A DNA stretch of 34,701 bases from a virus. The position numbers and the translations under genes were made by a program. Positions within the stretch are counted from its first letter, which is position 1. Every line of letters starts with the position of its first letter. The stretch is from positions 1-34,701 of IMG/VR virus record IMGVR_UViG_3300042540_000446; one strand, 5' to 3'. The notes beneath the pieces were generated by a model, which saw nothing but the letters and a program-made list of their open reading frames with translations, was not told the origin of the DNA and did not search any database. This document shows, one piece after another, positions 1-34,701 of this stretch.

Positions 1-121
1 GCCCCATAAGTTTTGCAAAGTATCTAACTGCCTCGTCCCACGTCCTAAACTTTTCAGTGCAAGACTCAACGTGGCGAGTCAGCTCGTACATTTCGTGGGC
101 AAACAAACGATTCTTAGACAT
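1..121 (-). CDS. Partial small hypothetical protein at left edge
   Basis: An ATG at 121 is preceded by a strong ribosome binding site, GGAGGA (132-127), five bases upstream. The frame then stays open for 40 codons to the window edge, starting MSKNRLFAHEMYELTRHVES. It lies downstream of recT in the same direction, so it probably continues the early operon. The visible part is a charged, probably helical segment with no recognised motif. The gene is incomplete, so length and function cannot be judged. The call rests on the ribosome binding site and the open frame. Confidence 0.6.
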   Translation of the reverse strand, partial: MSKNRLFAHEMYELTRHVESCTEKFRTWDEAVRYFAKLMG

Positions 122-218
122 ACACTTCCTCCGTCATGTAAAAATTCAAAAAAACGCGACAGGTTTCTACCGCTGTCGCACCGGTGCCGCCGGGGTAGCA
201 ATTCCAGCGGCCAGGGGT

Positions 219-1010
219 TTACGACTCGACGACTTCCGCCGCTTCCGCCTCGATGACTGGAAGCGGTTGCAATTCGTTGAGCTTCGACAGCTGCACGCTG
301 CGAGCCTGCGGCTGAACAAACTGCTGGTCGTCACGCTCAAAGGCGTCAGCCACTTCGGCCGACAACTTCAGCCACTTCGAAGCACGGCGAAACACGGTCT
401 TCTTGGCCATCTCTGACCACCAGTCCTTCCAAGGTCCACTGCCACCAGCTCGGCTGGCCGCACGCACCTTCTCCACCTCGTCGACGCTCATCACTTCCGA
501 CTTCGTGCCGCCATCGTTGAACACGACCCGGCAGTAGGCCGCGATGATCTTGCCCGCCTTCTCCGGCTTGGTTTCGTCCGTCCGCAAGTAATGCGGCGTG
601 TGCTTGGTCACTTCGCCAAGGTCATAGATAAACAGGTCGCCTTCGTGGACAACGTCGGCGTGAATCGTCCGCACGCTGCCGCTGCGTAGCACAAGGTCAA
701 CAATGCCCTTGTAGTCGAGAATCAGCGTGCAGACATCGCCGTAGGGAATCAGGTGTGCGTGCCGTCCGTCTGGCTCCAGTCCCCACTGGCTCAGCTGCAG
801 CATGCAGTTTAGGAAACTTTCCGGCGTGCAGCTGGCCAGCTTCGGCGTCTTCATCAGCGCTGTCAGTCCCGTCCGCACCATCCGTTCCGGCGTGCAGTGC
901 TTCGGCAGCACCCTCGCCACTTCGTTCTTAAAGGCGTCGCTGTTCAGGTGGTCCCTGATTGCCATCTTGCCGCCTGCCTTCGTCGCCATTGTCGTCGTTG
1001 TCGTACTCAT
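219..1010 (-). CDS. recT: RecT-family single-strand annealing protein
   Basis: The 263-residue product has the usual length and order of RecT recombinases. After a Thr-rich start comes a helical segment (AFKNEVARVLPKHCTPERM, about 27-45) and then the conserved core SFLNCMLQLSQWGLEPDGRHA (about 65-85) followed by LILDYKGIVDLVLRSG. RecT proteins coat single-stranded DNA and anneal it to complementary strands during phage recombination and replication. The start ATG overlaps the stop of the upstream RecE-like nuclease by four bases, so the two are probably translated together as a RecET-type pair. The C-terminus is acidic and Glu/Ala-rich. Confidence 0.93.
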   Translation of the reverse strand: MSTTTTTMATKAGGKMAIRDHLNSDAFKNEVARVLPKHCTPERMVRTGLTALMKTPKLASCTPESFLNCMLQLSQWGLEPDGRHAHLIPYGDVCTLILDYKGIVDLVLRSGSVRTIHADVVHEGDLFIYDLGEVTKHTPHYLRTDETKPEKAGKIIAAYCRVVFNDGGTKSEVMSVDEVEKVRAASRAGGSGPWKDWWSEMAKKTVFRRASKWLKLSAEVADAFERDDQQFVQPQARSVQLSKLNELQPLPVIEAEAAEVVES

Positions 1011-1798
1011 ACGCTCACCTCACTTGCCGCAGTAACCTTGCGAACGAGCCACGTTGGCGCGGTCGCTACCTTGATGGGCCGGTTCAGGTATTCGTCGATG
1101 TCAAAGTCGACGATGTCCTCAACCGCCCGGTGCATCCGTGCCTCGCTGTCCAGCTCATCCATCAAGCCGGTAAAGTCCAAAGGGAAAATCTCATGCCCGC
1201 CCTGTGACTGGATGCCCACCACCATCACCTGCGGCCGCTCGCCGGTCAGCGTCTCGATGCCGTTCCGGTAAAACGCCAGGCGAACGTCGTAGAACATGTT
1301 CACCGCTTGGCTGATGAACTCCTCCTCGCTGCCGGCCGATGTTGTCTTCCAGTCAATCAACACGCCGCTGGTCAGCATGTCCACCTTGGCGCGGCACTCG
1401 ACGCCGCTGCTTTTGTGCGTCCAGAAGATTTCCTTTTCTGTGTGGCCGGTGCCAAGGAACTTCCGCACCTGGCTGCAGGCGTTTAGGTGCGACCAGATAC
1501 GCTCGAGCCGCGTCCACTCGTCATCGGTGACGATTTGACGGCCAGCGTTCTCAGCCTTCCACGCTTTGCCTTCCTTGGTCCGCATGTCGAGGTCCGCAGG
1601 ACGCCGCACGATGTCGAGCCGGTCAGGGCCGCCAAGCTCGATCATGGAATGAACCAAAGTTCCAAACTGCATCGCTGCCGTCGGCTCGTCCTTCGGCCAG
1701 TCTTCCAGCACGTGGACGTGATAGAACAGGATCGGGTTTGATAAGAACTGGGCCAGCTGGCTGCTGGATAGTTCGGGTCGGGAATGGTAGTCGGTCAT
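1007..1798 (-). CDS. RecE/exonuclease VIII-like PD-(D/E)XK nuclease
   Basis: A 263-residue protein opening with LSSSQLAQFLSNPILFYHVH, the typical start of exonuclease VIII C-terminal and Cas4-like PD-(D/E)XK nucleases. The catalytic segment is visible as AKVDMLTSGVLIDWKTTS, in which the first Asp and the later DWK supply metal-binding and Lys residues; a Glu/His-rich stretch precedes it. Such enzymes resect double-stranded ends to give the single strand that RecT binds. The stop overlaps the recT start by four bases, which supports a joint role. At 263 residues it matches the isolated nuclease domain of E. coli RecE rather than the full protein. Confidence 0.85.
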   Translation of the reverse strand: MTDYHSRPELSSSQLAQFLSNPILFYHVHVLEDWPKDEPTAAMQFGTLVHSMIELGGPDRLDIVRRPADLDMRTKEGKAWKAENAGRQIVTDDEWTRLERIWSHLNACSQVRKFLGTGHTEKEIFWTHKSSGVECRAKVDMLTSGVLIDWKTTSAGSEEEFISQAVNMFYDVRLAFYRNGIETLTGERPQVMVVGIQSQGGHEIFPLDFTGLMDELDSEARMHRAVEDIVDFDIDEYLNRPIKVATAPTWLVRKVTAASEVSV

Positions 1799-1807
1799 GG
1801 GTTGCTC

Positions 1808-2722
1808 CTAGAAAAGTGATGGCTGATTTAGCTTTGCTTCCTCGTCAGCGAGAAACTTGCTGGCCCATTCAAAGTAAGATTGCTTCAGTTCGACGCCGAT
1901 AAACTTGCGGCCAGTCTGCACACTCACAACGCCCTCGCTGCCGATGCCAGCAAACGGACTCAGAACGACATCGCCCTCGTTCGTCCACAGCTCGAGGCAT
2001 CGCTCGATGACATCCAGCTGCAGCGGGCAGATGTGCCGGTCGTCGGATTCTTCGCGGGCCAGTCGTCCGTTTAGCGTGCGGCTCTGGTTGATGTCCATCC
2101 AAACCGGGCTGGCGTACCGCTGCCAAACATCGATGCTCAAGTCGCCCTTGCCGTCAAATGTAGAATGGTCACCAATGAATCGCTCGAATCGACCGCTAAC
2201 AGGATTCTCGTTGTCACCGGCTTTACGGAATGTGCAAACGTAGTCAGGGATTCCCTGACGCGAACGGCAACTGTCTTTCGTGACTTGCTTGTGCAACAGG
2301 CCAAGAGCCTTGGTCCGCTGCATTTCTAAAACCGGGTCTTTCCAAATCACTACTTCAGAATGAAGGATAAACCCAGCATCGATCATGGTTTGTTCTATGC
2401 CGTTGCGAAAAGGCTTGATTCCGATGTAGCCGTCCCGCTGCTGAACCGCCGGAAAATTGCAGCAATGGACGCTGACCAGCCTGCCCGGTTTAATCAGCCG
2501 ATAAAGCTGGTCCGACAGAAATCGGTAGTGCGTGAAGAACTCCTCGTCCGTCTCGCAGTTGCCCATATCACGCTCGCTGTCGCTGTAAACGTAGAGCGAC
2601 GCAAACGGCGGACTGAACACCGAGTAATCAATCGACTCGTCCGGCAATCCCTGCAGCACCTCGCAGCAGTCGCCTCGAAACAGATGCCACCTCTCACCTT
2701 TCGCCTGGTCAATCACTTGCAT
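1808..2722 (-). CDS. Site-specific DNA methyltransferase (N4-C/N6-A type)
   Basis: The 304-residue product carries catalytic motif IV as SPPF (residues 37-40) near the N-terminus and the S-adenosylmethionine-binding motif as SPFAGIGSEG near the C-terminus. This IV-then-I order is that of beta-class amino-methyltransferases. After the second motif, GRKFIGVELKQSYFEWA matches the usual follow-on strand and helix. The start overlaps the end of the upstream helicase by 10 bases and is preceded by GAGGGAG. It probably modifies phage DNA against host restriction; no cognate endonuclease is adjacent. Base specificity cannot be read from the sequence. Confidence 0.9.
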   Translation of the reverse strand: MQVIDQAKGERWHLFRGDCCEVLQGLPDESIDYSVFSPPFASLYVYSDSERDMGNCETDEEFFTHYRFLSDQLYRLIKPGRLVSVHCCNFPAVQQRDGYIGIKPFRNGIEQTMIDAGFILHSEVVIWKDPVLEMQRTKALGLLHKQVTKDSCRSRQGIPDYVCTFRKAGDNENPVSGRFERFIGDHSTFDGKGDLSIDVWQRYASPVWMDINQSRTLNGRLAREESDDRHICPLQLDVIERCLELWTNEGDVVLSPFAGIGSEGVVSVQTGRKFIGVELKQSYFEWASKFLADEEAKLNQPSLF

Positions 2723-4131
2723 GATGCTACTCCCTCAATAAAACTTGGAACCTCAATCGAAACACGCGGACGATAACGCTGCTTAAGCATGTCGCCATTC
2801 CATTCAATGCCGTTGCTGCGGGACATCGCCTGAGCCATGCCTGACTGCATCACGGCGTGATCGCTTTCCTTGCGAGCCACAGCCGACTCAATCGCACTGT
2901 CGCTGTCGGCGATCACGATGTGAATCTTGACTGGCTTCTTCTGACCGAACCGCCACGAACGACGCACCGCCTGATAGTAGGACTCAAACGAATAACTGAG
3001 CCCAGCAAAGATCTGCGTGTCGCAGTGCTGGTAGTTCATGCCGAACCCAGCGATCGACGGCTTGCTAATCAACACTCGAAACTGGCCGTCGGCAAACCCA
3101 AGCAACTTGGACTCCTTATCCTTGTCGTCGCCGCGTACCTCGACCGCGTCCGGCAGATGCTTCCGCAGCTCGTCAGCCTCGTAGTTTGTATCGCACCAAA
3201 TCAGAACTGGGCCGCTGGTTGACTTCGCCAGCTCCGCTGCCCGCTGGCATCTCGCCTCGTTAGTCAGTCGCTTTTCTTCGTGCATCGTCGTGGCACTGAT
3301 GCCCGACGTGTTGAACAGCATCCCACTGGGAGCGTTGTCAATTTCAGGCGTGACGTGATGCCGCTGAATAATCATTTCAGGCAATGCGTAGCCCGCGTCC
3401 TCGCCGCCAATGTCTGATGGCTTGCTGATGCAGACTGCCCACTGGCTAACCCACGACCAGAAGTCTTTCTCGGCGTGACCACGCAGCCGCCATTTGCTGG
3501 TGTCGCCGCTGTCGTGGACGAAGTACCGATTGAGCATGTCGACCGGCTCGCAGATGCCCAGAAACTCCGCATGGTTGCCCAGCTCCATATGGTCGTTCGG
3601 TGCCGGTGTCGCAGTGCAAGCCAGCCTAAATCGCGTCTGGCCGTAGCTTTCTTTCAGTAGCTTGCGGGTGACGCTGTTCATGCCCTTGAGTATCGACGAC
3701 TCATCCAGCACAACGCCGCAGAACGTAGCCGGATCAAACTTGTGCAGCTTCTCATAATTGATCAGGTTGATGCCGTTGATGACTTCGTCCTGGCTGTCTG
3801 CCACTGTCACCGGCGAATCAATGCCGAACTTCTCAGCCTCGCGTTTGGTCTGGCTGCGGACTCCGACCGGGCAGTGGACCACAACGGGCTGGCCGCAATG
3901 CTGATGCACCAGCCGAGCCCACTCAAGTTGCTGCAGCGTCTTGCCTAGTCCGCACTCCTCAAACAGTGCGGCCCGACCTCGCTTGATTGCCCACTGCACC
4001 GCACGCTTCTGCCAGTCAAACAAGTTCGGATTCAGCTTGTCGGTCCCGATGTCGAATCCGTAGAGTTCGACTCGCCGCTGCTTCCGCTTGATAAACGCTT
4101 CGTAATCCGTGACCATTCCACAAGTCCCCAT
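2713..4131 (-). CDS. SNF2-type superfamily 2 helicase/ATPase
   Basis: A 472-residue ATPase. Motif I is FEECGLGKT (57-65), motif II is VVLDESS (140-146, a DESS variant of DEAH), motif III is ACTATPAPND (171-180), and a C-terminal motif VI-like segment reads QAVRRSWRFGQ. The arginine-rich RSWRFGQ ending is typical of SNF2-type phage helicases. It probably translocates on DNA in replication or recombination. Its stop overlaps the methyltransferase start. Two ATG starts are possible: 4131, or 4116 (MVTDYEAF), which has a better-placed GGGGA. Either way the gene start lies inside the upstream membrane-protein gene, an overlap of about 85-100 bases. Confidence 0.88.
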   Translation of the reverse strand: MGTCGMVTDYEAFIKRKQRRVELYGFDIGTDKLNPNLFDWQKRAVQWAIKRGRAALFEECGLGKTLQQLEWARLVHQHCGQPVVVHCPVGVRSQTKREAEKFGIDSPVTVADSQDEVINGINLINYEKLHKFDPATFCGVVLDESSILKGMNSVTRKLLKESYGQTRFRLACTATPAPNDHMELGNHAEFLGICEPVDMLNRYFVHDSGDTSKWRLRGHAEKDFWSWVSQWAVCISKPSDIGGEDAGYALPEMIIQRHHVTPEIDNAPSGMLFNTSGISATTMHEEKRLTNEARCQRAAELAKSTSGPVLIWCDTNYEADELRKHLPDAVEVRGDDKDKESKLLGFADGQFRVLISKPSIAGFGMNYQHCDTQIFAGLSYSFESYYQAVRRSWRFGQKKPVKIHIVIADSDSAIESAVARKESDHAVMQSGMAQAMSRSNGIEWNGDMLKQRYRPRVSIEVPSFIEGVASCK

Positions 4132-4304
4132 ATAGCTAACCCACAGTAAACCGCCTGCAATGCCGCATGTGCATAGATGCCGTGCATAACGTCAACCACG
4201 CACCAAGCCGCATTTGTTACCGTCCAGATTGCAAAGCACTCTTTCCGGTGTTTGATATTCAGCACCGTTGCAAGCAGCGATGCCGATGCTAGGAGCCACA
4301 TCAT
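4032..4304 (-). CDS. Small PnuC-like membrane protein
   Basis: Read from ATG 4304, which overlaps the previous stop as ATGA, the product has 90 residues. It has about three membrane-spanning stretches (MMWLLASASLLATVL, CFAIWTVTNAAWCVVDVM, HAALQAVYCGLAIWGLVEW) followed by a Ser/Thr-rich tail. The pattern N-hydrophilic turn-CFAIW-N-W-G-A-Y-G-W resembles half-size PnuC nicotinamide riboside/NMN transporters, which phages often carry as short versions. A role in bringing NAD precursors to the cell is only inferred. The tail overlaps the helicase gene. An upstream in-frame ATG at 4352 gives a basic 16-residue extension that does not look real. Confidence 0.6.
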   Translation of the reverse strand: MMWLLASASLLATVLNIKHRKECFAIWTVTNAAWCVVDVMHGIYAHAALQAVYCGLAIWGLVEWSRITKRLSSGSSGESNSTDSTSGPTS

Positions 4305-4492
4305 CGGACTGGCTCCGCCAAGCACTCGATGACGAAGTAGTCCGCGTTCCATCGCTCAATGGCACCGGCGTCCAAGCCAGCAACCTCGCAGATTTCAGCG
4401 ATGGTTGTCATCCATGCCGGGATGTAGACCGCGTTTCTGATTCGCAGCGGCTTAAGCGTTTCGAGCTTGTCGTGTAGTTGGTTGGATGTCAT
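4301..4492 (-). CDS. Small hypothetical protein (63 aa)
   Basis: A 63-residue product beginning MTSNQLHDKLETLKPLRIRN. Its stop shares ATGA with the start of the PnuC-like gene, which supports it being translated. The middle is mildly hydrophobic and helical (AWMTTIAEICEVAGLDAGAI). It has no recognised motif. A link with the PnuC-like protein is suggested only by the overlap. Confidence 0.6.
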   Translation of the reverse strand: MTSNQLHDKLETLKPLRIRNAVYIPAWMTTIAEICEVAGLDAGAIERWNADYFVIECLAEPVR

Positions 4493-4513
4493 TTAGTGTT
4501 TATCTAGTTTAAG

Positions 4514-5062
4514 TTACGGATTTAGACCGTTCGCTTTCATGCAGTTCACAACTCTGTCGCGTGATGCTCCAACTAAATTTGCAATCTGTCCTGGTGTCAA
4601 AACTAACGCCCCATTGCCTTCTGTTTCATCAAGCACATTTAGTATTTTGCCAAGCAAATCATCTTGAACAGATTCTGTAATCTCACAATTCAACTGATTT
4701 TCAATAGCTCCCCAATGCTCCCGCAATTGCTCAAGTTCTAACGGTGGCTTTTCTTGTCGTTTTAATGATGTAACTAAATTGCCTTCGCAGCCTCCGAGAA
4801 ACGTAAATAAATTTATTAACGACGACTCTAAAAGCATTGCACCTTCATTCGTTAAGTTGTCCCGTACAACGTGAACGTGAAACACTTTGGAATCATTCCG
4901 TAATTGATTGCAAAACGCAGCTCGTCCGCCCGTGCATGCGTGTCGCTGCCAACCTCGAGACGCGATGCCTTTTCCAATATAAAACGGCAAAATGCTTTTC
5001 TCGTTAAACCAAGCGTAGACGTATCTGCCTTTTAATGTTTGTTTTTTATTGCTACGAAACAT
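4514..5062 (-). CDS. GIY-YIG nuclease-like protein with C-terminal HTH
   Basis: From ATG 5062, preceded by AGGAAGGA, the product has 182 residues; a TTG at 5083 in the same frame has no such site. Residues 14-41 show a GIY-YIG-type fold signature: YVYAWF, then FYIGKG (27-32), Arg36 and His41. A catalytic-type Glu lies in AMLLESSLINLF (Glu79) and an Asn at GNL (95). The C-terminus reads as a helix-turn-helix (LTPGQIANLVGASRDRVVNC). These parts fit a homing-type or DNA-processing nuclease. Three counted 60-base lines inside the gene give 32-42% GC, far below the neighbours, so recent acquisition is likely. Confidence 0.72.
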   Translation of the reverse strand: MFRSNKKQTLKGRYVYAWFNEKSILPFYIGKGIASRGWQRHACTGGRAAFCNQLRNDSKVFHVHVVRDNLTNEGAMLLESSLINLFTFLGGCEGNLVTSLKRQEKPPLELEQLREHWGAIENQLNCEITESVQDDLLGKILNVLDETEGNGALVLTPGQIANLVGASRDRVVNCMKANGLNP

Positions 5063-5083
5063 GCTTGAATCCTTCCTAGTCAA

Positions 5084-5404
5084 CTAATTCACCACCCACG
5101 CTTCCGCCAGCTTGCCCGTCACCGAACACCGCTGAATACCGACCACTCGAATCATCGCCGCACGCTCGACTTCTGCCGACCGCTTCCTGACCGACTCTGC
5201 ATTGCCCGCCAGCCCCATCGCCACGGCCCTTGCTCCAACTTCGTTTGCTGTTGCCGGTTTGCCAATCGCCGCCAGTGCCGCGAGGAACGCCTGCTGCAGC
5301 TGGCCAATCTTCGGCCGCACTTCTTCCGCCGCCGCCTGGCTGGTCACCGGGTCCGACTGCCGGGCCAGCTGGGGGCCGTCATCAAACAAACTAAGCTGGG
5401 TCAT
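5084..5404 (-). CDS. Small winged-helix-like protein (106 aa)
   Basis: A 106-residue protein beginning MTQLSLFDDGPQ with an SDPVTSQAAAEE segment, a signature often seen in small phage proteins near DNA-processing genes. The remainder (IGQLQQAFLAALAAIGKPAT... then ESVRKRSAEVERAAMIRVVG) looks like a winged-helix DNA-binding domain. The ATG at 5404 sits 14 bases inside the end of the upstream gene, with GGAGGA four bases before it. A regulatory or DNA-associated role is inferred from fold only. Confidence 0.65.
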   Translation of the reverse strand: MTQLSLFDDGPQLARQSDPVTSQAAAEEVRPKIGQLQQAFLAALAAIGKPATANEVGARAVAMGLAGNAESVRKRSAEVERAAMIRVVGIQRCSVTGKLAEAWVVN

Positions 5405-5714
5405 CGTCTCCTCCTTCGTCTTGCAGTTCTCTTAGTCGCCGAATCAGTTCGTCCGTGTCCGCCCACGGCTTGCCTGTCACGTACTCGTCACTCATGCTGT
5501 CCAGCATCTCCAGCACCTTGCCGGTCGCATCGTTCAGCTGGTAGCAAGGCGTTGTCACCAGCCACAACGGGAACCCGTCGAGCGTTCCGCCGCTGATGTC
5601 GAACACCTCGCCAGCCCATTTCACCCGGCAGGTCTGCTGCTCCAAGTACAGCTGCTCGATGTGGCAGCCGGGCAATGCGTGCCGGATGATTTGCACGAAC
5701 TGAACGCTGTTCAT
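5391..5714 (-). CDS. Hypothetical protein (107 aa)
   Basis: A 107-residue acidic protein starting at ATG 5714, which overlaps the upstream stop as ATGA. It contains a beta-rich middle (EQLYLEQQTCRVKWAGEVFD) and a helical acidic C-terminus ending GGDDDPA. Its end overlaps the next gene by 14 bases. No family is recognised. It is probably an early small phage protein. Confidence 0.65.
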   Translation of the reverse strand: MNSVQFVQIIRHALPGCHIEQLYLEQQTCRVKWAGEVFDISGGTLDGFPLWLVTTPCYQLNDATGKVLEMLDSMSDEYVTGKPWADTDELIRRLRELQDEGGDDDPA

Positions 5715-6091
5715 CGCAGGCCCTCGCCAACGCAGGCGTCAATCGAAACACGCACCCGGCACAGCACTTCCTCCTCGCTGCGGCTGGCTTCAATCAGTGC
5801 CTCTTCCCAAGTCTTGCGAAGCATTCCCGGACCGCTTGCGTACCGGTTCAGCCAGTAGATTTCGCGAATCCGTGACTGCGGCCCGATGTCGGTCAGCGTG
5901 TGCATCCGGTGCCGGTCTTTGCCGCTGCTGTTCCACATCACCGGATACCAAATCGGGCTTTCCGTTTCGTCGTTTCGCAGATTGACGCGACCAATCAGCT
6001 GGCCGTCTTCTGTCACTGCATCGACCACAGCACGCAGGCCGCCGTCAGTCCAGTATTTGCCAACCACAAAAGTCTTTTCACACACACTCAC
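5711..6091 (-). CDS. Hypothetical protein (126 aa)
   Basis: The start is taken as GTG 6091. It overlaps the upstream stop as GTGA and has GGAGGT five bases before it; the ATG further upstream at 6163 lacks this support. The 126-residue product begins MSVCEKTFVVGKYWTDGGLR and has a small beta-rich N-terminal half (GLRAVVDAVTEDGQLIGRVN) that could be an SH3-like barrel. A charged helical C-terminus follows (TWEEALIEASRSEEEVL). Function is unknown. Confidence 0.65.
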   Translation of the reverse strand: MSVCEKTFVVGKYWTDGGLRAVVDAVTEDGQLIGRVNLRNDETESPIWYPVMWNSSGKDRHRMHTLTDIGPQSRIREIYWLNRYASGPGMLRKTWEEALIEASRSEEEVLCRVRVSIDACVGEGLR

Positions 6092-6423
6092 AGCACACCT
6101 CCAGCCAAAAGAAAACATGTCACAACCAAACCAAGTCCAACCAATCCCATCAACGCCATGCAAGTCTGTTCGATGCGGTCGTTGCGCTCGGCCAGCTTGA
6201 TTGCCTCTTCGCGGCTGGCATCAATCACCGCCTCCACTTGCTCCAGCCAAGCAAAGATGGCCAGCCGTGTCTCGACCGGAATCCGCCGCTCCAGCCGCAC
6301 GTACTGCCGTAGTCGCCAAAGCTCCCAGTCGTGCGACACTCGCGTCCACTTCAGCTGCGGCACGTTGACCCAAACCAAGCCCCGCTCGCGTCCTGCCTGC
6401 CACTGCTCCGTTTCCATCAGCAT
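6088..6423 (-). CDS. Membrane-anchored hypothetical protein (111 aa)
   Basis: Read from ATG 6423, preceded by AGGAGG at seven bases. The longer frame upstream is basic and low-complexity and does not look coding. The 111-residue product has a charged Arg/Trp-rich N-terminal and central part (helical, WELWRLRQYVRLERR). It ends with one clear membrane segment, MALMGLVGLGLVVTCFLLAG, so it is probably a tail-anchored inner-membrane protein. It is coupled by GTGA to the next gene. Function is unknown; superinfection exclusion or membrane docking would be possible but is not shown. Confidence 0.6.
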   Translation of the reverse strand: MLMETEQWQAGRERGLVWVNVPQLKWTRVSHDWELWRLRQYVRLERRIPVETRLAIFAWLEQVEAVIDASREEAIKLAERNDRIEQTCMALMGLVGLGLVVTCFLLAGGVL

Positions 6424-6460
6424 CGTTTTGCCTCCTAAAAAATTGCGGCCTCCGTGCCGC

Positions 6461-6898
6461 TCAAAAAATGAAGGTTGTAGGTTTGCCAAAATCGGTTTCG
6501 TCGTTCTTCTGCCAGTGCCGACTCCGGTGTTCGCTGTCGCTCCACCCGCTGCGAATCTCTGCAGTCTTGGCGGCAATCTCATCCGGCGTCGGCAGGTAAA
6601 CCGACGGGTCATCTACGCAGGTGTCCGGCTCCTCATCGACCACAATCGGAGCCGCTCGCTTGACCACCTTCGTCGCCGACTTAAGCTGGTTCATCAGGTC
6701 GTCGAGTTTGTGGCGGCACAGCGCCAAACCCTCGGCCTGTTCCCAGCATTCCTTGCGGCCGTCGCGGTCGTCGACCTTCGCCAGCTGCTTGGCCTTGTAT
6801 CGCAAGTCGCTTTCAGTTCGCAGGAGCCAAGCCCGCAGGTCGTACACGACTGAGTGCAGGCCGAGCTTGTCCATCTTGTTTGCCTCATCGCTGTCCAT
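6461..6898 (-). CDS. Hypothetical coiled protein (145 aa)
   Basis: The ATG at 6898 is chosen because AAGGAG lies eight bases upstream; earlier in-frame starts run through Trp/Cys-rich sequence in the neighbouring gene. The product starts MDSDEANKMDKLG and contains long helices (LRAWLLRTESDLRYKAKQLA, then LCRHKLDDLMNQLKSATKVV). A Pro/Asp-rich linker follows, then a polar tail. It overlaps the upstream gene by 14 bases. It has no recognised family; it is probably an early DNA-metabolism accessory protein. Confidence 0.6.
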   Translation of the reverse strand: MDSDEANKMDKLGLHSVVYDLRAWLLRTESDLRYKAKQLAKVDDRDGRKECWEQAEGLALCRHKLDDLMNQLKSATKVVKRAAPIVVDEEPDTCVDDPSVYLPTPDEIAAKTAEIRSGWSDSEHRSRHWQKNDETDFGKPTTFIF

Positions 6899-7109
6899 TG
6901 CCTGCACTCCTTGCTTTTTGCCTCCTTGTGTCGCTGCGATGCTTTCGCAGCTCGTCCCTTCTGGCCCGTTCGGCCAGCAAGGCAAACGATTCCACCATCG
7001 CACGCACGCAGATACCTGCGGCCCGTTCAATCGCCTCGTCGTCGCTCCATCGTTCGCGGCATTCCATCACTCGCGCCATCTCGTCGTCCGTTAGTTCAAG
7101 ACCAATCAT
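6885..7109 (-). CDS. Small hypothetical protein (74 aa)
   Basis: ATG 7109 follows AAGGAGGT with a six-base gap. The 74-residue product, MIGLELTDDEMARVMECRER onward, is a highly charged, mostly helical protein with an Arg/Lys-rich end. That suggests nucleic-acid contact or a structural role in a complex. Its start lies just before the stop of the upstream HTH gene, consistent with coupling. No family is recognised. Confidence 0.55.
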   Translation of the reverse strand: MIGLELTDDEMARVMECRERWSDDEAIERAAGICVRAMVESFALLAERARRDELRKHRSDTRRQKARSAGNGQR

Positions 7110-7111
7110 CT

Positions 7112-7342
7112 TCAGACCTCCTTGCCGTGCCACCTTTTACTCATGCCAGCACGTCCCATTCGTGCCCAGTCTCGTTTGTAGTTCTCATCAAGCACTCGCT
7201 GCATCTTTCGGATGTCGCTTTTCTCAAACACCCACGACGACCCGTGCTTCTGGCCGATGCCGTGATTGGCTGCGTTGCGTGTGATTGTTTGCGATGTGCA
7301 GCCTAGTTGCTTGGCCAGCTGGCTGGCCGTGTAAATTGTCAT
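7112..7342 (-). CDS. MerR/excisionase-like HTH protein (76 aa)
   Basis: The N-terminus MTIYTASQLAKQLGCTSQTI is a clear helix-turn-helix of the MerR/excisionase type (YTASQLAKQLG, then recognition helix TSQTITRNAAN). A wing-like WVFEKSDIRKMQRVL and a basic tail (KRDWARMGRAGMSKRWHG) follow. A single-domain protein of this size usually binds DNA directly as a regulator or architectural factor. It is among the first genes of the leftward block, next to the control region, where it could regulate its own operon. An upstream AAGGAG or AAAGG provides the ribosome site. Confidence 0.72.
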   Translation of the reverse strand: MTIYTASQLAKQLGCTSQTITRNAANHGIGQKHGSSWVFEKSDIRKMQRVLDENYKRDWARMGRAGMSKRWHGKEV

Positions 7343-7425
7343 TTGCCTTTCGTTTCTCCTTGTGATTTCCTGCGACGGTGCAGGCCGTCAGGGCCGCTTT
7401 CGCAGCCCCTCAGGTCTGGACCGTG

Positions 7426-7584
7426 TTAGGCTGCTGCCCGAATCAAAACCATGCAGGCCACCCAATACTTAGCCGGTGCATTGCTTACTAGACTTTTCAA
7501 TCGCGACTTTGCCAGCACGGCATTTGCTGCCAAGCTCTTCGGTGTAGTGAATCCAAGAACTTCGCAGGCTTGTGAGTAGGTCAT
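7426..7584 (-). CDS. Small HTH-like protein (52 aa)
   Basis: Read from ATG 7584 with a modest AGGGG upstream, it encodes 52 residues (MTYSQACEVLGFTTPKSLAA onward). The opening matches the start of a helix-turn-helix (SQACEVLGF), and a basic helix follows (AKSRLKSLVSN). It is the first leftward gene after the divergent region. The shortness and weak ribosome site make it less certain than its neighbours. A regulatory role is inferred from position only. Confidence 0.42.
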   Translation of the reverse strand: MTYSQACEVLGFTTPKSLAANAVLAKSRLKSLVSNAPAKYWVACMVLIRAAA

Positions 7585-7626
7585 TGCTTTTCCCCTGTTT
7601 TGTTTCGGCCAGCACTCGCTTGCCAT

Positions 7627-7845
7627 GTGCTAAGAATATAACCAGAATTCGGCCTTGCCTAGTGGATATCGGCAGGGTCTGGTTATTTTCTGCAAACAAA
7701 ATCCAAAACCCTACCAGCGGGGGGGCGCAGTCCCGAACGGGAACAAAACCCGCCAAATCCCGCCGTTTTACCGTGCGGGAAAATAGAGAAACTTTAGCTT
7801 GTTTTGCGCGGTACATTTAGCGAAACAACAGACAAAGGAAAGCAA
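7627..7845. promoter_or_regulatory. Divergent control region with repeated CCCGC motifs
   Basis: Between the leftward early block and the plus-strand gene lies a non-coding stretch that must hold divergent promoters. It contains a 9-base inverted repeat, ATAACCAGA (7638-7646) and TCTGGTTAT (7678-7686). GCGGG follows at 7717-7721, then the palindrome TCCCGAACGGGA (7731-7742), CCCGCC at 7749-7754 and 7759-7764 exactly one helical turn apart, and the inverse GCGGGA at 7775-7780. Repeats with this spacing look like operators or origin iterons. No convincing -35/-10 pair was found by eye. Confidence 0.5.
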
Positions 7846-8112
7846 ATGATTTCAACGCGAATTTACATTGACGCCGAGTCTGCCACCTACTGCAAAACAA
7901 TAGATGTTCCGTTTCCGCTTGTGCCGGGAATGCAGATTATCGTCGGAGAACCTTCCGACTTGAATCACTTAGAAATCGAAACTGCGTGTTGGGAAACCAG
8001 CGAAAGCGTGCTTGTGTGCTGGTCCAACTGGGTTTCGCTGCGTGAATCGCTATCGGATAAGCAGGTGCATGACTGGCTGGTTAAGGACGGTTGGACAGCC
8101 GACAAAAGCTAA
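7846..8112 (+). CDS. Lone plus-strand hypothetical protein (88 aa)
   Basis: The only convincing plus-strand gene. ATG 7846 is preceded by AAAGGAA six bases upstream, so the longer in-frame start at 7804 is not used. The 88-residue product begins MISTRIYIDAESATYCKTID and looks like a small beta-rich domain (strands TRIYID, MQIIVGEP, SVLVCWSNWVSL) with a helical end (DKQVHDWLVKDGW). It is divergent from the early block across the repeat-rich control region, the position where phages often place regulators, but it has no HTH. Function is unknown. Confidence 0.62.
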   Translation: MISTRIYIDAESATYCKTIDVPFPLVPGMQIIVGEPSDLNHLEIETACWETSESVLVCWSNWVSLRESLSDKQVHDWLVKDGWTADKS

Positions 8113-8133
8113 ACAAGTAAAAATGCCCGTTTT

Positions 8134-8156
8134 TGGTTGCTTGGAAATTGCAACCA
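8134..8156. other. Intergenic hairpin between convergent genes
   Basis: TGGTTGC (8134-8140) and GCAACCA (8150-8156) form a perfect 7-base stem with a 9-base loop, between the ends of the plus-strand gene and the minus-strand metallophosphoesterase gene. A short A/T-rich run flanks it on both sides, but there is no clean T-tract directly after the stem. It may be a weak bidirectional terminator. The rest of 8113-8330 holds nothing else that I recognise. Confidence 0.35.
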
Positions 8157-8330
8157 CAAATTAACGCCATTTAGTGGCCGCTAAAATTAACAGAATACCA
8201 GCCTCCAGCCAGCGTAAAATGACCACAGACGGCAAGTCGGCTTTACCACGCATGGAGGCGGGTATGTTTGAGGAAGAAGACGACGACGACATCGAATGCT
8301 GGCTGACGGTGCTGTGGGGTTATGCCAGGT

Positions 8331-9332
8331 CTAGCCGCTGCGGACGGCGTAGTCGGTATTCAGCCTCAGGTTCGACACCTGGAACTGGCCGCCGCCATCC
8401 ACGACCACTTCGGCGAGGCCGTGATTGTGCTTGTTGATTCGGCTGTAGTCTGGCGACAGGTCCGCTAGGCATCCAACCGACCAGCAGGCAATCTCCTCGT
8501 GCTTCCAGTTCGGTTCGGTGTGGCTGCTGGTTCGGTGGTGGTGGCCAATCATGACGCTGGCCGTGGTTCGCATGAACGCTCCTCGTGCGGCGTTGACTGG
8601 CGAGAAGATGCCTCCGCCCAGCTCGTGCCCGTGGAAGATAGCCAGCTTGCCAGCCATAACCGGCCTGCCGTCACCCACAACGTCGATGCCAAGTTTCTTG
8701 CAGCCGAGAATCGACGGCAACCTCACTTGCGGCAGGTCGCTAATTTCCGGTGCGTGGTTCCATAGCCAGTGATCGAATCGTTCGTCGTGGTTGCCAAGCT
8801 TGTAAACCAGTCTTGCCTTTGGGAACTGTGACCGCAGCCACTGCAGGCCTTCTCGCTGCAGTTTGATTTCTCGCTTAAAGTTCCGTTTCTTCGGGTTCTT
8901 GATGAACCGGCTGATGGCGTAGAAGTCGCCGTAGTCACCGTTAAGTAGCACGACATCAGGCCGACGCTTTTTCAGATACTCTACCGCCGCCGCCAGTGCC
9001 TGCTCGTCGTGGTAGGGGATGTGGATGTCGCATAGAACGCCGACACGGATGCCGCTGCCCAAGTCAAACGGCTCCCACTTCTTCGCCAAGCTCGGCGGCA
9101 GCTGCGGCTTCTGGCCAGCCTTGCCCAGCGGCCGATAAAGCGACTTGTCCACCGTGTTCTTTCGGTTGCGTTCACCATCGGCACCACGCACACGCCTGAT
9201 TGCCGTGCGTGCATGCTCAATGCTCACCTTGCACTCGGCCGCAATTCGCTTGGCCAGCGTCCGGCTTGGTGCGTCGGGAAACTTGCGGCAAAGCTTTTCA
9301 GCCGCCAGCCGGTGCGGAGTTTTGTGTGTCAT
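8331..9332 (-). CDS. HTH-metallophosphoesterase (calcineurin-like)
   Basis: ATG 9332 follows AAGGAGG by six bases, giving 333 residues. Residues 7-50 look like an HTH (RTLAKRIAAECKVSIEHART). The rest is a calcineurin-like phosphoesterase with all metal motifs: D-x-H at CDIHIPYHD (102-104), GD at 132-133, GNHDE (180-184), GHE (235-237) and GHHH (263-266). Such enzymes cleave phosphodiesters in nucleotides or DNA; the substrate here is unknown. It is the last gene of the late block and overlaps the Cys-rich gene upstream by about 35 bases. HTH plus phosphoesterase suggests DNA as target. Confidence 0.82.
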   Translation of the reverse strand: MTHKTPHRLAAEKLCRKFPDAPSRTLAKRIAAECKVSIEHARTAIRRVRGADGERNRKNTVDKSLYRPLGKAGQKPQLPPSLAKKWEPFDLGSGIRVGVLCDIHIPYHDEQALAAAVEYLKKRRPDVVLLNGDYGDFYAISRFIKNPKKRNFKREIKLQREGLQWLRSQFPKARLVYKLGNHDERFDHWLWNHAPEISDLPQVRLPSILGCKKLGIDVVGDGRPVMAGKLAIFHGHELGGGIFSPVNAARGAFMRTTASVMIGHHHRTSSHTEPNWKHEEIACWSVGCLADLSPDYSRINKHNHGLAEVVVDGGGQFQVSNLRLNTDYAVRSG

Positions 9333-9528
9333 GCTGGGCCTCCTTGGTTTCGCATGTGTAATCGTCGCAGGCAAGGCAGCACCGTTCGGGCTGCCCGTGC
9401 CGGTATTTCGTCAAGGTGCAAATCGTATGCAGGTCGCAGCGGTAAATCGGAACCTGAACGCCGCGACTGCCGCACAGCTTGCTGGTGACGTGTCGCCAGA
9501 CTTGGCCGAGGCGGGTGCAAGGGGTCAT
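9298..9528 (-). CDS. Cys-rich small protein (76 aa)
   Basis: Its ATG (9528) overlaps the upstream structural-gene stop as ATGA, so it is probably translated by coupling. The 76-residue product has seven Cys, several in pairs (RCDLHTIC, CCLACDDYTC), which suggests metal binding or disulfides. It follows a virion-type gene, so it may be a small structural or assembly factor. No family is recognised. It overlaps the start of the metallophosphoesterase gene. Confidence 0.55.
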   Translation of the reverse strand: MTPCTRLGQVWRHVTSKLCGSRGVQVPIYRCDLHTICTLTKYRHGQPERCCLACDDYTCETKEAQHDTQNSAPAGG

Positions 9529-10589
9529 GGTGCCGCAATCGTCATCGAGTAATTATCAAACGCGAGCTTGTCGGCAGGATTGTTCGCTGCTGACCACGTC
9601 GGCGTATCAAAGTACAGAGGAGGTGAAACGGCATTGCCGCCTGCCCTTAACCATTTACCATTCCACGCCCAAAGTGGATTTATGAGAGATGGTGGTGATT
9701 GGCTAAACCGCCAAGGCTCGTAACTGGCGAGCTGCACGATTACACCGCACGCACTTGTGCAGTCTATTCCTAAAGTTCCACCAGCAAACAGGAATCCTGC
9801 TGCACTGACTGAATGCTGCAGCACGTCGTTGACATAATAGCTGCGGACACCAATGCCAGTCTGCGGCTGGTATGTGTATTCAAAACGCAGCTTTACATCT
9901 CCAAACGGAACAGCCACCGTTTGCTCAAAGGATGGAATCCAGTTTGGAAAGGCTGGGCTTCCCGTCAATTGCAGACCGACGTTCAGAACCGGGCTGGCGT
10001 GCGTGTCTGTGTCGTAATCAAGGCTCGACGGCCAAACGTACATGCTTGCCTGGCCGATGGCAAAGATGCTGTAGATGCCGTGCCGAGGGTTGAAAACGAA
10101 AGATGGCGTTGAAATCTTTGGCAGCGTGTTTGATGGATAATTAACCGTGATCTCAAACACGTATTTTCGCGGCTGCGACTTCGGGAAATAGAGGTTGGCG
10201 TATCGAATGACGTTTAGCCAGCTTTGCCTGCCTTCTGCTGTAGATGGCAACGGCTCCGCAGGAATGCAGCGAATGCCGCCAATACCGAACCACGGCTCGA
10301 CATAGGTGACAAAAGGAGACTTAAAAAAATAGCACTTGCCGCCTCGGATGTAGTCACTGAGTGTATTAGGTGCAACGGTATCAACCGGCAACGTAGGATG
10401 TGCTGTTGTTGTCGTTGGAATAATCCAGTTGAACAGCAGACGCCATCCGCTATCGATTGCTGAAAAGCTGTCGGTGAACGGCAGCACATCGGCCTTGTAG
10501 TTTGAAACGGTCGCACTGCAAACCGTGCAGCCACTCGGCACTGGGTCGTCATTCGGCTGGCAGCAGCCACATCCAAGCAGGCCGACCAT
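9525..10589 (-). CDS. Putative virion/tail fibre protein with Cys-rich N-terminus
   Basis: A 354-residue product starting MVGLLGCGCCQPNDDPVPSG with two more Cys in CTVC soon after. Beyond residue 35 it is beta-rich with many aromatic residues (FEITVNYPS, VKLRFEYTYQPQTGIGVRSY), a pattern of lectin/LamG-like beta-sandwich domains. The end of the late tail block is where adhesins lie. The LLGC near the start resembles a lipobox, but the hydrophobic stretch before it is too short for a real signal peptide. The Cys cluster may bind metal or crosslink subunits. Its function as an adhesin is inferred. Confidence 0.5.
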   Translation of the reverse strand: MVGLLGCGCCQPNDDPVPSGCTVCSATVSNYKADVLPFTDSFSAIDSGWRLLFNWIIPTTTTAHPTLPVDTVAPNTLSDYIRGGKCYFFKSPFVTYVEPWFGIGGIRCIPAEPLPSTAEGRQSWLNVIRYANLYFPKSQPRKYVFEITVNYPSNTLPKISTPSFVFNPRHGIYSIFAIGQASMYVWPSSLDYDTDTHASPVLNVGLQLTGSPAFPNWIPSFEQTVAVPFGDVKLRFEYTYQPQTGIGVRSYYVNDVLQHSVSAAGFLFAGGTLGIDCTSACGVIVQLASYEPWRFSQSPPSLINPLWAWNGKWLRAGGNAVSPPLYFDTPTWSAANNPADKLAFDNYSMTIAAP

Positions 10590-10592
10590 TGA

Positions 10593-11009
10593 TTAACTCG
10601 CGGTATAAATGCCAGCAGGGTCGAAATCAAAAGTTACGGATTGACCTGAGGCCACGGTGATGCTGTAACCGTAATCCGCGTACCAAAGCAGCAAATCGTT
10701 GGTTGACGTGTCCGAATAAATCACCGCGTACCGCCAAGGCCCGATGCTGCCGCCGCTGGCCGTGATGGTGAGGTCTGACACCACTAGGCTATATAAGCCC
10801 GAGGACTGTGCGCTACTCGTAACGGTTAAGGTCGATCCACCGGCTGAATATCCATTGCCTGCCGAGATTTCAGTAATGTCCGTTTTCTGTGTATTGCTCA
10901 AACTCGGTGCCGTGTTGGTGAGCATCAGCTTGAGGACATCCGACGAGAGGTCTATTTTCTTTTCGTGAATCGCCTCAACTGTGGCGTAGAACTTCTGAAA
11001 GGTTGGCAC
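10593..11009 (-). CDS. Putative phage structural protein (138 aa)
   Basis: GTG start at 11009 with AAGGAG nine bases upstream. The 138-residue protein has the feel of a known phage virion family: an N-terminal DVLKLMLTNTAPSLSNTQ, then EISAGNGYSAGGSTLTV and a beta-rich C-terminus (VTFDFDPAGIYTAS). Related proteins occur in tail/fibre regions of many phages. It has no catalytic motif. The position between fibre-like genes supports a virion role; the exact location in the particle is unknown. Confidence 0.62.
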   Translation of the reverse strand: MPTFQKFYATVEAIHEKKIDLSSDVLKLMLTNTAPSLSNTQKTDITEISAGNGYSAGGSTLTVTSSAQSSGLYSLVVSDLTITASGGSIGPWRYAVIYSDTSTNDLLLWYADYGYSITVASGQSVTFDFDPAGIYTAS

Positions 11010-11022
11010 TTATTTTATCTCC

Positions 11023-11904
11023 TTAAACTGGCCCGCCGCTGATTCCAGTTCCGCTAAACGTGAACTCTTTCAGCGTGCTGGTTCCTGCTGATCCAAAAGT
11101 TTCAAAACTTACTAGGTCCGGCACCTTGCCGACTGAACTACTGCCTGTTCCTGGCTGAACCGTCGAGCCTTCATCGTTGCAGTCTTCGGCCGATACAAAC
11201 CACTTGCCGTCAATGATTTCGGCCAGTCCGTAGCGGTCGCCAGTGGCACACGCCGCCGACGTTGCCCAGTTCAGCACCTTGACCGCAAGCGTGCTGGCGG
11301 CCAGTTGCTCTGTGCTGGTGTTGCGAACCATGATTGTGCAAGTCGCCGCACCAAGCAGCGAACCAACGCGGCCGGGGATTCCGCCAGCCGGTGCCTGAAT
11401 CATTAAGGTCGAGTAGGGAATCAGCCGCGCCAGTGCAACCTTGTTGGTGGCATCGGCAACGTCTTCAATCAGCACCTGAAAATAAGGCTTGCCGCTGATG
11501 AAGCTGCGGGCCTTGAATCCGTCGATGCCGTACCAGCTGCGAATGCTCGGACTGTCGCCTGAATCGTAGACGACTTTGACTAAGTCGCCCGACTGCAGCA
11601 CGCCGTACTTGCCAGCCTCGACATTGACGCCGCTGTTGGCCATGAACCAAGAACCGGGACCACTATCGGAGACGCCAGGCTTTTTGACCTTCAGCACTTC
11701 GCGGCCTCCAATGGTCACCGTGCCTTGTATTCGCACGATGCCATAGGCCGGCACCGTTTCGCCGGTGTCGTTGTAAAACGTCAGGCTGTCCGGCGACTCC
11801 TCGTAGAACTGCGAACCTCGCTTGTTGTGCGTGCCCTTCCGCATCTTGGAATGCTTGGCAACCCACTCGGCGGATTTCTGGTCGAGGATGTAACGGCGTG
11901 GCAC
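11023..11904 (-). CDS. Putative structural protein (293 aa)
   Basis: GTG start at 11904, with AAAGGG nine bases upstream. The 293-residue product has a basic N-terminal 30 residues (MPRRYILDQKSAEWVAKHSK) that may dock onto the tail or head. A long beta-rich body follows (LTFYNDTGETVPAYGIVRIQ, ISGKPYFQVLIEDV), and the C-terminus is Gly/Ser/Thr-rich. This build fits a fibre or decoration protein. No enzyme motif is seen. Confidence 0.5.
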   Translation of the reverse strand: MPRRYILDQKSAEWVAKHSKMRKGTHNKRGSQFYEESPDSLTFYNDTGETVPAYGIVRIQGTVTIGGREVLKVKKPGVSDSGPGSWFMANSGVNVEAGKYGVLQSGDLVKVVYDSGDSPSIRSWYGIDGFKARSFISGKPYFQVLIEDVADATNKVALARLIPYSTLMIQAPAGGIPGRVGSLLGAATCTIMVRNTSTEQLAASTLAVKVLNWATSAACATGDRYGLAEIIDGKWFVSAEDCNDEGSTVQPGTGSSSVGKVPDLVSFETFGSAGTSTLKEFTFSGTGISGGPV

Positions 11905-11908
11905 AGGA

Positions 11909-12526
11909 TTAGCCCTTTACCGTTGGCAGCATGTAGAGCTTCATGATGCGGCCGATGACGGCCGTTCCGGTTCCGCTGTCGGTGATGGCAATCGTGACGC
12001 GGATGTCCAGCTCGTCGCCAGCCGTCAAGCCAGTTGGGTCAACGACGAACGCCTTGTCGGCCGCCGTCAGGCTGTTGATGGTCGTTGCTGCAGTCGTAAC
12101 CAGGTCGCTGCCGACTAGGCCGGTGCTGTCGTTCTTTTTGTAGACTTCAAAGTCCACGGTGGCGGTGCCATTGGCAACGGTTGTTTTCATGCCAGCCCAA
12201 GCAACAACGCTGATGGCTTGGCCATCGACGTACTCGACCGGCAAGCGGTAGTTAAACCGTGCCCGCTGCGTTGCCGTCGTGTTCTTGGCGTCGCTTGTCT
12301 GTACGACAACGGCATCGGTTCCAAAGGTGCCGATAATCAGGCCGAGGTCGTCGGATGCTGCGGTGGTTGGCAGATTTGTTTGGAACGCATCCCAAACTCG
12401 CAAGTGCTCGAGCGGGATGTTTTCCTTGCGCTGTTCAGCCGCCAGTTTGCTGCGGTCAATCGCGGCCGAGGCGTTGATTTGGCTGTTGCTGATTTCGCCT
12501 GATGGAATGATGACGGTGATCGGCAT
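11909..12526 (-). CDS. Putative structural protein (205 aa)
   Basis: A 205-residue protein starting MPITVIIPSGEISNSQINAS, with an AAAGGAAAA ribosome site. An early segment (AAIDRSKLAAEQRKENIPLE) looks like a helical linker. It is followed by a Thr/Ala/Val-rich beta region typical of virion sandwich domains (VDFEVYKKNDSTGLVGSDLV). It lies between the distal tail gene and other fibre-type genes, so a tail-tip or fibre role is inferred. Confidence 0.5.
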   Translation of the reverse strand: MPITVIIPSGEISNSQINASAAIDRSKLAAEQRKENIPLEHLRVWDAFQTNLPTTAASDDLGLIIGTFGTDAVVVQTSDAKNTTATQRARFNYRLPVEYVDGQAISVVAWAGMKTTVANGTATVDFEVYKKNDSTGLVGSDLVTTAATTINSLTAADKAFVVDPTGLTAGDELDIRVTIAITDSGTGTAVIGRIMKLYMLPTVKG

Positions 12527-12543
12527 TTGGTTTTTCCTTTAAG

Positions 12544-13452
12544 TTAGAATCCCATGCTTGCGAAACTGACTTCCTCGAACACGGGGAAAAGCAGGTGATG
12601 AGCCTCGACGCTTAACGCGTCTTTCGGTTTGATTTTTTGCGTTCCGTCTTCGTTGAGCAAAACCGGTTTAGTTGAGGGAAGCCCAGAATCGTCCTTTCCG
12701 CGGACGTATAAAAAGCCACTGCTAAACGGGTCTGCTGTTTTTACCCAATAGCCCTCGTGCCGCACCCGCTTATACCAGGCCTCTGATGCTTCGACGCGGT
12801 ACGGCTTGCGTGCATGAATCTCTACGCTCACGCTCCAGAACGGCACTTCATTGCCGTCCTCGTCCGTGTAAAACTGCTCATCGGCTCCGATGTTGGCAAT
12901 TCGCAGCGTGCCAGGCGGAAAGCCCAGGAACGTGTCGCTGTTCACGCAGTCGATGAACGTGTAGAAACTGGACGGGTCAAACGTGCCGAAGTTCTTCTGC
13001 AGCCGAACGCCGAGGTCGCTGATTGGCCTAGTGATTCCTTCAATCGGTTCACCGTTGGCCGTGGCAATCGCCTTGCCTTCGATGTCGTCCTCGATTGGCT
13101 CCTCGCTGGTGATCGTGAAATAGCTGATTACCGTCGGCTGGCTCAGCGGTGTTTGCGTGCCGTCTGCATCGCCTTCTTTGTAGGGCATCGACTGATAATC
13201 GGCCGACACCTCGTAATGCAGCGGTCCACGACGGCTGACATCAATCCCAAGGCAACGCAGTTGGCGGAAATACGGATGCCGGCTTTTCTCGTAGGGAATT
13301 AGCGGTGAGCCACGCACGACGCCTTCATTGTCAGCGATGTCGTTGCAGAACGCATTGAATCGCAGCTGGGCCGAGGCGGTCGTCCAGCCTTTTTCGTCTA
13401 CGCTCGTTTTTACTCCGCTGCTAAAGAGCAGGTCGACGTATTGCACAGCCAT
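12544..13452 (-). CDS. Putative distal tail protein (302 aa)
   Basis: The gene directly after the tape measure, where siphophages place the distal tail/hub genes. The ribosome site GGAGGG is near ATG 13452. The 302-residue product is beta-rich with no catalytic motif (VISYFTITSEEPIEDDIEGK, WSVSVEIHARKPYRV) and a single hydrophilic domain. I do not recognise it by sequence; the call as a distal-tail or hub protein comes from position and length. Confidence 0.45.
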   Translation of the reverse strand: MAVQYVDLLFSSGVKTSVDEKGWTTASAQLRFNAFCNDIADNEGVVRGSPLIPYEKSRHPYFRQLRCLGIDVSRRGPLHYEVSADYQSMPYKEGDADGTQTPLSQPTVISYFTITSEEPIEDDIEGKAIATANGEPIEGITRPISDLGVRLQKNFGTFDPSSFYTFIDCVNSDTFLGFPPGTLRIANIGADEQFYTDEDGNEVPFWSVSVEIHARKPYRVEASEAWYKRVRHEGYWVKTADPFSSGFLYVRGKDDSGLPSTKPVLLNEDGTQKIKPKDALSVEAHHLLFPVFEEVSFASMGF

Positions 13453-13455
13453 CGT

Positions 13456-15078
13456 TTAACCCTCCACCACTGCGAGTTCCGTGACTCCGCGACGCTTCTG
13501 CAGGTCGAGCTGTTCACGCTGAAGTTGTTCAATCCGCTCGGTGAGTTCCGCGGTCTTCTCGCTGGCCTTGGCAACGCGGTCGCCGCCGCCGGTTGAAACG
13601 CGAGACAGCAGGCGTGATTGCTGGGCCTGCAGCGGTGCGGTTGGCGTTATTTGATTTTGACGTTCTGGCTTACTTGCCTGCCTTTGTAGCTCAGCTTCTT
13701 TTTTAGCTTGTTCTTCTAATTGCTTGTTTTGCTCGGAAATTGCCCGGCCTTGCGCGATGGCTTCCTCGCTAACGCCTCTTTGTGCTGCAGCAAACTCTTG
13801 TGCCGCCTGCGATCCTTGTGTCAGCTCGATGTTTCTTTGCCTCAGATTATTTAAATAGTCTTCGTCTCGCTTCGCCTGATCTTCCATTGCCTTCCGAGTG
13901 TCTTCAATCGATTTTTTCAATTCCGCATAAGCAGCTGCCTCTGCGTTTCGCGTCTCTTCAATTGACGCTCGCATTTCATCTCGACCTTCCTGCTCGATCC
14001 TAAATCGCTCCTCCGCTTCGGCTCGCGTAGCCCGCAGGTTCTCAAGCTCCATTCGCTGCGCTTCGGTAACGCCTTCAGCGGCAAACATCTCCTCGACTCG
14101 TCGGCGTTCATTTTCTCCTGGATTGTTCATCTCGCGGATTTCCGCCCGCATTCGGTTTAGTTCTTCCTCTGCCGTCTTGCTTGCTGCTTGTCGCTGCTGT
14201 TCTAGTTCCAGCTTTTGCCGCGCTGCCTTGACTTGTTCGTTTTCGACTTCAAGCTGTTGATCAAGCTGGTCTTTCTGTTCTTGCAGTGCTTTTAATCGTT
14301 TTTCTTCTTCCAGCAAGATGTTTTCAACAATCTGCTGATCTTCGTTGTTGTTATATAGGCCGCCCGTAACGCTTTCGGCCAATGCGTTAACGCGGCCGCC
14401 AAAACTGTTGGCCGCTTCTTCTTGCGTCTTTCGCATTTCCTCGACTAGCTTTTGCTGGGCTTCCAGCTTGACCACAATTTCGGACTGCGCCGCTTTCAGC
14501 ATCTCCTCGCGGATGACGCGGTCGCTCTGCAAGTTGGCGATTTGAATTTGAACGTCGAGCTGTTCTTTTTGTTTCTTTAAATTGAAGTCAACCTGCTGTT
14601 GATGCTGCTCCATCAACCGGTTCATTTTCATCTGCCAACCAGCCGAACCGGTTATGTATTCGACAATCGGCTTGGCGGCCTCGGCAATTCCCCTTGCTCG
14701 GTTTAGTCCATCGCCTAACGAATTGGCAAACTCAGTAGCCGATTCGCCAAACCCAGGACCGCTTTGCATTTGCTGCTGAGCTTGTGCAGCCTTTTCGGTT
14801 TGCTTGGCAAGTTCCTCTGCGGCACTGGCTGCTGCTTTGGCCGCCTCAATCTGCTGCTTAAGTGCTATTGCAGAATTGATTGTTTCCTCGGCGAATCCCA
14901 TCTCGCTAAGCTTAAACCGCTCGGCCGCCTCGGCACCCTGTTCCAAGGCAATCAGCTGCTCCTTCAGCTTGCTGATGTATTTGTTTTCATTGTCGACGAG
15001 CTTCTGCGTCACCTTGTCCATGACAGGCGTGGCGTTGTCGACGCCGTTCAGCACAATCTCGACCGATTCAACTGCCAT
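13456..15078 (-). CDS. Tail tape measure-like coiled-coil protein
   Basis: A 540-residue, largely coiled-coil protein rich in Glu, Gln, Ala and Lys. Its ATG overlaps the stop of the chaperone extension as TGATG, the classic tape measure position. It has a tape measure repeat: L.QG..AAERF..... GF.EE.I near 43-80, again near 416-452 (ELTQGSQAAQEF, GVSEEAIAQG), and a weaker copy near 331-350. SIEETRNA and SIEDTRKA recur 18 residues apart. No long membrane-type hydrophobic segment or lytic domain is seen. Its length would predict a short tail of about 80 nm if 1.5 angstrom per residue holds. Confidence 0.72.
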   Translation of the reverse strand: MAVESVEIVLNGVDNATPVMDKVTQKLVDNENKYISKLKEQLIALEQGAEAAERFKLSEMGFAEETINSAIALKQQIEAAKAAASAAEELAKQTEKAAQAQQQMQSGPGFGESATEFANSLGDGLNRARGIAEAAKPIVEYITGSAGWQMKMNRLMEQHQQQVDFNLKKQKEQLDVQIQIANLQSDRVIREEMLKAAQSEIVVKLEAQQKLVEEMRKTQEEAANSFGGRVNALAESVTGGLYNNNEDQQIVENILLEEEKRLKALQEQKDQLDQQLEVENEQVKAARQKLELEQQRQAASKTAEEELNRMRAEIREMNNPGENERRRVEEMFAAEGVTEAQRMELENLRATRAEAEERFRIEQEGRDEMRASIEETRNAEAAAYAELKKSIEDTRKAMEDQAKRDEDYLNNLRQRNIELTQGSQAAQEFAAAQRGVSEEAIAQGRAISEQNKQLEEQAKKEAELQRQASKPERQNQITPTAPLQAQQSRLLSRVSTGGGDRVAKASEKTAELTERIEQLQREQLDLQKRRGVTELAVVEG

Positions 15079-15359
15079 CAGACTTGCCTGTACGTTTCCG
15101 CCTCGGCCCGATTATTCTCGGACCTGAACGCCTCGTAAAAACTGATAAACCACGCACTCTGATCCAACACTCCACCAGCCACCGGCGGCAGTCCCTGTTT
15201 CATCAGGTCTGCCAGCCGAATGGCACGAAGGAGGCTTGGTTCAATGCACCGCTTCGGGCAGTCCGTGATTTTCACGTAACCACTTTCGCCGCAGTCGCTG
15301 CATCCGGTTTCGTTGCACGTTGGGCAGGCGATTTCAACGCTCGACGTTTCGGTCGGCAT
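15078..15359 (-). CDS. Tail chaperone extension (T part), Cys-rich, read by -1 frameshift
   Basis: Positions 15359-15078 hold the ATG-to-stop part of a frame that is open from the slippery site at 15428. Read with the upstream chaperone it gives 116 extra residues. The extension has nine Cys: CKNC, GKCH, CPTC, CSDC and CPKRC-type pairs. That resembles a DnaJ-type zinc-binding cluster, and its latter half is helical (WFISFYEAFRSE). The ATG at 15359 has no ribosome site, so frameshift fusion is more likely than independent start. It ends TGATG into the tape measure. It matches lambda T in position. Confidence 0.72.
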   Translation of the reverse strand: MPTETSSVEIACPTCNETGCSDCGESGYVKITDCPKRCIEPSLLRAIRLADLMKQGLPPVAGGVLDQSAWFISFYEAFRSENNRAEAETYRQV

Positions 15360-15394
15360 CTCATGGCACTTGCCCGGCGTGCAGTTCTTGCACA

Positions 15395-15434
15395 GCAGCC
15401 CCTGCCGGATCAGGGCTGCAATGCGGAGTTTTTT
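15395..15434 (-). promoter_or_regulatory. Programmed -1 frameshift site: A AAA AAC heptamer plus hairpin
   Basis: On the minus strand, codons 119-121 of the chaperone read GAA AAA AAC, so A AAA AAC (15434-15428) lies in the correct frame for slippage. The -1 frame is open from there to 15078. Eight bases downstream a perfect 7-base stem, GCAGCCC (15419-15413) with GGGCTGC (15401-15395), encloses the zero-frame TGA (15412-15410) in its 11-base loop. Heptamer, spacing and hairpin match established frameshift signals in tail chaperone genes. The length arithmetic also fits: 121 plus 116 codons. Confidence 0.82.
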
Positions 15435-15790
15435 TCGTCGGCCTTGCTGACGTTGCCGCCGCTGAGCACCTTTCGGAACACCTCGTAGGCTTCGGCAGTG
15501 GTGAACACGTCGCGAAGTGCCTCGCGGCTGTAGGGAATCTCGACGCCCGTTGCCGGGTCGCGGAAGTTCCGCCAGCCTGTAATCACCTCGCTCAGTCCTT
15601 GCTCGAGTGCCTCGTAGAATTCTTTAGTGCTGCCTGCCTTTGGCGCTTCGTCCAGCAGCTGGCCCAGTCGTTCCTGTCGACGCATCGACAAGGCAACCGT
15701 GTAAATTGTTGGTCGTTCATTTTCCGGCTTGTCTTGGTCCCAGTCCAAAACAATCGGAAACTTCTCGCCGGGTTCCAGGGCTCGCCCCAC
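15410..15790 (-). CDS. Tail assembly chaperone (G-like)
   Basis: A 126-residue product from GTG 15790, with GGAGGA upstream. It is helical and acidic, lies between tail tube and tape measure genes, and has the frameshift signal near its end, the arrangement of lambda gpG/gpGT. Such chaperones guide the tail tube to assemble round the tape measure and are not in the finished virion. The zero-frame protein ends SALQP; slippage at Asn121 joins it to the Cys-rich T part, giving 237 residues. Confidence 0.78.
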   Translation of the reverse strand: MGRALEPGEKFPIVLDWDQDKPENERPTIYTVALSMRRQERLGQLLDEAPKAGSTKEFYEALEQGLSEVITGWRNFRDPATGVEIPYSREALRDVFTTAEAYEVFRKVLSGGNVSKADEKNSALQP

Positions 15791-15819
15791 TGGTTCCTCC
15801 GTTGGTTAAGGGTTGATGG

Positions 15820-16755
15820 TTACGGTGCCGCGAAGGCAATCGTCATTTCGTCGTTGCCGGCTGCGGCGCTGCGGTTGGCTTGGAATGTAATTTCATCCGT
15901 CACCACGCCGTTTCGCTCGCCGTCTTGCAGGTTTTGAATCTGGAACTTCGGCATTGCCACGGTCACTTTGTCGGTTGCGTTCTGGATCGCAATGCTGAAC
16001 GCCCTTTCGGTCGAGGCAATCCAGTCGTCGTAGTTTGGACGGGTTGCGATTAGTTCGCCTTCTGGGTTGATGCTGCCGGTGACTTTGCGGCCGGTAATGA
16101 CGGCTGATGCGTATCCGCTGCCGTCGGTGTTGGTGGCACACTCACGCAAGAAAACTTCGTTGCCTGCGTCGATGGTGAGATTCTGGAAACACGGCGACCA
16201 GCTGCCGATGGTGAATGTGGCGTTGGCGACGCGAATCGGCAAGGCTGTCGGATAGGTCGGTGCCAGAATCGCAACGTCGCTCGACGACACCCAAACGCCG
16301 GTGAACGTCCAGTTGATGCTGGCCAGCTTTCCGGTTTCGTAGTTCAACGTGAAAGTGCCGCTGCAGCCACGCATCAGGTGCCGCTTGCCATTGATGTAAG
16401 CACCGAGCGTAATCGTTTTCACGTTGCTGCCTGGCAGTTCGCTTTTCGGTGAAAACGTGCCCGCTGAATTAACCCAGCCGCAGGCCGGCAGGAACGTCGA
16501 TGCCCAGCCGGGGACGCCGCCAGCACCGCTGCCATAGATTTCGGTGCGGAAGGTGCAGGTGCCGCCCATCAGTTCGCGAACGGCTGGCATGTGCGAGAAA
16601 CTGCCGTTGCCCTGACGTTCGGTAAATGCAATCGTCGGCTGCATGTTCAGGTCGAACACGTTGAACGCCGCCTCGGCATTGGTAAGCGATTCGGCCGTGC
16701 CGCTGGTTGTTTCAATCTTGGCGGCCAGCAGTGAGATTTTCTTGAGTAGTGGCAT
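15820..16755 (-). CDS. Major tail tube protein
   Basis: The 311-residue protein starts MPLLKKISLLAAKIETTSGT. The IETTSGT motif at the N-terminus is frequent in siphophage tube proteins. The body is beta-rich with an Ig-like C-terminus. It lies directly upstream of the tail chaperone, as in lambda (V then G). Ribosome site AAGGAG precedes ATG 16755. Abundant Ser, Thr and Gly and no catalytic motif fit a structural subunit that polymerises into the hollow tube. Confidence 0.78.
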   Translation of the reverse strand: MPLLKKISLLAAKIETTSGTAESLTNAEAAFNVFDLNMQPTIAFTERQGNGSFSHMPAVRELMGGTCTFRTEIYGSGAGGVPGWASTFLPACGWVNSAGTFSPKSELPGSNVKTITLGAYINGKRHLMRGCSGTFTLNYETGKLASINWTFTGVWVSSSDVAILAPTYPTALPIRVANATFTIGSWSPCFQNLTIDAGNEVFLRECATNTDGSGYASAVITGRKVTGSINPEGELIATRPNYDDWIASTERAFSIAIQNATDKVTVAMPKFQIQNLQDGERNGVVTDEITFQANRSAAAGNDEMTIAFAAP

Positions 16756-16776
16756 TTTGGTTATCTCCTTGGTTGG

Positions 16777-17505
16777 TTATTTCTTTCGACCGCGCATCAT
16801 GTAGCCATCGGCATCGAAACGCATTCGGGTGTTGGGGTTGCTGCGTTCCATCTCTTGAAACGCGACCATCTTTTCGACGTTCTTGATGAACTGCTGCTGC
16901 ATATATTCGCCAATCTTAGCTCGGTTGCTGAGTCCGCTAACCATACCCCAAACGCTGACGCCGCCGAGAAAGACCAGCCGCTTGTCGCGTGATTTTGTTT
17001 GCTGAAATGACAGGCCGACGCCGGGGCCTTTGTAGTCTTTAGCGTTGACAGCCACCCAGCGGCCGACCTTGCCCTGCCGAATGATGGCGTTGGGAATAAC
17101 TTTCCTGCTGCCGCCCTTGAGCACCTTATAGCTAACTTGCGTCGGCGTATTTTTTGGCATTCCTTTGACTGACGCTGGCTTTTGCTCAGCTTCAAAATAT
17201 TCAAGTCCAAGCCGTCGTCCTGGGTCGACCGACAGCTTGCCTTGATAAACGTCCTGCGTTCTCGCCGCTTTGTGCATCTTTATTTTATCAATCACGTCTT
17301 TTTGGCGGACGTTGTATTTGCCTTTTCCTTCGTCTCGGCCAGCCAGCAACTTGGCGGTCTGGCGTCGCCCCTGCGGCAGCGTCTTGTTAATCGCCTGCAG
17401 GATTGCATTTGGCAATGCTGCGGTCCACTTGCTCAGCCTTTCCGAGTAGTCGGCCATCTGGCTGGCATCAACAAAAAACGTCATTGGCGGTTTGCTTTTA
17501 GCCAT
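16777..17505 (-). CDS. Minor tail protein Z-like
   Basis: A 242-residue basic protein. The N-terminal third (ALPNAILQAINKTLPQGRRQ, then KYNVRQKDVIDKIKMHKA) matches the GPZ/minor tail Z style seen in lambda-like phages. The rest is basic with a hydrophobic patch (LVFLGGVSVWGMVSGL). Z-like proteins complete the tail end that joins the head. It follows the tail terminator gene with TAATG overlap and precedes the tube gene, as in lambda (Z, U, V region). Confidence 0.7.
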   Translation of the reverse strand: MAKSKPPMTFFVDASQMADYSERLSKWTAALPNAILQAINKTLPQGRRQTAKLLAGRDEGKGKYNVRQKDVIDKIKMHKAARTQDVYQGKLSVDPGRRLGLEYFEAEQKPASVKGMPKNTPTQVSYKVLKGGSRKVIPNAIIRQGKVGRWVAVNAKDYKGPGVGLSFQQTKSRDKRLVFLGGVSVWGMVSGLSNRAKIGEYMQQQFIKNVEKMVAFQEMERSNPNTRMRFDADGYMMRGRKK

Positions 17506-17990
17506 TACGCCCTCACCTGATAAGGGTCGTTTTCGGTGACGCGAAAAGTCACGGTGAGCGTCAGCCGAAAGCCGCTGGATTCTTCCTGCGTGATGTCTTG
17601 GATGTCGCTGATGACGCTGAGAATCGCCAGGCTGTCGAAATTGTGCCAGCTGCTCTGTGGCGTGCTGATGGCCTTGATGGTGTCGGCCGCGAACTGGTTT
17701 CGCAGCAAGTCGATTTTGTCCGTCGATGATTCGCTCGGCATGAGCAGGCCGACAATCTCAAACGGCATTTCGTAGGCCGTCGCTGGCGGGTTGCCTGGGT
17801 GGCTCAGCTCGTCGTTTCGAGTCAGCGTGCCTTGATTCATAATCAGCTGCAGATGCTGCGGACGGAATCCGCCGAACCGTGTCCCGCGAACCACCTCGCT
17901 GACGGTGTTCTCATAGCCGTTGGCCACGGTGATGGACTGCAGGCGAGTGTGCAGCTTTTGGGCGATTTGTTCGCTGATTGCTGTAGCCAT
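17505..17990 (-). CDS. Tail terminator-like protein (U-like)
   Basis: 161 residues; ATG 17990 is preceded by ACAGGTG. The N-terminus is helical (ISEQIAQKLHTRLQSI), followed by an alpha/beta region with FEIVGLL and LTLTVTFRVTENDPY at the end. Its size, position between the head closure and minor tail genes, and strand pattern fit tail terminator (gpU-type) proteins, which cap the tube. The sequence shows no signature beyond that. It ends in TAATG overlap with the Z-like gene. Confidence 0.58.
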   Translation of the reverse strand: MATAISEQIAQKLHTRLQSITVANGYENTVSEVVRGTRFGGFRPQHLQLIMNQGTLTRNDELSHPGNPPATAYEMPFEIVGLLMPSESSTDKIDLLRNQFAADTIKAISTPQSSWHNFDSLAILSVISDIQDITQEESSGFRLTLTVTFRVTENDPYQVRA

Positions 17991-17999
17991 TCACCTGTC

Positions 18000-18350
18000 C
18001 TAATTAAGTGCCAGAACGATGACGCCGCTGTCGTCCGATAGCTTTCGGGTAACCGTCATCCGCGTCGTTGCCGCATCGTCAACACGCTTTTTCACGTCGA
18101 CGCTGTCGCTGCCGCGGTTGATTTCGCTGGACAGCACGCCAAGCGTACCGTCGCGAGTGACGCGAATAATCAACTCGAAAAGCATCGGGTTGCCTGCTGC
18201 GTCAAAAATCGCCGGCGGGTTCCGTTCGATAATGGCGTCAATCGAACGGGTTCCTCCGCCGGCGAAGCGATAGACGACCGGCTCCGCAAACTCGGCGAGT
18301 AGCTGCGGAACTGCGGACGTCTTAAATGAACTATCAAACCGGCTCGCCAC
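18000..18350 (-). CDS. Head closure/head-tail connector-like protein
   Basis: Read from GTG 18350, which has GAGGT eight bases upstream; an in-frame TTG at 18365 is unsupported. The 116-residue product has FAEPVVYRFAGGGTRSIDAI and IFDAAGNPMLFELIIRV, a beta-rich pattern frequent in gpFII/head closure proteins. It lies between the capsid gene and the tail terminator, where the neck proteins are placed. Function is inferred from position plus pattern. Confidence 0.55.
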   Translation of the reverse strand: MASRFDSSFKTSAVPQLLAEFAEPVVYRFAGGGTRSIDAIIERNPPAIFDAAGNPMLFELIIRVTRDGTLGVLSSEINRGSDSVDVKKRVDDAATTRMTVTRKLSDDSGVIVLALN

Positions 18351-18368
18351 GGTGCTGAACCTCAATCA

Positions 18369-19346
18369 CTAGGTGGTGATGTTGCTCAGCAAATGGCCGG
18401 CCTGTGCGTACAGGACAACCTCGTCCACGTCGTGACGAACGCGGATGATGTTAGCCCGAACGATTTCGTCACGGTAGCTTTCGACGGTTCCGCCGACGCT
18501 GCTGCCGTCCTCGCTCCAGTGGAACATCCGGCCGATGCACGGTTCAGCCATGTCGGCCGAGGTTGCAACGCGGCAGACCATCGCGTACTCGTCCGACCAG
18601 ATTTGCACCGGCGAGGCGTTCTGGCCTTCCTTCGCGTTGTTGCGGCTTGCACCGGCAACAATCACGAAGTCGAGGTCGAACACGCGGGCCAGCATGTCGG
18701 CCGTGATGTCCGACTGCTTCGATGGGTCACCGGCACCGCTCGATTCGATGGCGTCGATGATCTGGGCACAGCGTCGCAGGTTGCGGAAGACTTTCTGGTT
18801 CACGATCAGGGCGTTGGCCCACAGGCCGCTGCCGTCGTAAACCTTCTTGACGGCCGCATCAACGTCCGTGATCGGCACCGCGTTAACGGTGTCGTCCCAT
18901 TCGTGTGTGATGCCAGTGGTGAGGCTGGCACCGTTCCAAGTCGTGGCGTTGAACACCGCGTCGGCAACTCGCTGCTCTGCATTTCGCAGAACGGCAGAGA
19001 AGGCCCGCATCGTCGACACCTGCTCGGCGTCGAAGTATTCGCGGTACATCTTCGCCTGGCGGTCGTCAACCGGCTCCTCAGCGCCATGCTCTTCGCAGGC
19101 AAAGGTACTGGTTGTGAAGGTGAAGTTGCCTCGGCTGTAACCGCTGCCCGGTGCTCGGCCAGTGGTTCGCTGCTGCAGCAGCTGCTCAACGGGAATGATG
19201 CCGAAAACGCCTGCTTGGCTGGCGACATCAATCACCGGAAAGACGCGGCTGGCAACGTAGCCGAGGCGGTCGCTTTCAAGGTCGTACTCAAGAAACGACG
19301 CCAGATCAGGTCGCAGCGTCGTTAGTGCTGTGGTTGGTGATGGCAT
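18369..19346 (-). CDS. Major capsid protein
   Basis: A 325-residue protein beginning MPSPTTALTTLRPDLASFLE, typical for phage coat proteins of the HK97/lambda-E fold. It contains the extended-loop style N-terminal part (GRAPGSGYSRGNFTF), a helical spine (EYFDAEQVSTMRAFSAVLRN) and the A-domain style C-terminus (VRHDVDEVVLYAQAGHLLSN). Ribosome site AAGGAG precedes ATG 19346. The position after protease/scaffold and decoration genes also fits. About 0.98 kb is the normal size. Confidence 0.85.
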   Translation of the reverse strand: MPSPTTALTTLRPDLASFLEYDLESDRLGYVASRVFPVIDVASQAGVFGIIPVEQLLQQRTTGRAPGSGYSRGNFTFTTSTFACEEHGAEEPVDDRQAKMYREYFDAEQVSTMRAFSAVLRNAEQRVADAVFNATTWNGASLTTGITHEWDDTVNAVPITDVDAAVKKVYDGSGLWANALIVNQKVFRNLRRCAQIIDAIESSGAGDPSKQSDITADMLARVFDLDFVIVAGASRNNAKEGQNASPVQIWSDEYAMVCRVATSADMAEPCIGRMFHWSEDGSSVGGTVESYRDEIVRANIIRVRHDVDEVVLYAQAGHLLSNITT

Positions 19347-19383
19347 GGTTCAAAACTCCTTTTTCAGTTTGTGATTTGTTTGG

Positions 19384-20124
19384 TTATTGTTCGACGACGA
19401 AGCTGAGCAGGACGTCGATGTGGGTGGCAGTCGTGACGTTGGAGCCAGTCTTGCCGATGGTGATTGCGGTGTTGGCGTCGTTGGCGACGAACGATGCACC
19501 ATCAGCCAGAATCGTGCCGCCGGTTCCGCCAGCACGAAGCAACGCTGACTGAGTCAGGTTGGCCTGTGCAGCCGCCAGCAGCTTGACGCTGGATGTCGAT
19601 TGCGTGCCGAGGATGTCGACAGTAGTTACGGCACCAGCTGCACCGCCGACCGAAATCAGTGCCATATCGCACACGCGATACGCACGACCTGGAACGGCTG
19701 CCAGGATGGTTGCACCGGCGTTGACTTCGGCGATGGTGAACCGGCTGCGAACGTGATGCACGCCGCCAGTGTCGCCGCTGACCAGGACTTCGATGACGTC
19801 GCCGTCAGTGGTTGCTGCTTCCAGTGCGATGCCGTAGCGGGTTGCTCCGCTGCTGCTGACCTTGCCAGCTGCACCGCAGAACACCGGATCGCCAACGGTG
19901 ATGGCACCGGAGGCGACTACCTTGCGAGTGCCGACTGCGGAATTCAGACGCACGCCGATTTTTTCATCGGCTGCGGTTGCTGCGTTTTCAACGGTTCCAA
20001 TTCCAAAGTCGTTGATTCCTGCCAGTGCAACCTTGCCATTGCTGCCAAGGTAGACACGCAAAAACTGTCCGAGTGCGGCGTTTGCGGTGAAGTGCTCCAC
20101 CGACGCTTCTGTGTATTGACTCAT
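19384..20124 (-). CDS. Capsid decoration-like protein (DUF2190-like) with extra domain
   Basis: The first ~120 residues are DUF2190-like (LRVYLGSNGKVALAG, then VVASGAITVGDPVFCGAAGK and ATTDGDVIEVL). Capsid decoration proteins with this domain sit between protease and major capsid genes, as here. The remaining ~120 residues form a separate Ala/Thr/Val-rich domain (YRVCDMALISVGGAAGAVTT, ITIGKTGSNVTT), so the protein of 246 residues is about twice the usual length. The second part could be an exposed beta-sandwich. AAAGGAAA precedes ATG 20124. Confidence 0.7.
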   Translation of the reverse strand: MSQYTEASVEHFTANAALGQFLRVYLGSNGKVALAGINDFGIGTVENAATAADEKIGVRLNSAVGTRKVVASGAITVGDPVFCGAAGKVSSSGATRYGIALEAATTDGDVIEVLVSGDTGGVHHVRSRFTIAEVNAGATILAAVPGRAYRVCDMALISVGGAAGAVTTVDILGTQSTSSVKLLAAAQANLTQSALLRAGGTGGTILADGASFVANDANTAITIGKTGSNVTTATHIDVLLSFVVEQ

Positions 20125-20154
20125 GGTCGTTTCCTTTCTTTTTGTGCTGGGTTG

Positions 20155-20631
20155 TTAGTTTGCTTCTTCGATCATGGACTGTTGCAAGTCACGATGATCT
20201 CGAGCCATTCGCTTGGCGGCTTGAGGCTTGCTCATGCCCTTGGCGACGTAATCGGCGAGAATGTCGTTCCACTGCTGACGGGCAGTCTTGCGAACTGCAG
20301 CCGGTGCAGCGGACGAAGCGACTGGCTGAACGCCTGGGCGAGCTTTAGCCGCTGGCATCATGACCATCTTTTCCTCTTCGTCGTCTTCTTCCTCGACTTC
20401 GACGACCTTCATCTCTTCGGCCTTCGTTTTCACTGCGGCCATTTCCTGTTCCATTGCAGCAAGCTTGGCCTTGAGCATTTCATTCTCTTTGACCATTTCG
20501 CTGTAATACATTTCGGCGACTTGCTCGTCGGTCATCTCTTGCTCGAGTGCGGCGACGATGAAGTCAGACTTGGCCAGCGGCCATCGAGCCTTGATGCTCT
20601 TGGTCGTTGCCAGAATCTTTTGGTTACTCAT
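20155..20631 (-). CDS. Nested scaffold protein inside the protease gene
   Basis: An internal in-frame ATG at 20631 has AAGGAG (20645-20640) eight bases upstream, a stronger signal than many true starts here. It would yield a separate 158-residue protein (MSNQKILATTKSIKARWPLA onward): a coiled coil, acidic run EEEDDEEEK, and a basic helical C-terminus (RKTARQQW...AAKRMARDHR). This is the lambda C/Nu3 arrangement, in which the scaffold is the C-terminal part of the protease read from its own start. Independent translation is inferred from the ribosome site. Confidence 0.65.
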   Translation of the reverse strand: MSNQKILATTKSIKARWPLAKSDFIVAALEQEMTDEQVAEMYYSEMVKENEMLKAKLAAMEQEMAAVKTKAEEMKVVEVEEEDDEEEKMVMMPAAKARPGVQPVASSAAPAAVRKTARQQWNDILADYVAKGMSKPQAAKRMARDHRDLQQSMIEEAN

Positions 20632-21765
20632 TGAGATTTCTCCTTGTTGAGTTTCCATTTCGCCGCTCGAGTCGCCGCTGACGTTCAGCGACTGATTGAC
20701 CCGCTCCGGCATGTTTCCTTGGTATTTCGCTGCGGCTGCACTTTTGCGAGCCGTTGGCAGGACGCGGTCCACGTAGCCTTGTGCGACGGCATCGCTGGCA
20801 TCGAGCCACGTTTCGGTCTGCATCACCTGCTGAATCTCTTCGGCCGTCTTGCCTGTCTTGTCCTGGTACACGGCCATCATCTTGTCGCGAAGCTTGGCGA
20901 GCTGTTCGGCGTCCTTGGCCAGCTTGGCGAAGTCGCCTTCGGTCTGCATCCAAGGGTTATGGATCATCAGGTAGCCGTTTTCGGTGATCTCGACCGTGTC
21001 GGCCGCCATTGCAATCAGGCTGGCAATACTGAACGCACTGGATTCGACGATGGCCCGGCTGCGGCCTTCCCATGCTGCGATGGCGTCGTAGATTCCAAAG
21101 CCATCGAACACGCTGCCGCCTTCGCTGTCGATGCGAATGATTAGCTCCTGCGACGGGTCAGCCTCTGCCAGTAATGTCTTGAACATCTGGCTGGTCATGC
21201 CCGGATAGCCAACGCTTCCGTAGAGCCGGATTTCGTTGCGTGCTGTCGTGACTGCGGCCCTTGGCTTGTCGGCGTTGTCTGCTGCGTCCATTTGCCTGTC
21301 GATTTTGTTAGCCCATGCTTGACCTGCATCGCCGCCCCACAGTGCCCACGCAATGCGGCCGGCTGATGGGAATCCGTCCTCGCCTGGCGAAAATCCCTCG
21401 CCCTGCTTGTCGACTTCGTGGCGGTCAAAGTAGGCTTTCATCCGGCGAGCCGTTTCGGGGCTGATGTTCTTGCCGTTGCTGAGGTCTCTTGCCCGTGCAA
21501 CGCCAACTTCAGTGCCGCCGCGGTTGTATTCGCGACGCCACTCAAGCCCGCGTGCCGCTTCTTCGCGAACGCCGGCCGGTGGTGAGAAGTCGATATGGTC
21601 ATATCTAACTGCTGCGACTGCTTCGGATGCGTACAGTGCGGCGATTTGCTTTTGTGCGGCTGCCTGCGAGGCGTGGCAGCCCATCAGCGAACCATCGGAG
21701 TCTTTGGTGACGCCAAACGGCTTGGCTGCTGGGCAGGCTTCGGTTTGTTCGATGCTATACGGCAT
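20155..21765 (-). CDS. ClpP-type prohead protease with scaffold-like C-terminus
   Basis: ATG 21765, with GAGGAG ten bases upstream inside the portal gene, gives 536 residues. Residues 1-160 hold two accessory segments, including a conserved RGLEWRREYNRGGTEVG domain. A ClpP/S49-like domain follows at about 178-340: IRIDSEGGSVFDGF, the catalytic-type Ser246 in SSAFSIASLIAMAAD, and His269 in MIHNPW; the acidic partner is uncertain. After about 378 come a Lys/Glu coiled coil and an acidic run, the usual scaffold features. A nested start for this part is listed separately. It cleaves head proteins during maturation. Confidence 0.8.
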   Translation of the reverse strand: MPYSIEQTEACPAAKPFGVTKDSDGSLMGCHASQAAAQKQIAALYASEAVAAVRYDHIDFSPPAGVREEAARGLEWRREYNRGGTEVGVARARDLSNGKNISPETARRMKAYFDRHEVDKQGEGFSPGEDGFPSAGRIAWALWGGDAGQAWANKIDRQMDAADNADKPRAAVTTARNEIRLYGSVGYPGMTSQMFKTLLAEADPSQELIIRIDSEGGSVFDGFGIYDAIAAWEGRSRAIVESSAFSIASLIAMAADTVEITENGYLMIHNPWMQTEGDFAKLAKDAEQLAKLRDKMMAVYQDKTGKTAEEIQQVMQTETWLDASDAVAQGYVDRVLPTARKSAAAAKYQGNMPERVNQSLNVSGDSSGEMETQQGEISMSNQKILATTKSIKARWPLAKSDFIVAALEQEMTDEQVAEMYYSEMVKENEMLKAKLAAMEQEMAAVKTKAEEMKVVEVEEEDDEEEKMVMMPAAKARPGVQPVASSAAPAAVRKTARQQWNDILADYVAKGMSKPQAAKRMARDHRDLQQSMIEEAN

Positions 21766-23584
21766 TGTCGTCGAACTCCTCGGCTGGAATGTCAACGCTT
21801 CCGTCGGTCGTGTCGCCGATTAGCTTTTTGATGTTGGCCGGTGAAAGGCCCAGCATCTCGAGCATCACCTCGGCCTCGCCTGCCTGCATTTGCCCGCTGG
21901 CCAGTTCGTTCTGGATGTCGCGGATGGCTTTGCGGTTGCGGTTCCACTGCTGGCGGCTGATGTCTTTGTATTCGCCGGTAGGTGCTGGCGGCTGGTCTGC
22001 CTGCTCTGCGGCATCGGCAGCCACGACGGCCGCCTGCGGGTCTTGCATCGTCATCTGGATGCCAGCCGGCATTGGCAGGCTGATAAGCTCACGCCAGTGA
22101 ACCGGTGCGTTGTCTTGGAACTGGTCGTTTATGGACTTGGCCCGCTGTTTCGCCTTCACGATGGCGTAGCTCATGTCCTGCACAATCTCATCGGCGACTT
22201 CTTCCCAGTCGCGTCCACCTTCAGCGTGCAATCGGCGTGGGCTGGTCAGTGCGTTCTGAATCCGCAGTGCATCGCCCTGGGCGTCCTTCACCGGGTCGAT
22301 GTATTGCCACGTCGGAGCGTTCCACTTGTGGCCGAAGATGTTGATGCCTTCGGTTTTGGCGGCTGCGGCCAGTGCCCGGTCTTCGGCAATCCACTGGCGA
22401 ACTTTGAACTCATAAACCGGCTTGTGGAGGCGATTCTGCAAGTTGGTCTGATTGGCCCTGAATCCCTTGCGGGCTTCGTCCACAGCGCCACGCCAGCCGC
22501 TGAAGTTCGTCTCGCTGCCGTCCATCAGAACCAGACACAGCGGGAGTCCCAAGTTGACGCCGATGATTTGCAGCATCAGCTTGACATGCGTGAAAAACTC
22601 AGCGTTCGGCACGTTCGGCGAAAAGCCCTGCAGCTCCTCGCCTTCGCCGCCGATGATTTCCATTCCCGGCCCGATGTTTTCGATGTAGCGGGTGCCGGCT
22701 CCGGTTTGCTCGACTTCCGGCAGGCCGTAGCCATCAGTGCTTGGCAGCGGTCCACCGCCGGCGACTGGGTTGCGTTTTCGGAAGATGGCGAAGCAGCTGA
22801 CGACCTGCTGCTGTACCAGCTTGGCGAAATTGATGTCCTCGAACATTCCGGCAACGCTAAAAATCGGAGCCAGTGCCGTAACGCCGCGGGTCTGATTCAC
22901 CCGGCGAGGGTTGTAAACGTGGAACAGCACGCGGTCGCCGTTCTCGTCACGGACGTCAATCGGCGTGGCGGTTTCTTTCAAGTTGCCAACGACAGCCAGC
23001 ACGCCACCTTCACGCTTGTCGGCGGAATACCAGTAGCGGTTTCGTCGGCCGTAGTTGTCGCGGGTCACGCCCAGGAATGTGTTCTCCTGCGGCGTGATAG
23101 TCTGGATGCTGTGAGCCTCAATTAGCTGCACCTGACCGCCAGCAGTGCCTAGGACGACCATGTCGCCGTCGAGCAGCACCGAACGCATAACGTGCCGCTC
23201 GATGTCTTGCCAGGTAAACTCGCCGGCCATATCGCAGTCGTCTGGCGAGCTGGTCCATGCTTGCCAGCGGTTCCAAAGCTCTAGGTCCAGCGACGGGTCG
23301 CCGGTTCGCACGTCAAGCGTGAATCCATCCTGCACGATGTTTGCCACAGACCGGTCGATTGTCTGTCCGACAATCGCGTCGTTGCGGTCCATGTCGCGGG
23401 CTTTTTCAATGTCCCGGTAGTAGAATTCCTCGGTGCGATAATGGAAATCAGCACCGCCGCCACGAGGTGCAAGGCCAGTGCGGCGACGGATGAACCGGCT
23501 CTCTCGGCTCATGTCATAATCGGCACGAATGTTGTCAAACGTGTTGGCGATGGTTTTGTTTTTCCGCCGTGGCGATGCCGTCAT
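21755..23584 (-). CDS. Portal protein (lambda B-like family)
   Basis: 609 residues. N-terminal SRESRFIRRRTGLAPRGGG and FYYRDIEKARDMDRNDAIVG are typical of lambda-like portals, as are VGQTIDRSVANIVQDGFTLD and FTWQDIERHVMRSVLLDGD. The C-terminus has a long helical region (LRRIQNALTSPRR-type crown). The gene follows the connector-like gene through an ATGA overlap and precedes the protease. Portals form the twelve-fold DNA gate of the head. The size is at the upper side of the family. Confidence 0.88.
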   Translation of the reverse strand: MTASPRRKNKTIANTFDNIRADYDMSRESRFIRRRTGLAPRGGGADFHYRTEEFYYRDIEKARDMDRNDAIVGQTIDRSVANIVQDGFTLDVRTGDPSLDLELWNRWQAWTSSPDDCDMAGEFTWQDIERHVMRSVLLDGDMVVLGTAGGQVQLIEAHSIQTITPQENTFLGVTRDNYGRRNRYWYSADKREGGVLAVVGNLKETATPIDVRDENGDRVLFHVYNPRRVNQTRGVTALAPIFSVAGMFEDINFAKLVQQQVVSCFAIFRKRNPVAGGGPLPSTDGYGLPEVEQTGAGTRYIENIGPGMEIIGGEGEELQGFSPNVPNAEFFTHVKLMLQIIGVNLGLPLCLVLMDGSETNFSGWRGAVDEARKGFRANQTNLQNRLHKPVYEFKVRQWIAEDRALAAAAKTEGINIFGHKWNAPTWQYIDPVKDAQGDALRIQNALTSPRRLHAEGGRDWEEVADEIVQDMSYAIVKAKQRAKSINDQFQDNAPVHWRELISLPMPAGIQMTMQDPQAAVVAADAAEQADQPPAPTGEYKDISRQQWNRNRKAIRDIQNELASGQMQAGEAEVMLEMLGLSPANIKKLIGDTTDGSVDIPAEEFDDNAV

Positions 23585-23865
23585 CTAAACCCCTGGCTAA
23601 TTCCGAAAAACCGAACCTTCGACTTGTTGGCCGAGGCGGTGTCACGCGATGCCACGAACGAATGGGCACGAGCCAGCATCTGCATGACCTGCTGCACGTT
23701 GCGGGTCAGGCTGCTGCCTTGATTCGACGCACTGGCCGCCACGATAGTCAGCCAGCGATTAGCCGCCGTGATGTAGCTCTTGGCGCGGCTGACGCTGTTC
23801 TGCTCCTCGAAATCGGAGTAATCCAGCAGGTCGGATTCGACTGTGGCGAGGTCGTACGTGGTCAT
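23581..23865 (-). CDS. Small head-tail connector-like protein (W position)
   Basis: Read from ATG 23865; earlier starts are in low-complexity sequence. The 94-residue product is helical (YDLATVESDLLDYSDFEEQN, AKSYITAANRWLTIVAASAS), with an Arg-rich tail. It lies between terminase and portal, as lambda W does, and its stop overlaps the portal start as ATGA. The length is similar to W (68) but the sequence is not an obvious match. No good ribosome site is visible at this start, so the start is less certain. Confidence 0.5.
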   Translation of the reverse strand: MTTYDLATVESDLLDYSDFEEQNSVSRAKSYITAANRWLTIVAASASNQGSSLTRNVQQVMQMLARAHSFVASRDTASANKSKVRFFGISQGFR

Positions 23866-23922
23866 GCCGCAATGGTAGCCGCCGACGTCACCTACGCCGC
23901 AGGAAAATCGGCCTATGAAACT

Positions 23923-23937
23923 TGCGGATTTTCCGCA
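23923..23937. other. Small hairpin between gene pairs
   Basis: TGCGGA (23923-23928) and TCCGCA (23932-23937) form a 6-base stem with a 3-base loop, in the 75-base stretch between two head genes. There is no T-run after it. It may be a translational or RNA-processing element; nothing else is recognised in this gap. Confidence 0.3.
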
Positions 23938-23939
23938 CC

Positions 23940-24284
23940 TTAGCCTGCCATCGCTTCTAGTAGCCACTTGATGGCGTTAGCCGGGTTGCCGATGCGGCTG
24001 CCGTTGGCGAGCTTGGCCCCTTGGCTGTCGAGTGCTTCCTGCAGTTGCCGCAGCACCTGCGACTGGCGGCCGGTCAGCTTTCTCAGGTCAATTCGCCTGG
24101 GCAGATAACCGAACGGCACGTTGGCCAGTGGCACCGACAGCTGGCGGCTGGCAACCGTCACCGGCTGAATGGCTGCGGCTTGCTGTTGCATTTCCGCCAT
24201 CATGTCGTAGCCTTGAACCTGTTCCACACCGGCAACCGGTGCCTCGTCAACCGTTGGCAGTTCCGTCTTCTTCTGTTTCGCCAT
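23940..24284 (-). CDS. Hypothetical protein downstream of terminase
   Basis: A 114-residue protein starting MAKQKKTELPTVDEAPVAGV. Its last half is conserved-looking: LPRRIDLRKLTGRQSQVLRQ, then NGSRIGNPANAIKWLLE. The first half is disordered and Gln-rich. GGAAGTGAG precedes the ATG at 24284, and the terminase stop is three bases upstream. It may be a small accessory in DNA packaging or head assembly. Family and role are unknown. Confidence 0.5.
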   Translation of the reverse strand: MAKQKKTELPTVDEAPVAGVEQVQGYDMMAEMQQQAAAIQPVTVASRQLSVPLANVPFGYLPRRIDLRKLTGRQSQVLRQLQEALDSQGAKLANGSRIGNPANAIKWLLEAMAG

Positions 24285-24287
24285 TTC

Positions 24288-26414
24288 TCACTTCCGTTGA
24301 GTTGCGACGAACGCCTGACCGTGTGGCGTGCTCGACACGATGCCGGCACGATTCCGCACGGGTGGCGCTGCCGCCTGTTTCTTATTGGCCGCTGCGACCA
24401 GCTTCTCGCTGCTCACTCGCGGAATCAGCCGCACGCCAAGACAACCGGCCGCCGCACAGGCCAGCGCCGTTGCGTCGAGGTAGTGGTTGTTCTTGGATAA
24501 TTCTTTCCACTTGCGAACCACGCCCTTGCCTGGCACGAATTGCTCCTCCCGCATTTCGGCCACGATGTGATGGCTAAAGGCCATGTGCCGCTTTTTGTCT
24601 TGGCCGACGTACAGGCTGAGGCTGCCGTCGTTGAACTGATGAGCTTCGTTGAATGTGGCGGTCAGAAACCGTTCCTGCAGCCAGCCCTTCCAGTGCTCGA
24701 CGTCGATGATGTAGAGCCAAATCCGTTCCTGCGGCTGATGATTGGCGAACACGTGGTCGAACAGCCGGCGGGTTGATGATTCGGTTCCCAGATGGAACTT
24801 GGTTGAGGCGTAGCCCTTGCTGGCCGCAAACGGGGTTCCACCGACGCGGCGAATAAACTCATAAACGGCTGGCGAATAATCACCCGAATCGACCAGGCAG
24901 AAGTCCGGCGGATTCTTGGCCATGATGTCAGTACGCCACAGCAGCAGGCTTTGCAGCAGTGCGATCTCAACCGCCTGAGCATCGGTCGCCGCCTGCATCC
25001 CTGGCGTTTCCATTACGCCGTAGTCGATGACCACGCCAGTTGCGTTGCCGAACCAAGCAATCTTGGTCCAGTGGCTGTAATACTTGCCGAGGTCGAGGCC
25101 GACGGTGATTTTGACGTCTTCCACTTTTGGCAGCTCCTGCTGCTCAAGTCCACTGACGCGGCTGGCGACCTTATGAGCTGTCAGGCCAAGCGTTTCGGCC
25201 TGCTCCTCTTCCGGCGGTGCGTTCTGGATTTCCGTCAGCACGTAGTTGATGCCGTTATCAGCGACGAGGTTGTAGACCGCCTGCAGGGCCGACAGCTCGA
25301 TTGATTGGCCTTCGCGGGTCATGGCCCGGCTGTAGCGTTCTGGATTCAGCACCTCGCCGCCGGCGTCCATGTCCGCACGGTTGGCGATGTAAAACGCTGT
25401 TGCCTGCAGGCCGCAGCCGTCGCCAGCCCGCTGGCCTTCTTGCCGCAGGTCCATGTACTGCTGCCAGAGGTCGCTTCGTTCCGGCCATTTGACGACCCCG
25501 CTGTACCGGCGGCCGTTCCAGCTCGGTGCCTTTTGCTGATTGGTCAGTTTCTCGGCAAGGCAGCGGTTGTTTTGGATGGTGCAAAGCACGACGCGGGACA
25601 ATCGCTTTCGACCGTCGGCGAGTCCAGCAACGTCGCGGTTGAGGATGATGTCGCGGGTTTCGACTTGGTTATCGTGGAACGCACTTTCCCGCGTTTCAGG
25701 GTCGTCGACCAGAACGAAGTCTGGCCGATTACCACGGATGTTGATGCCGCGAATGGCGCTGTCCATTCCGGCCCACGCCATGCAGACGCCGCTGTAGGGA
25801 CTGACGCCGCCATCGTGCCACGACTGGCCCTTGATGGTCGCCGGCAGTCCGTCGATTTTGCCGAACATCACGTCGGCATTAGACCAGCGAATCTCGGTGA
25901 GCTTGCCATTGTGCGACTGCTTGGCCGCTCGCTGCGGTGTGCCTTCCAGTGCCGCACAAGGCACGCAGATTTCGGGGAAGTCTTCCATCAGCTTTTCATT
26001 GCTGTCGAAGTGCCGCCGGACATCGTCGAAGATGCGGCTGGCGAACGTGCCGCTGGCCGCGATGATTAGCGGGAACCGAACCAGCCCCAGCAGAATCAGA
26101 TAAACAATCATCGCCTTCGTGATTTCCGTCTTGCCGTCGCCGCGAGGTGCCGCAATCGCCTGGTCACCGCCGAACTCGGCCACGTCGATGATGAGCTGAA
26201 TCATCTCCCTTTGGTAATCGGCAAACGGTGACCAGAACCGATCTGCGAAGTAATACTTGAGAAATTCAATCGGGTCCGCCAGCAGCTGCTGCCGCCTGGC
26301 GAGGTCCACCGGTGGCGGAATGATGATTGCGTTCCGCTCAAGCTGTTTGCGTTCTGCGTAGCGTGCCTGCCTCGACTGCTGCTCGCCGCTGTGTTTCATC
26401 GCCGTCTTTATCAC
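24288..26414 (-). CDS. Large terminase subunit (GpA-like)
   Basis: 708 residues. Walker A is APRGDGKT (89-96), Walker B is VLVDDPE (234-240, with Asp/Glu for hydrolysis), and the C-terminal nuclease has VGLDLGKY (Asp441), LVDSGDYS (Asp509) and HYLDATAL (Asp647). The GD-KT Walker A variant fits the lambda gpA group of terminases, which cut concatemers and drive DNA into the prohead. GTG (26414) and ATG (26399, KHSGEQQ) are both possible starts; both have weak ribosome sites. No small terminase gene was recognised next to it. Confidence 0.9.
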   Translation of the reverse strand: MIKTAMKHSGEQQSRQARYAERKQLERNAIIIPPPVDLARRQQLLADPIEFLKYYFADRFWSPFADYQREMIQLIIDVAEFGGDQAIAAPRGDGKTEITKAMIVYLILLGLVRFPLIIAASGTFASRIFDDVRRHFDSNEKLMEDFPEICVPCAALEGTPQRAAKQSHNGKLTEIRWSNADVMFGKIDGLPATIKGQSWHDGGVSPYSGVCMAWAGMDSAIRGINIRGNRPDFVLVDDPETRESAFHDNQVETRDIILNRDVAGLADGRKRLSRVVLCTIQNNRCLAEKLTNQQKAPSWNGRRYSGVVKWPERSDLWQQYMDLRQEGQRAGDGCGLQATAFYIANRADMDAGGEVLNPERYSRAMTREGQSIELSALQAVYNLVADNGINYVLTEIQNAPPEEEQAETLGLTAHKVASRVSGLEQQELPKVEDVKITVGLDLGKYYSHWTKIAWFGNATGVVIDYGVMETPGMQAATDAQAVEIALLQSLLLWRTDIMAKNPPDFCLVDSGDYSPAVYEFIRRVGGTPFAASKGYASTKFHLGTESSTRRLFDHVFANHQPQERIWLYIIDVEHWKGWLQERFLTATFNEAHQFNDGSLSLYVGQDKKRHMAFSHHIVAEMREEQFVPGKGVVRKWKELSKNNHYLDATALACAAAGCLGVRLIPRVSSEKLVAAANKKQAAAPPVRNRAGIVSSTPHGQAFVATQRK

Positions 26415-26448
26415 TCGCCGCTCGCCTTGGCTTGTGTGTGGTTGTGCA

Positions 26449-27228
26449 TTAACTCAATGGCGGAGTCCGATAAACGAACACCGGACCAGAGGCGACAACC
26501 TCGCTGCCACTGGCGTAAGTTGCCACCAGTGAATAACGCAGCTCGGCCACGGCTGGATTTCCGCTGTAGGTGACGCCGCTGAAACTGGCCGTCAAGGTTG
26601 TAATTTCGATGAGCGTACTGCTCGCCGCTGTGCCGGTGGCCGAAAGCAAATTGGTCGTGTAGTCGTCGGTTTCGTGAATGTAGAGCTTGATAGACGTCGC
26701 CGACGAGTAGTTCTTGACGACCGTGAACGAGATTTTGCCGTGTGCTGTGCCGTTGTATGTCATGCCGTTATACAGCGACAGCGTGCCGTCATCGGACTGC
26801 GTAGCGAGAACGGCAACGCCGACGGTGCGAATCTGCGAGGCAATGTCGACCGTGCTGTGTATATGCTGCGGAATGATAACGAACTCCGCACCAGTCGCCG
26901 GAATAGCCGTCAGTTCTTCCTGTAGCGTGATGCGACCGTTGGTTGAGAGATAAGTATCAATCGGCCGGCTCTCGCCTTCGAGTGCTCCGGCTGTGAACAT
27001 GAGCAACTTGCTATCGTGTGCTCCGGTTGTTTCGGTCAGATTGGTTGAGAAAGTCAACTTGCTCGCCGTGACTGCCGAGGTCGTCGTACCTTCGATGGAT
27101 AGATTGCTTTTCCGCAATATGTCCATCAGCTTGCCGAACGTGCCTGCTGCGGTGTGCTGGTTATAGGCCTCGTTCCACACCGCATCGGCGATGGCGTTAA
27201 GGTCGTCCTGCGTCAATGTTTGTGCCAT
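26449..27228 (-). CDS. Putative tail fibre/structural protein (259 aa)
   Basis: 259 residues with the N-terminal MAQTLTQDDLNAIADAVWNE, a helical anchoring segment, and the GTFGKLMDIL motif often seen in phage fibre-type proteins. The rest is beta-rich with Ser/Thr/Ala (TFSTNLTETTGAHDSKLLM, EFVIIPQHIHSTVDI). ATG 27228 overlaps the upstream stop as TAATG. A place in the virion is inferred from the segment pattern and the neighbouring adhesin genes. Confidence 0.55.
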   Translation of the reverse strand: MAQTLTQDDLNAIADAVWNEAYNQHTAAGTFGKLMDILRKSNLSIEGTTTSAVTASKLTFSTNLTETTGAHDSKLLMFTAGALEGESRPIDTYLSTNGRITLQEELTAIPATGAEFVIIPQHIHSTVDIASQIRTVGVAVLATQSDDGTLSLYNGMTYNGTAHGKISFTVVKNYSSATSIKLYIHETDDYTTNLLSATGTAASSTLIEITTLTASFSGVTYSGNPAVAELRYSLVATYASGSEVVASGPVFVYRTPPLS

Positions 27229-27599
27229 TAGTCGACCTCCTCCGATAGCTCAAACCTAGCCAGCCCGTTATCCGTTAGCACCTGATTAAAATGCGTTGCT
27301 CCGTCTGCCCCGTCCTGAATGTCGATGATGAGGCTCGTGAGAATCGTTTCAATTAGCTTCGGGTCCACGCCCTCGATAGGCGGCATCTGCCCTTGTCCCA
27401 TTCCGGCCAGCAAGTCCACGAAGCTCTGCTGTGCTTGTGTTCGGCAACCGTAGTGCGTGACTGTTTGACCGTCAGCCGATAACGTCGCCGAGAAGTTGTT
27501 CGGCCCATGTCCGAGAGCTTCCGCAATCACGTTGGCCCCGTCCTTGGTGGCGGCTGGTGCAATCATGACGATGCTGTAAGTCCAGAGGGTTTGGCTCAT
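27228..27599 (-). CDS. Small hypothetical phage protein (123 aa)
   Basis: A 123-residue protein (MSQTLWTYSIVMIAPAATKD onward) coupled to both neighbours by TAATG overlaps. It has an alpha/beta feel with PPIEGVDPKLIETILTSLII and an acidic end. This sort of small protein is common in adhesin/fibre neighbourhoods, where it may be a chaperone or virion component. The function is unknown. Confidence 0.55.
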   Translation of the reverse strand: MSQTLWTYSIVMIAPAATKDGANVIAEALGHGPNNFSATLSADGQTVTHYGCRTQAQQSFVDLLAGMGQGQMPPIEGVDPKLIETILTSLIIDIQDGADGATHFNQVLTDNGLARFELSEEVD

Positions 27600-29878
27600 T
27601 AGAACGGCCCCAGTCCTGCACGAAGTCGAAGCAAGTTACGCTCGAAGTCCGCAATCGTCCCGGTCGGCGTTGTCGCTCCACGGATGATTAAGCTGTAGAG
27701 GATGCCTGTAAAGGGAAGCGTTGAACCAGCACGGCGACCAATGTAAATCGGATAGTTTCCAAAATTGCCGCTGCCTTGGTCCGATGTTGATGTTTCAGTG
27801 ACAACGCCATTGATTCGCTGGCTGGAAATGTCGCCTGAAATGTCACCAATTCCAGTGAAAACAACTCGCTGTCCAGTTGAGACAGCACCCTCGACCGTTA
27901 CCGGAATTGTTCCGCGACTTCTCCAAGATAGTTTCTGCGCTCCCCCGCCACTCTTGTCACCATCGAGAAACCACCACGCTCCGTTGTTGGAGCTTGAAGT
28001 CACCGACAATTCGGCAATCATCCCGGTTGCTGACGCCTGTTGTTTTTGCACCCCCGCCATCACGTTCATCTTGTCGGTGCCGACCGATTGGAAATCCGTA
28101 GCTGATGAACCTAGCTCAAGTTGGGCATCAGCTAATACAACCGACTTTCCTGTGCTTGTTCCAGACGTTTCAGGGTAAAAGTAAACACCCGGCAACCCAG
28201 TACCACCAGTAGTGAACACAAATTGGATTCGAGTCCAACTTGAAGATAAGCCTGTTACAGTAACTGTGTTTGGTGAATTGAAACTTACACTTGGCCCACT
28301 TATTACAGATGGCGTGCCTACTAACCAAGCACCGTTTTGTAAAACACCAAAAACAAGCGATGTTGCTGTTCCAGTTTTAACCCAGAACGAAAGAGTGTGT
28401 TGTGTATTTAATGATATTGAAAGATTAGCTTGATTTGCTGCGGATGCCCCCGACCCATTAAGGCCGATTACCGTATCTGCGTTTTGCAATCCAGAAGGAC
28501 CAACGTCCGAGTTCTCTGTAACGGTTGCTCCATTTTGCAAACCCCACACGCCAAATGAGCTTGGGTTGGTCAGCAAATTCCGCCGTGTCGCCTGCGTCCA
28601 AGTGTTGAAACTTATTTCGGAAGTCTGCAAACTGTCGTCGCTGCCGTCAAAAAGCAGCCCCCAGCAATCTCGCTTGCCGGATTCGGTAACGTCAGAGGTC
28701 AGGCCGACTTTTTGGTAGGCGGAAAGCGAACCGACTTCGAGTTGAAATCCAAACGCATAGAAACTCGCTGCGCTAGACGTTCGAATTATTTGCACAGCGG
28801 CATTAGTCGTGCCAGCACCAGAACCAAGCGTAAATGTGACGGATACCCTATACCAGCCGTTCGAGAGAGATGTAATCGAAACGCTAGTCGCTGACACGCC
28901 AGACCCACCAGACTGGTTTGTGACTGTTCCATCCGCCAGTGCAACTCTTGCAACTGGGACCGCATCATTCGGCGAGCCAGCAAAATTGTTAAGTCGCAAA
29001 TCAAATGTTTGCCCCGTAGTCATCGTGTTATTTTTGAAGTAGCCAGATAGCGTATAGGTCTGGCTATTCAAAATCGTGAGACCCACTTGCTGAATTCTGT
29101 TGTTTGACACGTCTTGCAGATTTATCGTGTCCGCTGTTATCTCACCATTCAAAGGGTTTGCGATTGTGTTTGTGCTAACAGTTGCAGTAGTACCACCGTC
29201 TCCCCAACTTGCACCAACTGTCAAATCCTCGCTTCTAGTGAGGAGATTCCGCCTCCCCCCATCTGGCGTTCTCGCCAACAGTGGCCGGCTTCCGCTCGTT
29301 GTCTGGTAGGCGTGATTGCCGGGCACAAGCCTCGCCGTCACATTATCCACCGTTCCGGCAAACGACGAATCGCCCGCCAGTGCTAGCGTCTGCGTGCTGC
29401 TGCCTGCGAGGATGAAAAACGTGTAGCTGCCGTCAGCCGAAATCGCCCGTGTTGTACCGCTGGTGCCAAGGCTGACCGTTAGCGTGCCTGCGGTCCTCGT
29501 TACGTCCATCGTAATCCGGTACCACTGGCCCGCCGTGCTGCTGATGGTCTGCGTCAGGTTGTTGGCCGCACCGCCTGTCTTGGTCGCAACGCCACTGCCG
29601 ATGGTCCAGTTGGCTCCCTTTGTCCAAACGGTGTCGCTGGCGAACGTGCCGTTGGAAACGAGGTCACTTCCGAGCTGGTCCAGCCCACCCTTGGACGTGT
29701 CGAGAATCAAGCCGACAGGATCGCCTGCCGAAGCTGCCACAGTCGCACCAGCCGAATCTTGGAATATCCACCCGCGAAGATACGCCGCCTCAACGTCGAG
29801 AGCGAGGCCCTGTTCGTTGTTGGCGAACAAGGTGCGGATGTTGGGGGTCGTGTCGCCAAGTGTCAGCAGCAGGCTCAT
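27599..29878 (-). CDS. Modular adhesin/tail fibre with lectin-like domains
   Basis: ATG 29878 with AGGAG five bases upstream gives 759 residues. Modules: an N-terminal part (1-70), a CBM-like beta-sandwich (70-185), a second sandwich (208-391, RRNLLTRSEDL to LEVGSLSAYQKVG), a LamG-type start (LLFDGSDDSLQTSEISF, 408-424), a third sandwich (431-600, RRNLLTNPSSF to LELGSSATDFQSVG), and a LamG end (TDKMNVMAGV, then FTGILYSLIIRG). The second and third modules begin and end alike, so one was duplicated or exchanged. The LamG-like domain seems split by the third. It probably binds envelope polysaccharides. Confidence 0.68.
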   Translation of the reverse strand: MSLLLTLGDTTPNIRTLFANNEQGLALDVEAAYLRGWIFQDSAGATVAASAGDPVGLILDTSKGGLDQLGSDLVSNGTFASDTVWTKGANWTIGSGVATKTGGAANNLTQTISSTAGQWYRITMDVTRTAGTLTVSLGTSGTTRAISADGSYTFFILAGSSTQTLALAGDSSFAGTVDNVTARLVPGNHAYQTTSGSRPLLARTPDGGRRNLLTRSEDLTVGASWGDGGTTATVSTNTIANPLNGEITADTINLQDVSNNRIQQVGLTILNSQTYTLSGYFKNNTMTTGQTFDLRLNNFAGSPNDAVPVARVALADGTVTNQSGGSGVSATSVSITSLSNGWYRVSVTFTLGSGAGTTNAAVQIIRTSSAASFYAFGFQLEVGSLSAYQKVGLTSDVTESGKRDCWGLLFDGSDDSLQTSEISFNTWTQATRRNLLTNPSSFGVWGLQNGATVTENSDVGPSGLQNADTVIGLNGSGASAANQANLSISLNTQHTLSFWVKTGTATSLVFGVLQNGAWLVGTPSVISGPSVSFNSPNTVTVTGLSSSWTRIQFVFTTGGTGLPGVYFYPETSGTSTGKSVVLADAQLELGSSATDFQSVGTDKMNVMAGVQKQQASATGMIAELSVTSSSNNGAWWFLDGDKSGGGAQKLSWRSRGTIPVTVEGAVSTGQRVVFTGIGDISGDISSQRINGVVTETSTSDQGSGNFGNYPIYIGRRAGSTLPFTGILYSLIIRGATTPTGTIADFERNLLRLRAGLGPF

Positions 29879-29886
29879 AGTCTCTC

Positions 29887-30237
29887 CTAACCTACTTCGC
29901 GGAAATGCAGCGTCAGCGTTCTTGTGCCGCCTTCGCTGCTGCCTCCGACGCACTTGATGAACGGAGCACAAACAAACACCCGATGGTCGAGCGGTACTCG
30001 CCGCGATGCCGTCACGGTGATGCTGTAGTTCGACGCACCGCCGACTTCGGTCAGCGTTGTATACGTTCCCGCTTCCGTACTGGCCGCCGTGAACGTCATG
30101 GTTGTGCTGGTCATCGTCGCCGGAAAGGTCACGCCGACGAGCTGCGTCGTGCTGTAGCTGCTGGTCAGTCCGGTATCAACGGCGTCGGTCGTCGTTCCGC
30201 TGCTGGCAATCGTGATCGTCTTGTCGTAAAAAGCCAC
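29887..30237 (-). CDS. Small beta-sandwich virion protein (116 aa)
   Basis: 116 residues from GTG 30237 with AAGGAG nine bases upstream. The sequence (MAFYDKTITIASSGTTTDAV, then FPATMTSTTMTFTAASTEAG) is a known-looking phage structural motif with strands of alternating Thr/Ser, often found in head fibre or tail proteins. It is the first gene of the adhesin block. It ends GGTRTLTLHFREVG. No enzyme motif is present. Confidence 0.58.
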   Translation of the reverse strand: MAFYDKTITIASSGTTTDAVDTGLTSSYSTTQLVGVTFPATMTSTTMTFTAASTEAGTYTTLTEVGGASNYSITVTASRRVPLDHRVFVCAPFIKCVGGSSEGGTRTLTLHFREVG

Positions 30238-30240
30238 GGC

Positions 30241-30438
30241 TTAATTCTCCTTTGAATCGAGGCGGTCGTTGATTTGTGTGATTCGTTCCCAAAGATTCTC
30301 GCGGTCTTGGCGGCACGTGATGACTTCCGCCTTGAGTTCATCAAACTGCGTGACGAACCAGCGAAACATCCAAGTCGTCGCTCCTGCAAGAGAGCCAACG
30401 GCAACGGTCAAGGCTCCAATCAAAGTCAAATCAGTCAC
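30241..30438 (-). CDS. Small membrane protein (65 aa), holin- or spanin-like
   Basis: GTG 30438 opens a 65-residue product. One membrane span (LIGALTVAVGSLAGATTWMF) is followed by an amphipathic charged coiled coil (FDELKAEVITCRQDRENLWE). This layout is seen in small phage membrane proteins of lysis cassettes. It follows the papain-like gene. The role in membrane disruption is inferred from location; an assembly or anchor role would also fit. Confidence 0.5.
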   Translation of the reverse strand: MTDLTLIGALTVAVGSLAGATTWMFRWFVTQFDELKAEVITCRQDRENLWERITQINDRLDSKEN

Positions 30439-30451
30439 GGCGATGACCTTC

Positions 30452-31273
30452 TTAGCTAATGGGTTTCGGGGTTGGAAAACTCATCCCGTCCGGTGCGTAA
30501 CCGATAAACACCGTCCAGCGGGCTTTGAGAGCCTCCTTGACGCTGTCAATCGTCCATTCGTGAACGCCGTCGCCATTCCACCGCGTTCCCCACGAATTGA
30601 TGTTGACGATGTTTCCACTGGCTCGCCGTTGCCAGAACACCGTCGAATGTCCGCCACCGGAGCGGGATGAATAATTGGAAACGACTTCTTGGTCGCAGGT
30701 GCTGTTCCAAGTCAGGCCGACCTGAATGGGCAAACCAGACTCGATCCACTGTGTGACGCTGTCGATGTCCTTCAGCGGCTTGGTCGCCTTCAGCTTGAAA
30801 TTGAATTTGCCGTTTGCACTTGGCGGCATCCCTGGGTTGTATCGCTGCGGATATGGCCAATCGGACTCGAGACAGATGCCGTGCTGCGTTGCCACCCACT
30901 GCCCGCCGCTTAGTGTGCTGCCCTTGTCGCCGCTGATGCCGTCGCGTTTCTGTGCCAGGTAGTAGCCGGCTGAACGGCTGAAAGTCTCATGGCGGCCGGT
31001 CGCCAAGAAGTAGCAGATGCTGAACACTTGCGCCAGTGCGTTGCCTTGGCAGCTGCCCTGCATCCCTTGATCAAAGACCTTCAGCACGCCCAGCGGGTCC
31101 GCCTGCGTGTCGAACTTTGGAAAAGCGTCCCGGTAGTGCTTCAGCACCAGCTCCGCTTCGCTGCCGCGTTCTTCGAGTTCGTCCAGGCGTTCCCAGTCGA
31201 ACGCATAACCCATCCGGCCCGGCGTCAGGTCTTTTGTCGATTGTGGAGGCTGTGACGGTTTGCTTTTGCTCAC
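30452..31273 (-). CDS. Papain-like (C1-type) cysteine protease
   Basis: 273 residues. FDQGMQGSCQGNAL gives Gln69 and catalytic Cys75, the Q-to-C spacing of six seen in papain. LSGGQWVATQHGICLESDWPYP fits the C1 region, GGGHSTVFW gives His209, and NINSWGTRWNGDG gives Asn226 (NSWG). All four active-site residues are present. No signal peptide or propeptide is evident; the first 55 residues are charged. The ATG overlaps the stop of the secreted protein gene as ATGA. Papain-fold enzymes in phages are rare; here it is part of the lysis/export cassette, maybe acting on envelope proteins. Confidence 0.82.
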   Translation of the reverse strand: MSKSKPSQPPQSTKDLTPGRMGYAFDWERLDELEERGSEAELVLKHYRDAFPKFDTQADPLGVLKVFDQGMQGSCQGNALAQVFSICYFLATGRHETFSRSAGYYLAQKRDGISGDKGSTLSGGQWVATQHGICLESDWPYPQRYNPGMPPSANGKFNFKLKATKPLKDIDSVTQWIESGLPIQVGLTWNSTCDQEVVSNYSSRSGGGHSTVFWQRRASGNIVNINSWGTRWNGDGVHEWTIDSVKEALKARWTVFIGYAPDGMSFPTPKPIS

Positions 31274-32040
31274 TTCTTCGCCTCCATCGCCGTTGCGATT
31301 TCCGTCAGCACCTTGAACCAGTCCTCGCGGCTGAAACTGCCACGATTGGCCTGCGAGGCCTTCATCGCCTCATCCAGCTTGGATTTCCATTTGCCCCACT
31401 CCTCGCACTTGATTGGGTCTGCACATTGCCGATTGGCGATTGCCGTGTTGATGTCGGCGATGATGTTGCTGATGTCCCTGAGCTGGCCGCCAGCGCCAAA
31501 CAGTTTGCCGGCTCCGTCTCGGTAGACTTTGGCAAACTTGGTAAGGTTTGGCGGGTCCAGCGGGACCAGCTGATAAGTTAAAAGGCCGACGCCGTAGTCG
31601 TTTGGGACGACTTCCGGCTGTGGCTCCGGCGGCGTCGGCTTCGGAGGCACAGGAGAAGGGGGGCCTGCTCCGATATTGAATTTGATTTCCGCATCGTCAA
31701 TTCCCTTGTCGGGGTCGAATACCGTCACCTCGACGACGTAATCGCCAGTACCAGCGAACAGGTAGACGCTGTCCGAGAGCTTCTCGGCCTCGATGCGGTT
31801 TCCGTTCTGGCGTGCTTTGACCCGCTGAAACTTGTAATCGCTTTTAACCTCGAGCAGCACCACATCGCTGACGCTCACATTGGAGTCATCACCGACCAGG
31901 ATGCGGTTGCCCTGCACCTGCGGATTGGTGACGCCTAGTAGTGCCTTCTTTCGGGTTACGGTCGTCTCGACCTGTGCCGATACAAAGCTGCAAAGCAGCA
32001 GGAATGCCGTAACGAAAATGGCCGTGGTTTTGTTACGCAT
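31270..32040 (-). CDS. Secreted two-domain protein with Pro-rich linker
   Basis: 256 residues with an N-terminal signal peptide (KTTAIFVTAFLLLCSFVSA, cut after about residue 22). Residues 23-125 look like an Ig/PKD-like beta domain (YVVEVTVFDPDKGIDDAEI), followed by a proline-rich linker (127-145, PPSPVPPKPTPPEPQPE). The helical C-terminal domain has one Cys pair (Cys206, Cys212). The product must leave the cytoplasm. Its ATG overlaps the stop of the upstream gene as TGATG, and its stop overlaps the papain-like start. It may be an adhesin, an inhibitor or a partner of the protease. Confidence 0.7.
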   Translation of the reverse strand: MRNKTTAIFVTAFLLLCSFVSAQVETTVTRKKALLGVTNPQVQGNRILVGDDSNVSVSDVVLLEVKSDYKFQRVKARQNGNRIEAEKLSDSVYLFAGTGDYVVEVTVFDPDKGIDDAEIKFNIGAGPPSPVPPKPTPPEPQPEVVPNDYGVGLLTYQLVPLDPPNLTKFAKVYRDGAGKLFGAGGQLRDISNIIADINTAIANRQCADPIKCEEWGKWKSKLDEAMKASQANRGSFSREDWFKVLTEIATAMEAKK

Positions 32041-32276
32041 CAGATCACCGAAAAGGCTTTGAGAATAATCAGCACAATCTCAAGCACCTTCTCCCAATCG
32101 ACCTGCGACCAGTCGATTTTGGCCTGATGCGTCACGAGTTTATTAGCCACTTCTTCTTCAATGCAGGCCGCAAAATCGGGGTCACGACGGCAACGTCGCG
32201 CCAGCCACCGCAAACCGATTCGCCTGGTCAACGGCTCGTGCTTGGACTTGTCTTCAATCAGCTCAACGAACGTCAT
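32040..32276 (-). CDS. Hypothetical protein with hydrophobic C-terminus (78 aa)
   Basis: 78 residues from ATG 32276, GGAGG upstream. The N-terminal half is basic (RRIGLRWLARRCRRD), the middle is acidic, and the last 15 residues are hydrophobic (VLEIVLIILKAFSVI). It overlaps the 33-residue membrane gene by 14 bases and the secreted-protein gene as TGATG. It may be tail-anchored. No family is recognised. Confidence 0.5.
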   Translation of the reverse strand: MTFVELIEDKSKHEPLTRRIGLRWLARRCRRDPDFAACIEEEVANKLVTHQAKIDWSQVDWEKVLEIVLIILKAFSVI

Positions 32277-32364
32277 CTTGCCCTCCGTGAATCTCCGCCA
32301 GCACGCTCAGCGTACTGACCAGCACAATCGCCAGCAGCATCAGCCCAAGTAGCTCGCCGCTCAT
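32263..32364 (-). CDS. 33-residue membrane peptide
   Basis: ATG 32364 overlaps the upstream stop as ATGA and has GTGGAG five bases upstream. The product is MSGELLGLMLLAIVLVSTLS onward, 33 residues, consisting of one membrane span and a short hydrophilic tail (AEIHGGQDDVR). Its position next to the two-span holin-like gene suggests a holin/antiholin partner. It is too short to be certain, but coupling on both sides supports it. Confidence 0.5.
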   Translation of the reverse strand: MSGELLGLMLLAIVLVSTLSVLAEIHGGQDDVR

Positions 32365-32609
32365 GACCGCTCCACGTACTGTGGCGACACCTTTACGAGC
32401 AACAGCGTCTCGAGCACCGGCCAGCGTTTGGCCAGCAAGCCGATTCCAGCATTGGCCAGCCCGGTCAGCACCACGATGATTGCGGCCTCGACGGCCAGCG
32501 ACTGGTCCGGCGTAAAGGCAACGCCCAGGTACTTCAGCAGGAACGCCGCCAGCCACGCCCAAACGGACGAGGCAGCGACGCGGACGAATCGGGTCAGGAT
32601 GTCAGACAT
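32361..32609 (-). CDS. Two-span holin-like membrane protein (82 aa)
   Basis: ATG 32609 overlaps the upstream stop as TAATG, with AGGTGG upstream. The 82-residue product has two membrane spans (SSVWAWLAAFLLKYLGVAF; AVEAAIIVVLTGLANAGIGL) and short charged ends. The size and topology fit class II or III holins, which time host lysis by opening the inner membrane. No sequence family is recognised, so the call is based on topology and position. Confidence 0.55.
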   Translation of the reverse strand: MSDILTRFVRVAASSVWAWLAAFLLKYLGVAFTPDQSLAVEAAIIVVLTGLANAGIGLLAKRWPVLETLLLVKVSPQYVERS

Positions 32610-32815
32610 TAAAACCACCTTTTGCGTTGTGCTGGTTCCCAGTATTTCTCAGCGTAATAACCCCGCATCCATGCAAGTCGCCGAATGCTTCCGCCCTTGT
32701 CGCTTGGCCACGGACAGCAGCTGCTATCCTTGCCAGTCAGGAATGCCTTTCGGCCTTCCCTTTCGTCGTCCTCGTAATTCACCAGCGGGCTGATTTCCCT
32801 TTCTTGAGTGGCCAT
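32609..32815 (-). CDS. Ribosome modulation factor (RMF)-like protein
   Basis: 68 residues from ATG 32815, with GGGAGG upstream. The core EGRKAFLTGKDSSCCPWPSD and RLAWMRGYYAEK follow the RMF/CrpP-type pattern G-x-x-A-x(3)-G ... C-P-[WY] ... W-x-x-G-[YW]. Cellular RMF dimerises ribosomes in hibernation. The phage version may bind ribosomes or host proteins late in infection, or act as a structural small protein. Its place within the lysis cassette is notable. The similarity is by pattern only. Confidence 0.55.
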   Translation of the reverse strand: MATQEREISPLVNYEDDEREGRKAFLTGKDSSCCPWPSDKGGSIRRLAWMRGYYAEKYWEPAQRKRWF

Positions 32816-32839
32816 CCGTTAGCCTCCCGCTTTGGATGG

Positions 32840-33517
32840 CTATCGCTTGCCCAGCAATCGACGGACTGCTGAACAAGTCCCAGCGCGAACCGGTGCGGTG
32901 ATGCTGGTCGCGTGTCCGTACACGTTTTTCAACTTCTTTTTGCACCAGACCGAACCGCCTGACACCACGCCGCAGACCTTGCCGGCTGCATTCACAACCG
33001 GCCCGCCGCTGTCACCGGGTATCGCCCAGGAGAAAAGCACTTGTGATTTTTCGGCAACGCCAGCCACCTTGGCCTTAAAGCATCGCAGTGGCCCGCCACC
33101 GCCGAATCCGCAGACGCTAACCTCTTCGCCTTCAGCCACGTCGTCGGCAACCTCGAGCACGCTGCAGCCTTCCGGCGTCTTGCAGTTGAGCACCGCCACG
33201 TCCGCTTCCTGGTCAATGCCTCGCAGCGTTGCGTTATTGGTGGCAGACCCGTCGTGGAAGCTGACGGTGAAAGACTGGTTGCCGCTGGCGATGTGTGCCG
33301 CGGTCAAAATGGCTGGCCCGTTATTGGCGGCCACGATGCACCCGGTTCCGGTGCCGCCGTCGCTGTTGCCGCGAACGACCACGACCGCACTTTCGACGCA
33401 CGGGTCGCACTGAACAAATTCCCAGAGGCCGGAATCCTTGCCGACTTGCCCCACAGCCTGCGAGACAAAAAGAGAAATGACGACCAAAGCTAATGCAGAC
33501 AGCTTGGCGAGATTCAC
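32840..33517 (-). CDS. Secreted trypsin-like serine protease
   Basis: 225 residues from GTG 33517 with AGGTG four bases upstream. A signal peptide (LAKLSALALVVISLFVSQAVG) is followed by the trypsin/chymotrypsin-fold triad: His75 in LTAAHIASG, Asp106 in DVAVLNC, Ser170 in PGDSGGPV. Ten Cys in the mature part suggest disulfides, consistent with export. It could cleave envelope or competitor proteins. A secreted S1 protease in a phage late operon is unusual. It opens the lysis cassette, just before the RMF-like gene. Confidence 0.85.
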   Translation of the reverse strand: MNLAKLSALALVVISLFVSQAVGQVGKDSGLWEFVQCDPCVESAVVVVRGNSDGGTGTGCIVAANNGPAILTAAHIASGNQSFTVSFHDGSATNNATLRGIDQEADVAVLNCKTPEGCSVLEVADDVAEGEEVSVCGFGGGGPLRCFKAKVAGVAEKSQVLFSWAIPGDSGGPVVNAAGKVCGVVSGGSVWCKKKLKNVYGHATSITAPVRAGTCSAVRRLLGKR

Positions 33518-33618
33518 GGATCACCTGCCTTTCGGGTTGGACTGCGAAACGCCATCCCCCGAATGGTAGCAAGTGAGTTCCCTGTTTTTGCGGTTGTCTT
33601 TTGTATACCGCAATAAAG

Positions 33619-33822
33619 TCAGATTTCGTCTCGCAAGATTTCTCGAGCCATCTTGTCAACGTGGTCGCAGCCGCTGACCGGACAGCGAAGGTATGCGACC
33701 GAACCGACGCTCGAGCGAACGTGAAGTCGCTCGCCATGAACTGGGCACCGCGGCCGGCCATGCGGCGACGTCACCCAGTGCTGTTTCGACTGCGGTTTCG
33801 CGGTTGTTTCTTCCGTGTTCAC
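33619..33822 (-). CDS. Small zinc-ribbon protein (67 aa)
   Basis: GTG 33822 with AGGAGG eight bases upstream. The 67-residue product has CPVHGERLHVRSSVGSVAYL then RCPVSGCDHVDK, a C-x-x-H/C-x(4)-C zinc-ribbon pattern, and a charged helical C-terminus. It may bind nucleic acid or act as a small transcription regulator of the late block that follows. Family assignment is not possible by eye. Confidence 0.58.
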   Translation of the reverse strand: MNTEETTAKPQSKQHWVTSPHGRPRCPVHGERLHVRSSVGSVAYLRCPVSGCDHVDKMAREILRDEI

Positions 33823-34055
33823 GATTCAGCCCTCCTGCGGCTTATGGCGTATTTTTTCCCGTCATTTATTGGCAAAATAGGTGGGGGGGTAGTGGGGAAC
33901 AAAAAACCGACGGGCGTAGGTAAAATCCGACCCAGTTTTTTGAACTTTTTTCCATACTCCAAGCTGTAATTTTGGCAGAAAGGACCCTCAAGCCGGGGGG
34001 GTGGGGGGGTCCCCCGTTAGCTATGGGGCGTTTTGCCCCATAGAGCTTTCGAGTT
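33823..34055. promoter_or_regulatory. Non-coding G-tract region with hairpin
   Basis: 233 bases without a convincing gene. It has G-runs at about 33881-33898 (GGGGGGG-TAGT-GGGG) and 33995-34010 (two G7 runs), plus CCCCC close by at 34011. A perfect hairpin follows, CTATGGGGC (34021-34029) and GCCCCATAG (34035-34043) with loop GTTTT. Long G-runs can form quadruplex structures. The place, just upstream of the late cassette, suits a late promoter, terminator or packaging site, but no -35/-10 pair or T-run was found. Confidence 0.4.
34021..34043. terminator. Hairpin downstream of the 34056 gene (candidate terminator)
   Basis: A perfect 9-base stem, CTATGGGGC/GCCCCATAG, with a 5-base loop lies 13 bases after the stop of the small minus-strand gene. 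It lacks a U-tract on either strand, so it may be a processing or pausing site rather than an intrinsic terminator. A binding site for a regulator is an alternative. Confidence 0.33.
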
Positions 34056-34262
34056 TTAGCCCGCATCTCGCCTCACCCTCCAGCACTGTTTCGGCATCTG
34101 CTCGATGCCGTAGTGTTTTCGCACGTCCCAGTACGCCAGCCGCTCTGACTCGTTCCGCCGCCACTCAGCCGACTTGTACTTCCAAAACGGATCGCTGCTG
34201 CAGCCTTCCTCGATGATGGCCGCTCGCTCTTCCCAAAGTTCGATGATGTCAGCCTCGGTCAT
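34056..34262 (-). CDS. Small hypothetical protein (68 aa)
   Basis: 68 residues (MTEADIIELWEERAAIIEEG onward) from ATG 34262, which overlaps the stop of the PD-(D/E)XK-like gene as ATGA. The product is helical, charged and Trp-rich (EWRRNESERLAYWDVRKHYG). Coupling supports translation. It might be a partner of the upstream nuclease-like protein; no family is recognised. Confidence 0.58.
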   Translation of the reverse strand: MTEADIIELWEERAAIIEEGCSSDPFWKYKSAEWRRNESERLAYWDVRKHYGIEQMPKQCWRVRRDAG

Positions 34263-34701
34263 TTGAATCTGGCGTATTTCGCGTCGCTAATTGAACGGTG
34301 ATAGTTGGGTGGAAGGCTCTTTGCTTGCCTTTTCAAAATGAGGCAATCAGCCACGCCTTTTGGGCCGAAGAACACCGTGCCAGGCAAGCACTCACATCCA
34401 ATGCGTATGCTGGTTTCAATTCCCTCGCTGCACCAAATGCAATTCTCAAACAACCCAGTGCCTAAGATTTCATTCCCAATTCCAGCCTTTGCAATCACTG
34501 TCATCCGATGCCTGTCTGGCGGACCTTCAGCCAACACGAACGGCCAGCCGGTTTTTTCCACAATGCCTTTGCCATCTGGCCACATCGTCTGCCGCCTGCC
34601 GCCACCAGCAAGCGGCTTGACTTCAAACCAAACGCCAAGCGAAGCCAGAAAGAAATCGGGAATTGCAATCTTCGTGGCCAATTGAATCCGTTCTGGCTCG
34701 T
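34259..34701 (-). CDS. Partial PD-(D/E)XK nuclease-like protein
   Basis: The frame is open to the right edge, so the N-terminus is missing; the TTG at 34681 is probably not the start. Reading from the edge: EPERIQLATKIAIPDFFLAS then LGVWFEVKP, with Pro-Asp followed about 11 residues later by Glu-x-Lys. This matches the core of PD-(D/E)XK-type phage proteins (PDFYLP...WVEVK). The rest has a Cys pair (CIWC) and the end RSISDAKYARFK. It probably acts on DNA; catalytic activity is not provable here. Confidence 0.62.
   Translation of the reverse strand, partial: EPERIQLATKIAIPDFFLASLGVWFEVKPLAGGGRRQTMWPDGKGIVEKTGWPFVLAEGPPDRHRMTVIAKAGIGNEILGTGLFENCIWCSEGIETSIRIGCECLPGTVFFGPKGVADCLILKRQAKSLPPNYHRSISDAKYARFK

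Follow-up and report, generated by a model that had tools for sequence, protein, structure and literature searches.

Bacterial viruses normally carry enzymes that dissolve the sugar-peptide wall of the host. Is this task taken over by proteases at the locus described here? The stretch analyzed (the window) is a linear record of 34.7 kb, probably less than the whole genome. On its minus strand, eight ORFs (33517-30241), from an exported trypsin-like protease through a membrane/coiled-coil protein, make up an operon of overlapping genes that is under purifying selection (Table 1). The intergene gaps are, in order, 24, -1, -4, -14, -1, -4, 13, and 3 nt, and dN/dS values against relatives were 0.03 to 0.28 for the cleanly aligned ORFs. 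A value of 2.2 for the gene with two putative transmembrane (TM) helices against one relative (L002) was taken as a misalignment caused by wrong end coordinates; two others (L008 and L009) gave 0.16 to 0.19. Export signals and membrane proteins are both encoded within the operon. An earlier note on this DNA had described a tightly coupled, protease-based cassette, and this description was confirmed: the secreted trypsin-like protease, the secreted two-domain protein, the papain-like protease, and the small membrane proteins are all present, joined by overlaps or short gaps (-14 to 24 nt).

Table 1. Genes of the cassette in the window, with predicted products and the evidence for each
Feature	Coordinates	Strand	Evidence
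Exported trypsin-like (S1/Trypsin_2) serine protease, 225 aa, GTG start	32840..33517	-	Pfam, triad
Soluble RMF-like protein, 68 aa	32609..32815	-	Weak profile matches
82-aa protein, probably two TM helices	32361..32609	-	Hydropathy, relatives
Single-TM peptide, 33 aa	32263..32364	-	Hydropathy, frame kept
78-aa protein, C-terminal hydrophobic/amphipathic helix	32040..32276	-	Hydropathy, dN/dS
Exported Ig-helical partner, 256 aa	31270..32040	-	AF2, invariant residues, gene adjacency
Papain-family (C1) cysteine protease, 273 aa	30452..31273	-	Pfam, active site, fold
65-aa protein, N-terminal TM + coiled coil	30241..30438	-	Hydropathy, topology in relatives

The 225-aa protein was predicted to be an S1/Trypsin_2 serine protease by its profile (Pfam Trypsin_2, E=1.9e-16) and by its triad, His75/Asp106/Ser170, which is unchanged in 9/9 sequences (the window and eight relatives). 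Its N terminus is hydrophobic, Pfam found no PDZ domain that would place it in HtrA/DegP, and the gene was found only in near relatives. The 273-aa protein belongs to papain family C1, as judged by profile (Peptidase_C1, PF00112, 26 bits; cut-off, 20.7), active site, and modeled C1A fold. Residues Gln69/Cys75/His209/Asn226 are conserved, and invariant in alignment A4 where present; the AF2 model (pTM 0.85) retrieved C1A folds in Foldseek, the best being 3ois (E=1.8e-11), with cathepsins next. This best match in both sequence and fold, Xylella xylellain, shares with the viral protein the C1A fold, the catalytic residues, and the N-terminal extension (~60 aa in the papain), whereas it is only ~22% identical and a cellular protein. 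To our knowledge, xylellain has no coupled Ig-helical partner. Close homologues of the papain were absent from INPHARED, which gave two weak matches, and a genome scan using the papain alignment found no relative. In one related locus (L089), a 385-aa intein is inserted exactly before the catalytic Cys; inteins at such positions are typical of indispensable catalytic sites.

The core of the cassette is two genes, those of the papain and of the exported partner encoded immediately upstream. The partner consists of a signal peptide, a beta domain (Ig-like), a Pro-rich linker, and a helical domain with invariant Trp residues W215, W218, and W241 (AF2 mean pLDDT, 85). Its Foldseek matches, CopC/Ig-like, cover the N-domain only, and PDB and BFVD gave no convincing structural match for the helical domain. 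No partner homologue was found in INPHARED, and a search of 392 Planctomycetota genomes was also empty, an answer that proves little for such a search. A chagasin-like inhibitor was considered for the Ig domain, and no profile matched. The partner gene immediately precedes the papain gene in 22/24 loci, the other two being cut by contig ends, and a 4-nt stop/start overlap joins the genes in the window and in 18 of the 22 adjacent loci. In otherwise unrelated phages, G008, G010, and G014 among them, this pair is the sole feature common with the window, which is how a host-specific exit module swapped among phages would be expected to look.

The remaining genes encode small proteins. The 82-aa protein (Kyte-Doolittle [KD] peak, 2.14; 81-89% identity in relatives), which matches phrog_10742, a family of unknown function, is, from its size and topology, the strongest candidate for a holin. 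The 33-aa peptide (KD peak, 2.65) overlaps both neighboring genes, and its frame is kept in relatives, including L089. Both are holin-like in size and topology, yet neither matched a holin family in Pfam or PHROG. The helix of the 78-aa protein (KD peak, 1.40) falls under the usual TM threshold; its dN/dS was 0.11 to 0.17, and by eye similar small proteins adjoin the papain gene in six distant phages. The 65-aa protein (KD, 1.61) has a holin- or spanin-like topology that recurs at the equivalent position in six related loci. With regard to a spanin pair, it gave weak matches only (phrog_1009; Rz-like, E=0.17), and the exported partner has no lipobox. A BhlA/UviB identity was also considered for it, and Pfam gave no match. 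The 68-aa protein resembles ribosome modulation factor (PF04957, E=1.9e-4, under the cut-off; phrog_13106, E=2e-6) and has a dN/dS of 0.11.

Does any of these genes, or a gene nearby, encode a peptidoglycan hydrolase? Pfam searches of the 29 window proteins found no lysozyme, amidase, CHAP, or NlpC domain, and a six-frame search with Amidase_2, NLPC_P60, and SLT found nothing, bearing out the absence reported in the earlier note. The cassette contains no recognized peptidoglycan-hydrolase catalytic domain by which an endolysin would be identified. We sought a diverged hydrolase in or near the cassette and an endolysin elsewhere, and neither was found in this probably incomplete genome. The same was true of related phages: no recognized family occurs in a close relative (G003, 42 kb), nor among proteins of 105-500 aa from three complete phages that carry the core pair (G008, G011, and G013; terminal repeats of 123-127 nt). 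In the latter three, Pfam failed to detect the C1 domain itself, so a diverged hydrolase could likewise escape detection. Amidase_2 was empty in 28 capsid relatives and thus could not set papain-bearing phages apart from those lacking it, and three delta-proteobacterial capsid relatives gave no usable control, since lysis genes were not evident in the 21 kb examined.

These results bear on whether the papain is itself a true endolysin of an unusual family, cleaving the peptide bonds of a thin peptidoglycan layer in the host. Papain-superfamily peptidase domains are known in endolysins, such as the C39-like N5 peptidase domain of mycobacteriophages (PMC3314691) and the C1 domain in the annotated endolysin of Alicyclobacillus phage MMB025, and many candidate hosts have MraY. 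However, the fold and sequence are those of C1A (xylellain and cathepsins) rather than CHAP, NlpC, or amidase. Moreover, in MMB025, where the peptidase also adjoins an Ig domain, it is fused to glycoside-hydrolase-like and PG_binding_1 domains, whereas the window papain stands alone beside its Ig-helical partner; neither protein matched a peptidoglycan-binding domain in Pfam, and no PDB sequence match indicated one. Capsid relatives, furthermore, fill the same slot with unrelated protein proteases: a trypsin plus a reprolysin-like zincin (G031), a divergent C1 (G023), or an exported papain-like protein plus thioredoxin (G030), while G003 has an additional astacin-like zincin. We regard an unusual endolysin as unlikely.

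The host group offers another explanation. A capsid alignment scan found relatives, and the best cellular capsid matches were Planctomycetota in 7/11 cases, tying the phage group to this phylum by the capsid gene, a link at the level of the group rather than of the window's own host. What the planctomycete wall is and whether it bears load are matters of debate. In many Planctomycetota the wall holds cysteine-rich YTV proteins and peptidoglycan synthesis is reduced or absent, most Planctomycetales being without its genes (PMC8567305). YTV matches number 18 in a complete Planctomycetales chromosome (G053), where no MraY exceeded the cut-off. MraY is present in six other candidate host genomes (G048, G051, G054, G251, G340, and G378), in which a peptidoglycan hydrolase should still be useful. 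The earlier note had suggested a lysis scheme for a protein-dominated envelope; the host group and YTV walls favor it, whereas MraY in some candidate hosts does not, and lysis is a step that we infer. The note's other suggestion, a delivery set against host or competitor proteins, found no specific support.

The G053 chromosome carries a prophage that encodes, just before fibre and terminase, a TM/coiled-coil protein and two exported proteins, one of Ig-linker-helical build and one with a papain motif. Profile comparison with the window proteins was weak, with no statistical homology, so we claim a shared architecture and not homology. A second planctomycete prophage has a true papain homologue, also before fibre and terminase.

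Lacking a signal peptide and encoded close to fibre genes, the window papain could be a virion protein, which speaks against a role in release. It might be an entry protease, incorporated into tails in the cytoplasm, that opens a protein surface layer at infection, with the exported proteins serving another purpose; this agrees with a protein-rich host envelope and with the fibre genes that follow closely in the window and both prophages. Yet the strictly coupled partner is exported, a poor fit to virion assembly, the analogous proteases of G053 and G030 and the window trypsin bear signal peptides, and no release gene would be left. An entry role thus appears rather improbable.

Since the walls of the likely hosts are partly or wholly protein, phages may exit through protein digestion, and we are inclined to regard the cassette as the module by which a Planctomycetota phage is released (lysis), with proteolysis replacing a peptidoglycan hydrolase. 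The other proteases that capsid relatives have in this slot, and the intein at the catalytic Cys in L089, also favor this view. The trypsin-like protease and the partner would be exported and held in the periplasm while the papain builds up in the cytoplasm. As infection closes, permeabilization of the inner membrane by the small membrane proteins, in the role of holins, would let the papain into the periplasm, where the co-translated partner may concentrate, activate, or restrain it; the proteases would then jointly cut the wall protein network and open the cell. Like the canonical holin-endolysin-spanin cassette, this is a compact overlapping operon beside structural genes, with small membrane proteins, an exported protein, and a hydrolase without a signal peptide, but its hydrolases are C1 and S1 proteases, and no peptidoglycan hydrolase or holin family was recognized. 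PeiW and PeiP, pseudomurein endoisopeptidases of archaeal viruses as cited in PMC12596118 and PMC10318531, are likewise described as viral cysteine peptidases against a non-peptidoglycan wall, although they belong to another family and act on another wall, the likeness being one of description.

Alternatively, the cassette could remodel the host surface without lysis, in chronic release, superinfection exclusion, or amino acid supply. One planctomycete phage is known to exit by chronic release without lysis (PMC10945688), and exported proteases can strip receptors. Nevertheless, the late-region position and lysis-cassette anatomy, including several small membrane proteins, and a pair kept in unrelated phages, as a core function predicts, make this very unlikely.

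In a broader and more doubtful form of the release model, which we offer tentatively, a class of tailed phages may exit solely by digesting protein, with serine and cysteine (in relatives, metallo-) proteases, exported together, and small membrane proteins replacing the endolysin because the Planctomycetales wall is a disulfide-rich protein network; the thioredoxin-like neighbors in relatives would help by reducing that wall. Our literature search found no account of phage lysis of Planctomycetota. The strictly coupled partner-papain pair is an easy marker for planctomycete phages. If these phages exit via proteases, the module would single out the wall component on which cell integrity depends, supply enzymes for probing the wall, and explain blank endolysin searches in a large environmental virus group.

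All main genes of the 34.7-kb window, a linear virus record in IMG/VR, lie on the minus strand, and adjacent genes of the cassette either overlap by 1 to 14 nt or leave gaps of 3 to 24 nt. On its 3′ side follow a 116-aa protein, a 790-aa fibre-like protein, and then terminase. The cassette ORFs that align cleanly with those of L002, L008, and L009 gave dN/dS values of 0.03 to 0.28, indicating that they are real genes. The match of the RMF-like protein to PF04957 is below the cut-off; one protein of G011, a complete distant phage, also matches RMF. Since the head module encodes a ClpP-type prohead protease (20155-21795), capsid maturation would need neither the papain nor the trypsin.

Genes of the cassette in the order of transcription
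Product	Coordinates	Strand	Remark
Exported trypsin-like protease	33517-32840	-	First gene, 5′ end
RMF-like protein, 68 aa	32815-32609	-	
82-aa protein	32609-32361	-	Probably two TM helices
Single-TM peptide, 33 aa	32364-32263	-	
78-aa protein	32276-32040	-	Hydrophobic helix at its end
Exported partner, 256 aa	32040-31270	-	
Papain-like protease, 273 aa	31273-30452	-	
TM/coiled-coil protein, 65 aa	30438-30241	-	

The earlier note had recognised no peptidoglycan hydrolase in the window, and both Pfam and six-frame searches agree: none was found among its proteins, and Amidase_2, NLPC_P60, and SLT were absent from 17 records including the window, while control genomes were positive. Nor did any appear among the matches listed (best 25 of 39 families) for G003, the nearest long relative (42.1 kb), which covers genes absent from the window, or in the full match lists for the 105- to 500-aa proteins of G008, G011, and G013 at an E value of ≤0.001. 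The latter three are taken as complete because they carry terminal repeats of 123 to 127 nt. As Pfam overlooked their C1 domain too, a very diverged hydrolase could escape detection.

Trypsin_2 is the family matched by the trypsin-like protein (E = 1.9e-16), whose catalytic triad is unchanged in the window and eight relatives. The gene was found only in the near group. The papain-like protein exceeds the Pfam cut-off for Peptidase_C1, and its Gln, Cys, His, and Asn catalytic residues are kept wherever sequence is present. Its nearest solved structure is xylellain (3ois) by both sequence and fold (fold E = 1.8e-11), followed in the fold ranking by cathepsins, not by CHAP or NlpC enzymes; that it is a C1-type peptidase of peptidoglycan is thus doubtful. 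No signal peptide was seen in this protease.

Papain homologues occur in 24 IMG/VR loci, among them near-duplicate contigs (L002-L004, L006/L007, L014/L015, and L023/L024). The partner lies 5′ of the papain in 22, i.e., in all uncut ones; the exceptions are contig ends, with L012 beginning and L019 stopping within the papain, the partner being present in the latter. The two genes share an exact 4-nt stop/start overlap in 19 loci, window included, a 1-nt overlap in L026 and L019, and a 7-nt gap in L023/L024, and L018 has one gene inserted between them. By blastp, this pair is all that G008, G010, and G014 share with the window, and G009, G011, G013, and G015 have no more than one or two genes of weak similarity in addition. 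Since the pair is shared more widely than the trypsin-like gene, the irreducible unit is the exported partner plus the papain. The neighbours of this unit in several relatives are a TM/coiled-coil protein and, by eye, a small protein ending in a hydrophobic helix. The partner model (mean pLDDT of 85, good confidence) predicts a signal peptide, an Ig-like domain with only general likeness to CopC and Ig folds, a Pro-rich linker modelled with low confidence, and a domain of five helices for which structural comparison gave no convincing match.

The papain gene of L089 carries a 385-aa intein (2509-3663) immediately before the catalytic Cys. It starts with Cys, finishes with His-Asn, contains LAGLIDADG-like motifs, and matches the intein endonucleases PI-PkoII and PI-SceI. 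Inteins prefer sites whose loss kills protein function, and the position therefore supports an essential role of the catalytic cysteine. Splicing could also switch a lytic protease on or off.

Alignment of the capsid protein identified 18 cellular loci. Planctomycetota account for 7 of the 11 best matches (Planctomycetaceae, Pirellulales, Planctomycetia, Phycisphaerae, and the complete chromosome CP043547 of Planctomycetales bacterium 10988), although some MAG contigs may be misbinned; farther matches are mostly delta-proteobacterial. Three delta-proteobacterial loci (L194, L195, and L197) have the window's capsid family, which suggests a head module shared across phyla but a different release slot. 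CP043547 (G053) has 18 matches to the wall-protein domain YTV, and its best MraY score (84.6 bits) falls short of the 192-bit cut-off; both YTV and MraY occur in several further candidate hosts. The cysteine-rich YTV wall proteins are reported to be confined to Planctomycetales, most species of which are reported to have no peptidoglycan genes (PMC8567305).

Three proteins are encoded directly 5′ of the tail and terminase genes in the G053 prophage: one of 342 aa with a TM/Ig/linker/helical layout, an exported one of 516 aa that bears the papain motifs GDC, PHC, and NSWG, and a TM/coiled-coil protein of 139 aa. The architecture is by eye that of the window, while homology to the cassette proteins is without statistical support. 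A true papain homologue (E = 7e-22) lies in the G251 prophage, followed by an exported thioredoxin and 5′ of fibre and terminase. In the G340 and G378 chromosomes, a papain homologue adjoins an exported thioredoxin-like protein with no clear phage neighbours; two such units on planctomycete chromosomes (L205:9545-11337 and L206:9429-11316) are possibly prophage remnants or domesticated. Where capsid relatives lack the window's papain, different proteases lie between the early genes and terminase: a reprolysin-like zincin together with an exported protein of the Trypsin_2 type (G031), a divergent C1 beside a thioredoxin-like protein (G023), or an exported papain-like protein, assigned by motif with no Pfam match, plus thioredoxin (G030). 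Within the part of G026 that was examined, no protease was recognised. G003 has an astacin-like zincin alongside trypsin and papain. Erv1/Alr sulfhydryl-oxidase matches occur in G011 and G013 (proteins in L041-L044 and L048-L050), both complete and carrying the pair; with the exported thioredoxins adjoining papain genes, thiol-disulfide chemistry recurs among phages whose hosts have cysteine-rich walls.

In the cassette, export signals, small membrane proteins, and hydrolases are combined in a compact late operon that unrelated phages of one host phylum retain as a unit, and no other exit enzyme was recognised. For these reasons, we lean towards a release module. Among the main rivals, we regard an entry protease as unlikely and non-lytic surface remodelling as very improbable. 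From the enzyme class and the host wall, we infer the substrate on which this release module would act.
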